A stretch of 64,000 nucleotides of DNA, from contig NZ_SOEZ01000075.1 of the NCBI RefSeq assembly GCF_004402215.1, positions 1-64,000 on the forward strand, written 5' to 3'. A model generated the notes under the pieces. The model was not told the DNA's origin and searched no databases. It saw only the letters and a list, made by a program, of their open reading frames with translations. Position 1 is the stretch's first letter, and the number at the start of each line of letters is the position of its first letter. Source of the stretch: Cryobacterium tagatosivorans. Its GTDB lineage: Bacteria > Actinomycetota > Actinomycetes > Actinomycetales > Microbacteriaceae. Of this stretch, positions 1 through 64,000 are shown in pieces. A program made the translations under genes and the position numbers.

Positions 1-247
1 ACCAAATCTGACAGCCGGCGATCAGAGACCGGCTTCACCCACCCTGTACGCGCCATACCGTCAACGTAACACGAAAGACCTTAACTGAACGGTATTGCGT
101 TTAGCCCTTAGAAACTCCGGTCTAAACTCCTTTCTAGATACGGGATGTTGAGGGATCACCCGGGCCACTCGGGGTCGCAGCATCTATCTAAAACGCTGGT
201 TTACGAGCAGAAAACGCAATCTAGGTCTACTGATTCAAGTCTTATCG
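1..247. other. Non-coding, structured, lower-GC stretch left of the tRNA remnant
   Basis: No convincing gene is present. Base composition is visibly richer in A/T than the flanking chromosome. Several complementary segments occur: ATTGCGTTT (94-102) with AAACGCAAT (212-220), and 136-150 with 178-189, the latter enclosing a small hairpin near 154-176. A short repeat AAACTCC occurs at about 112-118 and 124-130. Because the next segment is only the 3' half of a tRNA, this is most simply the terminal non-coding part of an integrated element that continues to the left. A structured RNA cannot be excluded. Confidence 0.4.
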
Positions 248-292
248 CTCATAATCGTGGTGTCGCGGGTTCAATTCCCGCTCCCGCTACCA
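248..292 (+). pseudogene. 3' half of an elongator tRNA-Met (probable attachment-site remnant)
   Basis: The sequence begins at the anticodon loop CTCATAA (248-254, anticodon CAT). It continues with anticodon 3' strand TCGTG, variable loop, T-stem GCGGG (265-269), T-loop TTCAATT, T-stem CCCGC (277-281), acceptor 3' strand TCCCGCT, discriminator A and encoded CCA (290-292). The expected partner CACGA and the whole D-arm half are missing: the bases before 248 (TATCG) cannot pair with TCGTG. Only the part from anticodon loop to CCA is kept, which is the segment usually duplicated when a tyrosine-recombinase element inserts into a tRNA gene. It is not the 3' end of tmRNA, because position 70 is G and the G-U alanine identity pair is absent. 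Confidence 0.65.
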
Positions 293-294
293 CA

Positions 295-324
295 GTCCCG
301 AGGTTTGAAGATCTCGGGACTTTT
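295..324 (+). terminator. Terminator behind the tRNA-Met remnant
   Basis: Stem GTCCCGAG (295-302) pairs with CTCGGGAC (313-320) and is followed by TTTT. It lies three bases after the tRNA CCA and looks like the native terminator of that tRNA gene. This places the original chromosome on the right-hand side of the junction. Confidence 0.75.
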
Positions 325-690
325 CCGTTCCTGCCGCGCCGCTGAGCTGCCGTGAGTTGCCGTGCGGCCCGGGTATGGGGGCAGGTCACCCCGACGATGT
401 CCTACCCCCGATGGGTGTGCTTCTGTTCCTACCGCATGGGGACCCTCTCATTAGGGCCTAAGGGTCGGAATTCGGGGAGCACCCCTATCTGCAGGAACTG
501 TACCAACCTTCGAAGGGCCGGTCGAGGGGGTGGACATTTGCCCTCCCAGGGCGCATAGTCTCTGCGTCGGGGCATGGTTCGCGCGTCAGCGCCCGCGGGG
601 TTGTCCATCGCGCGCGGTGTCCGAGGCGACGCCGTCCCCGGCCACGGCCACGCTACGAGGGCCGACACGCACCCAATGTGGAGGATGAAA
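325..690. other. Intergenic region, no gene recognised
   Basis: Open frames here (for example 352-558 on plus and 429-722 on minus) have no recognisable domain, no Shine-Dalgarno site and atypical composition. An imperfect palindrome GACCCT...AGGGTC lies near 440-466. The 3' end serves as the 5' untranslated region of the gene starting at 691; a possible -10 TAGTCT lies near 557-562. Confidence 0.5.
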
Positions 691-1122
691 ATGGCACGAG
701 TCACCGAAAAAATCGACCTCAACGTCCCCGTTGAGCAGGCCTACGCGCGGTGGACCCACCTCGAATCGCTTCCCGAGTTCCTCGAATTCGTCGACTCGGT
801 CACGAAGATCGACGAGACCCGCTCGCACTGGAAGGTCAGGATCCGCGGGGAAGCTCGCGAATTCGACGTGATCATGGAACAGCGCCCCAACGAGAGCATC
901 TCCTGGACCAGCATCGGCGGGGACGAGACGCACGCCGGGATGGTCAGCTTCGACGCCTTGTCCGACGCGTCCTGCCGGGTGACGGTGCGGCTCGATTGGG
1001 CGGCCGAGGGGCTGGTCGAGAAGACCGGCGCGATCTTCGGCGTTGATGACCACGTCGTCAAGCGAGACCTCCGCAAGTTCAGGGACATGATGGAGGGGCG
1101 CGCCAGCGACGTGACCGACTAA
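691..1122 (+). CDS. SRPBCC family (polyketide cyclase/START-like) protein
   Basis: A 143-residue protein beginning MARVTEKIDL. The helix-grip fold signature is visible: N-terminal strand VTEKIDLNVPVEQAYARWT, the block around LPEFLEFVDSVTKID, central strands with HWKVRIRGEAREFD, SISWTS and GGDETHAGMVSF, and a long C-terminal helix after VKRDLRKF. Such proteins bind hydrophobic ligands in a cavity or act as cyclase/hydratase-like folds, so the exact ligand is unknown. The start at 691 is preferred over the upstream in-frame start at 574 because GGAGG at 680-684 is spaced six bases from it and the upstream extension has no domain character. It is convergent with the SGNH hydrolase gene. Confidence 0.75.
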   Translation: MARVTEKIDLNVPVEQAYARWTHLESLPEFLEFVDSVTKIDETRSHWKVRIRGEAREFDVIMEQRPNESISWTSIGGDETHAGMVSFDALSDASCRVTVRLDWAAEGLVEKTGAIFGVDDHVVKRDLRKFRDMMEGRASDVTD

Positions 1123-1137
1123 CCGGACGGGCCGAGG

Positions 1138-1908
1138 TCAGCCGAGGTCGACCGGTTCCAGGATCGGTCGCTTCGGCGGACGCCCGTCGCCGGAGGAGCG
1201 CCCGGTGAGGCGCCGTCCGATCCACGGCAGCACGAATTCGCGGTAGTAGGCGGCGGTTCCCTGCACGCGGTCGTCGGCCGGCGCCTGGCCCTCGGCATCC
1301 GTTCCCCACTCACCGGGAACCGGCACGTCGAGGGCGTCGAGCACTCGCGCGGCGATTCTGGTGTGCCCGCGCGCGTTCAGGTGCAGCTTGTCGGCCGACC
1401 AGAAGCGTCGCTCCTCGAGTTCCCTGTCGGCCCAATTGTCGACGAGCGTGACCCCGGGCCGGGTGAACGCGGCCCGGCAGGCATCCGCCAGCAGGTCGCC
1501 GCGGCGCTGGATGAGCGCGCCCATCGGCAGGTGCCGGGACGGGTTCGCCCCGCTGAGCATGACCACGTGCGCGCCCTGCGCGATCGCGCGGTCGACCACG
1601 ACGCCGAGGAGGTCGACGACGTAGGGGATCTCGACCCGGGGACGCATCAGGTCGTTCCCCCCGCCGCAGATGCTCACCAGGTCGGGGGACTGGGCCAGGG
1701 CCGGCTCGAGCTGGTCCGCGACGATGGGTCCGAGCAGCTTGCCGCGGACGGCGAGGTTCGCGTAGGCGACCGGGGCGGTGGACGCCTCGGCGAGCCCGAG
1801 CGCGACAAGGTCGGCCCAGCCGCGCACCTGTCCGCCGGGCAGGTCGTCGCCGACGCCTTCGGTGAAGCTGTCGCCGATCGCGACGTACCGCTCGAAGCGG
1901 TTACTCAC
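1138..1908 (-). CDS. SGNH/GDSL-type hydrolase
   Basis: A 256-residue protein. The GDSL block I (YVAIGDSFTEG, catalytic Ser) is at about residues 7-17, block III GGGNDLM (oxyanion Asn) lies near residue 80, and the catalytic Asp-His pair is in DKLHLNARGH near residue 190. This is the secreted/cytosolic esterase-lipase fold, but no signal peptide is visible, so an intracellular esterase or thioesterase is likely. The GTG start overlaps the end of the upstream HEAT-repeat gene by 8 bases (GTGAGTAA), which suggests translational coupling. The open frame extends further upstream, but that part is antisense noise over the HEAT gene. Confidence 0.85.
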   Translation of the reverse strand: MSNRFERYVAIGDSFTEGVGDDLPGGQVRGWADLVALGLAEASTAPVAYANLAVRGKLLGPIVADQLEPALAQSPDLVSICGGGNDLMRPRVEIPYVVDLLGVVVDRAIAQGAHVVMLSGANPSRHLPMGALIQRRGDLLADACRAAFTRPGVTLVDNWADRELEERRFWSADKLHLNARGHTRIAARVLDALDVPVPGEWGTDAEGQAPADDRVQGTAAYYREFVLPWIGRRLTGRSSGDGRPPKRPILEPVDLG

Positions 1909-2473
1909 CGGTATGAGCGGGCTCCGTGGGGAGTTCCAGCCGGGCCGTGAGTTCGTCGCGGGCCTGCTGGGCCGCCCGGCGCACGTCCTTGTCGGGGTCG
2001 CGCAGGCGCGCGGTGATGGCGCCCAGGTCGTCGGCCGTGCCCTGCGCTGCGAGAGCGTGGAGGGCTGCGGCCCGGCACCGCGGCACCTCATCGGTCGTCA
2101 TTCGCACGAGCTTGGGCGCGACCTGGAGGCCGCGGAGCAGGATGACCCTGGCGCACATCTCGCGCACCCGCCAGGCCTGGTTGGTGAGGCCGACGACGAC
2201 GTACGGGGCGGCGGCGGCGCTCCAGACGTAGAGCAGCGCACGAGCGCCCCACAGCTCCGGCCAGTACAGGGCGGGGGCTCCATCGAGGATGCCCAGCGCG
2301 TGCTTTCCGCCGGCGTAAAGCAGGAAGTCCTTGCCGGCGTTCTTGGCGCGGAGGAGGGCGATCGAGTTGTCGATCACGGTCTGCTCACCGTAGTGAGCGA
2401 CGGCGGCGTGAATGCGTTCGGCGGTGGGGAGGTCGAACGGGACGTCGGGGTGGGGGACTAGTTTGTTATGCAT
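1901..2473 (-). CDS. HEAT-repeat-containing protein
   Basis: A 190-residue helical protein starting MHNKLVPHPDV. The second half carries two or three HEAT-type helical pairs (VREMCARVILLRGL, VPRCRAAALHALAAQG, KDVRRAAQQARDEL). The first half contains a globular part around FLLYAGGKHALGILDG and ALYWPELWGARALLYVW. No catalytic motif is seen; HEAT proteins usually act as protein-binding scaffolds. It is co-transcribed with the downstream SGNH hydrolase, whose start overlaps its stop codon. The long frame continuing upstream to 3610 is not coding, because it runs antisense through GNAT and MaoC genes. Confidence 0.75.
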   Translation of the reverse strand: MHNKLVPHPDVPFDLPTAERIHAAVAHYGEQTVIDNSIALLRAKNAGKDFLLYAGGKHALGILDGAPALYWPELWGARALLYVWSAAAAPYVVVGLTNQAWRVREMCARVILLRGLQVAPKLVRMTTDEVPRCRAAALHALAAQGTADDLGAITARLRDPDKDVRRAAQQARDELTARLELPTEPAHTGE

Positions 2474-2538
2474 CGCGATGCCAACGCTACCGCCAGAGGC
2501 TGCCGCAGGCCAATGCCGGGCCCCGGCCTGCCGGTGGC

Positions 2539-3003
2539 TCAGGCGTCCTCGCCTGCGAGGCGACGCTCGAATCCGGTGGCGTTCTCGTACTGGCCGTAGT
2601 TGCCGATCTCCCGGTAGCCGAGCCGGCGATAGAGGGCGAGCGCCTCGGGCTGGGCGGGGCCGGTCTCCAGCCGCACCGTGGCGTAGCCGAGTTCCCGGGC
2701 CACCGACTCGAGCTCGGCAAGCATGGCGCTGGCGAGGCCCCGCCGGCGATAATCCGGGCTGGTCCACATGCGCTTGACCTCGCAGGTGCCCGCATCCAGC
2801 CGCCGGATGCCGCCGCCGGCGACCGTGCGCCCCTCCTCGAGAAGCACGACGAAGCATCCCGCCGGAGGGTCGAACGCCTCGGCCGGGGCGTCGAGCACGG
2901 AGTCCCCGTCGCCGTAGCGGGCGTCGTACTCGCGGCGCAGGTCGGTGAGCAGGGGGTCGACCCTGGGGTCGGTCAGGCGAACGCGCACGAATTCCACGCT
3001 CAC
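2539..3003 (-). CDS. GNAT family N-acetyltransferase
   Basis: A 154-residue single GNAT domain. The acetyl-CoA binding motif A is visible as KRMWTSPDYRRRGLASAMLAELE (R-R-R-G-L-A pattern), followed by ATVRLETG and the C-terminal ALYRRLGYREI that closes the fold. It transfers an acetyl group to an amine on an unknown small molecule or protein. GTG at 3003 was chosen because the longer frame would run into the promoter of the divergent MaoC gene; GTG at 2997 is also possible, with a -10-like CAGAGT placed for a leaderless mRNA. Confidence 0.8.
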   Translation of the reverse strand: MSVEFVRVRLTDPRVDPLLTDLRREYDARYGDGDSVLDAPAEAFDPPAGCFVVLLEEGRTVAGGGIRRLDAGTCEVKRMWTSPDYRRRGLASAMLAELESVARELGYATVRLETGPAQPEALALYRRLGYREIGNYGQYENATGFERRLAGEDA

Positions 3004-3052
3004 TACTCTGCCCGATCCCGGGCCGGCAGGGAGCCGCTTCGCCCCGCCCAAC

Positions 3053-3058
3053 TACACT
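3053..3058 (+). promoter_or_regulatory. -10 box of a leaderless promoter for the dehydratase gene
   Basis: TACACT ends seven bases before the GTG at 3065, so transcription should start on or next to the G of the start codon. There is no Shine-Dalgarno sequence. The same spacing recurs at 8209, 18408 and 38911. Confidence 0.55.
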
Positions 3059-3064
3059 CGTCAT

Positions 3065-3511
3065 GTGTCTGTGAACCCCGAACTGCAGGGCCGGGTCTTC
3101 CCGCCCGCGCCGCCGTACCTCGTCGGGCGCGAGAAGGTGCGCGAGTTTTCCCGCGCCGTCTTCGCGACCAACCCGATCAACCACGACCCGGAGGCCGCCC
3201 GCGCGGCCGGCTACGCCGACGTCGTCGCGCCACCCACCTTCGCCGTGGTCGTCCAGGAGGCGACGCTGGCCCAGCTCCTCTCGGAGCCCGGTGCGGGGAT
3301 CGATTTCAGCCGGGTCGTGCACGGCGACCAGCGTTTCAGCTTCAGCCGACCGATCGTCGCCGGGGACGAGCTCACCGCGACGCTGACCGTGGCGAGCGTC
3401 AAGACCCTCGGCGGCCATTCGATGGTGACGGCCGAGTCGAACGTTGTGGACGCCGGCGGCGAGCACGTTGTCACCGCGACATCCACCCTCGTTGTCAGGG
3501 GAGACGAATGA
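3065..3511 (+). CDS. FAS1-like/MaoC N-terminal dehydratase domain protein
   Basis: A 148-residue hot-dog fold protein of the HadA/HadC type: PPAPPYLVGREKVREFSRAV at the N-terminus, NHDPEAARAAGYADVVAPPTF, and the central helix VVHGDQRFSFSRPIVAGDELTATLTV. Such proteins lack the catalytic Asp-His pair and form a heterodimer with a MaoC partner to dehydrate 3-hydroxyacyl thioesters. The partner is the next gene, whose ATG overlaps this stop by four bases. The start GTG at 3065 fits a leaderless mRNA. Physiological role (fatty acid elongation or another acyl pathway) is inferred. Confidence 0.85.
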   Translation: MSVNPELQGRVFPPAPPYLVGREKVREFSRAVFATNPINHDPEAARAAGYADVVAPPTFAVVVQEATLAQLLSEPGAGIDFSRVVHGDQRFSFSRPIVAGDELTATLTVASVKTLGGHSMVTAESNVVDAGGEHVVTATSTLVVRGDE

Positions 3512-3936
3512 GCACCGCACCCACCCTCGAGTCCCTGAGCGTCGGCGACGTCGTCGCGGGCGGCAGCTTCCCGCTGACCCGCGATTCCCTCGTGCGCTAC
3601 GCCGGGGCATCCGGCGACTTCAACCCGATCCATTACCGCGATGACGTCGCCGTCTCCGTCGGCCTGCCCGGTGTGCTCGCGCACGGGATGCTGACCATGG
3701 GATTCGCCGTGCAGCCGGTCGTCGATTGGGCCGGCGACCCCGCGCGCATCGTCGACTACCAGGTGCGTTTCACCCGGCCCGTGCTGGTGGACCCGGTCGA
3801 CGGAGCGGTCGTGACCGTTGTCGCGAAGGTCGGCGCCATCGACGAGGAAGCCCGGGTCGCCCGGATCGACCTCACCGTCACGTTCAACGACCAGAAGGTC
3901 CTTGGCAAGGCGCAGGCGCGCGTCAACCTCGCCTGA
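3508..3936 (+). CDS. MaoC family (R)-specific hydratase/dehydratase
   Basis: A 142-residue hot-dog fold subunit. The hydratase motif is present: YAGASGDFNPIHYRDDVA supplies the catalytic Asp and His, followed by GVLAHGMLTMGF and a substrate strand YQVRFTRPVLV. It should pair with the preceding non-catalytic subunit to hydrate or dehydrate (3R)-hydroxyacyl thioesters, as HadB does with HadA/HadC in mycobacteria. Coupled by an ATGA overlap to the upstream gene; murB follows after five bases. Confidence 0.88.
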   Translation: MSTAPTLESLSVGDVVAGGSFPLTRDSLVRYAGASGDFNPIHYRDDVAVSVGLPGVLAHGMLTMGFAVQPVVDWAGDPARIVDYQVRFTRPVLVDPVDGAVVTVVAKVGAIDEEARVARIDLTVTFNDQKVLGKAQARVNLA

Positions 3937-3941
3937 GCCGC

Positions 3942-5102
3942 ATGTCGATGACCGATCCCGATCCCGTTCCCCTGTCCCGGCTCACGACCCTGCGCGTCGG
4001 CGGCGTCCCCGTCCGGATGGCCCTGCCGGCCACGGAGCAGGAGCTCGTGGACGCGGCCCTGGCGGCCTGGGCCTCCGGCGATGACTGGATGCTGCTCGGC
4101 GGCGGCTCGAACACCGTCGCGAGCGACGAGGGCTTCGACGGGACCGTGATCCGGGTGATCACCCGCGGGATCGAGGTCACCCCGCCCGCGGCCGGCCAGG
4201 ACCGGGTGCGCCTGCGCGTGCAGGCCGGGGAACCGTGGGACGACGTCGTGGCGCACGCCGTGGCCCAGGGGTGGGCCGGCATCGAGGCGCTCTCGGGCAT
4301 CCCCGGCTCCACCGGGGCGGCCCCGGTGCAGAACATCGGCGCGTACGGGCAGGAACTCGACTCCAGCCTGGTCGCCATCGACTTCCTCGACTACGAAACG
4401 GGCGCCCGCCGCCGGCTTGAGGCGGCCGAGCTCGAGCTGGGCTACCGCACCTCGGCGCTCAAGCAGGGGCTGCGGGGCATCGTGCTCGCGGTCGAGCTGG
4501 ACCTGCACGACACGACGGCCGAGGCATCCGTGCTGGGCAGCGCGCTCAGCGCGCCGGTCGCCTACGGCCAGCTGGCCGGTGCGCTCGGCGTGCAGCTCGG
4601 GGACCGTGTCTCGCTCGCGACGCTCCGTGACACGGTGCTCGCCCTGCGCGCGTCGAAGGGGATGGTGCTCGACGAGAGCGACCACGACACGTGGAGCGCC
4701 GGGTCGTTCTTCACGAATCCGATCGTTACCGAAGCCTTCGGACGGACCCTGCCGGGGGACGCCCCGCGCTGGCCGATCGGGCCCCCGGACGAGCTGCCCG
4801 ACCGGGTCATCCCGCTCACCGACTACGCCGGGGTCGGGCCGATCCCCGGAGCGGGGGCCACTGTGCGCCTGGTGAAGCTCAGCGCGGCCTGGCTGATCGA
4901 GCACGCGGGGATCTCCCGCGGCTTCCGGCTGCCGGGCTCGCGCGCCGCCGTGTCGAGCAAGCACACGCTCGCCCTCACGAACACCGGCGGCGCCACAGCC
5001 GACGAAATCGCCCAACTGGCCCGCTACGTGCAGGGCCGCGTGCAGGCCGAGTTCGGTGTCATCCTGCAGCCGGAACCCGTGCTCGTCGGGCTGCACCTGT
5101 AA
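3942..5102 (+). CDS. murB: UDP-N-acetylmuramate dehydrogenase
   Basis: A 386-residue FAD enzyme that reduces UDP-GlcNAc-enolpyruvate to UDP-MurNAc with NADPH in cytosolic peptidoglycan precursor synthesis. The FAD-binding motif LLGGGSNTVASDEGF lies near residue 48, the substrate loop GIPGSTGAAPVQNIGAYGQE near 120, the proton-donating serine block SAGSFFTNP near 250, and the C-terminal HTLALTN...TADEIAQLA block near 345. Start ATG at 3942 (MSMTDPD) lies five bases after the MaoC stop; ATG at 3948 is an equally possible start. The MaoC-MaoC-murB order is common in Microbacteriaceae. Confidence 0.95.
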   Translation: MSMTDPDPVPLSRLTTLRVGGVPVRMALPATEQELVDAALAAWASGDDWMLLGGGSNTVASDEGFDGTVIRVITRGIEVTPPAAGQDRVRLRVQAGEPWDDVVAHAVAQGWAGIEALSGIPGSTGAAPVQNIGAYGQELDSSLVAIDFLDYETGARRRLEAAELELGYRTSALKQGLRGIVLAVELDLHDTTAEASVLGSALSAPVAYGQLAGALGVQLGDRVSLATLRDTVLALRASKGMVLDESDHDTWSAGSFFTNPIVTEAFGRTLPGDAPRWPIGPPDELPDRVIPLTDYAGVGPIPGAGATVRLVKLSAAWLIEHAGISRGFRLPGSRAAVSSKHTLALTNTGGATADEIAQLARYVQGRVQAEFGVILQPEPVLVGLHL

Positions 5103-5135
5103 CCAGTCGCCCCCTCAGCGGGCGAGGCGGGCGGG

Positions 5136-5993
5136 TCAGCTGTCGCGGCGGATCCAGCGGAAGGTGAGCCGGCTGAGCACGAGCCCGACCCCGAGCCAGA
5201 CGGCCAGGTTGAGCGCGACCAGCGGGAGGTCGAAGGATCCGGACGGTTCGAGGGAGGCGAAACCCTCCGGCAGGAAGACGGCGCGCATGCCCTGCGCCAT
5301 CCACTTCAGCGGGAACAGGCTCGCGATGTTCTGCATCCATTCGGGCAGGACGTAGAACTGCAGGTACACCCCCGAGATGAATTGCAGGACCAGCACGATC
5401 GGGATGACCACGGCCGTGGCGCTCTTGCCGGAGCGCGGCAGCGCCGAGAGGGCGATCCCGAGGAAGGCGCAGGTGATGACGCCGAACAGGAACACCCACG
5501 CGAAGGTCAGCCACTTCTCCGGCTCGCTCGGCAGCTCGATGTCGAGCAGGAAGCGGGCGACGAGGAGCAGCAGGCCGGCCTGGAGGATCCCGGTGACGAG
5601 AACCTGCCCGATCTTGCCCATGAAGTAGCTCAGCGGGGACAGGGGCGTGCCGCCGAGGCGCTTGAGCGTGCCGTCGGACTTCTCCCCGGCGATGTCGACG
5701 GACAGGTTCTGCACGCCGGAAAGCAGCATGCCGGCGGCGAGCATGCCGGGCAGGTAGTACGCGCCGACGCTGATGCCCCCGCTGCCGTCCGGCGCCGTGC
5801 CGATGTTGCCGGCCGCCCCGAAGGCCGCCGTGAAGATGCCGAGCATGATGAACGGGAACAGGAAGGTGAAGAACACGCTGTCCGGCGTGCGGAAGTAGAC
5901 CCGCGTTTCGTACCCCACCCGGGTCGCGCCGAGCCGCAGGATGCGCCCCAGGCTTCCGCGAGCGGGCGTCGTGGCGGTGCCGGCCGTGCTCAT
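5136..5993 (-). CDS. ABC-2 type transporter permease (DrrB-like)
   Basis: A 285-residue membrane protein with about six transmembrane segments (residues ~40-60, 80-105, 125-150, 160-185, 190-215, 255-275) and the ABC-2 signature YLPGMLAAGMLLSGVQNL followed by EKSDGTLKRLGGTPLSPLSYF. Its ATG overlaps the stop of the ATPase gene by four bases. It forms the membrane half of an exporter, probably for a drug, lipid or polyketide-like molecule; the substrate cannot be read from the sequence. Confidence 0.88.
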   Translation of the reverse strand: MSTAGTATTPARGSLGRILRLGATRVGYETRVYFRTPDSVFFTFLFPFIMLGIFTAAFGAAGNIGTAPDGSGGISVGAYYLPGMLAAGMLLSGVQNLSVDIAGEKSDGTLKRLGGTPLSPLSYFMGKIGQVLVTGILQAGLLLLVARFLLDIELPSEPEKWLTFAWVFLFGVITCAFLGIALSALPRSGKSATAVVIPIVLVLQFISGVYLQFYVLPEWMQNIASLFPLKWMAQGMRAVFLPEGFASLEPSGSFDLPLVALNLAVWLGVGLVLSRLTFRWIRRDS

Positions 5994-6883
5994 GCACGGA
6001 CCTCTGTCTCGCGGCTGTTCTCGGGGTCGGGCCGCGCGCCCCGGACCAGGCCGAGGTAGACGTCTTCCAGGCTCGGGCGGATGATCTCCAGGTCCCCGGG
6101 CTCGCGGCCCAGCGACGCGACGAGGCCCGCAACGATCCGCGCGGGTTCGTGGCTGCGCGCCTCGCGGAGCACCCCCGCCTCGTCGCGCCAGCGCACGAGC
6201 GGCACCCGCGCCTCCGCGCCGCCGATCTCGTCGATCGCGCCGATGTCGATCAGCCGGCCCTCGTTGATCACCCCGGCGCGGTCGCCCAACTGCGCGGCCT
6301 CGTCGAGGTAATGGGTGGTGAGCAGGATCGTGGTTCCCTCCGCCTTGAGCCGGCGCACGAGGTCCCAGAACTGGTGGCGCGCCTCGGGGTCGAAACCCGT
6401 GGTCGGCTCGTCCAGGAAGAGCAACTCCGGCCGTCCGATGATCCCGAGCGCGACATCCACCCTGCGCCGCTGTCCGCCGGAGAGCTTGCCGATCCGGGTC
6501 TTCGCCTTCGACTGGAGGCCCACGGCCTCGATGACCTCGCCGACGCGGCGCGGGTTCTGATAGAAGCCCGCGAAGTGGGTGAGTTGTTCGGTCACGGTGA
6601 CGTTGCCGCTCTCGGCCGCGGACTGCAGCACGATGCCCAGGCGCGCCTTCCAGCCCAGCCCGCCGCGCCGCGGATCGACGCCGAGCACGCTCACCTCGCC
6701 CGACGTGCGGTCGCGGTAGCCCTCGAGGACCTCGATCGTGGTGCTTTTCCCCGCGCCGTTGGGCCCGAGCAGGGCGAACGTCTCACCGGCGTGGATGTCG
6801 AAGCTGACGCCGCTGACGGCGTCGACGCTTCCGTAGGACTTGCGCAGGTCGCGCACCCGCACGACGGGGGCCAGGGATGTCAT
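5990..6883 (-). CDS. ABC transporter ATP-binding protein (DrrA-like)
   Basis: A 297-residue ATPase: Walker A GPNGAGKST near residue 40, Q-loop LGIVLQ, signature LSGGQRRRVDVA near 140, Walker B LLFLDEPTTG, H-loop LTTHYLDEA, and a C-terminal extension ending SLEDVYLGLVRG typical of the DrrA/ABC-2 family. It powers the adjacent permease, with which it is translationally coupled. The ATG at 6883 is preferred because the upstream extension lies in a palindromic intergenic region. Confidence 0.9.
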   Translation of the reverse strand: MTSLAPVVRVRDLRKSYGSVDAVSGVSFDIHAGETFALLGPNGAGKSTTIEVLEGYRDRTSGEVSVLGVDPRRGGLGWKARLGIVLQSAAESGNVTVTEQLTHFAGFYQNPRRVGEVIEAVGLQSKAKTRIGKLSGGQRRRVDVALGIIGRPELLFLDEPTTGFDPEARHQFWDLVRRLKAEGTTILLTTHYLDEAAQLGDRAGVINEGRLIDIGAIDEIGGAEARVPLVRWRDEAGVLREARSHEPARIVAGLVASLGREPGDLEIIRPSLEDVYLGLVRGARPDPENSRETEVRA

Positions 6884-6919
6884 GCGCCCAGATTCCCACA
6901 TTCCCGCGTGGTTCGCCGC

Positions 6920-6980
6920 CCTGAGGGGTCGCAGATCGACCTTCATCGGGCTCGGGAAGGTCGATTTGCGACCCCTCAGG
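6920..6980. repeat. Long intergenic palindrome (25-bp arms)
   Basis: Arms 6920-6944 and 6956-6980 match at 24 of 25 positions around an 11-base loop; the turn reads CCTTC-N11-GAAGG. It lies between the stop of the aminotransferase and the start of the ABC ATPase, both on minus. No T-run follows on either strand, so it may process or stabilise RNA rather than terminate. See the dispersed palindrome finding. Confidence 0.8.
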
Positions 6981-6999
6981 GGGTTGGGAGGGGCTCGGG

Positions 7000-8202
7000 T
7001 CAGGCGAAGAGGCGCTGGAGGCGCTGGATGCCCTCGACCAGCGGCGCGTCGCCGAGGGCGTAGGAGAGGCGCAGGTACCCGCTGGGGCCGAAGGCCTCGC
7101 CGGGGACGACGGCGACCTCGGCCTGGTCGAGGATGAGGTCGGCGAGTTCGAGCGAGGTGTTGGCGGTCACCCCGCCCCAGGTGCGCCCGAGCAGGCCGGA
7201 CACGTCGGGGTAGACGTAGAAGGCGCCCTGCGGGGTCGGCGTGAGCATGCCGGGGATCTTGTTGAGCTCGGCGACGATGATCTTGCGCCGGCGGTCGAAG
7301 GCGTCGCGCATCGCGAGGGCGGCATCCTGCGGTCCGTTCAGGGCGGCGATGGCCGCACGCTGGGAGATGTTCGACACGTTGGACGAGAGGTGCGACTGGA
7401 GATTGGCGGCGGCCTTGATCGCGTCGGCCGGGCCGACCATCCAGCCGAGCCGCCAGCCGGTCATGGCGTAGGTCTTGGCGACGCCGTTGACGAGGATGGT
7501 GCGGTCGGCGAGCGCCGGAACGGCCTCGACGATGGAGACGGCGCGCACGCCGTCGTAGGTGAGGTTCTGGTAGATCTCGTCCGAGACGACCCACAGGCCA
7601 TGCTCCTCGGCCCACTCGCCGATGGCCCTGGTCTGCTCCGGGGAGTAGACGGCCCCCGTGGGGTTGGACGGCGACACGAACAGGAGCACCTTGGTGCGCT
7701 CGGTTCGAGCCGCCTCCAACTGGTCGACGGTGACGAGGTAGCCCTGGTCGCTGCCGGCGAAGACGTCCACCTGCATGCCGCCGGCAAGCCTGATCGCCTC
7801 GGGGTAGGTGGTCCAGTACGGCGTGGGCACGAGCACCTCGTCGCCCGGGTCGAGCAGCGTGGCGAACGCCTGGTAGACCGCCTGCTTGCCGCCGTTAGTG
7901 ACGACGACCTGGCCGGGCGACACCTCCAGCCCGCTGTCGCGCAGCGTCTTGGCCGCGATGGCCTCGCGGAGTTCCGGCAGTCCCGCCGCGGGCGTGTAGC
8001 GGTAGTTCTTCGGGTCCCGCACCGCGGCCAGCGCGGCATCGACGATGTGCTCAGGGGTCTGGAAATCCGGCTCGCCGGCGGCGTAGCTGATCACCGGACG
8101 GCCGGCCGCCTGGAGCGCCTTGGCCTTACCGTCGACCTTGAGGGTTGCCGACTCCGCGATGGAGCCGACTCGGGTGGAGATTCGCTTGAGTTCGTGGGCC
8201 AC
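7000..8202 (-). CDS. Pyridoxal-phosphate aspartate aminotransferase (class I/II)
   Basis: A 400-residue aminotransferase. Visible motifs are the N-terminal [52 protein letters not shown] (Asp contacting the PLP nitrogen) and the Schiff-base lysine block [17 protein letters not shown]. It converts aspartate and 2-oxoglutarate to oxaloacetate and glutamate; prephenate activity is possible in this subgroup. GTG at 8202 is chosen because a -10-like TATGCT ends seven bases upstream, as in leaderless actinobacterial genes, and because it gives the usual family length. The 147-codon extension further upstream would run antisense through tRNA-Trp. Confidence 0.9.
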
Positions 8203-8208
8203 GATACG

Positions 8209-8214
8209 AGCATA
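8209..8214 (-). promoter_or_regulatory. -10 box of a leaderless promoter for the aminotransferase gene
   Basis: Read on minus, TATGCT is followed by six bases and then the GTG start at 8202, so the transcript should begin at the start codon. No clear -35 hexamer is visible 17 bases further upstream. Confidence 0.55.
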
Positions 8215-8376
8215 GGGGGACCGTCCGGTCCGGCACAGGCCGGGCTCGGCTTTACAGGGGTGCCGGAGTGACCTAGACTTGATCGAGGTAGTTGAAATCT
8301 GCCATGCTTTTCTGCGCCCATTTTTGTTGTCTGACAACCGGGATGCGCGCGACGAGGTGGTGGGGATTTCATTCCT

Positions 8377-8449
8377 AGGGTGGTGGCTCAATTGGTAGAG
8401 CAGCGGTCTCCAAAACCGCAGGTTGCAGGTTCGAGTCCTGTCCGCCCTG
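8377..8449 (+). tRNA. tRNA-Trp (anticodon CCA)
   Basis: A complete 73-base cloverleaf: acceptor AGGGTGG with CCGCCCT (one U-G pair), D-arm GCTC...GAGC, anticodon stem GCGGT/ACCGC with loop CTCCAAA, T-arm GCAGG-TTCGAGT-CCTGT, discriminator G. The following bases are CAA, so the CCA tail is not encoded and must be added. It precedes secE, the usual position in actinobacteria. Confidence 0.97.
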
Positions 8450-8491
8450 CAAGTCGGTGGTATTTCCGTCGGCCCATGAAAGGTGTGACAG

Positions 8492-8767
8492 GTGGCCCGA
8501 ACAGTTATCGACGAACCTAGTGAGGAAATCGTCGCCAACGCGAGAATCGCCCGCGAATCGAAGCGCGGACCGTTCGCTCGGCTGACCCTGTTCATCAAGC
8601 AGGTGCTGGCCGAACTCCGCAAGGTTGTCACGCCGACCCGCAAGGAACTCCTGAGCTACACGGGCGTCGTGCTGGTCTTCGTGGTCATCATGATGGCCCT
8701 GGTGTCCGGCCTCGACTGGGTGTTCGCGCTCGTCGTGACCTATGTGTTCGGAACGCCCACGGGCTAG
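8492..8767 (+). CDS. secE: Preprotein translocase subunit SecE
   Basis: A 91-residue protein with a charged cytosolic N-terminus, the amphipathic helix [20 protein letters not shown] (the conserved SecE clamp on SecY) and a single transmembrane helix at about residues 55-80. It stabilises SecY in the SecYEG channel. GTG at 8492 has AAAGG about eight bases upstream. It lies between tRNA-Trp and nusG, as in most bacteria. Confidence 0.95.
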
Positions 8768-8863
8768 AGCACGTGCCGCCCGGCGCATCCTGCGTTGATT
8801 TTCATGGCAACTCTGAACGGGCAACGATTTCGTGCCTGTTCGATAGATAAGGACTGAGATTTA

Positions 8864-9826
8864 GTGACTGAGACGAAACACGGCGACGTCGACTGGGCTA
8901 CCGCCGCAGAGCAGTCCTCCGACGAGGATGAGGCGCAGGAAGGCAACATCCTCGCCGAAGAAGAAGACGCCGTAGAGCCCGCCGAGCACGCTGCCCTGCA
9001 CGTCATCGACCCCAACGCCAACATCGAGGACAACCTCGACGCCGCGCTGGACGCCCTCGCCGAGGCCACCGATCCCGAAGCCGACGAGGTCGTCAACGAC
9101 GCCCTCGACATCGATTCCGCCGACGAGGCCGAGGCCGCCGCCGAGGCCGTCGAGGACGAGGCCCCGGTCGCCGCAACCGAAGAGGTCGCCGCCGACGAGA
9201 CGCCCGAAGACCCGTACGACGAATTCCGCAAGGAACTGCGTTTCCAGCCGGGCAAGTGGTACGTCATTCACTCCTACGCCGGCTTCGAACGCCGCGTGAA
9301 GTCGAACATCGAGAACCGCAAGCAGTCGATGGCCATGGAAGATTACATCTACCAGGTCGAGGTTCCGATGGAAGACGTCGTCGAGATCAAGAACGGCCAG
9401 CGCAAGATGGTCACCCGCGTGCGCATCCCCGGATACGTTCTCGTTCGCATGGACCTCAACGAGGACAGCTGGTCCGTTGTGCGCCACACGCCCGGAGTCA
9501 CGGGCTTCGTCGGCAACTCGCACAACCCGACCCCGCTCCGCTTCGAGGAGGCCTTCGGCATGCTGAAGAGCCTCGTCGAGATCAAAGAGGCTCCGAGCAT
9601 CAAGACCGGCGGCGGACAGGGCGGCAAGGCCGCGTCCCGCGTGCTTCCCGCCGAGATCGACTTCGAGATCGGCGAGACCATCACCATCAAGGAAGGCTCG
9701 TTCGCGGGCCTGCCCGGTTCCATCAACGAGATCAAGCCGGAGAGCGGCAAGCTCATCGTGCTGGTGTCCTTGTTCGAACGTGAGACCCCGGTCGAGCTCA
9801 GCTTCGACCAGGTCACCAAGCTTTAA
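8864..9826 (+). CDS. nusG: Transcription termination/antitermination protein NusG, with long acidic N-terminus
   Basis: A 320-residue NusG, about 140 residues longer than the E. coli protein. Residues 1 to about 122 are a low-complexity extension rich in Asp, Glu and Ala. The NGN domain begins at KWYVIHSYAGFERRVKSNIENRK (about 128) and binds the RNA polymerase clamp. The C-terminal KOW domain runs from IGETITIKEGSFAGLPGSI to the end and contacts Rho or ribosomal S10. Acidic N-terminal extensions are known in actinobacterial NusG. GTG at 8864 sits ahead of the acidic part and has AAGGA about 15 bases upstream, so initiation is weakly supported. Confidence 0.95.
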   Translation: MTETKHGDVDWATAAEQSSDEDEAQEGNILAEEEDAVEPAEHAALHVIDPNANIEDNLDAALDALAEATDPEADEVVNDALDIDSADEAEAAAEAVEDEAPVAATEEVAADETPEDPYDEFRKELRFQPGKWYVIHSYAGFERRVKSNIENRKQSMAMEDYIYQVEVPMEDVVEIKNGQRKMVTRVRIPGYVLVRMDLNEDSWSVVRHTPGVTGFVGNSHNPTPLRFEEAFGMLKSLVEIKEAPSIKTGGGQGGKAASRVLPAEIDFEIGETITIKEGSFAGLPGSINEIKPESGKLIVLVSLFERETPVELSFDQVTKL

Positions 9827-9902
9827 GTCCACCGGGGCCCGTCCGGGCCCTCGGGAGAGCATGCCCTTGTGGCTGCTCGAACATCAATAAGAAGGAAGAA
9901 CA

Positions 9903-10334
9903 ATGGCACCGAAGAAGAAGGTTACCGGTCTGATCAAGCTTCAGATCAAGGCCGGCGCCGCCAACCCAGCACCGCCCATCGGGCCGGCGCTTGGCCAGCA
10001 CGGCGTTAACATCATGGAGTTCTGCAAGGCGTACAACGCCCAGACGGAAGCCCAGCGCGGAAACGTCATCCCGGTTGAGATCACCGTGTACGACGACCGC
10101 TCATTCACGTTCATCCTGAAGACCCCGCCGGCGGCGGAGCTCATCAAGAAGGCAGCCGGCGTTGCCAAGGGCAGCGGCACCCCGCACACCGTCAAGGTTG
10201 CGAAGCTCACCCAGGCGCAGGTTCGCGAGATCGCCACGACGAAGATGGTTGACCTCAACGCCAACGACCTCGACGCGGCATCGAAGATCATCGCCGGAAC
10301 CGCCCGCTCCATGGGCATCACGGTCGAGGCCTAA
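9903..10334 (+). CDS. rplK: 50S ribosomal protein L11
   Basis: A 143-residue protein of normal length. [18 protein letters not shown] opens the N-terminal domain with the conserved proline-rich [19 protein letters not shown]; the rRNA-binding C-terminal domain holds [20 protein letters not shown] and SMGITVE. It shapes the GTPase-associated centre of 23S rRNA. A strong ribosome-binding site, AGAAGGAAG, precedes ATG 9903. Co-transcribed with rplA. Confidence 0.98.
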
Positions 10335-10426
10335 CCCTCACCCCCCGGCATCCCGCCACCCAGCAGTACGTGGAAGAGCCAGCCAGGCTCGCACCACACT
10401 CTCAAATTTTTGTACAGGAGATTCAA

Positions 10427-11116
10427 ATGGCACAGAAGTCAAAGGCCTATCGGGCCGCGGCCGAGAAGATCGAAGCCGACAAGTTCTACACCCCCACCGA
10501 GGCCGTCACCCTGGCCAAGGAGACCGGCTCCGCCAAGTTCAACTCCACGGTTGAGGTCGCCCTCAAGCTTGGTGTCGACCCGCGCAAGGCAGACCAGATG
10601 GTGCGCGGCACCGTCATCCTGCCGCATGGTACCGGTAAGACCGCCCGCGTCATCGTCTTCGCAACCGGCCCGGCCGCCGAGGCAGCTATCGCTGCCGGCG
10701 CCGACGAGGTCGGTGGCGACGAGCTCATTGAGAAGGTGGCCGCCGGCTACACCTCGTTCGACTCCGCCGTCTCGACCCCCGAGCTCATGGGTAAGGTCGG
10801 TCGTCTCGGTAAGGTCCTCGGCCCGCGCGGCCTCATGCCGAACCCGAAGACCGGCACCGTGACGCCCAACGTCGCGAAGGCGGTCTCCGACATCAAGGGC
10901 GGAAAGATCGAGTTCCGCGTCGACAAGCACTCCAACGTGCACTTCGTCGTCGGCAAGGCATCCTTCACCGCCGAGCAGCTGAACGAGAACATCGGCGCGG
11001 CACTCGAGGAGATCGTTCGCCTCAAGCCGAGCTCCTCGAAGGGCCGCTACATCACGAAGGGCGCCGTCTCGACCACGTTCGGCCCCGGCATCCCGCTCGA
11101 CGTGAACAGCATCTAA
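10427..11116 (+). CDS. rplA: 50S ribosomal protein L1
   Basis: A 229-residue protein. Family blocks: [47 protein letters not shown], the [20 protein letters not shown] signature near residue 125, and the C-terminal [17 protein letters not shown]. It builds the mobile L1 stalk and in many bacteria represses its own operon. ATG 10427 follows CAGGAG at a good distance; the upstream in-frame start at 10370 lacks one. Confidence 0.98.
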
Positions 11117-11129
11117 GCTCCATCATCGT

Positions 11130-11161
11130 CAGGAAAGGCCCGCTTCGGCGGGCCTTTCCTG
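11130..11161 (+). terminator. Terminator after rplKA
   Basis: Perfect hairpin CAGGAAAGGCCCGC / GCGGGCCTTTCCTG around a TTCG tetraloop, starting 14 bases after the rplA stop. The U-tract is weak (GTTCC), as often in high-GC actinobacteria. Confidence 0.8.
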
Positions 11162-11190
11162 TTCCCCCGGGCAGCGCGGGGCGAACGACG

Positions 11191-11220
11191 AGAAGGGCCC
11201 GTCTTTCGACGGGCCCTTCT
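11191..11220 (-). terminator. Second, probably bidirectional terminator between rplA and the APC permease
   Basis: AGAAGGGCCCGTC pairs perfectly with GACGGGCCCTTCT around TTTC. It lies 17 bases past the stop of the convergent minus-strand permease gene and backs up the rplA terminator on the other strand. Confidence 0.7.
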
Positions 11221-11236
11221 GCGTGCACGGAGGTCT

Positions 11237-12742
11237 CTACTGCGTGCTGGGGTGCTCCCGGATCTGCCTGGCCATCTCGATGGCGTCGCCTTCCGGCGCG
11301 TGCGAGGCGCTGTGCGGCTTGGCGATGAAGAGGTAGAGCAGCCCGCTGCCCATCACGACGCCGAGGCCGATGAGCACGATCCAGTCGTCGAGGATGACCC
11401 CGGATGTCCCCGGCTGGCCGAGGAGATACATCGCGAACAGTCCGTACGCGAGGGCGAGGATGTTGACGATGATCCCGGCCCCGCCCAGGTTGAACGGTCC
11501 GGCCGGCTTCCAGCCCTTCAGGCGCTGCCGGAGCGCGGCGAGCACCACGGCCTGGAACGCGACGTAGATGCCGATCACCGCGAAGGCAGTGATCCGCACC
11601 AGCAGGGTGCTCCCGCCAACGTAGATCAACAGGCAGAGCAGCAGCGGGATCGTGCAGGCGACGATGAGGGCGTTGACCGGCACGGCGCGGCGTGGGGACA
11701 CATGGGCCAGCCACTTGTGGCCCGGGATCATCCCGTCCCTGGCGAACGAGAACAGCAGGCGGCTGGCCGCGGCCTGCAGGCTGAGCACGCAGGACAGGAA
11801 CGCGGTGAGCGCCACGACGAGGAAGAGCTTCGACCCGACGGTGCCGAGAGAGGACTCCAGGATCGCGGGGATCGGATCGGCGTTCTCTCCATTGACGATC
11901 GACTGGAGGTCGGGAGCGGCCATCACGTAACCGCCGAAGGAGAACAGGGCGGACACTCCGCCGACCAGGATCGTCATGATCATCGCCGTCGGGATGCGCC
12001 TGGCCGGGCTCTCGACCTCCTCCGCGACATCGCCGCAGGCCTCGAACCCGTAGAACAGGAAGAGCCCGGCGAGGGCCGCGCCGAGGAAGGCCGCGGCGTA
12101 GCTGCCATCGCCCTCAACGCCCATGGAGTCGAAGAACACGCTGAACTCCTGCTTGCGCTGGAAGATCAGCAGGTACAGCCCGAGGCCCACGACGCCGATG
12201 AGTTCGGCGGCCAGACCGATCCGGGCGACCCGCGCGAGCATCTTCGTGCCGGAGAAGTTGATCCCGAAGGCGACGATGAGGAAGAGTGCGGAGAGGCCGA
12301 GCGTCACCTCGTTGGTCACCGGGGCGTTGATCAGGCTCGCGAGGAAGCCGGTGCCGTACTCCGCCACCGCCGTGATCGTCACCAGCATCGCCCAGATGTA
12401 CACCCAGGCAGCCATCCAGGCGTAACGCTTGCCCCAGAGCCGGCGCGACCACGGGTAGATGCCGCCGGCGATCGGGTACTGGGACACGACCTCGCCGAAG
12501 ACCAGGGCCACCAGGAGCTGTCCGGCTCCGACGATGACGATCCAGAAGATCGAGGGCGGCCCGCCCGTGCTCAGGGCGAGGGCGAACAGCGAGTACACCC
12601 CGACGAGCGGCGACAGGTAGGTGAAGCCGAGGGCGAAGTTCCCCCACCAGGACATGGAGCGGACGAACGAGTCGTCGTAGCCCAGGACCTTGAGGTGCTC
12701 CGCGTCGCCGAGTCTCTTCTGGGTGGGTTGATCAACTGACAT
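11237..12742 (-). CDS. APC superfamily amino acid/amine permease
   Basis: A 501-residue integral membrane protein with about 12 transmembrane helices. The N-terminal family block FALGFTYLSPLVGVYSLFALALSTGGP and the helix 6-8 block FLGAALAGLFLFYGFEACGDVAEEVESPARRIPTAMIM are typical of the AAT/ACT branch, which carries amino acids, GABA, choline or polyamines by cation symport or exchange. ATG 12742 follows AAAGAGG. It shares a strand with a downstream-acting cupin/FAD-oxidoreductase pair, suggesting uptake of the amine that those proteins handle; this link is inferred from position. Confidence 0.88.
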   Translation of the reverse strand: MSVDQPTQKRLGDAEHLKVLGYDDSFVRSMSWWGNFALGFTYLSPLVGVYSLFALALSTGGPPSIFWIVIVGAGQLLVALVFGEVVSQYPIAGGIYPWSRRLWGKRYAWMAAWVYIWAMLVTITAVAEYGTGFLASLINAPVTNEVTLGLSALFLIVAFGINFSGTKMLARVARIGLAAELIGVVGLGLYLLIFQRKQEFSVFFDSMGVEGDGSYAAAFLGAALAGLFLFYGFEACGDVAEEVESPARRIPTAMIMTILVGGVSALFSFGGYVMAAPDLQSIVNGENADPIPAILESSLGTVGSKLFLVVALTAFLSCVLSLQAAASRLLFSFARDGMIPGHKWLAHVSPRRAVPVNALIVACTIPLLLCLLIYVGGSTLLVRITAFAVIGIYVAFQAVVLAALRQRLKGWKPAGPFNLGGAGIIVNILALAYGLFAMYLLGQPGTSGVILDDWIVLIGLGVVMGSGLLYLFIAKPHSASHAPEGDAIEMARQIREHPSTQ

Positions 12743-13081
12743 GATGACCTCTTTCGGATCAAGCCGGAGGCTTGCGCGACCGCCCACCTGGCCGCAAACA
12801 CCTCATTGTGTGTGCTCAACATACTGCCGTCGCCGGCACAATCCGGCGGAACGGGACGTTCGGCCCCGCGCGGCGTGTCGAATCACGCGAAAATCGCCGA
12901 TCCCGGCGGTGAACTCCGCGTACGCGGCGATTCTCGTCCCTGAATGGCGATTCCGCTACGCTTTCCGTCGCACGCTCTTCCCGCTCCGCCCCCGCTTTAC
13001 TTCCCGCGAAACCGCAGTTGTGCGCGCTAAAACGCGCGCATTTCGCGCACAACTGCGGTTTCGCGGTGGGTGGGTGGGCGG
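12743..13081. other. Intergenic region with a long palindrome
   Basis: 339 bases between the APC permease start and the cupin stop. The left part must hold the permease promoter (not clearly readable). The right part holds the 23-bp palindrome annotated separately. No coding potential is seen. Confidence 0.6.
13004..13066. repeat. Long intergenic palindrome (23-bp perfect arms)
   Basis: Arms 13004-13026 and 13044-13066 are perfectly complementary, with a 17-base loop (CTAAAACGCGCGCATTT) that is itself partly self-complementary. It lies 15 bases downstream of the cupin stop. No T-run follows. Confidence 0.85.
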
Positions 13082-13420
13082 TCAGGCCAGGTAGAGCTTG
13101 CGAAGCGTTTCCGTCACGGTCCAGACGGTGCGCATGCCGGCGCTGAGCCGAACAATGTCGCCGGGGGCGAGCCGGATGCGGCGCCCGTCGTCCTCGAAGT
13201 GGACGGTCGCCGCGCCGCTCAGCACGAGGAACACCTCGTCGGCCTCGACGTCGCGCATGGACCCCGGTGACATCTCCCAGACGCCGATCTCGGTGTCGCC
13301 GAGCATGCCGAGCACTGTGGACCCGGTGCCGGGAGCGCCGGCGACGACCTGCGCGGCCGGGACGGGGTCTCGCTCGATTCGCAGGGCTGCGGCTGCGGTG
13401 GCGTGGCCGGGGGTGAGCAT
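13082..13420 (-). CDS. Cupin domain protein (Cupin_3/DUF861 type)
   Basis: A 112-residue single cupin barrel. The two half-motifs are EMSPGSMRDVEADEVFLVLSG (metal-ligand region replaced by D/E-rich residues) and GDIVRLSAGMRTVWTVTETLRKLYL, the latter matching the W-x-V-x-E-T-x-R-K ending of EutQ/AllE-like cupins. Proteins of this type often sit with amine oxidases and may act as auxiliary or sensing domains. It is followed, 36 bases upstream on the same strand, by the FAD oxidoreductase, so the two are likely one operon. Confidence 0.85.
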   Translation of the reverse strand: MLTPGHATAAAALRIERDPVPAAQVVAGAPGTGSTVLGMLGDTEIGVWEMSPGSMRDVEADEVFLVLSGAATVHFEDDGRRIRLAPGDIVRLSAGMRTVWTVTETLRKLYLA

Positions 13421-13455
13421 CCGTTGTCTCCGTTGGTCGGTGGGCTGAGGGGCGG

Positions 13456-14886
13456 CTAGGAGTCGAAGCCGAGGCCGAGGGCGTCGAGCGTCTTCAGGAT
13501 CACGTTGCGGCGTCCGCCGTTGTGGTCGGCGCGGTCGAGCGACCACCGCGTCGTCTGGATGCCCATCGACGCGATCGGCTCGGGCGGGAAGGGGAGCGCG
13601 CGGCCGCGCACCATCTCCAGCTGCGTGCGCTCGGTCTGCCGCCCGGCGAGCTGGTCGAGCATGACCTTCGCCGCGAAGTGGGTCGCGCCCACGCCCAGGC
13701 CGGTGAAGCCGGCCGCGTAGGCGATACGGCCGCCGCGGGCGGTTCCGAAGAAGGCGCAGAACCGGGTGGAGGTGTCGATCGCGCCCGCCCAGCGGTGGCT
13801 GAACCGGAGGCCGGCCAGCTGCGGGAAGGTGGTGAAGAAGTGGCTCGCGAGCCGCTCGTAGCTCGCCGGGCGGTTCTCGTACTCGCTCCGGACCCGCGCG
13901 CCGTAGTGATAGATCGCGTCGTAGCCGCCGAAGAGGATGCGGTTGTCGGCGCTGAGCCGGTAGTAGTGGAACTGGTTGGCAAGGTCGCTCAGGCCCTGCC
14001 GGTGCTGCCAGCCGATCGAGGCGAGCTGCTCGGCGCTGAGCGGCTCGGTCATCAGCACGTAGTCGTAGACGGGCACGGTGGACAGGCGGTTGCGCTTGAG
14101 CAGCGACGGGAAGACGTTCGTGGCCAGCGCGGTCTTCCGGGCCCGGACGGTGCCCGACGGCGTGACCAGGTTGCTGCCCTGGGCCGGGCCGAGGCCCGCG
14201 CTGTCGAGCCGCCGCACGGGGGTGTGTTCGAAGATTTCGACGCCGAGTTCCGTCGCGACCCGGGCGAGTTCGGCCGCCAGTTTGCCGGGGTGCACGAGGG
14301 CGTTGCTGCGCCGGTGCCAGAGCCCAGCCAGGTAGGTGGGCGAGTCGACCTCCCGGCGCACGGCCGCGGCATCGAGGAAGACGGTGTCGGCGCCGGTCGG
14401 TTCCTCCCTCAGCCAGTCCACCTGGTGCTCCTCGATGGCGAGGTCGATGGCCCCGGTGCGCTCGAAGTCGCAGTCGAGCCCGAGGTCGGTGACGCTCCGC
14501 TCGATCTCGTCGAGGTTCGTCAGTCCGAGTTCGTTCAGCCGGTCGATCTCGTTCGGCCAGCGGCTGCGGCCGTTCTCCTCGCCGTGGGTCAGGCTCGCCT
14601 CGCAGAAGCCGCCGTTCCGCCCGGATGCTGCCCAGCCGACGGTTCGCGCCTCGAGCAGCACCACCCGGGCGCCGGGATCCTGCTGCTTGGCGATGAGGGC
14701 GGTCCAGAGGCCGAGGTATCCGGCGCCGACGACCGCGAGGTCGCAGTCCAGGTCCGCCGAGAGCCGGGGATGCCGCGGCTGAGGGGCGATGTCGTCGAGC
14801 CAGAACGGCGCGTGCCTGGTGTCGCCGAGGGATTGGGCGATGACGGATGCGGCGGGCCGGGCCCGTTCGAAAATCGTGCTTCCCAC
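13456..14886 (-). CDS. FAD-dependent oxidoreductase (DAO family, PuuB-like amine oxidase)
   Basis: A 476-residue DAO-fold flavoprotein. The dinucleotide-binding motif DLAVVGAGYLGLWTALIA lies near residue 50, followed by VVLLEARTVGWAASGRNGGF, the second FAD-contact region VRARKTALATNVF and the C-terminal GGRIAYAAGFTGLGVGATHFAAKV. The overall pattern, including the SGRNGG segment, matches gamma-glutamylputrescine oxidase and related amine oxidases. It would oxidise a primary or secondary amine to an aldehyde with FAD. GTG 14886 is chosen for its GAAGGAG site six bases upstream. Neighbouring cupin and APC permease support amine catabolism; the substrate is unproven. Confidence 0.85.
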   Translation of the reverse strand: MGSTIFERARPAASVIAQSLGDTRHAPFWLDDIAPQPRHPRLSADLDCDLAVVGAGYLGLWTALIAKQQDPGARVVLLEARTVGWAASGRNGGFCEASLTHGEENGRSRWPNEIDRLNELGLTNLDEIERSVTDLGLDCDFERTGAIDLAIEEHQVDWLREEPTGADTVFLDAAAVRREVDSPTYLAGLWHRRSNALVHPGKLAAELARVATELGVEIFEHTPVRRLDSAGLGPAQGSNLVTPSGTVRARKTALATNVFPSLLKRNRLSTVPVYDYVLMTEPLSAEQLASIGWQHRQGLSDLANQFHYYRLSADNRILFGGYDAIYHYGARVRSEYENRPASYERLASHFFTTFPQLAGLRFSHRWAGAIDTSTRFCAFFGTARGGRIAYAAGFTGLGVGATHFAAKVMLDQLAGRQTERTQLEMVRGRALPFPPEPIASMGIQTTRWSLDRADHNGGRRNVILKTLDALGLGFDS

Positions 14887-14958
14887 GGGGGGCTCCTTCT
14901 TCGGTGGCGGTGCTGCCACGCGTTCATCCTGCCACCACGCGGCAGGCTTCCGCCGGGT

Positions 14959-16446
14959 TTACCGGGGAGAGTGCGATTCCAGGAACTCGTAGACCTCGGT
15001 CTGGTCCACTCCCGGGAAGGTGCCGGTGGGCAGCGCGGCGAGCAGGCTCGTCGGCGTGCGCGCGGCCGGCCAGGACTGCCCGGACCACTTCTCGGCGAGG
15101 TTGGAGGGCGCGCGGCGGCAGCAGGTCTCATCCGGGCAGAGCGACACCGCGCGGTTGGTGGTCTCGCGCCCGCGGAACCACTTGACGTGCGAGAACGGCA
15201 CGCCGACGCTGACCGAATACTCGCCCTCCTTCGCCTTCTCGATCCGGGAGGTGCACCAGAAGGTGCCGCTCGGGGTGTCCGTGTACTGGTACCAGGGACT
15301 GAACCGGTCCTCGACCTCGAACACGGTCCTGGCCGTCCAGTTGCGGCAGACGGTCGTGCCTTCGATCGCCCCGAGCGCGTCGCTCGGGAAGCGCACCGCG
15401 TCATTCTCGTAGGCCTTGATGATCGTGCCCGATTCGTGCACCTTCATGAAGTGCACGGGGATGCCGAGCCTCGCCGTCGCGAGGTTGGTGAAACGGTGCG
15501 CGGCCGTCTCGTAGGACACGGCAAAGGCGTCCCGGAGGTCCTCCATCGAGATGCGCCGCAGGTTCTTCGCCTCGGTGAGCAGCTTCACCGTGTCCTTCTC
15601 CGGGAGCAGGATGGCGGCGGTCAGGTAGTTGGTCTCCACCCGCTGGCGGAGAAATTCGGCATAACTTCCGGGCTCGTCGTGCCCGCAGAGGAGGCTGGCG
15701 AAGGCCTGGAGGATCGGCGAGCGGGAGTCCCTGGACGCCGACTGCTTGGTCGGCAGGTAGATCCGCCCGTTCCGCTTGTCGGTCACCGAGCGGGTGGAAT
15801 GCGGCAGGTCGCCCACGTAGTGCAGGGAATAGCCTAGGTGGGTAGCCATGTCGGCAACCACCTGGTGGGAGACCGGGCCGCCCGTGTGGCCGACCGCGGC
15901 CAGCAGGTCGACGGCCTGCGCTTCCAGCTCGGGGAAGTAGTTGTCGCGCGAACGCATCGTCGCCCGGAGCTCGGCGTTGGCGCGCCTGGCCTCTTCGGGA
16001 GTCGCGGCCCGTTCCCGGTGCAGCCGCTCGATTTCGTTGTGCAGGGTCAGCAGGGTCTGCAACGTTTCGTCGCTCTGACCCTTGCTGACACGGATGCGCG
16101 GCAGCCCGAGGGCGGTGAAGACCGGTCCGCGCTGGGCCCGTTCGACCGCGATTTCCAGCGCGGCCCGCTCCGACGGCGCATCCGTCCTGAGCAGTTCGTC
16201 CACGGTCGTTTCGAGCGCGGTGGCAATCGTGCGCAGCATCGACAGCCGCGGTTCCCGCTTCCCGTTCTCGATCATCGACACCTGGGACGGCGCCCGGTCG
16301 ATGGCCGTCGCGAGCGCGTCGAGCGTCATCTTGCGAGCCGTGCGGAGGTCACGGATGCGCCGGCCCAGCGTGAGGGCGTCGAGCTCCGCCTCCTCGGCGG
16401 GATCCGCGGGGAAGGTGGGAGAGGGGATGCGATCTGCGATGACCAT
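14959..16446 (-). CDS. XRE-family regulator of the RamB/ScfR type
   Basis: A 495-residue regulator. Residues ~25-90 form an XRE helix-turn-helix (RRIRDLRTARKMTLDALA...APSQVSMIENGKREP). The middle is an ImmA/IrrE-like domain (VVADMATHLGYSLHYV, FASLLCGHDEPGSYAEFLRQRVETNYLTAAILLPE). The C-terminal domain has the DUF2083 features with clustered cysteines (CPDETCCRRAP). In Corynebacterium and Mycobacterium this family (RamB) controls the glyoxylate shunt in response to acetate. Here it is divergent from malate synthase, which supports that role. A palindrome lies exactly over its start codon. Confidence 0.88.
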   Translation of the reverse strand: MVIADRIPSPTFPADPAEEAELDALTLGRRIRDLRTARKMTLDALATAIDRAPSQVSMIENGKREPRLSMLRTIATALETTVDELLRTDAPSERAALEIAVERAQRGPVFTALGLPRIRVSKGQSDETLQTLLTLHNEIERLHRERAATPEEARRANAELRATMRSRDNYFPELEAQAVDLLAAVGHTGGPVSHQVVADMATHLGYSLHYVGDLPHSTRSVTDKRNGRIYLPTKQSASRDSRSPILQAFASLLCGHDEPGSYAEFLRQRVETNYLTAAILLPEKDTVKLLTEAKNLRRISMEDLRDAFAVSYETAAHRFTNLATARLGIPVHFMKVHESGTIIKAYENDAVRFPSDALGAIEGTTVCRNWTARTVFEVEDRFSPWYQYTDTPSGTFWCTSRIEKAKEGEYSVSVGVPFSHVKWFRGRETTNRAVSLCPDETCCRRAPSNLAEKWSGQSWPAARTPTSLLAALPTGTFPGVDQTEVYEFLESHSPR

Positions 16447-16504
16447 GCTTCATGGTCACACGAGCCGAATAGTTCTGGCAAACAGAAGAAACACATTTCT
16501 TCTG
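16441..16504. promoter_or_regulatory. Operator-like palindromes between the RamB-like regulator and aceB
   Basis: Two inverted repeats lie at the regulator start: GACCATG-CTT-CATGGTC (16441-16457), overlapping its ATG, and CAGAAGAAA-N4-TTTCTTCTG (16483-16504). The second is a good candidate binding site for the adjacent regulator; it does not match the published RamB core closely, apart from a nearby TGGCAAAC. Confidence 0.4.
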
Positions 16505-16560
16505 CGGATCATTCCGGGTCGGTGGGGGTGCGCGGGCTCCAGAGTGGGATCAAGCCACCG

Positions 16561-16631
16561 CAACGACGCATAACGACGCATACCGAGGCACCCAGCTCAG
16601 CGGCACCCAGCTGCGCGGCACCCAGCTCAAC
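16561..16631 (+). repeat. Short tandem repeats in the aceB leader
   Basis: Two copies of a 10-base unit AACGACGCAT (16562-16581) are followed by three contiguous 15-base units beginning GGCACCCAGCT (16587-16601, 16602-16616, 16617-16631). They end about 30 bases before the aceB ATG and are in the mRNA leader or promoter. Function unknown. Confidence 0.7.
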
Positions 16632-16660
16632 GGACCCACTACCTGTCAAGGAGAAAGACC

Positions 16661-18328
<1,668 letters not shown>

Positions 18329-18343
18329 CCCGGCTCGTCCGCT

Positions 18344-18381
18344 CCGCACCCCCTGTCCCGGATTCGGGACAGGGGGTGCGG
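18344..18381 (+). terminator. Hairpin terminator after aceB
   Basis: 17-bp perfect arms (18344-18360 with 18365-18381) around GATT, 15 bases after the aceB stop. No T-run, but position and stability fit a high-GC terminator that insulates the following gene. Confidence 0.7.
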
Positions 18382-18407
18382 CGCGCGGCGGGGCGGTTCG
18401 TGCTGGG

Positions 18408-18413
18408 TAGGCT
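18408..18413 (+). promoter_or_regulatory. -10 box of a leaderless promoter for the GNAT gene
   Basis: TAGGCT is followed by six bases (GGCGGG) and ATG 18420, giving a transcript that starts at the initiation codon. The purine-rich six bases could instead be a poor ribosome-binding site. Confidence 0.5.
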
Positions 18414-18419
18414 GGCGGG

Positions 18420-18950
18420 ATGACCGTGACGATCCGGGCGGCGGGGGAGGCGGATGCCGCGGGGCTGGCCGATCTGGCCGCCGTGACCTTCCCCCTCGCC
18501 TGCCCGCCGCACACCACGGCCGCGGCCATCGCCGAGTTCCTGCGGGACGTGCTCTCCGAAGGCAACTTCGACGCGTACCTCGCCGATCCCGACCGGGTCG
18601 TCCTCGTCGCCGAAGCCGGGGGAGCGCTGGTCGGCTACACGATGCTCGTGTTCGGGGAGCCGACCGATGCGGATGCGCATTCCGCCGTCGGCATTCGCCC
18701 GACCGTGGAGCTGAGCAAGTTCTACCTGCGCGCCGAGGCGCATGGCGGAGGCGCCGCCGCGACCCTGATGGGGGCGACCCTGGACGCGGCCCGCGGGCGT
18801 GGGGCCGCCGGCGTGTGGCTCGGCGTGAACCAGCTCAACGCGCGCGCCCTCCGTTTCTACGAGAAGCACGGCTTCCGGGTCGTGGGGCGGAAGCGTTTCC
18901 TCGTCGGCGGTGAGTACGAAAACGACTTCGTGCTGGAGCGCGCGGTCTAG
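18420..18950 (+). CDS. GNAT family N-acetyltransferase
   Basis: A 176-residue GNAT protein: N-terminal VTIRAAGEADAAGLADLA, central strand GALVGYTMLVFGEP, acetyl-CoA loop SKFYLRAEAHGGGAAATLMGATLDAARGRGA, and NARALRFYEKHGFRVVGRKRF at the end. The loop is A-H-G-G-G-A rather than the usual R-G-x-G-I/V but keeps the glycines. Substrate unknown. Its stop codon shares CTAG with the stop of the convergent photolyase gene, so the two transcripts overlap tail to tail. Confidence 0.82.
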   Translation: MTVTIRAAGEADAAGLADLAAVTFPLACPPHTTAAAIAEFLRDVLSEGNFDAYLADPDRVVLVAEAGGALVGYTMLVFGEPTDADAHSAVGIRPTVELSKFYLRAEAHGGGAAATLMGATLDAARGRGAAGVWLGVNQLNARALRFYEKHGFRVVGRKRFLVGGEYENDFVLERAV

Positions 18951-20392
18951 CCTCGAGGGTCCGCGTCCGCCGTGGCGGCCGCCTTCGTCCTCTTCACCTG
19001 GTCGTAGGCGGCCAGGGCCGCCCGCCTCGTGTCGCCGAGGTCGACGATCGGCGCCGGGTAGGCATCCGTGCCCCACTCCGGCACGTTGGCGCGGATGTAC
19101 TCGCCCTGCGGGTCGAATTTCGCCGCCTGCAGATCCGGGTTGAACACCCGGAAGTAGGGCGCGGCGTCGGCGCCGGAGCCCGCGACCCACTGCCAGTTGA
19201 ACGGGTTGCTCGCCGGGTCGGCGTCGACGAGGGTGTCCCAGAACCAGCGTTCGCCCTCGCGCCAGTCGATCAGCAGGTTCTTGGTGAGGAAGGAGGCGAC
19301 GACCATGCGCACCCGGTTGTGCATGCTTCCAGTGCGCCACAGCTCCCGCATGCCCGCGTCGACGAGCGGGAACCCGGTGCGCCCCTGCTGCCAGGCCCGG
19401 AGGGCGCGATCGTCCAGGGGTGGCCAGGGGAAGGCGTCGAACTCTCGCCGGATGTTGACCGAGGCCAGCTCCGGCGCGTGGAAGAGCGTGTGGTAGCAGA
19501 ACTCCCGCCAACCCAGCTCGGTGAGGAACCGGGTCGCGCTCGCCGCGGCGCGGCCGGTGGCCCCGGCCCTGGCCGCATCGGCCGCGTGCCAGACCTGGTA
19601 CGGGCTGATCTCGCCCCAGCGCAGGTGCGGCGCCAGGCGTGAGGTCGCGGGCTCCGCCGGCAGGTCGCGCGCGTCGGCGTAGTCGTCGAGGGCGTCCCGC
19701 AGGAACGTGTCGAGCAAGGCGCGCGCGGATGCCTCGCCCGGCTCCCACTCCGAGCGCAGGCCGGCCGCCCAGTCCGGCCGCGTCGGCTCGAGCGCCCAGT
19801 CCGCCAGCCCGTCGGACGCCATCGCCCCGCCCCAGCCGGGGATTTTCCGCGGCGCCGGGTACGGCATCCGCGGCGGGGGCCCGGAGGTGCAGGCCCGCCA
19901 GAACGGCGTGAACACCGAGTACGGCCGGTCCTGGCCGGTGCGGATCGTCCACGGCTCGAACAGAAGCGAGCCGGCGAAGCTCTCGGTCTCGACGCCGCCG
20001 GCGCGCAGGCCCGCCTTGATGCGGGTGTCCACCTCGCGTTCGGCCGCACCGTAGCGCCGGTTCCAGAACACCGCGCCGGCACCGACGGACGCGGTGAGTG
20101 CGGTGATCACCGACTCGGCGGGACCGCTGCGCAGGATCAGGCGGGCGCCCAGCCCCTCCAACGAGGCCGCGAGCGAGAGGAGACTCCGATGCAGCCACCA
20201 GAGGGACGCCCCGCCGAGTGCGCGGAAGCCGGGCGACTCCTCGTCGAGCACGAAGACGCCCACGATGGGGCGGCCGCGCTGGATCGCTGCGTGGAGGGCC
20301 GGGTTGTCGCCGACCCGGAGGTCGTCACGGAACCAGATGACGGAGGGAGCGTCGGCGCTTCCGCCCGGCAGCGCGGCCTGGGGATGTGGCAT
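18947..20392 (-). CDS. phr: Deoxyribodipyrimidine photolyase
   Basis: A 481-residue photolyase/cryptochrome protein that repairs UV pyrimidine dimers with light and reduced FAD. The N-terminal antenna domain starts PSVIWFRDDLRVGDNPAL. The FAD domain carries QQGRTGFPLVDAGMREL, GSMHNRVRMVVASFLTKNLLIDWREGE and the hallmark DADPASNPFNWQWVAGSGADAAPYFRVFNP. All are intact, so an active CPD-type enzyme is expected. The ATG at 20392 gives a normal length; the long upstream frame lies antisense to the next gene. Confidence 0.95.
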   Translation of the reverse strand: MPHPQAALPGGSADAPSVIWFRDDLRVGDNPALHAAIQRGRPIVGVFVLDEESPGFRALGGASLWWLHRSLLSLAASLEGLGARLILRSGPAESVITALTASVGAGAVFWNRRYGAAEREVDTRIKAGLRAGGVETESFAGSLLFEPWTIRTGQDRPYSVFTPFWRACTSGPPPRMPYPAPRKIPGWGGAMASDGLADWALEPTRPDWAAGLRSEWEPGEASARALLDTFLRDALDDYADARDLPAEPATSRLAPHLRWGEISPYQVWHAADAARAGATGRAAASATRFLTELGWREFCYHTLFHAPELASVNIRREFDAFPWPPLDDRALRAWQQGRTGFPLVDAGMRELWRTGSMHNRVRMVVASFLTKNLLIDWREGERWFWDTLVDADPASNPFNWQWVAGSGADAAPYFRVFNPDLQAAKFDPQGEYIRANVPEWGTDAYPAPIVDLGDTRRAALAAYDQVKRTKAAATADADPRG

Positions 20393-20509
20393 CCGTGTCC
20401 TCCTTGTCGGCTTCCAGTCTGGACCATGGGCGGTTAACGGCCCCGTCGCGACCGGGCAAAGGGCGCCCCGGAAAGGGGGCAGGGCGTGCCTCTCTCTGGG
20501 GGTGGAGCA

Positions 20510-20542
20510 GGGACAGACGAATCTGTCTGTCCCATCTAGGGT
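20510..20542 (+). promoter_or_regulatory. Palindromic operator and -10 box upstream of the SipW/TasA-like operon
   Basis: GGGACAGAC (20510-20518), six bases, then GTCTGTCCC (20525-20533): a perfect 9-6-9 inverted repeat. It lies directly ahead of a -10-like TAGGGT (20537-20542), thus in the -35/spacer region of the probable promoter, 60 bases before the first gene. The placement fits repressor control. No regulator gene is adjacent. Confidence 0.5.
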
Positions 20543-20603
20543 TCTTACGCACAGCTCACCCACCCTGCAGCCCACGGCATCCACATGTCGCGAAAGGAAG
20601 TCC

Positions 20604-21158
20604 ATGAACAAGCTCCTCGTAGGTGCGATTGCCGGCGCTGCCGGCGTGGCCCTCCTTCTCGGCGGCGCCGGCACGTTCGCGCTCTGGAACGATTCCGCAG
20701 CCGTGGCCGGCGGAACGATCGTCGCCGGCAGCCTCGACGTCACCCCGACCGTGGCGGCCGGCTCCTGGACCGTCAACGGAGTTGCCCAGGGGACCCTCAG
20801 CGGTTTCAAGGCCGTCCCCGGCGACGTGCTCGCCTACACGAAGACGATGAATGTCACGGCGTCCGGCGACAACCTCCTGGCCACGCTGACCCTCGACCCG
20901 GCTTCGATCAGCCCGACGGTGGCCCTCGACGCGGAAGACCTGGCGCTGACCAGCTACCTCACCAGCACCGCCACGATCGCCGCCACGGCAACCGGGGCCG
21001 GCATCTCCGGCACCTCCCCGTCCTACTCCGTCAACGCGGGGACCTCGGTGGTGACGGTGACCGTCACCCTCACCTTCCCCAGCGGCGCCGGCAATGACGC
21101 CCAGCTCGGATCCGTCAAGCTCAACGATCTCAATGTGACGCTGAACCAGACCTCCTAG
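20604..21158 (+). CDS. TasA/camelysin-like secreted protein with SipW-type signal peptide
   Basis: A 184-residue exported protein. Residues 1-30 are an alternate-type signal peptide: MNKLLVGAIAGAAGVALLL, then GAGTFALWNDSAAVAGG, in which the T-x-A-L-W-x-D/N-S motif is typical of substrates of SipW signal peptidase (TasA, CalY). The rest is beta-rich, with a TasA-type repeat of strands (GTIVAGSLDVTP, VPGDVLAYTKTMNVTASGDNLLATL). TasA homologues form extracellular fibres. The cognate peptidase is the fourth gene of this operon. GAAAGGAAG precedes ATG 20604. Confidence 0.88.
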   Translation: MNKLLVGAIAGAAGVALLLGGAGTFALWNDSAAVAGGTIVAGSLDVTPTVAAGSWTVNGVAQGTLSGFKAVPGDVLAYTKTMNVTASGDNLLATLTLDPASISPTVALDAEDLALTSYLTSTATIAATATGAGISGTSPSYSVNAGTSVVTVTVTLTFPSGAGNDAQLGSVKLNDLNVTLNQTS

Positions 21159-21242
21159 CCAGGGCCCGTGTACCCGCCGACCCGACGGCGGGCACACCCC
21201 TGTGTCCAGCACCACCTCTCGTCTCTCGCCTCGCGGAAGGGG

Positions 21243-22994
21243 ATGTCGCGAATGCCGGAAACACCGCTGGCCGGGATCCTCTCGATCCGGTCGATGTTCA
21301 CGTCCATCGTGTCGTTCTCCGCCGTCATCTGCCTGGCCGTGGCCCTGGCCGGCGGCACCTACGCGCTGCTCAGCTCGAGCGCGTCCACCGCATCGGCGGC
21401 GACGATCACCTCCGGAACGGCTGCCCTCACGGTATCTCCCGTCGCCATGTCGACGACCCCGCTGTACCCGGGCCTGACGACGTTCGGCACGGCGACGGTC
21501 ACCAACGCGGGCGACGTCCCGCTCTTCCTGCGGGTAACGGGCCTCACCTCGCCCACCGCGTCGACCGCCTTCTCCCAGGCGCTCACCATCGGCGCGGGAA
21601 TCGCCGCGTCACCAGCCGCCTGCCTGGCCGGCAGCGTCACGCCGACGTGGACCGGAACCTTCGCGGCAGCCACGCGTGCGGCCCTCGGAGCATCGGTCGC
21701 CGCCCATGGCTCCGCCATCCTCTGCGTATCCCTGGGCCTGCCGGCGACCGCGCCCGTCGTCAGCCAGGGCCAGGCGGCCGCGAACTTCGGGCTCCTGCTC
21801 GACGGCTTCGCGGCCGGGAGCTGGACCGCCCTGACCGTCGGCGCCACGGCATCCGCTTCGTCGGGAGCCATCGGAATCAGCCAGGCCGGATTCGCCCAGC
21901 TGGCGGTCGCGTACTCGCCCGCCCAGCCGGCCGTGACCCGGGCGATCACCGTGACGAACACGGGAACGATCCCGGCGGGCTACACGCTTGCGCTGGGGGC
22001 GCTCTCGCCGACCACGCTCGCCACCACGGCCCTCGTCAAGACCTGGCCGGTCGCCTCGGCCGGCGCTGCGGACTGCGGCGCGTCGACGACGCCCCCGGTG
22101 ATGCCCGGCTGGAACTGGACCACGCTCCCCCCGCTGACCGGCACGCTCGCCGCCTCGGCCTCGGCGTTCTACTGCGTGCGGACGTCGCTCACCGCCGCCC
22201 AGGCCGCGGCCACCGATGGCCGCGCGATGGTCGCGACCCTCGCGCTGAGCTCGACCGTCGGCAGCTGGTCGGCCGCCGTCTCGGCAACCGTCGCCCAGGG
22301 CGTCCTCGACACGACCGCCCCGAGCGTGCCGGCCGCGCCCAGCGCGTCGGCCACAACCGACGCCCAGACCACGATCGCCTGGGCGCCGTCGACCGATGTC
22401 GGCGGAACGAAGGACTACGACGTCTACCGCGACGGCGTCCTCGTCCAGGCGGCCACCTCGAGCCCGTACACCGACACCGGGCTCAGCGTCGGCAAGGCCT
22501 ACAGCTACACCGTGCTGGCCCGCGACCTGCCCGGCAATGTCTCCGTCGCCTCTGCGCCGGTCACCGTGACCACCCTTGGGCTGGATTCCAGCAAGTGGTA
22601 CCGGGTCGTCAACCCGGCCGGCGGCCTGTGCGTCGCGGCCCCGACCACGGCCGTGACCGTCCAGCTCTGCACCGGCGGCACGAACCAGGCGTGGAAATTC
22701 GCCGTGAGCGGGTCGAACTACAAGTCCGTCTCGCGCTCCGCGCCGACGTCCGTCTGGGACACCTCGCTCGGCGGAAGCGGAAAGGGACCGGTCACGCTCG
22801 CGACGGATGCCGGCGGCGCCACCCAGCAGTGGCAGGTCGTCTCGCTGGGAACCGGAAGCGGAACCTTCCACCTCCTCAACGCCAAGAGCAGCGACTGCCT
22901 CGACACGACCACCGCGGCCGCGGGCACCCAGCTCCAGGTGAAGACCTGCAGCGCCGCGGCCTCGCAGACCTTCACCTTCACGGCGGTGCCCTGA
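21243..22994 (+). CDS. Large exported protein with fibronectin-III and ricin-lectin domains
   Basis: A 583-residue secreted protein. An N-terminal hydrophobic segment (about residues 20-45: FTSIVSFSAVICLAVALAG) resembles the SipW-type signal, ending GTYALLSSSASTAS. Residues ~50-350 are two beta-rich TasA-like modules with scattered cysteines. Residues ~365-450 form an FN3 domain (TAPSVPAAPSASAT...YDVYRDGVLV...YTVLARD). The C-terminal ~130 residues are a ricin-type beta-trefoil with Q-x-W repeats (NQAWKF, TQQWQV, SQTFTF), likely binding carbohydrate. ATG at 21243 follows GGAAGG; ATG 21252 is also possible. The lectin end suggests attachment to glycans. Confidence 0.8.
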   Translation: MSRMPETPLAGILSIRSMFTSIVSFSAVICLAVALAGGTYALLSSSASTASAATITSGTAALTVSPVAMSTTPLYPGLTTFGTATVTNAGDVPLFLRVTGLTSPTASTAFSQALTIGAGIAASPAACLAGSVTPTWTGTFAAATRAALGASVAAHGSAILCVSLGLPATAPVVSQGQAAANFGLLLDGFAAGSWTALTVGATASASSGAIGISQAGFAQLAVAYSPAQPAVTRAITVTNTGTIPAGYTLALGALSPTTLATTALVKTWPVASAGAADCGASTTPPVMPGWNWTTLPPLTGTLAASASAFYCVRTSLTAAQAAATDGRAMVATLALSSTVGSWSAAVSATVAQGVLDTTAPSVPAAPSASATTDAQTTIAWAPSTDVGGTKDYDVYRDGVLVQAATSSPYTDTGLSVGKAYSYTVLARDLPGNVSVASAPVTVTTLGLDSSKWYRVVNPAGGLCVAAPTTAVTVQLCTGGTNQAWKFAVSGSNYKSVSRSAPTSVWDTSLGGSGKGPVTLATDAGGATQQWQVVSLGTGSGTFHLLNAKSSDCLDTTTAAAGTQLQVKTCSAAASQTFTFTAVP

Positions 22995-22997
22995 CCG

Positions 22998-23726
22998 ATG
23001 ACGCCCACCCGGATGACGCGGCGGCTCCGAGGGGTGTCGCTCGTCTGCGCCATCACGGCGGCCCTGGTCGCAGGTGGGACCGTGCCGGGCGGGGCGGCCG
23101 AACGCGCAGCCGCGGCGCCGGCGGACGTGCTCTTCAGCACCGACGGCATCCACTTCTCCGCCGCCCTCGCCGGCGGCCTCTTCGACGACCTGGGGATGCT
23201 CGTGCCGGGGCTGTCGGCTTCGACCGATCTCTGGATCAGGAACCCGACCGGGGTTCCGGCCGCCCTGCGCGTCAGCGCGCGCGACGTGACCACGAGCTCC
23301 CGCGCGCTCGCCGACGGGGTGATGATGTCGGCCTGGGATTCGGGGACGGACGCGTCGAGGTCGTCCGTGCTGGGCGCGCTGTCGCAATGCCAGGTCCTGG
23401 TGCCCTCGCAATCGCTTGCCGCGGGGGCCACGATCAAGATGGTCCTGACCTTCACCATGGCCGACCTGCCCGACAGCGCCGGGCAGAGGGGGAGCGCGGG
23501 CCTCGGGTTGATGGTCGCCCTGCGCGACGCGGAAGCCGGCCCGTTTCCGCCGTCCGCGTGTGAGGATGATGGCGTGCTCATCGAGTCGGACCAGGGTCCC
23601 GGCGGCTCCCTGCCGACGCTCGAGGCCGACTTGACCGGCCCGCTCCTCCTCGCGGGCGGCCTCCTGGTCGGCGCCGGGGTGTTTTTCGTCGTCGGCCGAC
23701 GCAGGCGCGAGCGGGACGGGTCATGA
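22998..23726 (+). CDS. Membrane-anchored exported protein of the SipW cluster
   Basis: A 242-residue protein with a signal peptide (RLRGVSLVCAITAALVAGGTVPGGAAERAAAAPAD), a beta-rich extracellular part (FSTDGIHFSAALAGGLFDDLGMLVPG, STDLWIRNPTGVPAALRVS, ATIKMVLTFTMADLP) and a C-terminal transmembrane helix followed by RRRRERDG, giving a cell-surface anchor. It resembles the third protein often found beside actinobacterial SipW operons. No enzyme motif is present. Its stop overlaps the sipW start (ATGA), indicating strict coupling. A role as anchor or assembly factor for the two secreted partners is inferred. Confidence 0.72.
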   Translation: MTPTRMTRRLRGVSLVCAITAALVAGGTVPGGAAERAAAAPADVLFSTDGIHFSAALAGGLFDDLGMLVPGLSASTDLWIRNPTGVPAALRVSARDVTTSSRALADGVMMSAWDSGTDASRSSVLGALSQCQVLVPSQSLAAGATIKMVLTFTMADLPDSAGQRGSAGLGLMVALRDAEAGPFPPSACEDDGVLIESDQGPGGSLPTLEADLTGPLLLAGGLLVGAGVFFVVGRRRRERDGS

Positions 23727-24334
23727 GCGGCACCGAGAACGAAAACACCGTCCCGCCGCCCACCGAAGCGCGGCCGGCCCGGGGACTCTGGCACTCCATC
23801 GGCCTCGCCCTGAGCGGGGCGCTCCTGCTGCTCGTCATCGCCCTGGCCGTACTGCTCATCGTCGTTCCGAAGGCGACGGGAGGCCAGCCGCTCACCGTCC
23901 TGACCAGCTCGATGGAGCCGCGCCTTCCGCCGGGCACGCTCATCGTCGTGCGGCCGGTGGACCCGAGCGACCTCAGGATCGGCGACGTCGTGACCTACCA
24001 GATCCGGTCCGGGCAACCCGGCGTGATCACCCACCGGGTCATCGCCATCGCCTCCGCGTCGACCGGCGGCCGCACGTTCACCCTCAAGGGGGACAACAAC
24101 AGCGACCCGGATGCCGAGCAGGTGCGCGAAGAGCAGGTCCGGGGGCGCCTGTGGTATTCCGTCCCGCTGATCGGCTACCTGAACAACGTCATCGGCGGCG
24201 CGAACCGGGCCTGGGTCGTCCCGGGCGCGGCCGTGCTGCTCCTCGCCTATGCCGGCTACATGATCGCCGGGGGTGTGGTCGGCGCGGTGAAGAATAGGCG
24301 CAGTCCCGGGAACCCGGACCGGGGTCGTCTCTGA
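23723..24334 (+). CDS. sipW: Signal peptidase I of the SipW (ER) type
   Basis: A 203-residue membrane peptidase. An N-terminal transmembrane helix (~25-50) is followed by the catalytic serine block LTSSMEPRLPPGTLIVV near residue 62, the catalytic histidine block GVITHRVIAI (His in place of the usual bacterial lysine, as in ER-type enzymes), KGDNNSDPDAE, and a second transmembrane helix near the C-terminus (~170-195). It cleaves the alternate-type signal peptides of the preceding proteins at the outer face of the membrane. Last gene of the operon. Confidence 0.92.
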   Translation: MSGTENENTVPPPTEARPARGLWHSIGLALSGALLLLVIALAVLLIVVPKATGGQPLTVLTSSMEPRLPPGTLIVVRPVDPSDLRIGDVVTYQIRSGQPGVITHRVIAIASASTGGRTFTLKGDNNSDPDAEQVREEQVRGRLWYSVPLIGYLNNVIGGANRAWVVPGAAVLLLAYAGYMIAGGVVGAVKNRRSPGNPDRGRL

Positions 24335-24340
24335 CAGGAC

Positions 24341-24402
24341 GCGCGGGCGGTGCGCCGCTACGCGGGCTATGCGCCACCCGCGCAGCGGCGCGCCGCCCGC
24401 GC
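24341..24402. repeat. Long intergenic palindrome (26-bp arms)
   Basis: Arms 24341-24366 and 24377-24402 match at 24 of 26 positions around a 10-base loop. It starts six bases after the sipW stop and lies between two convergent genes, so it may work as a bidirectional terminator, although no T-run is present. Confidence 0.8.
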
Positions 24403-24447
24403 AGCTCCAGATCGCCGGGGGACCAGTTTGCTCAGTGTCCGAGCCGG

Positions 24448-25437
24448 CTAAGCCCCCGGCGAAACGCGCAGCACGATCTTGCCGCGGGTGTGACCCTGCT
24501 CGAGCAGCCGGTGCGCGTCCGGACCCTCAGCGAGGTCGAACACCCGGTCGACGTGCACGCGCACGGCCCCGTCGTCGATCAGCTCGGTGACCAGATCCAG
24601 GGTGCGGGCGTCGGGGGCGACCTTGTAGTGGGTCGCGCGGACGCCCGCGGCCTGGGCCTCGGCCGCCACGGTCGGCCAGCTCCCGGTCGGCGCGTTCACC
24701 AGGAGGCCGTCCGGACGCAGCACGCCGAGCGACCGGCTCCCGGTCTGGTCGTGCACGTTGCCGATCAGGTCGATCACCGTGTCGACCTCCGACACGTGCT
24801 CCTCGAAACGCTGCGTCGTGTAGTCGATGACCTCGTCGGCGCCCAGTTCGCCGAGGAAGTCGAGGTTGCGGGTGGAGCCGGTGGCAATCACGTGGGCCCC
24901 GAAGGCCCTGGCGAACTGCACCGCGAAGTGACCGACGCCGCCGCTGCCGGCGTGGATGAGCATCCGTTGGCCCGGAGCGGCGGCGGCCACGTCGACGACC
25001 ATGCCCCAGGCGGTCAGCGCGGCGAGCGGCACGGCCGCGGCCTCGATGTGGCTGAGGCCGGCGGGCTTGCGGGTGACGCTCAGGCTCGAGACGGGCACGT
25101 ACTCGGCGTAGGTTCCCGGGGTGCGGGGCACTCGCGCCATGCCGTAGACCTCGTCGCCGGGCTGGAGGGGGAACGTCTCATAGGGCGCCCGCACCACGAC
25201 GCCGCTGAAGTCGTTGCCGAGGATCGCCGGGTAGGCGGCAATGGCGGCCGCGGCGCCCGTCCCGGCCCGGGTCTTGGCGTCGATCGGGTTGATCCCGGCC
25301 GCGAGGACGCGCACGAGGAGCTCGTCGCTGACGGCGACCGGGATCGGCACCTCCGCGAGCCGAAGCTCGTCGGCGTCGCCGGTTCGGTCGATCACGAGGG
25401 CGCGCATGGTGGTCGGCAGGTCGGTGGCAGGTCCCAT
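24448..25437 (-). CDS. NADPH:quinone oxidoreductase-like MDR family alcohol dehydrogenase
   Basis: A 329-residue zinc-independent medium-chain reductase. The GroES-like part carries LLVRVLAAGINPIDAKTRAG, ILGNDFSGVVV and GDEVYGM; the Rossmann part has the MLIHAGSGGVGHFAVQFARAFGAHVIATG motif, with NADPH specificity suggested by the S-T-R after the second strand; the end is GKIVLRV. Zinc-ligand cysteines are absent. It likely reduces quinones or enals. ATG 25437 is chosen; ATG 25407 (MRALVIDR) is the alternative and is where homology begins. Convergent with sipW. Confidence 0.87.
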   Translation of the reverse strand: MGPATDLPTTMRALVIDRTGDADELRLAEVPIPVAVSDELLVRVLAAGINPIDAKTRAGTGAAAAIAAYPAILGNDFSGVVVRAPYETFPLQPGDEVYGMARVPRTPGTYAEYVPVSSLSVTRKPAGLSHIEAAAVPLAALTAWGMVVDVAAAAPGQRMLIHAGSGGVGHFAVQFARAFGAHVIATGSTRNLDFLGELGADEVIDYTTQRFEEHVSEVDTVIDLIGNVHDQTGSRSLGVLRPDGLLVNAPTGSWPTVAAEAQAAGVRATHYKVAPDARTLDLVTELIDDGAVRVHVDRVFDLAEGPDAHRLLEQGHTRGKIVLRVSPGA

Positions 25438-25471
25438 GCCCCCAGTCTGCTCCATCGCGGGGGGTGGCGTC

Positions 25472-26116
25472 CTACCGAGTGGCCTGGCGGTTGAGGATGC
25501 CGATCAGGTCGTTGGCGAAGCCGACCAGGATCGCGATCTGGTCCTCGTCGCGCTTGATCCAGCGGCACTCCGGCTCCGCGCTGACGGGCACGAAGTCGAG
25601 ATGCTGCTCCCAGACGAGGAGCGTGCGCTCGGCGCCGAGCACGTACTGCTGCCACCAGACCTGGCGGAGGTACGAGCGCGGGATGCTGCGCCAGGGCTTG
25701 CTCGTGGTCTTGATCTCCGCGAGCTGGAGCATTCCGTCCGCGGAGTGTCCGACCCCGTCCGGCGTGGCGAGGTGCCGGGTCTGGCCGGCCGCGTGGAAGA
25801 GATTCGTGCTGGGTTCGATGCCGTGGTTGCGCAGCACCCAGGCGGCGATCTCGGGTTCCCGGGCGCGTCCGTGGTCGGTGAACGTGTTGCCGCTGAAGCC
25901 GGTGCCGTGCGTCTTGTCCCTGGCGGCGTTACGCACGGATGCCGGGGTCGCGAGCTTGGCGGCATCCGTCGCCGTGATGCCCTGGCTGCGCGCCCGCAGC
26001 CAGGCCACCCGGTCGGTCGAATCGGCCACGATGCGGGAGAGATGAGGGGCGAGGAGGGGCCCGCGGGGTGACGGCGGCTCGGCCTCGTCGAAGAGGGAGA
26101 GCACCTGGACCGTCAC
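25472..26116 (-). CDS. YqaJ-family (lambda exonuclease-like) nuclease
   Basis: A 214-residue PD-(D/E)xK nuclease. Motifs: [15 protein letters not shown] (YqaJ start block), the glutamate region [18 protein letters not shown], then [18 protein letters not shown], which supplies the metal-binding Asp and the E-x-K, and the helix [23 protein letters not shown]. YqaJ proteins are usually phage recombination exonucleases acting with a RecT-type annealase; none is near, and no phage genes flank it. Closely related stand-alone copies occur in actinobacterial chromosomes. The start is GTG 26116 with a G-rich site just before it. Confidence 0.82.
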
Positions 26117-26149
26117 CCCCCTATTCTGCCCGCTCCCCGCGGGCGCGGG

Positions 26150-26821
26150 CTACGCGACCTCCCGCACGACCCCATCCCGGATCTGCAGGCGACGCTGGGC
26201 GCGGGCCGCCACGGCCGTGTCGTGCGTCACCACGACGAGGGTGAGTCCCTGCGCGCGCCAGAGGCCCTCGAGCAGGTCCATGATCTCGTCGCGGGTGTCC
26301 TCGTCGAGGTTCCCGGTCGGCTCGTCGGCGAGGAGCACGGTCGGGTTCTTGACCAGTGCCCGCGCGATGGCCACGCGCTGCTGCTGGCCTCCCGACAGCT
26401 CGGCGGGCAAGTGGGTGAGCCGGTCGCCGAGCCCCACGGAGGCCAGGGCGGCGGCCGCGCGCTCCCGGCGTTCGGAGGCGGTCACCCCGAGCGGCGCGAG
26501 CGCGGTTTCGACGTTCTCCTGCGCGCTCAGGGTGGGGATCAGGTTGAAGCCCTGGAAGACGAAACCGATCTCCTTCGCCCGGATGTCGCCGAGCTTGCGG
26601 TCGCCGAGCCTCGACAGGTTCGCGAGCCCCAGCTCGACCGTGCCGTCCGTGGGCCGGTCGAGCGCGCCGAGCATCTGCAGCAGGGTGGACTTGCCCCCGC
26701 CTGTCGGACCCTGGATGGCGACCAGCTGGCCGTCGGGAATCGTCAGGCTGACGCCGTCCAGCGCGGTGACGGTGCGCCCGCCCTGCTGGTATTTCTTGGT
26801 GACGTTGGTCAATTCGTACAT
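26150..26821 (-). CDS. ABC transporter ATP-binding protein (MacB/LolD-type)
   Basis: A 223-residue ATPase: Walker [12 protein letters not shown]-loop [21 protein letters not shown], signature [19 protein letters not shown], Walker [16 protein letters not shown] and H-loop VVVTHD. The NLDEDT and long Q-loop block place it in the MacB/LolD group that works by mechanotransmission rather than transport through the membrane. Its permease partner lies 56 bases upstream on the same strand. Walker A has Thr-Gly-Gly-Gly rather than the common Ser-Gly-Ser-Gly. Confidence 0.9.
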
Positions 26822-26877
26822 GGAGTTCTCCTTGTGCTGGTGTGTGAACGGGTGTGCATGCGAGGCGCGGGAGCCTG

Positions 26878-28325
26878 TCAGGCGAGGCTGCGGAGGGCCT
26901 CGGCCGGGCGCAGTCGGGAGGCGCGCCAGCCGCCGATCGCCCCGGCGAGCAGGCCGCCGAGCACGGCCAGGCCGGCGGCGAGCAGGATGACCGACACGGT
27001 GACCGGCGCGGTGAGCGCGATATCGACCGGAGCCTGGACCTGCGCGGCCTGGCCGAAGCCGGCGCCGGGTCCGCCGGGGCTCGCCGCCTGCGCCGAGGCT
27101 GTCGCGCCCGCGCTCAACGTCGGCGCGACGAGGTTGACCAGGAGGATGCCGACCAGGCCGATGGCGATTCCGGCCGCCCCGCCGAGCAGGCCCTGCACGA
27201 GCGACTCGCCCGCCACCTGGCGGACGATCCGGCCGTTGGACCAGCCGATCGCCTTGAGCGTGCCGAACTCCCGGGTGCGGCGGGTGACCCCCGAGATCGT
27301 GAACAGGATCGCGATCAGGAACGCGGCCCCGAGGACGATCAGCGACAACCAGAGGCCCAGGTTCGAGGCCAGGTCGGATGCCGTGGCCAGCGAACCGGAC
27401 ACGCTGGAGGCCAGCTCGGCCTGGGTCTTCACCGTCGTGTCGGGGAGCGCGGCTTCGATATCGGCCTGCACCTGGGCGATGTCGGTGGACGACGCTGCCT
27501 GGACGTAGATGTCGGAGACCTGGCCGGCCAGGCCGGAGAGGGCCTGCGCCACGTCGATGGGGATGTACGCGTTGGCGGCTGTCGCGGCATCCGCCGAGGC
27601 TGAGGTCACGAGGCCGACGATGGCGAAGTCGGTGCCGGCGATGGCGAGGGTTTCGCCGACGGCGAGCGTCGCCGTGGTCGCGTAGGCGGCGTCGAGCACG
27701 ACGACGTTCGCGCCGGCATCCGCGCTGCCCAGCGTGCGACCGTCGGTGAGCGTCATCGCCGACAGCGGCCCGACGGCCGTGTCTGCCGGGTCGAGGCCCA
27801 GCACGGTGAAGGAGTCGACGTTGAAGGAGCTGCCGCCCGCGCCATCCGGACCGCCCTCCGGTGGTGCCTCGCCCGCGGCGGGCGGTCCGATGGTCCGGTC
27901 CGGCAGCGCGCCGTCGAAGGTGGTGTTGGTGAGGGAGAGGGTGGCCGCGGCGGCCGTCACGTTGTCCACCTCCCCGACGGTGGCGAGGTCTGTGGCGGCG
28001 AACGTGCTCGTTCCCCGGTTGGCTTCGAGCCGGGTGCGGCTGACCGACGTCGTGCCGTCAGCCGTCGTCCCGTCGGCCGCGTCGAAGTCGAAGCGCTGCG
28101 GCCCGGCATCCTCGCCCTCGCCCGGAGCGGCGGGCGTCTGGTTCACGGTGATGTCCGTGCCGACGCCGTAGACGGATGCGAGCACGTTCGCCTGGGCGAG
28201 ACGGACCCCGCTCGAGACGGAGTTGACGATGATGACGAGCGCGATGGCGAGGGCCATGCCGATCGCGACGATAGCGGTCTGCTTTCGGCGGCCGGCGAGT
28301 TCCGGCGCAGGTAGGTCGTAAACAT
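26878..28325 (-). CDS. FtsX/MacB-type ABC permease, frameshifted after about eight codons
   Basis: The family start is clear: ATG 28325 has GGAG six bases upstream and encodes MFTTYLRR, but that frame then turns to nonsense and stops after 60 codons. The expected continuation [32 protein letters not shown] lies in the next frame, open from 28362 to 26878. One G appears to be missing in CGCCGG|AACTCG (about 28300). The rest is intact: TM helix 1, a large extracellular domain (about 200 residues), then three TM helices with [24 protein letters not shown]. Either the base is a sequencing error, or the gene is inactivated, or it is rescued by the GTG at 28362, which lacks a ribosome-binding site. 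Confidence 0.8.
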
Positions 28326-28383
28326 GGATCTCCAGTTCCGGAGCCGAGCTCGTCCCGACCACCGGGATCGAAGCTAGGAGCGC

Positions 28384-28421
28384 CGGCTATCGCGGCTCTG
28401 TGGCGCGGCTATCAATCGGCT
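28384..28421 (+). promoter_or_regulatory. CGGCT direct-repeat array between the ABC permease and the two-component genes
   Basis: Four CGGCT units start at 28384, 28393, 28406 and 28417. They form two related blocks, CGGCTATCGCGGCTCTGTG and CGGCTATCAATCGGCTGTG, 22 bases apart. Direct repeats of about one or two helical turns are the usual binding pattern of OmpR-family regulators. The array lies in the divergent promoter region and could serve both operons. Confidence 0.4.
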
Positions 28422-28506
28422 GTGCGTCGGCGGCGACCGCGGCTCACAGCGCGGACGTGGGGTTCACCAAGCTGATTCATAGAAAACTCTGGATACTTGG
28501 AGAATC

Positions 28507-29250
28507 ATGACGATGCCCGCGAAGAACCCGTCCCACGGACCGCGCCTGCATAAAGCCGACGGCAGCCCGATCCGGGTGCTCGTGGTCGACGACGAGCCGA
28601 TGCTGACCGACTTGCTCTCGATGGCGCTCCGGTACGAGGGCTGGGAGGTGCGCACCGCGGGGGAGGGACGCCAGGCGCTCACCATCGCGCGGGAGTTCCG
28701 GCCCGACGCCATCGTGCTCGACATCATGCTCCCGGACATCGACGGGCTGCAGGTGCTGCAGCGGGTGCGGGCGGACGGGCACGAAACCCCCGTGCTGTTC
28801 CTGACCGCGAAGGATGCCCTCTCCGACCGCATCGCCGGCCTGACCGCCGGGGGCGACGACTACGTCACCAAGCCGTTCAGTCTCGAGGAGGTCGTGGCCC
28901 GCCTGCGCGGGCTCATCCGCCGGTCCACCCTCGCCGTGGCCGACTCCAGCGACCCGCGGATCACCGTCGGCGACCTCTCGCTCGACGAAGACAGCTACGA
29001 GGTGTTCCGCGCCGGCGAGCCGATCGAGCTGACCGCCACCGAATTCGAGCTGCTTCGCTTCCTCATGCGCAACCCCAGGCGGGTGCTGAGCAAGGCGCAG
29101 ATCCTGGACCGGGTGTGGAGCTACGACTTCGGCGGCCGGTCATCCGTCGTCGAAATCTACATTTCCTACCTGCGCAAGAAGATCGACGCCGGCCGCGAAC
29201 CGATGATCCACACCGTCCGCGGCGCCGGCTACATGCTGAAGACCGCCTGA
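28507..29250 (+). CDS. OmpR/PhoB-family response regulator
   Basis: A 247-residue regulator. The receiver domain (~22-135) has the acidic pair VVDDE, phosphoacceptor Asp in IVLDIMLPDIDG, the Thr in LFLTAKD and Lys in VTKPFSLEE. The winged-helix effector (~150-245) has ELTATEFELLRFLMRNPRRVLSKAQILDRVW and the recognition helix SSVVEIYISYLRKKID, ending HTVRGAGYML. The nearest known types are TrcR/CseB-like. Its stop overlaps the histidine kinase start by one base. Divergent from the MacB-like exporter, which it may control. Confidence 0.93.
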   Translation: MTMPAKNPSHGPRLHKADGSPIRVLVVDDEPMLTDLLSMALRYEGWEVRTAGEGRQALTIAREFRPDAIVLDIMLPDIDGLQVLQRVRADGHETPVLFLTAKDALSDRIAGLTAGGDDYVTKPFSLEEVVARLRGLIRRSTLAVADSSDPRITVGDLSLDEDSYEVFRAGEPIELTATEFELLRFLMRNPRRVLSKAQILDRVWSYDFGGRSSVVEIYISYLRKKIDAGREPMIHTVRGAGYMLKTA

Positions 29251-30770
29251 TGGCGCAGCGCAAGCCGCGAACCGGCGAGCCGCGCGGGCGGGCGCCCTGG
29301 ACCCTGCGCCGCCGACTCGTGCTGGCCGTCGTCGGGCTCCTCGCGCTGGTCAGCCTGGCCATCGGGCTGGTGAGCGTCGTGATTCTCCGGGCGTCCCTGC
29401 TCGACGGCCTCGACGTGCGCCTGGCCTCGGCGGCCGACCGGTCGAGCGCCGTCCTCGGCGGAGACGGCGACAGCGACAGCGATGGAGAACACCCTCGGCC
29501 CACCCCCTCGGCCGACGTCATCCTGGGCGGCCCGGCGCAGCCGCCCGGCACCCTCGCGCTCGTCTTCGACGGCACCACGATCACGGCCGGTTACACCAAC
29601 GACGAGAGCGGCGAGATCGAGTCGCTGTCGGCCGAGCAGGTCAAGCTCCTCGGCCGGCACCTCGACCAGACGGCGCCGGTCACCATCGATCTCGGCGGAG
29701 AACTCGGGGACTACCGGGTCGTCTCGCAGACGAGCCGGACCGGCACGCTGTACATCGTCGGCTACCCGCTTTCCGCGGTGAACGACACCGCCGCACAGCT
29801 GGCGCTGATCATCGGCGTGGTCTCGCTCATCGGCCTGCTCGTCGTCGCGGTCGTGGCGGCCTGGATCGTGCGGCTGGCCCTCCGTCCGCTCGACCGGGTG
29901 ACCGACACGGCGGCGAGGGTGGCCGAGCTGCCGCTGGACCGGGGCGCCGTCACCCTCGTCGACCGGGTGCCCGCCGCCGACACCGACCCGCGCACCGAGG
30001 TCGGCCGGGTCGGCTCCGCGCTCAACCGGATGCTCGACCACGTCGACCTCGCACTGGAAACGCGTCACGCCAGCGAGAGCAAGGTGCGCCAGTTCGTCGC
30101 GGATGCCAGCCACGAACTGCGCACGCCGCTGGCCTCCATCCGCGGGTACGCGGAGCTCACCCGCCGTGGCGGCCAGGAACTCCCGGCGGACGCCATCCGC
30201 TCGCTGGACCGGATCGAGTCGGAGGCGATCCGGATGACCGGCCTGGTCGAAGACCTGCTCCTGCTGGCCCGGCTGGACGAGGGCCGGGAACTCGAACGGG
30301 AACCGGTGGACCTCACCCGCATGCTCGTCGACGTGGTCAGCGACGCGCACGCGGCCGGGCCGGAGCACGTCTGGAACCTTGACCTCCCGGAGGAGCCGAT
30401 CGAGATCACCGGCGACGCGAGCCGGCTGCACCAGGTCTTCGCGAACCTGCTGGCCAACGCCCGCGTGCACACGCCTCCCGGCACGAGCGTCACGACCGCG
30501 CTCGCCGCCGAGGGAGACCGGGCCGTCGTGACGGTGACCGATGACGGCCCCGGCATCCCGGAGATCCTGCGGTCGACGCTGTTCGAGCGGTTCGCGCGCG
30601 GCGACAGCTCACGTTTCCGGGGGACCGGCAGCACCGGGCTGGGGCTGGCCATCGCCCGGGCCGTCGTCACCGCGCACCGCGGCGAGATCACCGTCGAGAG
30701 CCGTGAGGGGTTCACCCGGTTCCGGGTGGCGCTTCCCCTCGGCCAGGGCCAGGGCGCCGCCGACAACTGA
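29250..30770 (+). CDS. Sensor histidine kinase
   Basis: A 506-residue membrane kinase. TM1 is at ~26-50, followed by an extracellular sensor of about 140 residues, TM2 at ~183-205, and a HAMP linker (ALRPLDRVTDTAARVAELPLD). The DHp domain has the phospho-acceptor His in ADASHELRTPLASIRGY; the HATPase domain shows N box NLLANARVHTPPGTS, G1 DDGPGIP, F box FERFARG and G2 GTGSTGLGLAIA. It phosphorylates the preceding regulator. The signal is unknown; an envelope stress or drug signal would fit the MacB-like neighbour. Confidence 0.92.
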   Translation: MAQRKPRTGEPRGRAPWTLRRRLVLAVVGLLALVSLAIGLVSVVILRASLLDGLDVRLASAADRSSAVLGGDGDSDSDGEHPRPTPSADVILGGPAQPPGTLALVFDGTTITAGYTNDESGEIESLSAEQVKLLGRHLDQTAPVTIDLGGELGDYRVVSQTSRTGTLYIVGYPLSAVNDTAAQLALIIGVVSLIGLLVVAVVAAWIVRLALRPLDRVTDTAARVAELPLDRGAVTLVDRVPAADTDPRTEVGRVGSALNRMLDHVDLALETRHASESKVRQFVADASHELRTPLASIRGYAELTRRGGQELPADAIRSLDRIESEAIRMTGLVEDLLLLARLDEGRELEREPVDLTRMLVDVVSDAHAAGPEHVWNLDLPEEPIEITGDASRLHQVFANLLANARVHTPPGTSVTTALAAEGDRAVVTVTDDGPGIPEILRSTLFERFARGDSSRFRGTGSTGLGLAIARAVVTAHRGEITVESREGFTRFRVALPLGQGQGAADN

Positions 30771-30771
30771 G

Positions 30772-30824
30772 TTGCGGAGAAACACCCTTCCCCGCGCCAA
30801 CGAAGGTACTTTCTCCGCAGTTCA
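30772..30824. repeat. Intergenic palindrome of the TTGCGGA family
   Basis: TTGCGGAGAAACACCCTTC (30772-30790) faces GAAGGTACTTTCTCCGCA (30802-30819) across 11 bases. The arms share TTGCGGA-AAA-GTACCTTC with the palindrome at 40854-40906. It lies between the convergent kinase and marR genes. Confidence 0.75.
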
Positions 30825-30839
30825 ACCCCTGGTGGAGGA

Positions 30840-31304
30840 CTAGCGCGGCGAGGGCGAGCCCGCCTGCTCGGGTGCGTCGGGCCTGTTCAGCCGGGCGATC
30901 AGGGCGGCGAACTGCCGCAGGTCCTCCTCGGGCCAGGTGCCCAGCCGCCGCTTCACCACCGCGTCCTTGCCGGCGCTCACCTCGGCCAGCTTCGACACCG
31001 CCGCGGGCGTCAGGGCGAGGAACCGGGCCCTGCCGTCGCTCGGGTCGGCCTGGAGCTCCAGCAGGCCGAGCTCCTGGAGCTGGGCCACCTGCCGGCTGAC
31101 GACGCTGCGGTCAACGGACAGCGTGTCGGCGACGGCGCTCGCATGGGTCGGGCCGCAGCGGGAGAGCAGGCGCAGCACCTTCAGCCCGAACGGCTGCAGG
31201 GCGGGGTCGATGCTCAGCGCGGCATCCCGCATGCTCCTCCGGATGAGGCCGGCGAGGATGTTCATCTGCTCCTCGACCTCCGCGAGGGCCTCGGCCGTGG
31301 TCAT
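30840..31304 (-). CDS. MarR-family transcriptional regulator
   Basis: A 154-residue winged-helix regulator. The core is ALQPFGLKVLRLLSRCGPTHASAVADTLSVDRSVVSRQVAQLQELGLLELQADPSDGRARFLALT, with the conserved D-x-R in the wing. It should act as a dimer that represses the operon until a drug-like ligand binds. Its ATG overlaps the stop of the upstream MFS gene by four bases, so regulator and pump share one mRNA. Two matching palindromes in the operon promoter (33028-33069) are the likely operators. Confidence 0.9.
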   Translation of the reverse strand: MTTAEALAEVEEQMNILAGLIRRSMRDAALSIDPALQPFGLKVLRLLSRCGPTHASAVADTLSVDRSVVSRQVAQLQELGLLELQADPSDGRARFLALTPAAVSKLAEVSAGKDAVVKRRLGTWPEEDLRQFAALIARLNRPDAPEQAGSPSPR

Positions 31305-33010
31305 TTCACGACCTCGATCGTGCCCGTCGGGTGCACCTGTCCGACCGGGGACAGGGCCACGGATGCCGCGCTCACGCCGATCAGCGCGTCCTCGGTGTCC
31401 TCGGCCTCACGCTGGTGCGCGGCCTCGTCGGTGTGGGAGAGCTCGACGGCGTTCTTCCGGCCGAGCGGAAGGTTGGGCAGCAGCGCGACCATGACCAGGG
31501 TGACCACGGCCAGCGGCGCGCCGAACAGGAACACCGTGCCGACGCCCGAGCCGTACGCGGACTCGACGAGCACGCGGATGGCGCCGGGGAGCTCCGAGAT
31601 GTGGGGGATCGCCCCGCCGCCGAGGGCCTTCGCCGCGGCGGCCTGGTTGGCGGGGCTCAGGGCGCCGATGCCGTCCGTGATCTTCGCGGCGACCGTGCTG
31701 CCGAGGACGGAACCGAGCACGGAAACGCCGATCGTGCCGCCGATGCTGCGGAAGAAGGTCACCGCGCTGGTGGCCACGCCGAGGTTCTTCACCTCGATGG
31801 CGTTCTGCACCACCAGGACCAGGTTCTGCATCAGCATGCCGAGTCCGGCGCCGAGAACGAACATGTACACCCCGACGAGCACGAGGTTCGTGTCGTACTG
31901 CAGCGTGCCGAGCAGCAGCAGGCCGGCGAGGACGAGCACGCTCCCGGAGACCAGGATCGCCTTCCACTTGCCGGTGCGGCTCACCATGCTGCCGAAGACG
32001 GTCGAGGAGACGAGCAGGCCGCCCATCATCGGGATGGTCAGGAGGCCCGACTGGGTGGGGGTCGCGCCGCGCGCAAGCTGCATGTACTGGCTCAGGAACA
32101 CGGAGGTGCCGAACATCGCGACGCCCACGGAGAGGCTGGCCACGGTCGCCAGGGTGAAGGTGCGGTTCTTGAACAGGCCGAGCGGGATGATCGGCTCCTT
32201 GACGGTGAACTCAACGATCACGGCGGCGATGAGGAGGCCTGCCGCGCCGGCGACCATGATGAACGACTGACCGGATGCCCACTCGAACTGGTTGCCGGCC
32301 TGGGTCACCCAGATCAGCAGCAGGGAGACCCCGGCCGCGATGAGCAGGGCGCCGAGGTAGTCGATGCGGGCGGTCCGCTGGGGCCGCTTGGGCAGGTGCA
32401 GGGTCAGCTGCAGCAGGATGATCGCGACGATGGCGATCGGCAGCGCGATGAAGAAGTTCCAGCGCCAGCCGAACGCATCCGTGACCACGCCGCCGAGCAG
32501 CGGGCCGCCGACGGTGCCGAGGGCCATCACGCCGCCGAACAGCCCAGCGTACTTGCCGCGGTCGCGCGGGCTGATGATGTCCGCCATGATGATCTGGCTG
32601 AGCGCCGCAAGGCCGCCGGCGCCGAGGCCCTGCAGCACGCGGAACCCGATCAGCGTGTTGGTGTCCTGCGAGAGGCCGGCCAGGGCCGAGCCGACCACGA
32701 AGATCACCAGGGCCAGCTGGATCAGCAGCTTGCGATTGAAGAGGTCGGCGAACTTGCCCCAGATCGGGGTGCTGACGGCGGTGGCGAGGAGGGTCGCGGT
32801 GACGACCCAGGTGTAGGCGGACTGGTCCCCCTTGAGGTCCGCGATGATCCGCGGCAGCGACGTGGCGACGACCGTGCCGGCGAGGATCGCGACGAACATG
32901 CCGAGCAGGAGGCCGGAGAGGGCCTCCAGCACCTGGCGGTGGCTCATCGTTCCGTCGGTGGGGACGGGGTGTTTCGCGGCCTTTCGGCCCTTCGTGGTGC
33001 TGGCTGACAT
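31301..33010 (-). CDS. MFS multidrug exporter, DHA2 (14-TM, EmrB/QacA) family
   Basis: A 569-residue proton antiporter with about 14 transmembrane helices. Family motifs: the helix 1 LDxTIVNVALP-type region appears as ILAGTVVATSLPRIIADL; motif A GKFADLFNRKLL; motif B GFRVLQGLGAGGL; motif C near MALGTVGGPLLGGVVTDAFGWRWNFFIALP. The C-terminal ~60 residues are a charged cytosolic tail. ATG 33010 has GGGAG six bases upstream and is preferred to the frame start at 33034. First gene of a two-gene operon with marR. Confidence 0.92.
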   Translation of the reverse strand: MSASTTKGRKAAKHPVPTDGTMSHRQVLEALSGLLLGMFVAILAGTVVATSLPRIIADLKGDQSAYTWVVTATLLATAVSTPIWGKFADLFNRKLLIQLALVIFVVGSALAGLSQDTNTLIGFRVLQGLGAGGLAALSQIIMADIISPRDRGKYAGLFGGVMALGTVGGPLLGGVVTDAFGWRWNFFIALPIAIVAIILLQLTLHLPKRPQRTARIDYLGALLIAAGVSLLLIWVTQAGNQFEWASGQSFIMVAGAAGLLIAAVIVEFTVKEPIIPLGLFKNRTFTLATVASLSVGVAMFGTSVFLSQYMQLARGATPTQSGLLTIPMMGGLLVSSTVFGSMVSRTGKWKAILVSGSVLVLAGLLLLGTLQYDTNLVLVGVYMFVLGAGLGMLMQNLVLVVQNAIEVKNLGVATSAVTFFRSIGGTIGVSVLGSVLGSTVAAKITDGIGALSPANQAAAAKALGGGAIPHISELPGAIRVLVESAYGSGVGTVFLFGAPLAVVTLVMVALLPNLPLGRKNAVELSHTDEAAHQREAEDTEDALIGVSAASVALSPVGQVHPTGTIEVVK

Positions 33011-33027
33011 CGTGCTCCCGCTGATAA

Positions 33028-33069
33028 TTGACAAGGGTCAACCATATTCACCTAGTGGACTTGTGTCAA
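33028..33069 (-). promoter_or_regulatory. Promoter and paired operators of the MFS-marR operon
   Basis: On minus, -35 TTGACA (33069-33064), a 17-base spacer and -10 TATGGT (33046-33041) form a near-consensus promoter. Two palindromes with the same form overlap it: TTGAC-N4-GTCAA (33028-33041), at the transcription start, and TTGAC-N4-GTCCA (33056-33069), on the -35. Their centres are 28 bases apart. The arrangement is typical of MarR autorepression. Confidence 0.75.
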
Positions 33070-33189
33070 CTACTTGGCCGGCCGAGTGGGCCGGCCCCGA
33101 CCAGGCCCGACGCGGTGTTCGTCCAGCCGGCGCGCGTAAGCTGTGGGGCCGTTCCATTTAGCCAGCTGATTTAACCAGAGGATGCCCTT

Positions 33190-33966
33190 GTGACGAACAC
33201 TCCCCGCCTGGTGGCATTCGACCTGGATGACACCCTCGCCCCGTCGAAGTCGCCGCTCGACCCGCGCATGGCCGGGCTCATGCTGCGCCTGCTCGATGTG
33301 GCGGAGGTCTGCGTGATCTCCGGCGGGCAGCTCGCGCAGTTCCAGATGCAGGTCGTCGACACCCTCGAGGGCGCCGTCGACGAGCAGCTGGAGCGCCTGC
33401 ACCTCATGCCCACCTGCGGCACGCAGTACTACCGGTTCTCCGACGGCGTCCTGTCGCAGATCTATGCCCAGAGCCTGTCCGACGACGAAAAGTCCCGGGC
33501 GCTCGCCGCGGTCGAGGGTGCCGCCCGTGAACTCGGCTACTGGGAGAGCGAGACCTGGGGGCCCATCCTCGAGGACCGCGGCTCGCAGATCACCTTCTCC
33601 GCCCTCGGCCAGGCCGCGCCGGTCGCCGCGAAGATGGCCTGGGATCCCACCGGCGAGAAGAAGAACCGGCTGCGCGCGGCCGTGCAGGCTGTGCTTCCCG
33701 ACCTCGAAGTCCGCTCCGGCGGGTCGACCTCCGTCGACATCACCCGGCGCGGCATCGACAAGGCCTACGGGATGAAGCGGCTCGCCGAGCTCAGTGGCAT
33801 CCCGCTGGACGACATGCTCTTCGTTGGCGACCGGCTCGACCCGGACGGCAACGACTACCCGGTGAAGGCGCTCGGAGTGGAGTGCCACTCGGTTCGCGAC
33901 TGGCAGGACACGGCCGGCTACCTCGAGACGCTGATCCCCACGCTCGCGGTGGCCGCTCGCGCCTGA
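33190..33966 (+). CDS. HAD-IIB hydrolase, phosphomannomutase-like
   Basis: A 258-residue HAD phosphatase. Motif I is AFDLDDTLAPSKSPLD (nucleophile Asp and acid/base Asp), motif II VCVISGGQ, a C2B cap between about residues 85 and 185 (CGTQYYRFSDG...), motif III Lys in RRGIDKAYGMKRL, and motif IV LFVGDRLDPDGNDY. The SGG and cap sequence resemble eukaryote-type phosphomannomutase and sucrose-phosphate phosphatases. It should dephosphorylate or isomerise a sugar phosphate. GTG 33190 has AGAGG about eight bases upstream. Confidence 0.85.
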   Translation: MTNTPRLVAFDLDDTLAPSKSPLDPRMAGLMLRLLDVAEVCVISGGQLAQFQMQVVDTLEGAVDEQLERLHLMPTCGTQYYRFSDGVLSQIYAQSLSDDEKSRALAAVEGAARELGYWESETWGPILEDRGSQITFSALGQAAPVAAKMAWDPTGEKKNRLRAAVQAVLPDLEVRSGGSTSVDITRRGIDKAYGMKRLAELSGIPLDDMLFVGDRLDPDGNDYPVKALGVECHSVRDWQDTAGYLETLIPTLAVAARA

Positions 33967-33984
33967 CCGGCGCGCGGCGCCGAT

Positions 33985-34014
33985 TTGCGCCCGCGCCGCC
34001 GCATCCGGTAGCGT
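33985..34014 (+). promoter_or_regulatory. Promoter of the L10-leader/rplJL operon
   Basis: TTGCGC (33985-33990) and TAGCGT (34009-34014) are separated by 18 bases; transcription would start near 34021, at the beginning of the L10 leader. Confidence 0.45.
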
Positions 34015-34020
34015 GGGCAA

Positions 34021-34164
34021 CAGCCAAAGACCGCCGGTTATTGCCTCGCCCAGAAATGGACGTAGGCAATCGAAGGTTCATTCACGTGAACGGCCCGCGC
34101 AGGACTCGAAGTAGAAGTGCAGTGAAAGCTGCTCCCCGCTCCGGCCCTGCGCCGGAGCTTTTTT
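34021..34164 (+). ncRNA. Ribosomal protein L10 leader with transcription attenuator
   Basis: Structured 5' leader between the promoter and rplJ. Its central part (GTAGGCAATCGAAGG..., then GTGAACGGCCCGCGCAGG) resembles the L10(L12)4-binding element of 23S rRNA that L10 leaders imitate, and it ends in a strong intrinsic terminator (34138-34164). Binding of the L10-L12 complex is known in other bacteria to shut off rplJL expression. Here the terminator position implies control by attenuation. Confidence 0.75.
34138..34164 (+). terminator. Attenuator terminator of the L10 leader
   Basis: GCTCCGGC (34138-34145), loop CCTGC, GCCGGAGC (34151-34158), then TTTTTT. It is the only terminator in the window with a full six-T tract and lies 49 bases before the rplJ start. 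Confidence 0.85.
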
Positions 34165-34212
34165 CATGTCTGCGCCCCGGGCTACCGGCACATGAATACT
34201 AAGAGGAGCGCC

Positions 34213-34728
34213 ATGGCGAACAAGGAAGCAACGGTCGCCGAGCTTACGGAGAAATTCGAGAGCTCGACCGCCGTTCTGCTCACCGAGTACCGCGGACTCA
34301 CTGTTGCGAAGCTCAAGGAGCTGCGCACGTCCATCAGTGAGGACGCCACGTACGCCGTGGTAAAGAACACGCTCACCAAGATCGCGGCCAACAAGGCCGG
34401 CATTTCGTCGTTCGATGACGAGCTCGTCGGTCCGTCCGCAATCGCTTTCGTGCACGGTGACCCTGTCGCCGTCGCGAAGACCCTGCGTGCCTTTACCAAG
34501 GCAAACCCTCTCCTGGTGGTCAAGGGCGGTTACTTCGACGGTAACCCGCTGACCGCCGCAGAGGTAGGCAAGCTCGCCGACCTCGAGTCCCGTGAGGTGC
34601 TGCTGGCCAAGCTGGCCGGCGCCTTCAAGGCCTCGCTGTTCGGAGCCGCATATCTGTTCAACGCACCACTGTCGAAGGCTGTTCGCACCATCGACGCGCT
34701 GCGTGAGAAGCAGGAGTCCGCGAACTAG
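34213..34728 (+). CDS. rplJ: 50S ribosomal protein L10
   Basis: A 171-residue protein: [38 protein letters not shown] at the rRNA-binding N-terminus, [15 protein letters not shown], and a C-terminal helix ([29 protein letters not shown]) on which L7/L12 dimers assemble. AGAGGAG precedes ATG 34213. It forms an operon with rplL and is preceded by its regulatory leader. Confidence 0.98.
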
Positions 34729-34779
34729 GCATCGGCCTGGCATCGCGGTGAGTAACTAAGAAACTATAAGGAGAAAATC

Positions 34780-35163
34780 ATGGCAAAGCTTTCCACTGAA
34801 GAACTGCTTGAGCAGTTCAAGGGCCTGACCCTCATCGAGCTCTCCGAGTTCGTCAAGGCGTTCGAGGAGACCTTCGAGGTCACCGCCGCTGCTCCGGTCG
34901 CCGTTGCCGGCGCTGCCGGTCCCGCCGCCGCTGCCGAAGAGGTCGAAGAGCAGACCGCTTTCGACGTCATCCTCGATGGCGTTGGCGACAAGAAGATCCA
35001 GGTCATCAAGGTTGTGCGCGAGCTCACCGCCCTGGGCCTCGGCGAAGCCAAGGCAGTCGTCGACGGCGCTCCGAAGGCCGTCCTCGAAGGCGTCTCGAAG
35101 GAAGCAGCTGACAAGGCAAAGGCCGCCCTTGAGGGCGCCGGCGCCACCGTCATCCTCAAGTAG
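34780..35163 (+). CDS. rplL: 50S ribosomal protein L7/L12
   Basis: A 127-residue acidic protein. The N-terminal dimerisation helices ([29 protein letters not shown]) are followed by an Ala-rich hinge (about residues 35-52) and the C-terminal factor-binding domain ([67 protein letters not shown]). It recruits translation GTPases. AAGGAG precedes ATG 34780. Codon use is strongly biased, as expected for a highly expressed gene. Confidence 0.98.
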
Positions 35164-35216
35164 TAACGCCCCGCGAGGGGTACTGATTGAGGCGTGACCG
35201 GCGTCAGCCGTTGAAC

Positions 35217-35256
35217 GCAGAGGGCGTCGCATCCGTATGGATGCGACGCCCTCTGC
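35217..35256 (+). terminator. Terminator after rplJL
   Basis: 18-bp perfect arms (35217-35234 with 35239-35256) around GTAT, followed by TTCGTT; it starts 53 bases after the rplL stop. Confidence 0.85.
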
Positions 35257-35368
35257 TTCGTTAAACGGTGCCCGCCCTTCGGGGGAATCGGGGGTTGATC
35301 GGGCGATCTCCTGCCCCCCGCTCGAGGGTAACGATTTGGCATCCACTCGGCGGATTGCGCTGCAGGCC

Positions 35369-35458
35369 TTGCCGGGCTCGTGCGCCGCCTCTAGGTTGGT
35401 GGGCGAAAGGCTTGCCATGCGTTCGGCAGATCCTTGAGGCCACGTGGAAGCGCTTTCT
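35369..35458 (+). promoter_or_regulatory. Promoter and LacI-type operator of the carbohydrate ABC operon
   Basis: TTGCCG (35369-35374), a 17-base spacer and TAGGTT (35392-35397) form a probable promoter. TGGAAGCGCTTTCT (35445-35458) is a near-perfect palindrome with the central GCGC typical of LacI-family operators of the alpha-glucoside/maltose group. It lies about 40 bases into the leader, where a bound repressor would block elongation. No LacI gene is next to it. Confidence 0.6.
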
Positions 35459-35481
35459 TTTACTCAACGAGGAGGAATCGC

Positions 35482-36825
35482 ATGAGCGTGAAGAATCACC
35501 GCCGACTCATCATCCCGACCGCCGCTCTCGCCGCGATCGGGCTCGCCCTGACCGGCTGCACGGGCGACACCGCCGGGGGAGACAAGGCGAACACCGAGTG
35601 TGCCGACTACGACGCCTACGGGACGTTCGACTCCGGCACGGAGGTCAACATCTACGGCACGATCCTCGAGGTTGAGGCCGACCGCCTGCAGGAGTCCTGG
35701 AAGGACTTCGAAACCTGCACCGGCATCGACGTCGTGTACGAGGGCAGCGCCGAGTTCGAGGAGCAGATCAACGTTCGGGTCCAGGGTGGGAACCCGCCGG
35801 ACCTCGGGATCACGCCCCAGCCCGGACTCGTGGCCGACCTGGCCCGGTCAGGCGCGCTGCTGCCGGCACCGAAGGCCGTCGCGGATAACGTGAAGGAGTT
35901 CTGGTCCGAGGACTGGGCCGGTTACGGCACGGTCGACGGGGAACTCGTCGGTTCGCCGCTGATGGCGAGCGTCAAGGGCTACGTCTGGTACTCGCCCTCC
36001 ACGTTCAAGGACAACGGCTGGGAGGTTCCCACCACCCTCGACGAGCTCAGCGCCCTCACCGACAAGATCGCCAAGACCGAGACCAAGCCCTGGTGCGTCG
36101 GCTTCGCCTCGGGAGTCGCCACCGGCTGGCCCGGAACGGACTGGGTGGAGGACATGGTGCTTCGCCTGTCCGGACCCGAGGTCTACGACCAGTGGGTCAC
36201 CCACGAGATCCCGTTCAACGACCCGGCCATCGCCGAGGCCTTCGACGAGGTTGGTGGCTTCATCAAGGACGAAGCCAACGTGAACGGCGGCCTCGGCGCG
36301 ATCAACTCGATCGCGACGACGGAGTTCGGTGACGCCGGGCTGCCCGTGCTCGAGGGAACGTGTGCCATGCACCACCAGGCCACGTTCTACGAGGGCTTCT
36401 GGCCGGAGGGAACCGAGGTCGCACCGGATGGCGACGTGTGGGCGTTCATCCTCCCCGGAACCGAGGCGGACGCGAACGCGGTCACCGGTGGTGGCGAGAT
36501 CGTCGCCGCCTTCAGCGACTCCAAGGAGACCGTCGCCGTGCAGACCTACCTGTCGAGCGACACCTGGGCGAACAACCGGGTGAAGCTGGGCGGCGTGATC
36601 AGCGCGAACAAGGGCCTCGACCCGGACAACGCGAGCAGTGAGCTGCTCTCGACCAGCGTCGAGATCCTGCAGAACCCGGACACGACGTTCCGCTTCGACG
36701 CGTCGGACCTCATGCCCGGGGCTGTGGGCGCAGGATCGTTCTGGAAGGGAATGGTCGACTGGATCGGCGGCAAGAGCACCACGGCGACCCTCGACTTCAT
36801 CGAGGGATCCTGGCCCAAGGAATAG
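35482..36825 (+). CDS. Carbohydrate ABC transporter substrate-binding lipoprotein
   Basis: A 447-residue lipoprotein. Signal sequence MSVKNHRRLIIPTAALAAIG ends in the lipobox LTGC (Cys near residue 30). Mature protein has the family-1 solute-binding pattern: VNIYGTILEVEADRLQESWKDFETCTGIDVVYEGSAEFEEQI, NPPDLGITPQPGLVADLARSGALLP, and C-terminal PGAVGAGSFWKGMVDWIGG. The closest known type is AglE-like alpha-glucoside binding. GAGGAGGAA precedes ATG 35482. First gene of an importer operon whose ATPase is not in the window. Confidence 0.9.
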   Translation: MSVKNHRRLIIPTAALAAIGLALTGCTGDTAGGDKANTECADYDAYGTFDSGTEVNIYGTILEVEADRLQESWKDFETCTGIDVVYEGSAEFEEQINVRVQGGNPPDLGITPQPGLVADLARSGALLPAPKAVADNVKEFWSEDWAGYGTVDGELVGSPLMASVKGYVWYSPSTFKDNGWEVPTTLDELSALTDKIAKTETKPWCVGFASGVATGWPGTDWVEDMVLRLSGPEVYDQWVTHEIPFNDPAIAEAFDEVGGFIKDEANVNGGLGAINSIATTEFGDAGLPVLEGTCAMHHQATFYEGFWPEGTEVAPDGDVWAFILPGTEADANAVTGGGEIVAAFSDSKETVAVQTYLSSDTWANNRVKLGGVISANKGLDPDNASSELLSTSVEILQNPDTTFRFDASDLMPGAVGAGSFWKGMVDWIGGKSTTATLDFIEGSWPKE

Positions 36826-36831
36826 GCCGAA

Positions 36832-36871
36832 CCTCGGGGGCCGTGCGGCAAACGCCGCACGGCCCCCGAGG
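36832..36871 (+). terminator. Intercistronic hairpin after the substrate-binding gene
   Basis: 18-bp arms (36832-36849 with 36854-36871) around AAAC, seven bases past the stop and without a T-run. Between a binding-protein gene and its permeases such a hairpin usually lowers or protects transcripts so that the binding protein is made in excess. Confidence 0.7.
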
Positions 36872-36912
36872 GCAACTCGCGTGACAGCACTCAATGGGGA
36901 GGCGGATTTCTC

Positions 36913-37884
36913 GTGACCACAAGCGATCTCATCGGCAAGATCATCCAGGTCCTCGTGGGCCTGGCCGCTTTCGCGGCCGTCCTCGGGCTCGTCCTGTTCT
37001 TCATCGACCGGGCGCCCAAGAAGGGCCGGGACGTCATCCAGCTGGTGGCCTTCCTGCTGCCCGCGATGATCCTGGTCGCGATCGGGCTGGTCTACCCGGC
37101 AATCCGAACGACCATCACCGCCTTCGGCGACAAGGCAGGCAACTTCATCGGCCTGGACAACTTCGTCTGGATGTTCACCCAGCCCGAGGCGCTGGTCACC
37201 CTCCGCAACACGGTCATCTGGGTGGTTCTCGTCCCCCTGGTGTCGACGATCGTCGGGCTCGCCTACGCGGTCTTCATCGACAAGTCGCGCGGGGAGAGGA
37301 TCTACAAGGCACTCGTCTTCATGCCCCTGGCCATTTCCTTCGTCGGCGCCGGCATCATCTGGAAGTTCGTCTACGAATACCGTCCGGCCGAGCGGGACCA
37401 GATCGGCCTGCTCAACCAGATCCTCGTCTGGTTCGGCCAGGAACCCGTGCTCTGGCTGCAGACGGAGCCGATCAACACGCTGCTGCTCATCGTGGTGCTG
37501 ATCTGGGTGGAGACCGGGTTCGCCATGGTCGTGCTGTCGGCCTCGATCAAGGGCGTCCCGATCGAGCAGCTCGAGGCGGCGGAGCTCGACGGGACGAACG
37601 CGTGGCAGCGCTTCCGCAACGTGACCCTGCCCAGCATCCGCGGCGGCCTCGTGGTCGTCGTGACGACCATCACCATCGCCACGCTGAAGGTCTTCGACAT
37701 TGTGCGGACGATGACCGGCGGCAACTTCAACACCAGTGTGGTCGCCAATGAGATGTACACGCAGGCGTTCCGAGCCGTCCAGCCGGGCCGTGGTGCAGCG
37801 CTGGCCCTCATCCTGTTCGTGCTGGTCCTGCCGATTGTGATTTACAACGTTCGCGTCATGCGTCAGCAGAAGGAGATCCGATGA
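36913..37884 (+). CDS. Carbohydrate ABC transporter permease, MalF/AglF-type
   Basis: A 323-residue inner-membrane permease with about eight transmembrane helices; the first two, before LDNFVWMF, form the N-terminal extension of MalF-type subunits. The ATPase-contacting EAA loop reads EAAELDGTNAWQRFRNVTLPSIRGG near residue 225. GTG 36913 lacks a strong ribosome-binding site. It partners with the next gene, with which it overlaps by four bases, in importing an oligosaccharide, probably an alpha-glucoside. Confidence 0.9.
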   Translation: MTTSDLIGKIIQVLVGLAAFAAVLGLVLFFIDRAPKKGRDVIQLVAFLLPAMILVAIGLVYPAIRTTITAFGDKAGNFIGLDNFVWMFTQPEALVTLRNTVIWVVLVPLVSTIVGLAYAVFIDKSRGERIYKALVFMPLAISFVGAGIIWKFVYEYRPAERDQIGLLNQILVWFGQEPVLWLQTEPINTLLLIVVLIWVETGFAMVVLSASIKGVPIEQLEAAELDGTNAWQRFRNVTLPSIRGGLVVVVTTITIATLKVFDIVRTMTGGNFNTSVVANEMYTQAFRAVQPGRGAALALILFVLVLPIVIYNVRVMRQQKEIR

Positions 37885-38873
37885 GCGACAACGTGGTCGA
37901 CCTGCCTCTTCCCGGCGCCGCCAAGCCCCGGGACACCACCTTCGAGGTCGTCGCCGCCGACCTCACCAAGGCCGGCCGAGTGAAGCGACGCCTCACCTCC
38001 CGGACCGCGACCATCGCCTCCCTGGTGATCGCCGTCATCTGGACGATCCCCACCTTCGGTCTCCTGCTGTCCTCGTTCCGGCCGGAGGAGCTGATCCGGA
38101 CGACGGGCTGGTGGACGGTCTTCCAGAATCCCGGTTTCACCCTCGACAACTACCGGGACGTGCTGTTCTCCTCGAGTTCGTCGGCGCCGCAGCTGGGCAG
38201 TTACTTCGTCAACTCCCTGGCGATCAGCATCCCGGCCACGATCTTCCCGCTGGTGCTCGCCTCGATGGCCGCCTACGCCTTCGCCTGGATCAAGTTCAAG
38301 TGGAGCGGCGCGCTCTTCGTGTTCATCTTCGCGCTGCAGATCGTGCCGATCCAGATGGCGCTGATCCCGCTGCTGCAGATGTTCACCACCGCGCTCCAGC
38401 CGATGCAGGAACAGATTCACGCCGCCATCCCGATCATCCCGGAAGACACCTACCTGCAGGTCTGGATCGCGCACACGATCTTCGCCCTGCCGCTGGCCAT
38501 CTTCCTGCTGCACAACTTCATCTCGGAGATTCCCTCGGAGGTGATCGAAGCCGCCAAGGTCGACGGGGCGAGCCACAGCCAGTTGTTCTTCCAGATCGTG
38601 CTGCCGCTGGCCCTGCCGGCCATTGCCTCCTTCGCGATCTTCCAGTTCCTCTGGGTCTGGAACGACCTGCTCGTGGCGCTCGTCTTCTCCGGCGGCACGG
38701 CGGATGTCGCGCCGCTGACCCAGCGATTGGCCGAGCTCAGTGGAAACCGGGGCCAGGACTGGCAACGCCTGACGGCGGGGGCGTTCGTGTCGCTCGTGGT
38801 GCCGCTGATCGTGTTCTTCAGCCTGCAGCGCTACTTCGTCCGCGGCCTGCTCGCGGGGTCGACCAAGGGGTAG
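37881..38873 (+). CDS. Carbohydrate ABC transporter permease, MalG/AglG-type
   Basis: A 330-residue permease with six transmembrane helices after a 40-residue cytosolic start. The family blocks are PTFGLLLSSFRPEELIRTTGWW, VNSLAISIPATIFPLVLASMAAYAFAW and the EAA loop EAAKVDGASHSQLFFQIVLPLALPAIASFAIFQFLWVWND. It couples by ATGA to the preceding permease gene. With no ATPase gene in the operon, it must use an MsiK-like shared ATPase encoded elsewhere, as is common in actinobacteria. Confidence 0.9.
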   Translation: MSDNVVDLPLPGAAKPRDTTFEVVAADLTKAGRVKRRLTSRTATIASLVIAVIWTIPTFGLLLSSFRPEELIRTTGWWTVFQNPGFTLDNYRDVLFSSSSSAPQLGSYFVNSLAISIPATIFPLVLASMAAYAFAWIKFKWSGALFVFIFALQIVPIQMALIPLLQMFTTALQPMQEQIHAAIPIIPEDTYLQVWIAHTIFALPLAIFLLHNFISEIPSEVIEAAKVDGASHSQLFFQIVLPLALPAIASFAIFQFLWVWNDLLVALVFSGGTADVAPLTQRLAELSGNRGQDWQRLTAGAFVSLVVPLIVFFSLQRYFVRGLLAGSTKG

Positions 38874-38910
38874 CTCCCCGGCGGGGGAATAGCGGGTCGG
38901 CCGGCGCGCT

Positions 38911-38916
38911 TAGGGT
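38911..38916 (+). promoter_or_regulatory. -10 box of a leaderless promoter for the ABC exporter
   Basis: TAGGGT is followed by AAGCGT and ATG 38923, so the mRNA probably begins at the ATG. No Shine-Dalgarno sequence is present. Confidence 0.6.
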
Positions 38917-38922
38917 AAGCGT

Positions 38923-40812
38923 ATGAGTGGAATGCACGGCGGCGGGAGTCCGCGCTCCCGCGTGAGCCGCGGGGATGTAGAAGCCCAGCGCGCCCAAAAC
39001 GCCGAGGCTCCGCCCATCCCGAACCTGCTCCGCCGCATCCTCGGACTGTTCGCGCCGCACCGCGCGGCGCTCGGCGTCACGATCGTGCTCGTGCTGATCG
39101 GCGCCGCGCTGTCGGTGCTGCCGCCGCTCCTCACCCAGCGCGCCTTCGACGAGGGGCTGTTCCCGCCCGGCGGAACCCCGAACCTGGAGCGGCTGGCCTT
39201 CCTGGTCGGGATGATGATCGCGGTCTACCTCGGCAGCGTCCTGCTCGGCGTCTGGCAGACCTGGCAGACCGCCACGGTCGGCAACACCGTGATGGGCGCG
39301 CTCCGGGTGCGCCTGTTCACCCACCTGCAGGCGATGGAGCTCAGCTTCTTCACCAGGACGAAGACCGGCGTCATCCAGTCCCGCCTGCAGAACGACGTCG
39401 GCGGTGTGGCGAGCGTGCTCACGAACACGATCTCCAGCGTGCTCGGCAACGTCGTCACGGTCATCGCCGCGTTCGTGGCGATGCTGCTGCTCAACTGGCA
39501 GCTGACGATCGTGGCCGTGGTCCTGATGCCCATTCTCGTCATCGCGCAGCGCCGCGTCGGCCAGGTCCGGGCGCGGATCGCCTCGAAGACGCAGGAGTCG
39601 CTCTCGGACATGACGGCGATCACCCAGGAGACCCTGAGTGTCTCCGGCATCCTGCTGTCGAAGAGCTTCACGCGCCAGGACACGGAGATCCGCCGCTACG
39701 CCGACGAGAACGACAACCAGATCCGGCTGCAGGTCAGCCAGCAGATGAGCGGCCAGTGGTTCTTCGCCATGGTCAGCATCTTCCTCTCCAGCATCCCGGC
39801 CATCGTCTACCTCGTGGCCGGCTCGCTCATGGCCAACGGCACCGCGGACATCACGCCGGGCACGATCGTGGCCTTCACGACAGTGCAGGCCCGGCTCCTG
39901 TTCCCCCTCCTCGGCCTGATGCGGGTCGCGCTCGACCTGCAGACCTCCAGCGCCCTCTTCGCCCGGATCTTCCAGTACCTCGACCTCGTTCCGGCGATCG
40001 GCGACGCGCCGGAGGCGCAGGCCGCGCCGGCCGCGGGCCCGGACGTCGGCCGGGTCGAGTTCGCGGGCGTCACGTTCCGCTACCCGGATGCCGCGGCCGA
40101 CTCCCGGCCCACCCTCGACAACGTCTCCTTCACGATCGAGCCGGGCCAGTTCGCCGCCTTCGTCGGGCCGTCCGGGGCCGGCAAGACCACCGTCTCCTAC
40201 CTCATCCCGCGGTTCTACGAGGCCTCGGCCGGGCGGGTGCTGTTCTCCGGCGTCGACGTGCGCGAGCTCGAGCAGAAGTCGCTCGTCTCCCACATCGGCA
40301 TCGTCAGCCAGGAGACCTACCTCTTCCACGCCACGATCGCCGAGAACCTGCGCTACGCCAGGCCCGACGCGACGGATGCCGAGCTCGAGGCGGCAGCGCG
40401 GGCCGCGAACATCCACGGCACGATCGCATCCTTCCCTGACGGCTACGCCACGGTGGTGGGCGAGCGCGGCTACCGGTTGTCCGGCGGAGAGAAGCAGCGG
40501 ATCGCGATCGCGCGGGTGCTGCTGAAGAACCCGGAAGTGCTCATCCTCGACGAGGCGACGAGCGCCCTGGACTCGATCTCGGAGCGGGTCGTGCAGGAGG
40601 CGCTCGACACGGCGAGCCGCGGACGGACCACCATCGCCATCGCGCACCGCCTGTCCACCGTCGTCGCGGCCGACGTCATCTTCGTCGTGGACGGGGGCCG
40701 CATCGTCGAGCGCGGCAGGCACGCCGAGTTGCTCGCGGCGAACGGCGTGTACGCGCGGCTCTACTCGGAGCAGATCACCTTCCCGTCGCCCTCGCGCCCG
40801 GTCGCCGACTGA
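38923..40812 (+). CDS. ABC exporter half-transporter (multidrug/lipid type)
   Basis: A 629-residue fused exporter. Six transmembrane helices span about residues 45-330 (type I exporter fold, with LRVRLFTHLQAMELSFFTRTKTGVIQSRLQNDV coupling helix). The ATPase part has A-loop Tyr in FRYPDA, Walker A GPSGAGKTT near 420, Q-loop GIVSQETYLF, signature LSGGEKQRIAIARVLL, Walker B VLILDEATSALD and H-loop AHRLSTV. It probably works as a homodimer to expel drugs or lipids. Start by a leaderless mRNA. Confidence 0.92.
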   Translation: MSGMHGGGSPRSRVSRGDVEAQRAQNAEAPPIPNLLRRILGLFAPHRAALGVTIVLVLIGAALSVLPPLLTQRAFDEGLFPPGGTPNLERLAFLVGMMIAVYLGSVLLGVWQTWQTATVGNTVMGALRVRLFTHLQAMELSFFTRTKTGVIQSRLQNDVGGVASVLTNTISSVLGNVVTVIAAFVAMLLLNWQLTIVAVVLMPILVIAQRRVGQVRARIASKTQESLSDMTAITQETLSVSGILLSKSFTRQDTEIRRYADENDNQIRLQVSQQMSGQWFFAMVSIFLSSIPAIVYLVAGSLMANGTADITPGTIVAFTTVQARLLFPLLGLMRVALDLQTSSALFARIFQYLDLVPAIGDAPEAQAAPAAGPDVGRVEFAGVTFRYPDAAADSRPTLDNVSFTIEPGQFAAFVGPSGAGKTTVSYLIPRFYEASAGRVLFSGVDVRELEQKSLVSHIGIVSQETYLFHATIAENLRYARPDATDAELEAAARAANIHGTIASFPDGYATVVGERGYRLSGGEKQRIAIARVLLKNPEVLILDEATSALDSISERVVQEALDTASRGRTTIAIAHRLSTVVAADVIFVVDGGRIVERGRHAELLAANGVYARLYSEQITFPSPSRPVAD

Positions 40813-40853
40813 GGCGCTGTCCTCCTGTTCGCGACCCACCGCTGTCAGGTTCA

Positions 40854-40906
40854 GTTGCGGAAAAAGTACCTTCATCTGCGCGATAAGGGTACTTTGTCCG
40901 CAACTC
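40854..40906. repeat. Intergenic palindrome of the TTGCGGA family
   Basis: GTTGCGGAAAAAGTACCTT (40854-40872) faces AAGGGTACTTTGTCCGCAACTC (40885-40906). It has nearly the same sequence as the palindrome at 30772-30824 and, like it, lies between convergent genes. Confidence 0.8.
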
Positions 40907-40987
40907 AGCCAGGGGGGCAGGGTCACGAGCGAGGGGGCGCGGTGCCTGGCTGGCGCGGGACTGGCGTGGGGCGGCGAACGCGAACGG

Positions 40988-41671
40988 CTAGGCGCGGGCG
41001 GCGAGCATGCTGGTCATGAGCTCGATCTCGGCGACCTGGCTGGTGACCACGGCCTGCGCGAACGAACGCACCGGCCTGTTGTCGCTGCGGTCCAGCACCC
41101 CCTCGGCCATCTCGACCGCCCCCTCGTGATGCGCGATCATCAGGGTCAGGAAGATCCGTTCGGCCTCCACGCCGGAGGCCGCGGTCAGCTCGGCGATCTG
41201 GGCGTCGGTGGCCAGCCCCGGCATGGCCAGGCCCTCACCCGCCGCCGCCGAATGGCCGTGCTCCTCGCCCGAGCGCCCCGGGCGGGTCATCCACATCATC
41301 GCCGGCTCCCGGCCGGCCTGGGGCAGGCCCCACTGGGTGAGCCAGCCGAAGAGCTGGCCGGACTGCTGCGCCTGGGTCGTGGCGATGTCGTAGGCGAGCA
41401 GGCGCACGGCCGGGTCATCCGTGCGGTCGCGCACGACCAGCGCCAGCTGGACACCCTGGTTGTGGTGCACCTGCATATCGCGGGCGAACCCCGCCTCCGC
41501 GCTGGTGCCGGAGGGCGGGGCGTCGGCGAGCGTGCTCAGCCGGCCGAGCGAGAACGCGGCGATCCCTACGACGGCGGAGATCACGACGACGGCGACGATG
41601 AGCGCAAGGCGGCCGGGGAGGGCGCGGGTCCCGGGCACGGGAGTCGGCCTAGGAGACCTTGCCGGGTGCAT
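40988..41671 (-). CDS. DUF305 family membrane-anchored protein
   Basis: A 227-residue protein with one N-terminal transmembrane helix (residues ~22-44: RLALIVAVVVISAVVGIAAFSLG). The extracytoplasmic part has two His-rich helices, FARDMQVHHNQGVQLALVV and FLTLMIAHHEGAVEMAEGVLD, the paired H-H-x-x-x motif of DUF305 (ferritin-like CopM-type), which in some members binds copper or silver. ATG 41671 lies inside the 3' end of the DUF3105 gene (23-base overlap), so they are co-translated. Exact function unknown. Confidence 0.85.
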   Translation of the reverse strand: MHPARSPRPTPVPGTRALPGRLALIVAVVVISAVVGIAAFSLGRLSTLADAPPSGTSAEAGFARDMQVHHNQGVQLALVVRDRTDDPAVRLLAYDIATTQAQQSGQLFGWLTQWGLPQAGREPAMMWMTRPGRSGEEHGHSAAAGEGLAMPGLATDAQIAELTAASGVEAERIFLTLMIAHHEGAVEMAEGVLDRSDNRPVRSFAQAVVTSQVAEIELMTSMLAARA

Positions 41672-42338
41672 CGATTCCCCCGGTGCACGGGGAACCGATC
41701 TCCGGGGCGAGGCCGCCCTGCCAGTACTCCTCGAAAAACGCGGGGATGCGCTTGTCCGAGACCGACTCGAGCTGCAACTGCGCATTCCAGCCGCTCAGCA
41801 CGATCGGCGACGGCAAGCCGTCATAGGGGGAGAGCACGACGAAGGTGGACGGCAGCTGCAGCCGGAGGGCCTCGAGGTCGGCCTTGCTGATCGAGGAATC
41901 GTAGGTCACCCAGATCGCGCCGTGCTCGAGCGCATGCACCGCGTTCTCATTGGGCACGGGCTCCGTGTACACGCCGCAGTTCAACCAGACGGGGTTGTGC
42001 TCGCCGCCGGCCGGCGGGGTCTGCGGGTAGTCAACCGCCGTTTCCACATGCCCCGCGGGATTCTCGAACGTCTCCACGCCCGCGATCGTGGCGCCGTCGC
42101 TGCCCGGCTCGTAGGTCGCCTCCGGCGCCTTCTGCGGTGTGAGGACCACGGAGAGGACCACCAGCGTGATGATCGCGAGGGCCGCGCCGATGCCGCCGAT
42201 GATCCAGGCCCGGCGGCGGACCGCGCTGCGCTTCTGCTGGCGGTGGTATTCCTCGAGCTTCTTCGCGCGCTGGGCGGCACGCTGCTGCTTGACGGTCGCG
42301 GTTTCCGACGAGGTGCTGGGGGGCGGTGCAGGGGTCAC
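41649..42338 (-). CDS. DUF3105 family membrane protein
   Basis: A 229-residue protein: a basic cytosolic start (KQQRAAQRAKKLEEYHRQQKR), one transmembrane helix (~48-70) and an outside domain with DUF3105 hallmarks (HVETAVDYPQTPPAGGEHNPVWLNCGVYTEPVPNENAVHALEHGAIWVTY). The conserved H-x-N, C-G-x-Y and H-A-L-E-H-G residues suggest a metal site. DUF3105 and DUF305 genes are commonly paired in actinobacteria, as here. GTG 42338 with GAGAGG six bases upstream. Confidence 0.85.
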   Translation of the reverse strand: MTPAPPPSTSSETATVKQQRAAQRAKKLEEYHRQQKRSAVRRRAWIIGGIGAALAIITLVVLSVVLTPQKAPEATYEPGSDGATIAGVETFENPAGHVETAVDYPQTPPAGGEHNPVWLNCGVYTEPVPNENAVHALEHGAIWVTYDSSISKADLEALRLQLPSTFVVLSPYDGLPSPIVLSGWNAQLQLESVSDKRIPAFFEEYWQGGLAPEIGSPCTGGIDAPGKVS

Positions 42339-42455
42339 GAGGGGCCTCTCTTGGTCTTCCTGAAATTCTATCCGAACGCATGCGCCGGGTTTCCGGCCCG
42401 CAGCCGGAGGCTCTCACAGCCTTTTCACAGCCTTTCGGGGGCATCCGGCCCTCCC

Positions 42456-42461
42456 TAGAAT
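42456..42461 (+). promoter_or_regulatory. Probable -10 box of the cbs-metB operon
   Basis: TAGAAT lies 67 bases before the ATG; a direct repeat CACAGCCTTT (near 42414-42434) stands where a -35 or regulator site would be. Weak evidence only. Confidence 0.35.
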
Positions 42462-42527
42462 GGGACCAGCGTTCGACTGGGCGTCGTGCAGCCAGACTGC
42501 CCGGCGTTGCCCCACAACGGAGGATCC

Positions 42528-43889
<1,362 letters not shown>

Positions 43890-43907
43890 CCAGAGAGAAG
43901 GAACGCC

Positions 43908-45062
43908 ATGGCCAGGAAGCACAACTTCGACACCGTCGCCATCCACGCCGGGCAGGAGTTCGACCCGACGACCGGCGCGGTGATCCCGCCGATCTACCAG
44001 ACCTCCACCTTCGTGCAGGAGAGCATCGGCGAACTCCGCGGCGGCTACGAGTACAGCCGCGGCGGGAACCCCACCCGGACCGCGCTCGAAACCCTGCTTG
44101 CCGCCCTCGAGGGCGGCAAGCACGGCCTCTCCTTCGCCAGCGGTCTCGCCGCGGAGGACACCCTGCTGCGGGCGATCCTCTCGCCCGGCGACCACATCGT
44201 GCTCGGCAACGACGTCTACGGCGGCACGCACCGGCTGATCGAGCGCGTGCACGGGCCGTGGGGCGTGCGCAACACGACCGTCGAAATGTCCGACCTGCGC
44301 GCCGTCGAACAGGCGATCATCCCCGGGGAGACGAAGGTCCTCTGGGTCGAGACCCCGAGCAACCCGCTGATGAAGATCAGCGACATCGCCGAGCTGGCCG
44401 ACATCGGCCACCGCGCCGGACTCGTCGTCGTCGTCGACAACACCTTCGCCTCGCCCGCCCTGCAGCACCCGCTGGCGCACGGCGCCGACGTGGTGGTGCA
44501 CTCGACGACCAAGTACCTCGGCGGGCACTCCGATGTGCTCGGCGGCGCGCTGATCATGGACGACGACGAACTGGCCGAGAAGGCCAGGTTCCTCCAGTTC
44601 GCGGCCGGCCCGGTCTCCGCGCCGCTCGACGCCTGGCTGACCATCCGCGGAATCAAGACCCTGGCCGTGCGGATGGACCGCCACTGCCGCAACGCGCAGG
44701 CGATCGCCGAGCACCTGGACGGGCATCCCGCGATCAGCGCCGTCTACTACCCGGGCCTGCCCAGCCACCCCGGCCACGAACTGGCCAGGCAGCAGATGAG
44801 CGGGTTCGGCGGGATGATCTCGATCGCGTTCGCCAGCGGGGCGAAGGCCGCGCGCAAGTTCGCCGAGTCGATGACGCTGTTCCAGCTGGCCGAGTCGCTC
44901 GGCGGCGTGGAGTCGCTCGTGAACTACCCCTCGGAGATGACGCACGCCTCGGTGCGCGGCACCGCCCTCGAGGTGCCGGACAACGTCGTGCGCCTGTCGG
45001 TCGGGATCGAAGACATCGCCGACCTGATCGACGACCTGGACCGCGCACTGCCCCGCAAGTAG
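43908..45062 (+). CDS. metB: Cystathionine gamma-synthase/gamma-lyase
   Basis: A 384-residue Cys/Met-metabolism PLP enzyme. Motifs: YEYSRGGNPTRTALE, SFASGLAAEDTLLRAIL, VLWVETPSNPLMKISDIA, PLP lysine in HSTTKYLGGHSDVLGG near residue 200, and C-terminal SLGGVESLVNYPSEMTHASV. It makes or cleaves cystathionine; with a cystathionine beta-synthase next to it, gamma-lyase activity in reverse transsulfuration is as likely as gamma-synthase activity. AGAAGG precedes ATG 43908. Confidence 0.92.
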   Translation: MARKHNFDTVAIHAGQEFDPTTGAVIPPIYQTSTFVQESIGELRGGYEYSRGGNPTRTALETLLAALEGGKHGLSFASGLAAEDTLLRAILSPGDHIVLGNDVYGGTHRLIERVHGPWGVRNTTVEMSDLRAVEQAIIPGETKVLWVETPSNPLMKISDIAELADIGHRAGLVVVVDNTFASPALQHPLAHGADVVVHSTTKYLGGHSDVLGGALIMDDDELAEKARFLQFAAGPVSAPLDAWLTIRGIKTLAVRMDRHCRNAQAIAEHLDGHPAISAVYYPGLPSHPGHELARQQMSGFGGMISIAFASGAKAARKFAESMTLFQLAESLGGVESLVNYPSEMTHASVRGTALEVPDNVVRLSVGIEDIADLIDDLDRALPRK

Positions 45063-45082
45063 CGGTTCCGCGCGGCCGGAGA

Positions 45083-45126
45083 CGGAATGGCAGTTTCTTG
45101 TCAGAGTATGTCGTTTCTGCCATTTC
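45083..45126. repeat. Intergenic inverted repeat after metB
   Basis: CGGAATGGCA (45083-45092) faces TGCCATTTCG (45117-45126) across 24 bases; 9 of 10 positions pair. It is the weakest of the intergenic palindromes but has the same size and placement. Confidence 0.5.
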
Positions 45127-45157
45127 GCCGGCGGCGCCGACCGGGCAGCATGGAGTC

Positions 45158-46486
45158 GTGAAGACAACCACCACGTCGCAGGACACCCACCGGGGCAGCC
45201 TCGGGCTCGCCTCGGGCACGGCGCTCTACATCGCCGCGGTGCTGGGCACCGGCATCCTCGTGCTGCCCGGGCTGGCGGCCACCGCGGCGGGCCCGGCCTC
45301 GGTGCTCGCGGTGTTCGCCGTATTCCTGCTCTCCATTCCCCTGGCCGGCACCTTCGCGGCCCTCGCCTCCCGCTTCCCCGACCCCGGCGGGGTCGCCAGC
45401 TACGTGCGCCGGGCACTCGGCCGGACCTGGGCGCGGATGACCGGCTACTGGTTCTTCTTCGGCGTCGGCGTCGGAGCCCCGGTGGTCGCGATCCTCGGCG
45501 CCGAGTATGTGGTGGCGATCGTCGGCGCCGACCGAGGGGCGGTCGTCTGGGTCGCGCTCGCGATCCTGGTCCCACCGTTCGTGTCGAACTACTTCGGCGT
45601 GCGTGTTTCGGGTGCCGTGCAGCTCGTGCTCACCGCCGCGCTGCTCTTCGTGGTGATCGGCGTGGTGGCCGTGGCGCTGCCGGCCGCCGCCCCGGGCAAT
45701 TTCGATCCCTTCCTGCCGCACGGGTGGGGTGGCGTGGGAACGGCGATCAGCCTGTTCGTCTGGGCGTTCGCCGGCTGGGAGGTCGGCACCCACATCGCCG
45801 GCGAGTTCCGGAACCCCCGCCGCGTCATCCCGCTGGCCACGGCCATCGCACTCGTCGTCGTCGGCGCCGCCTACCTCGCCCTGCAGTACGTGACCGTGGC
45901 CGTGCTCGGTGAGGCCGCCGGCCGCGGCCGGGTTCCGCTGCTCGACCTGGTGGCCACGTCGGACCTCGGAGTCGGACCCGTCTTCGTGGCGGTCATCGCC
46001 GCGATCGTCGCCCTCGGCGTGCTCAACGTCTACCTCGGCGCGTTCGCGAAGCTCGGCGCCTCGCTCGGCCGGGACGGCGACCTGCCGCGCTGGATGACGC
46101 CCGGCGTGGAGTCCGGGGGCATCCCGCGGCGGAGCCTCGGCGTCGTGGCGCTGCTCACCGCAACGTACTTCGCGCTGATGACCTGGCAGGGTCTCTCCCT
46201 CGCGACGTTCATCCTCATCCACACCAGTTCGATGGTGGCGATCTACTCCCTTGGCAGGATCGCCGCCGTGCGCCTGCTCGAGCGTTGGTCGCCGGGCTGG
46301 TGGATGGCCGCCGTCTCGGTCGTGCTGACCCTGGGGCTGCTCGTGCTCGCCGGGCCGAATCTGCTCGTGCCCGGGCTGCTCGCCGTCGCGGCCGTCGTCG
46401 TCGGCCTGGCCGGCCGGCTCGGCCGCAGGTCCGCCGCGGTGAAGGCCGACGCGGCACGGGCCGAGGCGCTGAGGGTGGCAGTGTAG
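45158..46486 (+). CDS. APC superfamily amino acid transporter (YjeH/YcaM-like)
   Basis: A 442-residue membrane protein with about 12 transmembrane helices. The unwound helix 1 reads SGTALYIAAVLGTGILVLPGLAA; helix 6 region is AISLFVWAFAGWEVGTHIAGEFRNPRRVIPLATA. The short length and sequence fit YjeH-type exporters of methionine and branched-chain amino acids, which would match the transsulfuration genes upstream, but the link is inferred. GTG 45158 has only a very close GGAG, so the start is less certain. Confidence 0.82.
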   Translation: MKTTTTSQDTHRGSLGLASGTALYIAAVLGTGILVLPGLAATAAGPASVLAVFAVFLLSIPLAGTFAALASRFPDPGGVASYVRRALGRTWARMTGYWFFFGVGVGAPVVAILGAEYVVAIVGADRGAVVWVALAILVPPFVSNYFGVRVSGAVQLVLTAALLFVVIGVVAVALPAAAPGNFDPFLPHGWGGVGTAISLFVWAFAGWEVGTHIAGEFRNPRRVIPLATAIALVVVGAAYLALQYVTVAVLGEAAGRGRVPLLDLVATSDLGVGPVFVAVIAAIVALGVLNVYLGAFAKLGASLGRDGDLPRWMTPGVESGGIPRRSLGVVALLTATYFALMTWQGLSLATFILIHTSSMVAIYSLGRIAAVRLLERWSPGWWMAAVSVVLTLGLLVLAGPNLLVPGLLAVAAVVVGLAGRLGRRSAAVKADAARAEALRVAV

Positions 46487-46505
46487 GCGCCTCACGGCCA
46501 GTGGC

Positions 46506-46548
46506 ATGTGACTGTCACATTCCAAAGTGGAGATGTGACAGTCACATC
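46506..46548. promoter_or_regulatory. Two 15-17 bp palindromes ATGTGAC-N-GTCACAT upstream of the LacI regulator
   Basis: ATGTGAC-T-GTCACAT (46506-46520) and GATGTGAC-A-GTCACATC (46532-46548) are perfect palindromes with centres 27 bases apart. The half-site TGTGA equals that of the arabinose operator, but the spacing is 3 bases rather than 4, so they may serve another dimeric regulator, or a twisted mode of the same one. Confidence 0.6.
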
Positions 46549-46588
46549 CTGAGCTTTCGACAATGCATAATTGTGGTGCGTTCACAGT

Positions 46589-46602
46589 TGTGACCGTGCA
46601 CA
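46589..46602 (+). promoter_or_regulatory. LacI-type operator of the regulator gene itself
   Basis: TGTGACCGTGCACA differs by one base from TGTGACCGTTCACA upstream of araB (47815-47828). It lies 20 bases before the regulator start codon, suggesting autoregulation. Confidence 0.6.
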
Positions 46603-46621
46603 TGCGAGCAAGGTGACTTAC

Positions 46622-47641
46622 GTGACCGTCGAATTGCCCAAGGGCCGCGCGCCGAGCATTCGTGATGTCGCGCGCCTCGCCGGGGTCTCGCACCAGACCG
46701 TCTCACGCGTGCTCAACAACCACCCGAGCATCCGCGAATCGACCAGGGCTCGAGTGCTGCAGGTCATGGAGGAACTCCAGTACCGGCCGAACCGCGCCGC
46801 GCGAGCGCTGTCGAAGGGCCGCTCCCGCACGATCGGCGTGCTGTCGGCGTCGAGCGAGCAATACGGTCCGGCCAGCAGCATCGCCGCGATCCAGAACGCG
46901 GCCAGGGATGCCGGGTACTACGTCAACACCGCGAACCTCGCCTCGGGCGACCGCGAGTCGATCGAGGCGGCCCTGAACCACCTGATGCTCCAGGCGGTCG
47001 AGGGGATCGTGGTGATCGCGCCGCAGGTGCGGGTCTTCGACGCGCTCGAGCAGATGTCCATCGACGTGCCCTATGTCACCCTGCAATCCACCGGGCGGCA
47101 GAGCGACCACGCCCTCTCGGTCGACCAGATCGCCGGCGCGCGCCTGGCCACGCGGCACCTGATCGACCTCGGCCACCGCAACATCTACCACCTGGCCGGA
47201 CCGCAGGACTGGATCGAGGCGGAGGCGCGCATGCGCGGGTTCCTCGACGAGATGGGGGCCAGGGACGTGCCCACCACGGCGCCGATCCTCGGTGACTGGA
47301 CCGCCGACTTCGGCTACCACGCCGGCCGCGAACTGTTGCGGATGCGCGATTTCACCGCGATCTTCTCGTCGAACGACCAGATGGCCCTGGGCCTGATCCA
47401 CGCGGCCCGGGAGGCCGGCCTGGACGTTCCGCGGGACCTGAGCATCGTCGGCTTCGACGACATCCCGGAGGCGGCCCACTTCTGGCCGCCGCTGACCACC
47501 GTGCGCCAGGACTTCGCCGAACTCGGCCGCCGGTGCATCGCCCTGCTGCTCAGCAGCCTCGGCGGCGAGGCCGAGGGGTACCCCGGCACGATCGTTCCCG
47601 AGCTCATCGTGCGCTCCTCCACGGCGCCGCCCGCGTTCTAG
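46622..47641 (+). CDS. LacI-family regulator of the arabinose genes
   Basis: A 339-residue regulator. The helix-turn-helix and hinge read SIRDVARLAGVSHQTVSRVLNNHPSIRESTRARVLQVMEELQYRPNRAARALSKGRS (residues ~10-66); the remainder is a periplasmic-binding-like effector domain (TIGVLSAS, LSIVGFDDIPEAAHFWPPLTTVRQD). It is encoded next to araBDA and operator copies occur both in front of araB and in its own leader, so it should repress both until arabinose or a derivative binds. GTG 46622 is chosen for AAGGTGA six bases upstream. Confidence 0.9.
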   Translation: MTVELPKGRAPSIRDVARLAGVSHQTVSRVLNNHPSIRESTRARVLQVMEELQYRPNRAARALSKGRSRTIGVLSASSEQYGPASSIAAIQNAARDAGYYVNTANLASGDRESIEAALNHLMLQAVEGIVVIAPQVRVFDALEQMSIDVPYVTLQSTGRQSDHALSVDQIAGARLATRHLIDLGHRNIYHLAGPQDWIEAEARMRGFLDEMGARDVPTTAPILGDWTADFGYHAGRELLRMRDFTAIFSSNDQMALGLIHAAREAGLDVPRDLSIVGFDDIPEAAHFWPPLTTVRQDFAELGRRCIALLLSSLGGEAEGYPGTIVPELIVRSSTAPPAF

Positions 47642-47664
47642 CCTCGCCTTCCGACGCGACTGTC

Positions 47665-47716
47665 GCCGAATCGGACGACTGTTCCCGGCGTGCCGGCCAC
47701 AGTTGTCCGATTGGGC
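47665..47716. repeat. Intergenic palindrome after the LacI regulator
   Basis: Arms 47665-47682 and 47699-47716 (core ATCGGACRACTGT) pair with two mismatches over a 16-base loop. It lies 24 bases past the regulator stop and may separate it from araB. Confidence 0.6.
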
Positions 47717-47772
47717 CACGGATGCCCGCGCGCCCGACCGCGCGGCCGTTACCAAAACGAGATGTTGTGGGG

Positions 47773-47830
47773 TTGACACGCAAATCGGGCGGTCGGCTAA
47801 AGTAACAAGATCAATGTGACCGTTCACATT
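47773..47830 (+). promoter_or_regulatory. Promoter and LacI-type operator of the araBDA operon
   Basis: TTGACA (47773-47778) and TAAAGT (47798-47803) form a promoter with a long 19-base spacer. AATGTGACCGTTCACATT (47813-47830), a LacI-type palindrome with central CG, lies directly after it, at the first transcribed bases, where a bound repressor blocks initiation. Confidence 0.75.
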
Positions 47831-47880
47831 GGGACGTAACACCGCCGCATCAGCGGCACCTCAGACAAGGGAGTCGATTC

Positions 47881-49596
47881 GTGAGCACGACCGCCGCGCA
47901 GCCAGACGCTGTTTTCCGAGCAGGCGACGAGTCGTACGTGATCGGGATCGACTACGGAACGCTGTCCGGCCGCGCGGTCGTGGTGCGGGTATCCGACGGC
48001 GCCGAACTCGGCTCCGCCACGCTCGACTACCCGCACGCGGTGATGGACACGACCCTCGCCGCCACGGGCGCCGCACTCCCGCCGGAGTGGGCGCTGCAGG
48101 TTCCCCGGGATTACGTCGCCGTGCTCAAGAGCGCCGTTCCCGCCGCGGTCGCCGCCGCCGGCATCGACCCCGCCCGCGTCATCGGCGTCGGCACCGACTT
48201 CACCGCCTGCACCATGGTCCCCGTCCTCGCCGACGGCACGCCGCTGTGCGAACTGCCGGAGTACGCCGGCCGCCCGCACGCGTACGTCAAGCTGTGGAAG
48301 CACCACTCGGCGCAGTCGCAGGCCGACCGCATCAATGACCTCGCGGCCGAACGCGGGGAAGGCTGGCTGCCGCGCTACGGCGGCCTCATCTCCAGCGAGT
48401 GGGAATTCGCCAAGGGCCTCGAGCTCCTCGAGGAAGACCCGGAGCTGTACAACCGGATGGACCACTGGGTCGAGGCGGCCGACTGGATCGTCTGGCAGCT
48501 GACCGGGTCGTACGTGCGCAACGCCTGCACCGCCGGCTACAAGGGCATCCTGCAGGATGGCGCCTACCCGGACGAAGACTTCCTCGCCGCGCTCAACCCG
48601 GCATTCGCGCAGTTCGCCAACGAAAAGGTGGCGCACGAGATCGGCCGGCTCGGGGATGCCGCGGGCCGCCTGTCCGCGGAGGCCGCGGCCTGGACCGGGC
48701 TGCCCGAGGGCATCGCCGTCGCGGTCGGCAACGTCGACGCGCACGTCACCGGCCCGGCGGCCCAGGCCGTCCAGCCCGGCCAGATGGTGGCCATCATGGG
48801 CACCTCGACCTGCCACGTCATGAACTCCGACCACCTCACCGAGGTGCCCGGCATGTGCGGCGTCGTCGACGGCGGCATCGTCGCGGGCCTGTTCGGCTAC
48901 GAGGCCGGCCAGTCCGGCGTTGGCGACATTTTCGCCTGGTACGTGAACAACCAGGTTCCCGCCCGGTACTTCACCGAAGCAGAGGCCGCGGGCCTGAGCG
49001 TGCACCAGTACCTCACCGAACTGATCAAGGACCAGCCCATCGGCGGGCACGGCCTGGTCGCCCTCGACTGGCACAGCGGCAACCGCTCCGTGCTCGTCGA
49101 CCACGAACTCTCCGGCCTCGTCGTCGGAACGACGCTGACCACCAGGACCGAGGAAATCTACCGGGCGCTGCTCGAGGCGACCGCGTTCGGCACCCGGGTG
49201 ATCGTCGAGACGTTCAACGCGAGCGGTGTGCCGGTGACCGAGTTCATCGTGGCCGGTGGGCTGCTCAAGAACGCGTTCCTGATGCAGGCCTACAGCGACA
49301 TCCTGCGTCTGCCGATCTCGACCATCGCCAGCGAGCAGGGCCCCGCTCTCGGCTCGGCCATCCACGCCGCCGCCGCGGCCGGCGCTTACCCGGATGTCCG
49401 CGCCGCCGGCCAGGCGATGGGCAAGCTCAACAAGAACGTCTACACCCCCAACGAGAAGTCCTCCGCGGCCTACGACAAGCTGTTCGCCGAGTACTCGCTG
49501 CTACACGACTACTTCGGGCGCGGAACGAACAACGTGATGCACCGGCTGAAGGCGCTCAAGCGCGAGGCCGCCGCGACGACGGGGGCATCGGCATGA
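47881..49596 (+). CDS. araB: L-ribulokinase
   Basis: A 571-residue FGGY-family kinase that phosphorylates L-ribulose to L-ribulose 5-phosphate. N-terminal ATPase fold: [16 protein letters not shown]; substrate region [24 protein letters not shown]; middle [12 protein letters not shown]; second fold [15 protein letters not shown]-terminal [29 protein letters not shown] and [16 protein letters not shown]. The length fits the AraB branch. GTG 47881 follows the AAGGGAG site. First gene of the araBDA operon. Confidence 0.96.
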
Positions 49597-50303
49597 GCAC
49601 CTACGGCCCGCAGATCGAGGTCGCGATCGCCCGCGTGCGCGCCGACGTCGCCCGCCTGCACTCCGAACTCACCCGCTACGGCCTGGTCGTCTCGACCGGC
49701 GGCAACGTCTCCGGCCGCGTGCCGGGCGCCGACCTCTTCGTGATCAAGCCGAGCGGCGTCGACTACGCCGACCTCGCGCCAGAGAACATGATCCTCTGCG
49801 ACCTCGACGGGGCCGTCATCCCGGGCACGCCCGGCGCCGAGCGCTCGCCTTCCAGCGACACCGCCGCGCACGCGTACGTCTACCGGAACATGGCGGATGT
49901 CGGCGGCGTCGTGCACACGCACTCCACCTACGCGACCGCCTGGGCCGCTCGCGGCGAGTCCATCCCGTGCGTGATCACGGCCATGGCCGACGAGTTCGGC
50001 GGCGACATCCCGGTGGGCCCGTTCGCGATCATCGGCGACGACTCGATCGGCCGGGGCATCGTCGGGACCCTGGCCGGCCACCGTTCGCGCGCCGTCCTCA
50101 TGCAGAACCACGGGCCGTTCACGATCGGCAAGGACGCCAGGGACGCCGTCAAGGCAGCCGTCATGGTCGAGGATGTCGCCCGCACGGTGCACATCGCCCG
50201 CCAGGCCGGCGACCTGATCCCGCTCCCGCAGGCCGCCATCGACACCCTCTTCGACCGATACCAGAACGTCTACGGACAAGCACCACAAGGAGCCATCCGC
50301 TAA
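49593..50303 (+). CDS. araD: L-ribulose-5-phosphate 4-epimerase
   Basis: A 236-residue class II aldolase-fold, zinc-dependent enzyme. [27 protein letters not shown] gives the phosphate-binding loop; the zinc ligands are in [13 protein letters not shown] and [13 protein letters not shown]. It makes D-xylulose 5-phosphate for the pentose phosphate pathway. Its ATG overlaps the araB stop by four bases, and its stop overlaps the araA ATG by one base. Confidence 0.96.
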
Positions 50304-51820
50304 TGCCCACTCTCTCCACCACCCTGGACCACTACGAGGTCTGGTTCCTCACCGGGAGCCAGAACCTCTACGGCGAGGACACCCTGCGCCAGGTGGCCGA
50401 CCAGTCCCAGGAGATCGCGCGCGCCCTCGGTGCGAGCAGCGACGTGCCGGTGAAGGTCGTCTGGAAGCCCGTGCTCAAGGACTCCGAGTCGATCCGCCGG
50501 GCGGCCCTGGACGCCAACGCGGCCGACAACGTGATCGGGCTGATCGCCTGGATGCACACGTTCTCCCCGGCGAAAATGTGGATCGCCGGACTGGACGCGC
50601 TCCGCAAGCCGCTGCTGCACCTGCACACGCAGGCCAACGTCGAGCTGCCGTGGGCCGAGATCGACTTCGACTTCATGAACCTCAACCAGGCCGCGCACGG
50701 CGACCGGGAGTTCGGCTACATCCAGACCCGCCTGGGCGTCGCCCGCAAGACCGTGGTCGGCCACGTGTCCAACCCGGTCGTCAGCAAGAGCATAGGCACC
50801 TGGACCCGGGCGGCCGCCGGCTGGGCGGCATCCCGCTCGATGAAGCTTGCCCGGTTCGGCGACAACATGCGCTTCGTGGCCGTGACCGAGGGCGACAAGA
50901 CCGAGGCCGAGCTGCGCTTCGGCGTGCAGGTGAACTCCTGGCCGGTCAACGAGCTCGCCGAGGCCGTTCACGCGGCATCCGACGCCGACATCGCCGCCCT
51001 CGTGGCCGAGTACGAGGACCTCTACGACGTCGTTCCGGAGCTCCGCAGCGGCGGCGACCGGCACGACTCGCTGCGCTACGGCGCCGCGATCGAGCTGGGT
51101 CTGAAGTCGTTCCTGGAAGAGGGCGGCTTCGGCGCGTTCACGACCAACTTCGAAGATCTCGGCGCCCTCCGCCAGTTGCCCGGCCTGGCCGTGCAGCGCC
51201 TGATGGCCCAGGGCTACGGATTCGGCGCGGAGGGCGACTGGAAGACCGCCATCCTCGTCCGCGTCGCCAACGTCATGGGCTCCGGTCTGCCCGGCGGGGC
51301 CAGCCTGATGGAGGACTACACCTACGACCTCACCCCGGGGGCCGAGCTCATCCTCGGCGCGCACATGCTCGAGGTGAGCCCGTCGCTGACCACCTCGCGG
51401 GCCAGCCTGGAGATCCACCCACTCGGCATCGGCGGCAAGAAGGACCCGGTCCGCCTGGTCTTCAACGCCGACCCGGGGCCTGCGGTGGTCGTTGCCATGT
51501 CCGACATGCGCGATCGGTTCCGGCTGGTGGCCAACGTCGTCGAGGTCGTCGAACCGACCGAGGCGCTGCCGAACCTCCCGGTCGGCCGGGCCGTCTGGCG
51601 TCCGGAGCCGGACTTCCAGACAGCCGCCGCCGCCTGGCTCACCGCCGGCGCCGCCCACCACACCGTCATGTCGACTGCCGTCGGCATCGAGGTGTTCCAC
51701 GATTTCGCCGAGATCGCTCGCACCGAGCTTCTCGTGATCGATAAAGCCACCACCCTGCGCGACTTCACGCGCGAGGTGCGTTGGAACCAGGCCTACTACC
51801 GACTGGCACAAGGCCTGTAA
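50303..51820 (+). CDS. araA: L-arabinose isomerase
   Basis: A 505-residue manganese-dependent isomerase converting L-arabinose to L-ribulose. Start [31 protein letters not shown] is typical; catalytic Glu and His residues lie in [25 protein letters not shown] and [12 protein letters not shown], with the second metal His in [17 protein letters not shown]. Last gene of the catabolic operon, followed directly by the sugar transporter genes. AAGGAG before ATG 50303. Confidence 0.97.
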
Positions 51821-51847
51821 TCACACCTCCCGCACCACCTCACGCAC

Positions 51848-51871
51848 ATTTGACATCAATGTCGATCAAAT
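51848..51871 (+). promoter_or_regulatory. Inverted repeat before the sugar-binding protein gene
   Basis: ATTTGA (51848-51853) and TCAAAT (51866-51871) enclose GACATCAATGTC, a second palindrome. It lies 23 bases before the GTG of the binding protein. It is unlike the TGTGA arabinose operator, so a separate control point or an mRNA hairpin is possible. Confidence 0.4.
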
Positions 51872-51893
51872 AACAAACACGAAAGGAAACACA

Positions 51894-53018
51894 GTGAAGA
51901 AGAAAGCACTCTTCGCAATCGTGGCCGCTGGCGCCATGGTTGTTTCGCTGGCTGCCTGCTCCTCCGGAAGCAACGATGGCGGCGGCTCCGGCAAGGGCGA
52001 CGGCGGACTCATCGGCGTCGCGATGCCGACCAAGAGCTCCGAGCGCTGGATCGCCGACGGCAACGCCGTCAAGAGCCAGCTCGAAGAACAGGGCTTCAAG
52101 GTCGACCTGCAGTACGCAGAGGACGACATCCCCACGCAGGTATCGCAGATCGAGAACATGATCACCAAGGGCGCGGAAGCCCTGATCATCGCGTCGATCG
52201 ACGGCACCACGCTCACCAGCGTGCTGCAGGATGCCGCCGACGCGGACATCCCCGTCATCGCGTACGACCGCCTCATCCGCGACACCGAGAACGTCAACTA
52301 CTACGCGTCGTTCGACAACTTCAAGGTCGGCCAGCAGCAGGCAACCTCGCTGCTGAACGGACTTGGCCTCACCGACCTCGAGGGCAAGGCTGCCGCCGAC
52401 GCTCCCAAGGGCCCGTTCAACATCGAGCTGTTCGCCGGCTCGCTGGATGACAACAACGCCTTCTTCTTCTTCGACGGCGCGATGGATGTTCTGCAGCCGC
52501 TGATCGACGACAAGACCCTCGTCGTCAAGAGCAAGCAGACCAAGATCGAGCAGGTTGCCACGCTCCGCTGGGACGGCGAAACCGCGCAGAGCCGCATGGA
52601 GGACATCCTGACCTCCACATACTCCGACGGTTCCAAGGTCAACGCGGTGCTGTCGCCCTATGACGGCATCTCGCGCGGCATCATCTCCGCACTCGAGGGC
52701 GCGGGATACTCGACCGGAGCCGAATGGCCGATCATCTCGGGCCAGGACGCCGAACTCGACTCGGTCAAGGCCATCAACGGCGGCGAGCAGTACAGCACCA
52801 TCTTCAAGGACACGCGCAAGCTCGCTTCGGTGGCCGTGGACATGGCTGTTGCCCTGCTGAACGGCGACAAGCCCGAGGTCAACAACACCAAGGACTACGA
52901 CAACGGCAAGAAGGTCGTCGACTCCTACCTGCTCGACTCGCAGATCGTGGTGAAGGACAACGTCACCAAGGTCCTCGTTGACTCCGGCTACTGGACCGAC
53001 GCGGAAATCAACGGCTAA
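51894..53018 (+). CDS. Sugar ABC transporter substrate-binding lipoprotein (ChvE-like)
   Basis: A 374-residue lipoprotein. Signal [22 protein letters not shown] with lipobox LAAC (Cys near residue 22), a Gly/Ser linker, then a type I periplasmic fold ([87 protein letters not shown]). This is the ChvE branch that binds L-arabinose, galactose and glucose. Location behind araBDA makes arabinose the likely ligand. AAAGGAAA precedes GTG 51894. Confidence 0.92.
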
Positions 53019-53058
53019 CAACCGCTGGTCGCTGGCAAGAAACACAGCTAGAAACACA

Positions 53059-53110
53059 GTGCGGTCCGGCCGGTGGGGGAGTAACTTTGTCCCACCGGCC
53101 GGCCCGGCAC
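53059..53110 (+). terminator. Intercistronic hairpin after the ChvE-like gene
   Basis: GTGCGGTCCGGCCGGTGGG (from 53059) faces CCCACCGGCCGGCCCGGCAC (53091-53110); the arms pair almost fully. As in the other sugar operon (36832), the hairpin follows the binding-protein gene and has no T-run, so it probably reduces or protects rather than fully stops transcription. Confidence 0.65.
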
Positions 53111-53153
53111 TATCCAGCAAGGAAGCAGATAGGCGAATGAAGAGGGTACTCAC

Positions 53154-54683
53154 GTGACCACCAACATCCTTGAGATGCGGAGCATCACCAAGACGTTCCC
53201 CGGCGTGAAGGCCTTGTCAGAGGTCACGCTCGACGTCGGACGCGGCGAGGTCCATGCCATCTGCGGCGAGAACGGCGCCGGCAAGTCGACGCTGATGAAG
53301 GTCCTGAGCGGGGTGTATCCGCACGGGACCTACGAGGGCGACATCGTCTTCGAGGACGAGGTCGTCGAGTTCAAGGACATCCGGGACTCGGAAGCCAAGG
53401 GCATCGTCATCATTCACCAGGAGCTGGCGCTCAGCCCCTACCTCTCCATCGCGGAGAACATCTTCCTCAACAACGAGCAAAAGGGCGGCTTCGGCCTCAT
53501 CGATTGGGACAAGACCAATCACGAGGCCGCGAAACTGCTCGCCCGGGTCGGGCTGCGCGAGAACCCGACCACCAAGATCATGGACATCGGCGTCGGCAAG
53601 CAGCAGCTGGTCGAGATCGCCAAGGCCCTGTCCAAGCGGGTCAAGCTCCTCATCCTGGACGAGCCGACCGCGGCCCTGAACGACGAGGACTCCGACCACC
53701 TGCTCGACCTGATCCTGCACCTCAAGGGCCAGGGCATCACGTCGATCATCATCAGCCACAAACTCAACGAGATCAAGAAGGTCTCCGACGCGGTCACCGT
53801 CATTCGGGACGGCAAGGCCATCGAGACGATCGCCAAGACCGACGTCACCGAAGAGCGCATCATCAAGGACATGGTCGGCCGCGACCTCGAACACCGCTAC
53901 CCGGACCACACGCCCAACATCGGCGAGGAGATCCTGCGCGTGGAGGATTGGACGGCCTACCACCCGCAGGACACGTCGCGCATCGTCGTCGACCACGTCA
54001 ACCTCAACGTCCGCGCCGGGGAAATCGTCGGCATCGCCGGGCTGATGGGAGCGGGGCGGACCGAGTTCGCGATGAGCCTGTTCGGCCAGTCCTACGGCAG
54101 CAAGATCTCCGGCCGCGTGCTCAAGCACGGCATCGAGATCAAGACCCGCACGGTGTCCGAGGCCATCGACAACGGCATCGCCTACGCGACCGAGGACCGC
54201 AAGACCTACGGCCTCAACCTGATCGAGGACATCAAGCGCAACATCTCGATGGCATCGCTGAAGAAGCTCGAGCGGCGCGGCCTGGTGCACGACAACGAAG
54301 AGTTCAAGGTCGCCAACGAGTTCCGCAAGAGCATGAACATCAAGGCCCCCAGCGTTCTTGTGAAGACAGGCAAGCTCTCGGGCGGGAACCAGCAGAAGGT
54401 CGTGCTCTCGAAGTGGATCTACGCCGACCCGGACGTGCTCATCCTCGACGAGCCGACCCGCGGGATCGACGTCGGCGCGAAGTACGAGATCTACACGATC
54501 ATCAACAAGCTCGCGGCGCAGGGCAAGGGAGTCATCGTGATCTCCTCCGAGCTGCCGGAACTGCTCGGCATCAGCGACCGCATCTACACGATTTCCGAGG
54601 GCCGGATCACAGGGGAGTTCCCGATCAAGGAAGCAACCCCGGAGACCCTCATCAAGCACATGACCATGGAAAAGGCCCGCTAG
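53154..54683 (+). CDS. Sugar ABC transporter ATP-binding protein, duplicated (GguA/MmsA/XylG-like)
   Basis: A 509-residue protein with two tandem ATPase domains. Domain 1: Walker [10 protein letters not shown] near residue 40, Q-loop [21 protein letters not shown], signature [15 protein letters not shown], Walker [12 protein letters not shown]. Domain 2 (from ~255) has a degenerate Walker A ([11 protein letters not shown]), signature [15 protein letters not shown] and Walker [15 protein letters not shown]. This arrangement is standard for the CUT2 family. It energises uptake of arabinose or a related monosaccharide through the adjacent permease. GTG 53154. Confidence 0.93.
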
Positions 54684-54710
54684 CGTCGGCGCTGCGGATA
54701 AGGAGAAACA

Positions 54711-55940
54711 ATGAGTGATCTCGACACCAAGCCGACCACCGGATCCGACGAGCCCGGGACGGTCGCCAAGGCCGCCTCCTGGGTCAGCCACGTCATCAGC
54801 GACCTGGGCAAGAACGGCATCTTCATCGCCCTGGTCCTGGTGGTTGTGCTGTTCGCCTTCCTGACCGACGGCATCCTGCTTCGGCCCCAGAACATTTCTA
54901 ACCTGATCGTGCAGAACGGGTACATCCTCGTGCTCGCCGTCGGCATGGTCATGGTGATCATCGCCGGCCACATCGACCTGTCGGTCGGCTCGGTCGCCGC
55001 CTTCGTCGGCGCCTGCTCGGGCGTCTTCGCGGTGCACTGGGGCCTCCCGTGGTGGCTGTCGATCATCCTCTCGCTCGGAATCGGCGCCCTCGTCGGCGTC
55101 TGGCAGGGGTTCTGGATCGCCTATGTAGGGATTCCCGCGTTCATCGTGACCCTGGCCGGCATGCTCATCTTCCGTGGCCTCGCCCTCGTCGTGCTCGGCA
55201 ACTCGAACATCGGATCGTTCCCGAGCGAGTACCGCGCCCTGGGCAACGGATTCCTCACCGACCTGTTCGGCGAGTACGAGCTGGATCCGCTCACCCTCGG
55301 CGTCGCGGCGCTGGCCATCCTCGCCCTGATCACCCAGCAGGTTCGCACGCGAATCGGTCGCCAGAAGTACAGCCAGGAGGTCGAGCCGCTCGTCTGGTTC
55401 GTCGCCAAGCTCGTGCTCATCACGCTCGCCATCGGCTTCTTCGCGTACGCGCTCGCCGCGTACAAGGGCATCCCGGTGACCCTGATCGTGCTGGCCGTGC
55501 TCGTGTTCGTCTACGGCATCGTGATGAACCGCACGGTCTTCGGCCGGCACATCTACGCGATCGGCGGCAACCGCCACGCGGCGGAACTCTCCGGCATCAA
55601 GACCCGCAAGGTCGACTTCTACCTGTTCGTGAACATGGGAACCCTGGCCGCGCTGGCCGGCCTCATCTTCACGGCTCGGTTGAACCTGGCCGGCCCGAAG
55701 GCCGGTGACGGCTTCGAGCTCGAGGCTATTTCGGCCGCGTTCATCGGCGGTGCGGCGGTCCAGGGCGGCATCGGCACCATCGGCGGGGCGATCATCGGTG
55801 GCCTGATCATCGGCGTGCTGAACAACGGTATGTCGATCCTCGGCATCGGCATCGAATGGCAGCAGGCCGTGAAGGGCCTCGTGCTGCTCCTCGCCGTCGC
55901 CTTCGACGTGTACAACAAGCGACGGGCTGGTGGCCGCTGA
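54711..55940 (+). CDS. Sugar ABC transporter permease (GguB/MmsB-like)
   Basis: A 409-residue permease with 10 or more transmembrane helices; the CUT2 motifs are IIAGHIDLSVGSVAAFVGACSGV, GLPWWLSIILSLGIGALVGVWQGFWIAYVGIPAFIVTLAGMLIFRGLAL and the cytosolic loop GGNRHAAELSGIKTRKVDF. A long central cytoplasmic insert (RIGRQKYSQEVEPLVWF) is typical of MmsB-type members. AAGGAG before ATG 54711. It completes the importer and is followed by a terminator. Confidence 0.93.
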   Translation: MSDLDTKPTTGSDEPGTVAKAASWVSHVISDLGKNGIFIALVLVVVLFAFLTDGILLRPQNISNLIVQNGYILVLAVGMVMVIIAGHIDLSVGSVAAFVGACSGVFAVHWGLPWWLSIILSLGIGALVGVWQGFWIAYVGIPAFIVTLAGMLIFRGLALVVLGNSNIGSFPSEYRALGNGFLTDLFGEYELDPLTLGVAALAILALITQQVRTRIGRQKYSQEVEPLVWFVAKLVLITLAIGFFAYALAAYKGIPVTLIVLAVLVFVYGIVMNRTVFGRHIYAIGGNRHAAELSGIKTRKVDFYLFVNMGTLAALAGLIFTARLNLAGPKAGDGFELEAISAAFIGGAAVQGGIGTIGGAIIGGLIIGVLNNGMSILGIGIEWQQAVKGLVLLLAVAFDVYNKRRAGGR

Positions 55941-55960
55941 CTCGCGGCAGTCGAACATCG

Positions 55961-55992
55961 GGCCCCGGTCGTCTTCGGACGCCGGGGCCTTT
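55961..55992 (+). terminator. Terminator of the arabinose-importer operon
   Basis: GGCCCCGGTCGTC and GACGCCGGGGCC form a stem with one bulge around a TTCG loop, followed by TTT; it begins 20 bases after the permease stop. Confidence 0.8.
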
Positions 55993-56155
55993 CGCATGCC
56001 GGTGCGACACGCCGCCGTGAATTCCACAGGGAAACCGGGCACCCCCTTTCGGGCCTGTGGATAACTCGCCGCGGCACCGCGGAAAATGGCCCAACCGAGC
56101 CCGCCGAGGCTGTGCAGAACCGGTGGAATGTCGGTGGATAACCACATAATTGTAA

Positions 56156-56203
56156 TTACTGCATGTAGTGGCCGTTCCTAGGCTCAATCACTAGATGTAG
56201 TAT
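56156..56203 (+). promoter_or_regulatory. nrdR box: Tandem NrdR boxes upstream of nrdHIEF
   Basis: TTACTGCATGTAGTGG (56156-56171) and TCACTAGATGTAGTAT (56188-56203) both fit the ACAC-TATAT-GTGT-like palindrome bound by NrdR. Their spacing of 32 bases is three helical turns, as in known NrdR targets. They lie about 75 bases before nrdH and imply repression when dATP is high. Confidence 0.75.
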
Positions 56204-56275
56204 TGAATCAACAGTTCGGCGCATAAACCGAACACCTGAATCCACACCTTTTGAGCCAGAGAGAGGCCCCCAGCG

Positions 56276-56509
56276 ATGGCAATTACGGTCTACACCAAGC
56301 CTTCCTGCGTGCAGTGCACGGCGACATACCGTGCCCTGGACAACAAGGGCCTCGAGTACGAGATCTTCGACCTGTCGGTCGACGAGAAGGCGCTCGAGGC
56401 GGTCAAGGCCCTGGGCTACCTGCAGGCTCCGGTTGTCATCACCGACGAGGACCACTGGTCCGGTTTCCGCCCGGACAAGATCAACGAGCTGGCCGCACGT
56501 ATCGCGTAG
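56276..56509 (+). CDS. nrdH: Glutaredoxin-like NrdH
   Basis: A 77-residue redoxin. The redox motif CVQC lies at residues 10-13, and the C-terminal block VVITDEDHWSGFRPDKINEL carries the W-S-G-F-R-P signature of NrdH that lets thioredoxin reductase reduce it. It supplies electrons to NrdE. AGAGAGG precedes ATG 56276. First gene of the class Ib RNR operon. Confidence 0.96.
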   Translation: MAITVYTKPSCVQCTATYRALDNKGLEYEIFDLSVDEKALEAVKALGYLQAPVVITDEDHWSGFRPDKINELAARIA

Positions 56510-56557
56510 TTTCGACACGTCCAACCGGCCGGCTCCCAACCACCGAGGGGGTGCCCA

Positions 56558-56962
56558 ATGACTGAGCTTGTCTATTTCTCCAGCACGTCCGGCAATACCC
56601 GCCGGTTCGTGGAGAAGCTCGGCCTTCCCGCGGCGCGCATCCCGCTCTACGCCAGGGACGAGCCGCTGCAGGCCGAGGAACCTTACGTGCTCTGCATCCC
56701 GACCTATGGCGGGGGCGGACAGGGGGGAGCGGTCCCCAAGCAGGTGATCCGGTTCCTCAACGATGAGAAGAACCGCTCACTGATCCGCGGCGTGATCAGC
56801 GCCGGCAACACGAATTTCGGCGAGGCGTACTGCCTCGCGGGGGACATCATCGCCGAGAAGTGCAACGTTCCCCACCTGTATCGATTTGAAGTATTCGGAA
56901 CACCGGACGATGTGCGCATCGTCCACGAAGGATTGGAATCATTTTGGAAGCAACAGCCGTGA
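56558..56962 (+). CDS. nrdI: NrdI flavodoxin-like protein
   Basis: A 134-residue flavoprotein: [15 protein letters not shown] binds FMN phosphate, [23 protein letters not shown] lies over the flavin and [21 protein letters not shown] completes the site. It generates the oxidant that activates the dimanganese-tyrosyl cofactor of NrdF. GAGGGG precedes ATG 56558; its stop overlaps the nrdE start. Confidence 0.96.
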
Positions 56963-59103
56963 AGTCGACGCCGCTCTCCTCGCCCGTTGGCGCGGAGATG
57001 GATTATCACTCCCTCAACGCCATGCTCAACCTGTACGGCCCGAACGGCGAGATCCAGTTCGACAAGGACCGTGAGGCCGCGCGGGAGTACTTCCTGCAGC
57101 ACGTCAACCAGAACACGGTGTTCTTCCACTCGCTGCGCGAACGCCTCGACTACCTGGTCGAGAAGGAGTACTACGAGCAGGCCGTTCTCGACATGTACTC
57201 GTTCGAGTTCATCACGAAGCTCAACGACCTCGCCTACGAGAAGAAGTTCCGCTTCCAGACCTTCCTCGGCGCGTTCAAGTACTACACCTCGTACACGCTG
57301 AAGACCTTCGACGGCAAGCGGTACCTCGAGCGCTTCGAGGACCGCGTCGTGATGACCGCGCTCGGTCTCGCCCAGGGCGACGAGAAGCTCGCGGTTTCCC
57401 TCGTCGAGGAGATCATCGCCGGTCGCTTCCAGCCGGCCACCCCGACCTTCCTCAACTCGGGCAAGGCGCAGCGCGGCGAACTCGTGTCCTGCTTCCTGCT
57501 TCGCATCGAAGACAACATGGAGTCGATCTCCCGCGCCATCAACTCCTCGCTGCAGCTGTCCAAGCGTGGCGGCGGCGTCGCGCTGCTGCTCACCAACATC
57601 CGTGAGTCCGGCGCGCCGATCAAGCAGATCGAGAACCAGTCCAGCGGCATCATCCCCGTGATGAAGCTCCTCGAAGACTCCTTCAGCTACGCCAACCAGC
57701 TCGGCGCCCGCCAGGGTGCCGGCGCGGTGTACCTGCACGCGCACCACCCCGACATCATGCGCTTCCTCGACACCAAGCGTGAGAACGCCGACGAGAAGAT
57801 TCGCATCAAGACGCTGTCCCTCGGCGTTGTCGTCCCGGACATCACCTTCGAGCTCGCGAAGAAGGACGAGGACATGTACCTGTTCTCGCCGTACGACGTC
57901 GAGCGCGTCTACGGCGTGCCGTTCGCCGACATCTCGGTCAGCGAGAAGTACCACGAGATGGTCGACGACCCGCGCATCAAGAAGTCGAAGATGAAGGCCC
58001 GCGACTTCTTCCAGACGCTCGCCGAGATCCAGTTCGAGTCCGGCTACCCGTACATCATGTTCGAGGACACCGTCAACGCGGCGAACCCGATCAAGGGCCG
58101 CATCAACATGTCCAACCTGTGCTCGGAGATCCTTCAGGTCGCCACCCCGACGACCTACAACGAGGACCTGTCGTACGACAAGATCGGCAAGGACATCTCC
58201 TGCAACCTCGGGTCGATGAACATCGCCCTGTCGATGGATTCGCCCGACTTCGGCCACACGGTCGAGACCGCGATCCGCGGCCTCAACTCGGTCTCCGAGC
58301 AGAGCCACATCTCCTCGGTTCGCTCGATCGAGGACGGCAACGACAAGTCGCACGCCATCGGCCTCGGCCAGATGAACCTGCACGGCTACCTCGCCCGTGA
58401 GCGCATCTACTACGGCAGCGAAGAGGGCATCGACTTCACCAACATCTACTTCTACACGGTGGTGTTCCACGCGCTGCGGGCTTCGAACAAGCTCGCGATC
58501 GAGCGCGGCCGTGCCTTCGATGGTTTCGAGGACTCGACCTACGCATCCGGCGCCTTCTTCGACAAGTACACCGACCAGGCCTGGACGCCGGCGACCCCGC
58601 GGGTCTCCGAGCTGTTCGAGACCTCCGGCGTGGCGATCCCGACCCAGGCCGACTGGGCCGAGCTGAAGGCATCCGTCATGGAGCACGGGATCTACAACCA
58701 GAACCTGCAGGCCGTGCCGCCGACCGGGTCGATCTCCTACATCAACAACTCGACCTCGTCGATCCACCCGATCGCCTCGAAGATCGAGATCCGCAAGGAA
58801 GGCAAGCTCGGCCGCGTCTACTACCCGGCGCCGTTCCTCACGAACGACAACCTGGACTACTACCAGGACGCGTACGAGATCGGCGCCGAGAAGATCATCG
58901 ACACCTACGCGGCTGCTACCCAGCACGTCGACCAGGGCCTGTCGCTGACGCTCTTCTTCAAGGACACCGCGACCACCCGCGACATCAACAAGGCCCAGAT
59001 CTACGCCTGGCGCAAGGGCATCAAGACCATCTACTACATCCGTCTCCGCCAGCTCGCGCTGGAAGGCACAGAGGTGGACAATTGCGTCAGCTGTATGCTT
59101 TAA
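56959..59103 (+). CDS. nrdE: Class Ib ribonucleotide reductase, alpha subunit
   Basis: A 714-residue catalytic subunit reducing NDPs to dNDPs. Visible are the first redox cysteine in [24 protein letters not shown]-type block [14 protein letters not shown], the active-site N-x-C-x-E in NLCSEI, the second cysteine in [11 protein letters not shown], and the tail NCVSCML that shuttles electrons from NrdH. The N-terminal ATP-cone of class Ia is absent, as usual for NrdE. GTG 56959 is chosen because it overlaps the nrdI stop by four bases; TTG 56944 is a less likely start. Confidence 0.95.
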
Positions 59104-59132
59104 GGCGACAGCCTTAACGTATGCACCGGTGG

Positions 59133-59175
59133 TCGAGCTTGTCGAGACCACGAATGCCGATCTCGACAAGCTCGA
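59133..59175. repeat. Palindrome GTCGAGCTTGTCGAGA...TCTCGACAAGCTCGA between nrdE and nrdF
   Basis: 15-bp perfect arms (59133-59147 with 59161-59175) around 13 bases. The core TCGAGCTTGTCGAGA is itself nearly palindromic. This motif is a recurrent intergenic repeat in actinobacteria. It sits inside the nrd operon, so it may affect mRNA stability between the two subunit genes. Confidence 0.75.
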
Positions 59176-59190
59176 TTTACGAACCACTGA

Positions 59191-60177
<987 letters not shown>

Positions 60178-60548
60178 GGAGCAGCGCAGCAGCCCCTGGG
60201 CGCACTGTGAGATACCGATGCAGTTGGCCAACGTTCCAAGATAGTTGTCACAAGTTTGATTGCGTGGCCAGTGTGACAACTATCTTGGAACGGTCCAACT
60301 ACGCGAAGAGTGTGAGTTCAGCCCTCGTCAGTGCTGCCAGGGCTATGCCAACGGACCCGGGCTCGGGCCATTTGCCAACCGCGTGAATCGAGCACGGCGG
60401 CAGATTCAGTGTGAGCGTCGGTGAGGGCGAGCAACGTTGGCCTGTGACCTCATCGCGGCGCCGTAAGCGCCGCTCATCCAGCTAGACAAGAACGCTCGTA
60501 TCCATCATCGGCTGAGCAGAACGATAACCGTGACGAAAGGGGCTCTCG
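60178..60548. other. Intergenic region between nrdF and the island-like segment
   Basis: 371 bases. A perfect 21-bp palindrome (60232-60292) lies near nrdF. The remainder (60293-60530) has no hairpin, tRNA or clear ORF; composition shifts to lower GC here, so the island boundary may lie within it. Confidence 0.5.
60232..60292. repeat. Long intergenic palindrome (21-bp perfect arms)
   Basis: CGTTCCAAGATAGTTGTCACA (60232-60252, 21 bases by position) pairs perfectly with 60272-60292 across 19 bases. It lies 54 bases past nrdF. The arms contain more A/T than the other palindromes. No T-run follows. Confidence 0.85.
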
Positions 60549-62069
60549 ATGAGGTCAGCACTTGGCCATCGAGCAACTGCGGGTTGGGTGTGGAGCATCC
60601 GGTGGGCTTTGTTCCGAACCGCCATCGGAGTCGTGATCCTGGGTGTGTTTGTTTTTCCGGCGCCCATTGCCCGCGCGCTGTCCGCTTCAGGTGCCATGGA
60701 TCTCCCTGCAAGCGCCGCTCACCTGCGGTTTTGGGCACTTGCCGGTTGCCTTACTAGTTTTGTAGCCATAGCGGTTGCGCGCAAAGCACGCAACATCCTG
60801 AGGAAGCCGGGTGGCAAGTATTACGTCACTGATTTCCTGAGGAGCGGACGGTGGGTGCGCTGGGCGCTTGCCCTCGTTTTGCTCATTTTGCTTCTGGCCG
60901 CCGAGCCACTTGTTTCATGGCAGTTTCCAGAAGTTAGAGGCGGCGGGGCGCAGGCTGCCGTCGATGCCCTGCGACTAGGAGTCCTACTGTGCGGGGGAGG
61001 GCTTCTCGCAATCTCTGTCGCCTCCGGGTTACGGCTCAGGTATCCGTCAGGTCGCTGGCGCATGACGAGAAAGGGCTACCTGGTTTGCGCCTCTGCCGCT
61101 GTGCTGGCTGCACTTATCGTGGCTTTCGTTTTCCCCGTCCAAATCGTCACATTCCAAATGCCCGGCGTGACTGGCTCGGTCCGCGAATCGGCCGTGGCGA
61201 ATTTTCGCCAGTCAGTCCTGTGGTGTGCTGGTGGCGTCATTGCCCTGGTCACTCTGTACTTGACCTTCACGCGGCAGGAACTCGACCGGGACTCCAACCG
61301 GACTGATCGTTTCACGGCAGCGATTGACCACATCGGGGATCTCGCGAGCGTGGCTACTCGCATTGGTGGGATCCACGCTCTGGGGCGCCTGGCCGCCGAT
61401 TCGACCCGTGATCGGGATACAGTGGCGCTGGTTTTGGCCTCGTTCATTAAGCATCAATCAGACAATCTGGCCGTGGCGGCTCCCGGAAGTGGAAGTCCAC
61501 TCCCCGTGGACATTCGAGTAGCGCTCCAAGTGGTCTCTGAACTCACAACGTATTCTGGCCCCTATATTGAAGGAATCGATTTTTCGAACCGCGATATGAC
61601 TGGGATCGAAGTAAGCCATCTTCGTCTCATGTATCCAGTCTTGACTGGAGCGAGGCTGCACAGAGCCCGAATCGGTGAATCTCACCTCCTGTCAGCGAAC
61701 ATTGCTGGGGCGGACTTCTCCGACGTGACGTGGGACAGTGCCCACATGTCGTACGCAGAGGCGGCGTCGGCGAACTTCAAGGATTCGCAACTCCAGGGGG
61801 CTTATTTCCTGTGTTCGAAATTCGAGAATGCGAACTTCGAGGGCGCCAATCTGGCCGGCGCCATTCTGCAAGAGGCTGACTTTAGAGGCGCCAATCTCCG
61901 GGAGACGATCCTCGATGAGGCCGACCTCAGCGGCACAAACCTGAGCGGAACTGTCGGATGGGAGCATTCGCAACTCGAAAGTGCCGGATACTGGGACCAT
62001 GCCACTCAATGGCCAGAGGGCTACCAGCCCCCTTGGCCCACGAAGTCGCATCCGGACTGTATGGCGTGA
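60549..62069 (+). CDS. Membrane pentapeptide-repeat protein
   Basis: A 506-residue protein. Residues ~20-245 hold about six transmembrane helices (FRTAIGVVILGVFVFPAPIA, LAGCLTSFVAIAVA, WALALVLLILLLA and others). Residues ~262-340 are a soluble linker. Residues ~345-480 are a right-handed pentapeptide solenoid with A(D/N)F/L repeats (ADFSD, ANFKD, ANFEG, ANLAG, ADFRG, ANLRE, ADLSG, TNLSG). Base composition is poorer in GC than the flanks, pointing to transfer. It neighbours a type I restriction gene; membrane pentapeptide proteins are often seen next to such loci, function unproven. GAAAGGGG precedes ATG 60549. Confidence 0.82.
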   Translation: MRSALGHRATAGWVWSIRWALFRTAIGVVILGVFVFPAPIARALSASGAMDLPASAAHLRFWALAGCLTSFVAIAVARKARNILRKPGGKYYVTDFLRSGRWVRWALALVLLILLLAAEPLVSWQFPEVRGGGAQAAVDALRLGVLLCGGGLLAISVASGLRLRYPSGRWRMTRKGYLVCASAAVLAALIVAFVFPVQIVTFQMPGVTGSVRESAVANFRQSVLWCAGGVIALVTLYLTFTRQELDRDSNRTDRFTAAIDHIGDLASVATRIGGIHALGRLAADSTRDRDTVALVLASFIKHQSDNLAVAAPGSGSPLPVDIRVALQVVSELTTYSGPYIEGIDFSNRDMTGIEVSHLRLMYPVLTGARLHRARIGESHLLSANIAGADFSDVTWDSAHMSYAEAASANFKDSQLQGAYFLCSKFENANFEGANLAGAILQEADFRGANLRETILDEADLSGTNLSGTVGWEHSQLESAGYWDHATQWPEGYQPPWPTKSHPDCMA

Positions 62070-62132
62070 CGCCCGATTGCCACGGTCACACTCCTCCCCT
62101 TCGAGGTCAAGCACACTCCCTTACTGTTCGAT

Positions 62133-64000
62133 TTAGGCTGCGCCGGCGCGCCCGTGCTTTCCGTAGAACTCGCGTGCAAGCAGCTCAAGTATCGCCTTCT
62201 GGATCTTCTTGCTGCCGAGCACCTGCTCGCTCATGGAACGGAAGTTCTCATCTGAGGCGATAACCGCATCTTGGAATGCCTCGGTCAGATCGGGGCTGCC
62301 CAAGAATTGTTCTAGGGTGTTCGCCTTCGCCTGTCCACGCAGCACTGAGTTCTCAGCGAACTTGCCGCCAACGTATCCGGTGAAGCCGACGAGGTCGTTT
62401 TCGGTCAGCGCATCGCCTTCGAAGAGCGTGTTCATTTTGTCTATGACTTGACGCAGACGAACGAACTCCGGATCCATAGCGGTGCCCGAACCCGCGGCCG
62501 AGAACGGCTTGAGCGGGTCGCCGTCATCTGAGAGTTGCAAATCCTCGGCCTCTTCCGGTCGAAGGCTGTAGTGCGTCAGTTTGACCCCGGAGAGGTCGAT
62601 CGAGCGGTCGCGGTTCTCGCTGCTGATCAGTGGTGCGAGCAACCGGTAGAAAATCGATCGCTTCTCGAGGCCAGTGTCGTGGTAGTTGATGAGTTGAGAG
62701 AGGAAATCGTACGCCCGGATGAATGAGTTCAGATCGCTGCGGAAGAGTTCCAGCTCCTCAAGACGCGAGGCATCTGCAGCAGCGACCGCGGCAGCGTACT
62801 GGCCAGCAAAACGCTGCTTAGCGGGAGTCAGCCACGAGGTGAGTATGTTGTTGCCCTGGTCGAACACCCACGCCTTCGCGGCGCCATCGACTTCGGACTC
62901 TTCGTAGATAAGGGCCTGGTCGAGTTTGTTCTGCAGGTCGTGGATGATGTTCGGGTCGGAGACATCGGCGAGCGATGCTTGCCTGTAATACGGAAGGAAG
63001 GCCGCGAGGATTTCCTGTGGATCGTTGACGAAGTCCAAAACGAATGTTTGGTCTTTGCCCGTTGCGGTGCGGTTGAGCCGTGACAAGGTTTGCACGGCGG
63101 TCACTCCGGACAGCTTCTTGTCCACGTACATGGCTACGAGCAACGGCTGATCGAACCCAGTCTGGTACTTATTGGCCGCCAACATGACCTGATAGTCGCC
63201 ACTGGCAAACGCCTGAGGGAGGCTGCGTCCCTTGAGACCTGGATTCATTGTGGCTTCGGTCACGGACAGCTCGCCGGCCTCCAGATCCGTCACCTCACCG
63301 GAAAACGCGACGAGCGCCTGCAGCCCAACGTACCCACGGTCCTTGACGTACTTGTCGAAGGCTCGTTTGTAGCGCACGGCCTCGATGCGACTGCCGGTTA
63401 CGACCATGGCCTTGGCTTGCGCGTTGAGGCGCCAGGCAATGTTGTCGCGGAAGTGTTCGATGATCACAGCGACCTTCTGCGCGATATTGTAATCATGGAG
63501 TTTCACCCACCGCATGATGTCCTTGGCCGCCTGGGTCTTATCGACCAGCGGGTCTTCGCTGTCGTATTCGCGACCGTTGTGCGCGAGTTTGAACGCGAGT
63601 TTGTATGGTGTGTAATTCTGTAGAACGTCGAGAATGAACCCCTCCTCAATGGCCTGCTGCATCGTGTAGACATGGAACGGGTGCGGCAACCCGTCGTCAC
63701 CAAGGCGCCCGAACAGCTCCAAGGTCTTCGCTTTCGGGGTGGCCGTGTATGCGAAGAAGCTGATGTTGGCGGCGGTCGCCTTCTCGGCCATTTCTGCGGC
63801 GAGCAATGCTTCAATATCGATCTCGCCCCCATCTGCCAGGTCGGCGAGTTCGTCTGGCGAGAGCACGTGCTTAAGCTGCGCGGAGGTGTTGCCGGTTTGC
63901 GATGAGTGGGCCTCGTCGGCAATGACTGCAAAGCTGCGACCGACGAGCGCCCCGGATGTCCTAATCGCCTTGAGCGCGAAGGGGAACGTCTGGATCGTGA
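62133..64000 (-). CDS. hsdR: Type I restriction enzyme R subunit, C-terminal part (5' end outside window)
   Basis: The frame is open from the window edge to the stop at 62133, about 622 codons. Reading in from the edge: the helicase DEAH box (VIADEAHSSQTG, near 63906-63917), TATPKAKTLELFG (motif III), then helicase domain 2 with MVVTGSRIEAVRYKRAF, AANKYQTGFDQPLL (motif V) and QTLSRLNRTATGKD (motif VI with arginine finger), followed by a C-terminal helical HsdM-contact domain. The nuclease and Walker A parts must lie beyond the window. GTG at 63866 is internal, not a start. HsdM/HsdS are expected upstream on the same strand. GC is lower than in the core genes. Confidence 0.9.
   Translation of the reverse strand, partial: TIQTFPFALKAIRTSGALVGRSFAVIADEAHSSQTGNTSAQLKHVLSPDELADLADGGEIDIEALLAAEMAEKATAANISFFAYTATPKAKTLELFGRLGDDGLPHPFHVYTMQQAIEEGFILDVLQNYTPYKLAFKLAHNGREYDSEDPLVDKTQAAKDIMRWVKLHDYNIAQKVAVIIEHFRDNIAWRLNAQAKAMVVTGSRIEAVRYKRAFDKYVKDRGYVGLQALVAFSGEVTDLEAGELSVTEATMNPGLKGRSLPQAFASGDYQVMLAANKYQTGFDQPLLVAMYVDKKLSGVTAVQTLSRLNRTATGKDQTFVLDFVNDPQEILAAFLPYYRQASLADVSDPNIIHDLQNKLDQALIYEESEVDGAAKAWVFDQGNNILTSWLTPAKQRFAGQYAAAVAAADASRLEELELFRSDLNSFIRAYDFLSQLINYHDTGLEKRSIFYRLLAPLISSENRDRSIDLSGVKLTHYSLRPEEAEDLQLSDDGDPLKPFSAAGSGTAMDPEFVRLRQVIDKMNTLFEGDALTENDLVGFTGYVGGKFAENSVLRGQAKANTLEQFLGSPDLTEAFQDAVIASDENFRSMSEQVLGSKKIQKAILELLAREFYGKHGRAGAA

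Follow-up and report, generated by a model that had tools for sequence, protein, structure and literature searches.

We analyzed the first 64,000 nucleotides of contig NZ_SOEZ01000075.1 of Cryobacterium tagatosivorans, a stretch referred to here as the window. The genome (G000) comprises 3.78 Mb in 81 contigs; the Cryobacterium group is placed within the Microbacteriaceae. Four genes, designated P1, P2, P3 and P4, lie head to tail on the plus strand, with gaps of 84 bp between P1 and P2 and of 3 bp between P2 and P3, followed by a 4-bp overlap of P3 and P4. The long frames flanking them on both sides are located on the opposite strand. The preliminary description of this locus as one tightly packed operon is therefore upheld. 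Scans for sigma-70 promoters (0 sites) and for terminators (2 compared to 1.0 expected) were uninformative. The features are as follows:

20604..21158, + strand, P1, 184 aa, SipW-exported protein of the TIGR04089 family with an ALWND signal (profile match, fold search)
21243..22994, + strand, P2, 583 aa, TasA-like/FN3/ricin protein (open frame, profiles)
21243..21815, + strand, first part of P2, residues about 1-191, signal peptide and first TasA/BsaA-like domain, corresponding to the separate P2a of relatives (alignment, homologues, PF12389)
21807..21836, + strand, fusion junction, LLLDGFAAG passing into SWTA (alignment with split relatives, profile scan)
21816..22313, + strand, second TasA-like domain of P2, residues about 192-357, corresponding to the N-terminal domain of P2b (profile-profile match)
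22314..22583, + strand, FN3 domain of P2, residues about 358-447
22584..22994, + strand, ricin-type beta-trefoil of P2, residues about 448-583, with three Q-x-W/F motifs
22998..23726, + strand, P3, 242 aa, exported, related to the TasA-like set, C-terminal membrane anchor with RRRR and degenerate sorting motif LPTLE
23723..24334, + strand, P4, 203 aa, SipW/ER-type signal peptidase I with Ser63 and His104

P4 matched the profile TIGR02228 for SipW/ER-type signal peptidase I with 88.5 bits (cut-off 51.85) and remained under the cut-off of the Bacillus SipW equivalog NF046067 (82.8 compared to 190 bits). The closest solved structures by sequence were SEC11A and SEC11C. When P4 was aligned with 34 relatives, among them two second copies of the same locus, Ser63 was Ser in 34 of the 35 rows with one gap, and His104 was His in all 35; these two residues presumably form the catalytic pair. 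The predicted pair is thus Ser-His and not Ser-Lys, in agreement with the ER-type peptidase with a His dyad that had been proposed. A profile search of the own genome gave one match each to TIGR02228, TIGR04088 and TIGR04089, all inside the operon, and P4 is therefore the only candidate for a dedicated peptidase that was found. In some other genomes of the Cryobacterium group additional peptidases are present. A second SipW-type peptidase is located close to the operon in three loci (L021, 11616-13438; L023, 12933-13487; L024, 44-433), and the genomes G008, G031, G034 and G367 contain two P4 matches each, the first three of them also three TIGR04089 matches each. In six genomes of the genus (L026, 952-1776; L027, 12174-12839; L028, 11838-12347; L023, 11381-12004; L024, 1379-1894; L047, 9360-9863), a more distant signal-peptidase-like frame is situated upstream of the operon, at a distance of about 1.7 kb; its matches to P4 are weak, with E-values of about 1e-9 to 1e-12.

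P1 is a full-length member of the TIGR04089 family (residues 1-182, 148.9 bits, cut-off 60). It carries the signal profile TIGR04088 (27.2 bits, cut-off 19) with the sequence FALWND. The best Foldseek match of the P1 model was the TasA fibre 8aur (E 0.014, probability 0.97, TMq 0.41); the Pyrobaculum bundling pili 7ueg appeared at rank 43 (probability 0.21). The earlier reading of P1 as a TasA-like protein with an LWND signal agrees with these matches, and we regard P1 as the candidate main fibre subunit. P1 lies far under the cut-off of the TasA equivalog NF046066 (10 compared to 450 bits), a profile search of the PDB sequences with P1 gave nothing significant, and TasA was absent from the 50 rows obtained by VIA-align with the P1 model.

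The domains of the 583-residue P2 protein could be assigned by profiles, by similarity to a solved FN3 domain and by fold. The C-terminus is a ricin-type beta-trefoil, matching PF14200 with 45.7 bits and PF00652 with 45.1 bits, above the cut-off, and adopting the trefoil fold in the model. Two C-x-D/A positions were found in this part; one has Ala and the other keeps Asp (Cys552-Leu-Asp), a residue which we take to bear on sugar binding. The preceding FN3 region scored 13.5 bits with Pfam, under the cut-off of 25; it matched the FN3 domain of chitinase A1 (1k85) by sequence with an E-value of 1.9e-9 and folded as FN3 with a TM-score of 0.88, normalized by target, to the same structure. An assignment of P2 as exoglucanase CbhB was rejected (39.2 compared to 1950 bits); the matched part includes the FN3 stretch. 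The list returned by VIA-align for the P2 model was almost filled by FN3 domains.

The first part of P2 scored 15.1 bits with PF12389 (Camelysin/TasA; cut-off 22.5). Within the P2a family, 23 of 32 members matched this profile at E-values up to 0.1 (best 2e-7), and 11 of 32 matched TIGR04090, the BsaA family. Among proteins of about 113-359 aa, the size range searched, 22 P2a homologues of 166-217 aa were identified; they were aligned together with nine of the 16 P2a genes of the loci (alignment A4). Profile-profile comparison connected the P2b family with the P2a family at 97.4% probability (P 1.1e-11). P2a and P1 were connected at 92.8%, but mostly across the signal region, and P2a and P3 at 81% across the body. 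A profile search of the PDB sequences with P2a gave nothing significant. The full-length alignment of P2 was not clean, as MAFFT placed the N-terminal domain of P2b onto the P2a domain, and the P2 model consequently has little alignment support for residues of about 196-355. Taken together, the family profile matches support the presence of a SipW-type operon with TasA-like proteins and a lectin-type tail, as initially suggested.

P2 was compared with the 12 loci of the same genus that were read first (L017-L028). In all of them the corresponding stretch consists of two frames, P2a of 175-231 aa with its own leader and P2b of 409-478 aa with its own leader and a second TasA-like domain. The FN3 domain of P2b was matched in 12 of 12 and its tail aligns to the end with the ricin part of the window, which as a phmmer query matched four of the 12. 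In the window, the end of P2a (LLLDGFAAG) continues straight into the start of mature P2b (SWTA), and the P2a stop and the entire signal peptide of P2b are gone. In the 12 split pairs that were measured (11 of L017-L028, all but L022, and L036), the P2b frame starts 3 bp after the P2a stop in ten cases and 9 bp after it in one, and overlaps it by 4 bp in one.

In several family matches, such as G206, G331 and G127, the matching stretch extends without a stop from P2b backwards into the P2a part, as far as its final 25-45 residues. Because of this stop-free reach into the end of P2a, the loci were fetched and their stop-free frames scanned with P2a and P2b profiles. The scan covered 86 loci in stretches of about 4-18 kb and used frames free of N; these loci include the window, a few second copies of one genome's locus and the loci of 56 of the 57 matching family genomes (all but G297). 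Both P2a and P2b domains were present in one open frame in a single locus, that of the window; in the remaining 85 of 85 they occur in separate frames or one of them is absent. Among 88 matches in the protein database, obtained by scoring the 7997 candidates that shared most words, only the window's own protein covered more than 68% of P2. As judged from the sequences, the seamless fusion of P2a and P2b is what is unusual about this operon. It suggests that P2a and P2b are neighbours in the fibre and may occur in equal numbers.

The operon itself is widespread. Both halves of P2 were detected in 26 of the 56 other genomes of the genus, where, as in all such counts, the own genome is excluded. 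A search with the TasA-like half of P2 gave 26 genomes, 25 with P2a and P2b and one (G365) with P2b only, and with profiles on the fetched loci P2a and P2b were found in separate frames in all 26, the P2a of G365 (L070) being weak. Matches were present in 57 of the 298 other genomes of the family sample, and in 25 of 85 genera including the own one. The five-gene set was present in 12 of the 12 genus loci read first, with P3 in two pieces in L028, and the order was P1-P2a-P2b-P3-P4 in nine and P1-P2a-P2b-P4-P3 in three of them. Fifteen further loci, mostly the strongest family matches and representing nine genera with the own one, all contained P1, P2a and P4; the N-terminal domain of P2b was present in 12 of them and P3 in ten. 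Alignment A8 was built without L049, L052 and L059, all three lacking a P2b match, and without P0008, whose contig is as long as that of L018. The second copies L033 and L034 are absent from both A8 and A3, and A3 also lacks a fragment of L021 that is 80 aa long. On this evidence from profile matches, the kind of operon is common to many Microbacteriaceae and not peculiar to the own genome.

The FN3 and ricin profiles each matched 26 of 32 picked P2b-type proteins from at least nine genera, which means that FN3 and ricin domains are common here. The domain order TasA-FN3-ricin, which had been put forward as the most novel part of the system and for which a database check had been proposed, recurs in relatives and is not unique; the novelty narrows to P2a and P2b in one frame. 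The CDtoxinA profile matched seven of the 32 P2b-type members, and a toxin reading of this match was rejected; ricin-type trefoils overlap with the model of this profile. In C. psychrotolerans, P2b has 876 aa and six FN3 matches before the tail (L036, 6280-8910), so the length of the lectin stalk differs greatly between species.

P3 has a hydrophobic stretch and RRRR at its C-terminus. The window protein lacks an L-x-x-T-G motif ahead of the membrane stretch and has LPTLE instead, and it scored under the cut-offs of the sorting-motif profiles TIGR01167 (12.9 compared to 15.9 bits) and PF00746 (14.3 compared to 20 bits). In an alignment of P3 with nine of 16 homologous proteins and 12 of 13 large loci (A1, without L028 in which P3 occupies two frames), LxxTG was present in 19 of 22 sequences (10 LPxTG, 5 LAxTG, 4 LSxTG), and one more has IAHTG. 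P0089, which is 90% identical to P3 and listed at the full 242 aa, has LPTPE and likewise no motif. A wider pattern scan found LxxTG in 19 of 24 P3 tails, of which L033 and L034 are second copies and L056 has its match upstream of AFTGG; the other five contain TG in a different setting, e.g., AATG, AFTGG or IASTG. Two sortase-anchor profiles each matched 17 of 22 P3 members at E-values up to 0.1. The own genome contains two sortase matches, both on other contigs. Given LPTLE in the window and a sortase-type signal in most relatives, P3 is probably kept in the membrane in the own lineage, whereas most relatives probably hang it on the wall by sortase. The surface-anchored third protein of the preliminary description is supported as an anchored partner. 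The P3 tail of most relatives resembles that of a sortase substrate and not that of an ordinary membrane protein. A search of viral contigs with P3 found no relative. In genome G017 P3 is present as two overlapping shorter frames (L028, 6124-6932) and may be broken.

Neither the components nor the type of system is new. To our knowledge, the TIGR04089 proteins with an 'alternate-type signal peptide', of which P1 is a full-length member, exist as a sequence model only, and no paper on TIGR04089/TIGR04088-type exported proteins was found in the open-licence literature. SipW-dependent fibres of TasA-like or BsaA proteins are described for Bacillus and Clostridium, with related fibres in archaea (PMC9674648, PMC7395162). 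The window operon resembles tapA-sipW-tasA of Bacillus subtilis in having a dedicated SipW-type peptidase beside TasA-like exported proteins, one of them with the TasA fibre as top Foldseek match. It differs by its lectin-type subunit and its anchored protein and by the low scores of P1 and P4 with the TasA and SipW equivalogs given above. According to PMC9674648, TasA fibres polymerise by N-terminal donor strand exchange, and the archaeal bundling pili AbpA/AbpX are TasA-like donor-strand fibres; the P2a family gave weak profile matches to AbpX (E 0.087 and 0.091), which are not significant.

The sipW-bsaABC operon of Clostridium perfringens likewise combines sipW and a BsaA-type matrix protein, and TIGR04090 provides a link to the P2a family. 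As far as described in the accessible portion of PMC7395162, BsaA forms filaments, its export requires SipW, no LPXTG-like sequence was found in it, its polymerisation is independent of the neighbouring srtB, and an FN3-ricin protein is not described there. The split operons of Cryobacterium and other Microbacteriaceae have the same genes, in the same order in nine of 12 genus loci; unlike them, the window operon has P2a and P2b in one frame and a P3 without the sorting motif that relatives mostly keep. In the open-licence literature, no paper linking SipW to Cryobacterium or Microbacteriaceae was found, and others may describe it; among the titles listed, none fitted SipW/TasA in Actinobacteria or TasA with ricin and signal peptidase in actinobacteria. 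The view that the system is undescribed for this lineage is in line with these searches; neither the lineage version nor the fusion was found in print.

With the operon, its protein families, their conservation, the fusion and the loss of the sorting motif established above, our preferred reading, held with moderate confidence, is a SipW-dependent surface-fibre operon with a fused lectin subunit, anchored via P3. P4 would act at the membrane and free P1 and P2 by cutting off their special signal peptides, and P1 would polymerise as the TasA-like subunit, probably by donor-strand exchange. P2 may be a second, two-domain TasA-like subunit whose FN3 spacer and ricin-type lectin would be displayed on the fibre or at its end, where the lectin could bind glycans. 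P3, whose leader appears ordinary by eye, would root the structure: sortase would link it to the wall in relatives, and here its membrane helix is the more likely anchor. The in-frame fusion would place P2a and the lectin subunit P2b next to each other, with the order of subunits a conjecture. A recurring lectin-bearing version of such fibres is a concrete candidate for the means by which these actinobacteria attach to surfaces or sugars. The fusion offers a ready hypothesis on which two subunits touch.

A bolder and rather doubtful extension is that TasA-like pili which are rooted by sortase and bear a lectin form an undescribed family across the Microbacteriaceae, and that the fusion is a natural short cut in which one subunit contact has become covalent. 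If so, P2a and P2b, which elsewhere have to meet via a free N-terminal donor strand, make up a single chain here; the fusion would reveal which subunits adjoin in the fibre and that P2b can do without its free N-terminus.

It is also possible, but somewhat unlikely, that the products are secreted and anchored surface adhesins that do not polymerise, with the TasA-like domains as beta-sandwich spacers and the lectin on single molecules. The VIA matches of the P1 model are beta-sandwich domains of a general type from adhesins, pilins and enzymes; they would fit such proteins, as would the varying number of FN3 domains in P2b relatives, known from stalk-like adhesins. However, the pairing with a SipW-type peptidase and the links to TIGR04089, TIGR04090 and PF12389 indicate fibre subunits, and several TasA-like proteins in one operon would be better suited to an assembly.

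We consider it improbable that the operon is decaying in its own lineage, with the fusion and the lost sorting motif as early damage and products that no longer assemble. Such decay could account for a P3 without the x-TG motif that is kept by 20 of 22 aligned sequences, for the loss of the own signal peptide of P2b and for the divided P3 of L028. Yet all four frames of the window operon are open, and third-position GC is 0.90-0.93 per piece, including both sides of the junction. Moreover, the junction preserves the reading frame, falls between two domains and leaves the signal peptide cleanly removed, and P0089 is listed at its full length without the motif.

An assembly or sequencing error in a genome that really has two genes is very unlikely: the fusion is known from one sequence in a genome of 81 contigs, but the fused locus lies on a contig of 138.5 kb, and an error would hardly remove a stop and a whole signal peptide cleanly at domain boundaries. 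In the split locus of C. psychrotolerans (L036), AGCTG occurs twice, once at the P2a stop and once at the start of mature P2b, and such copies at both break points could mislead an assembler or recombine. A deletion between short repeats of this sort is a possible origin of the fusion.
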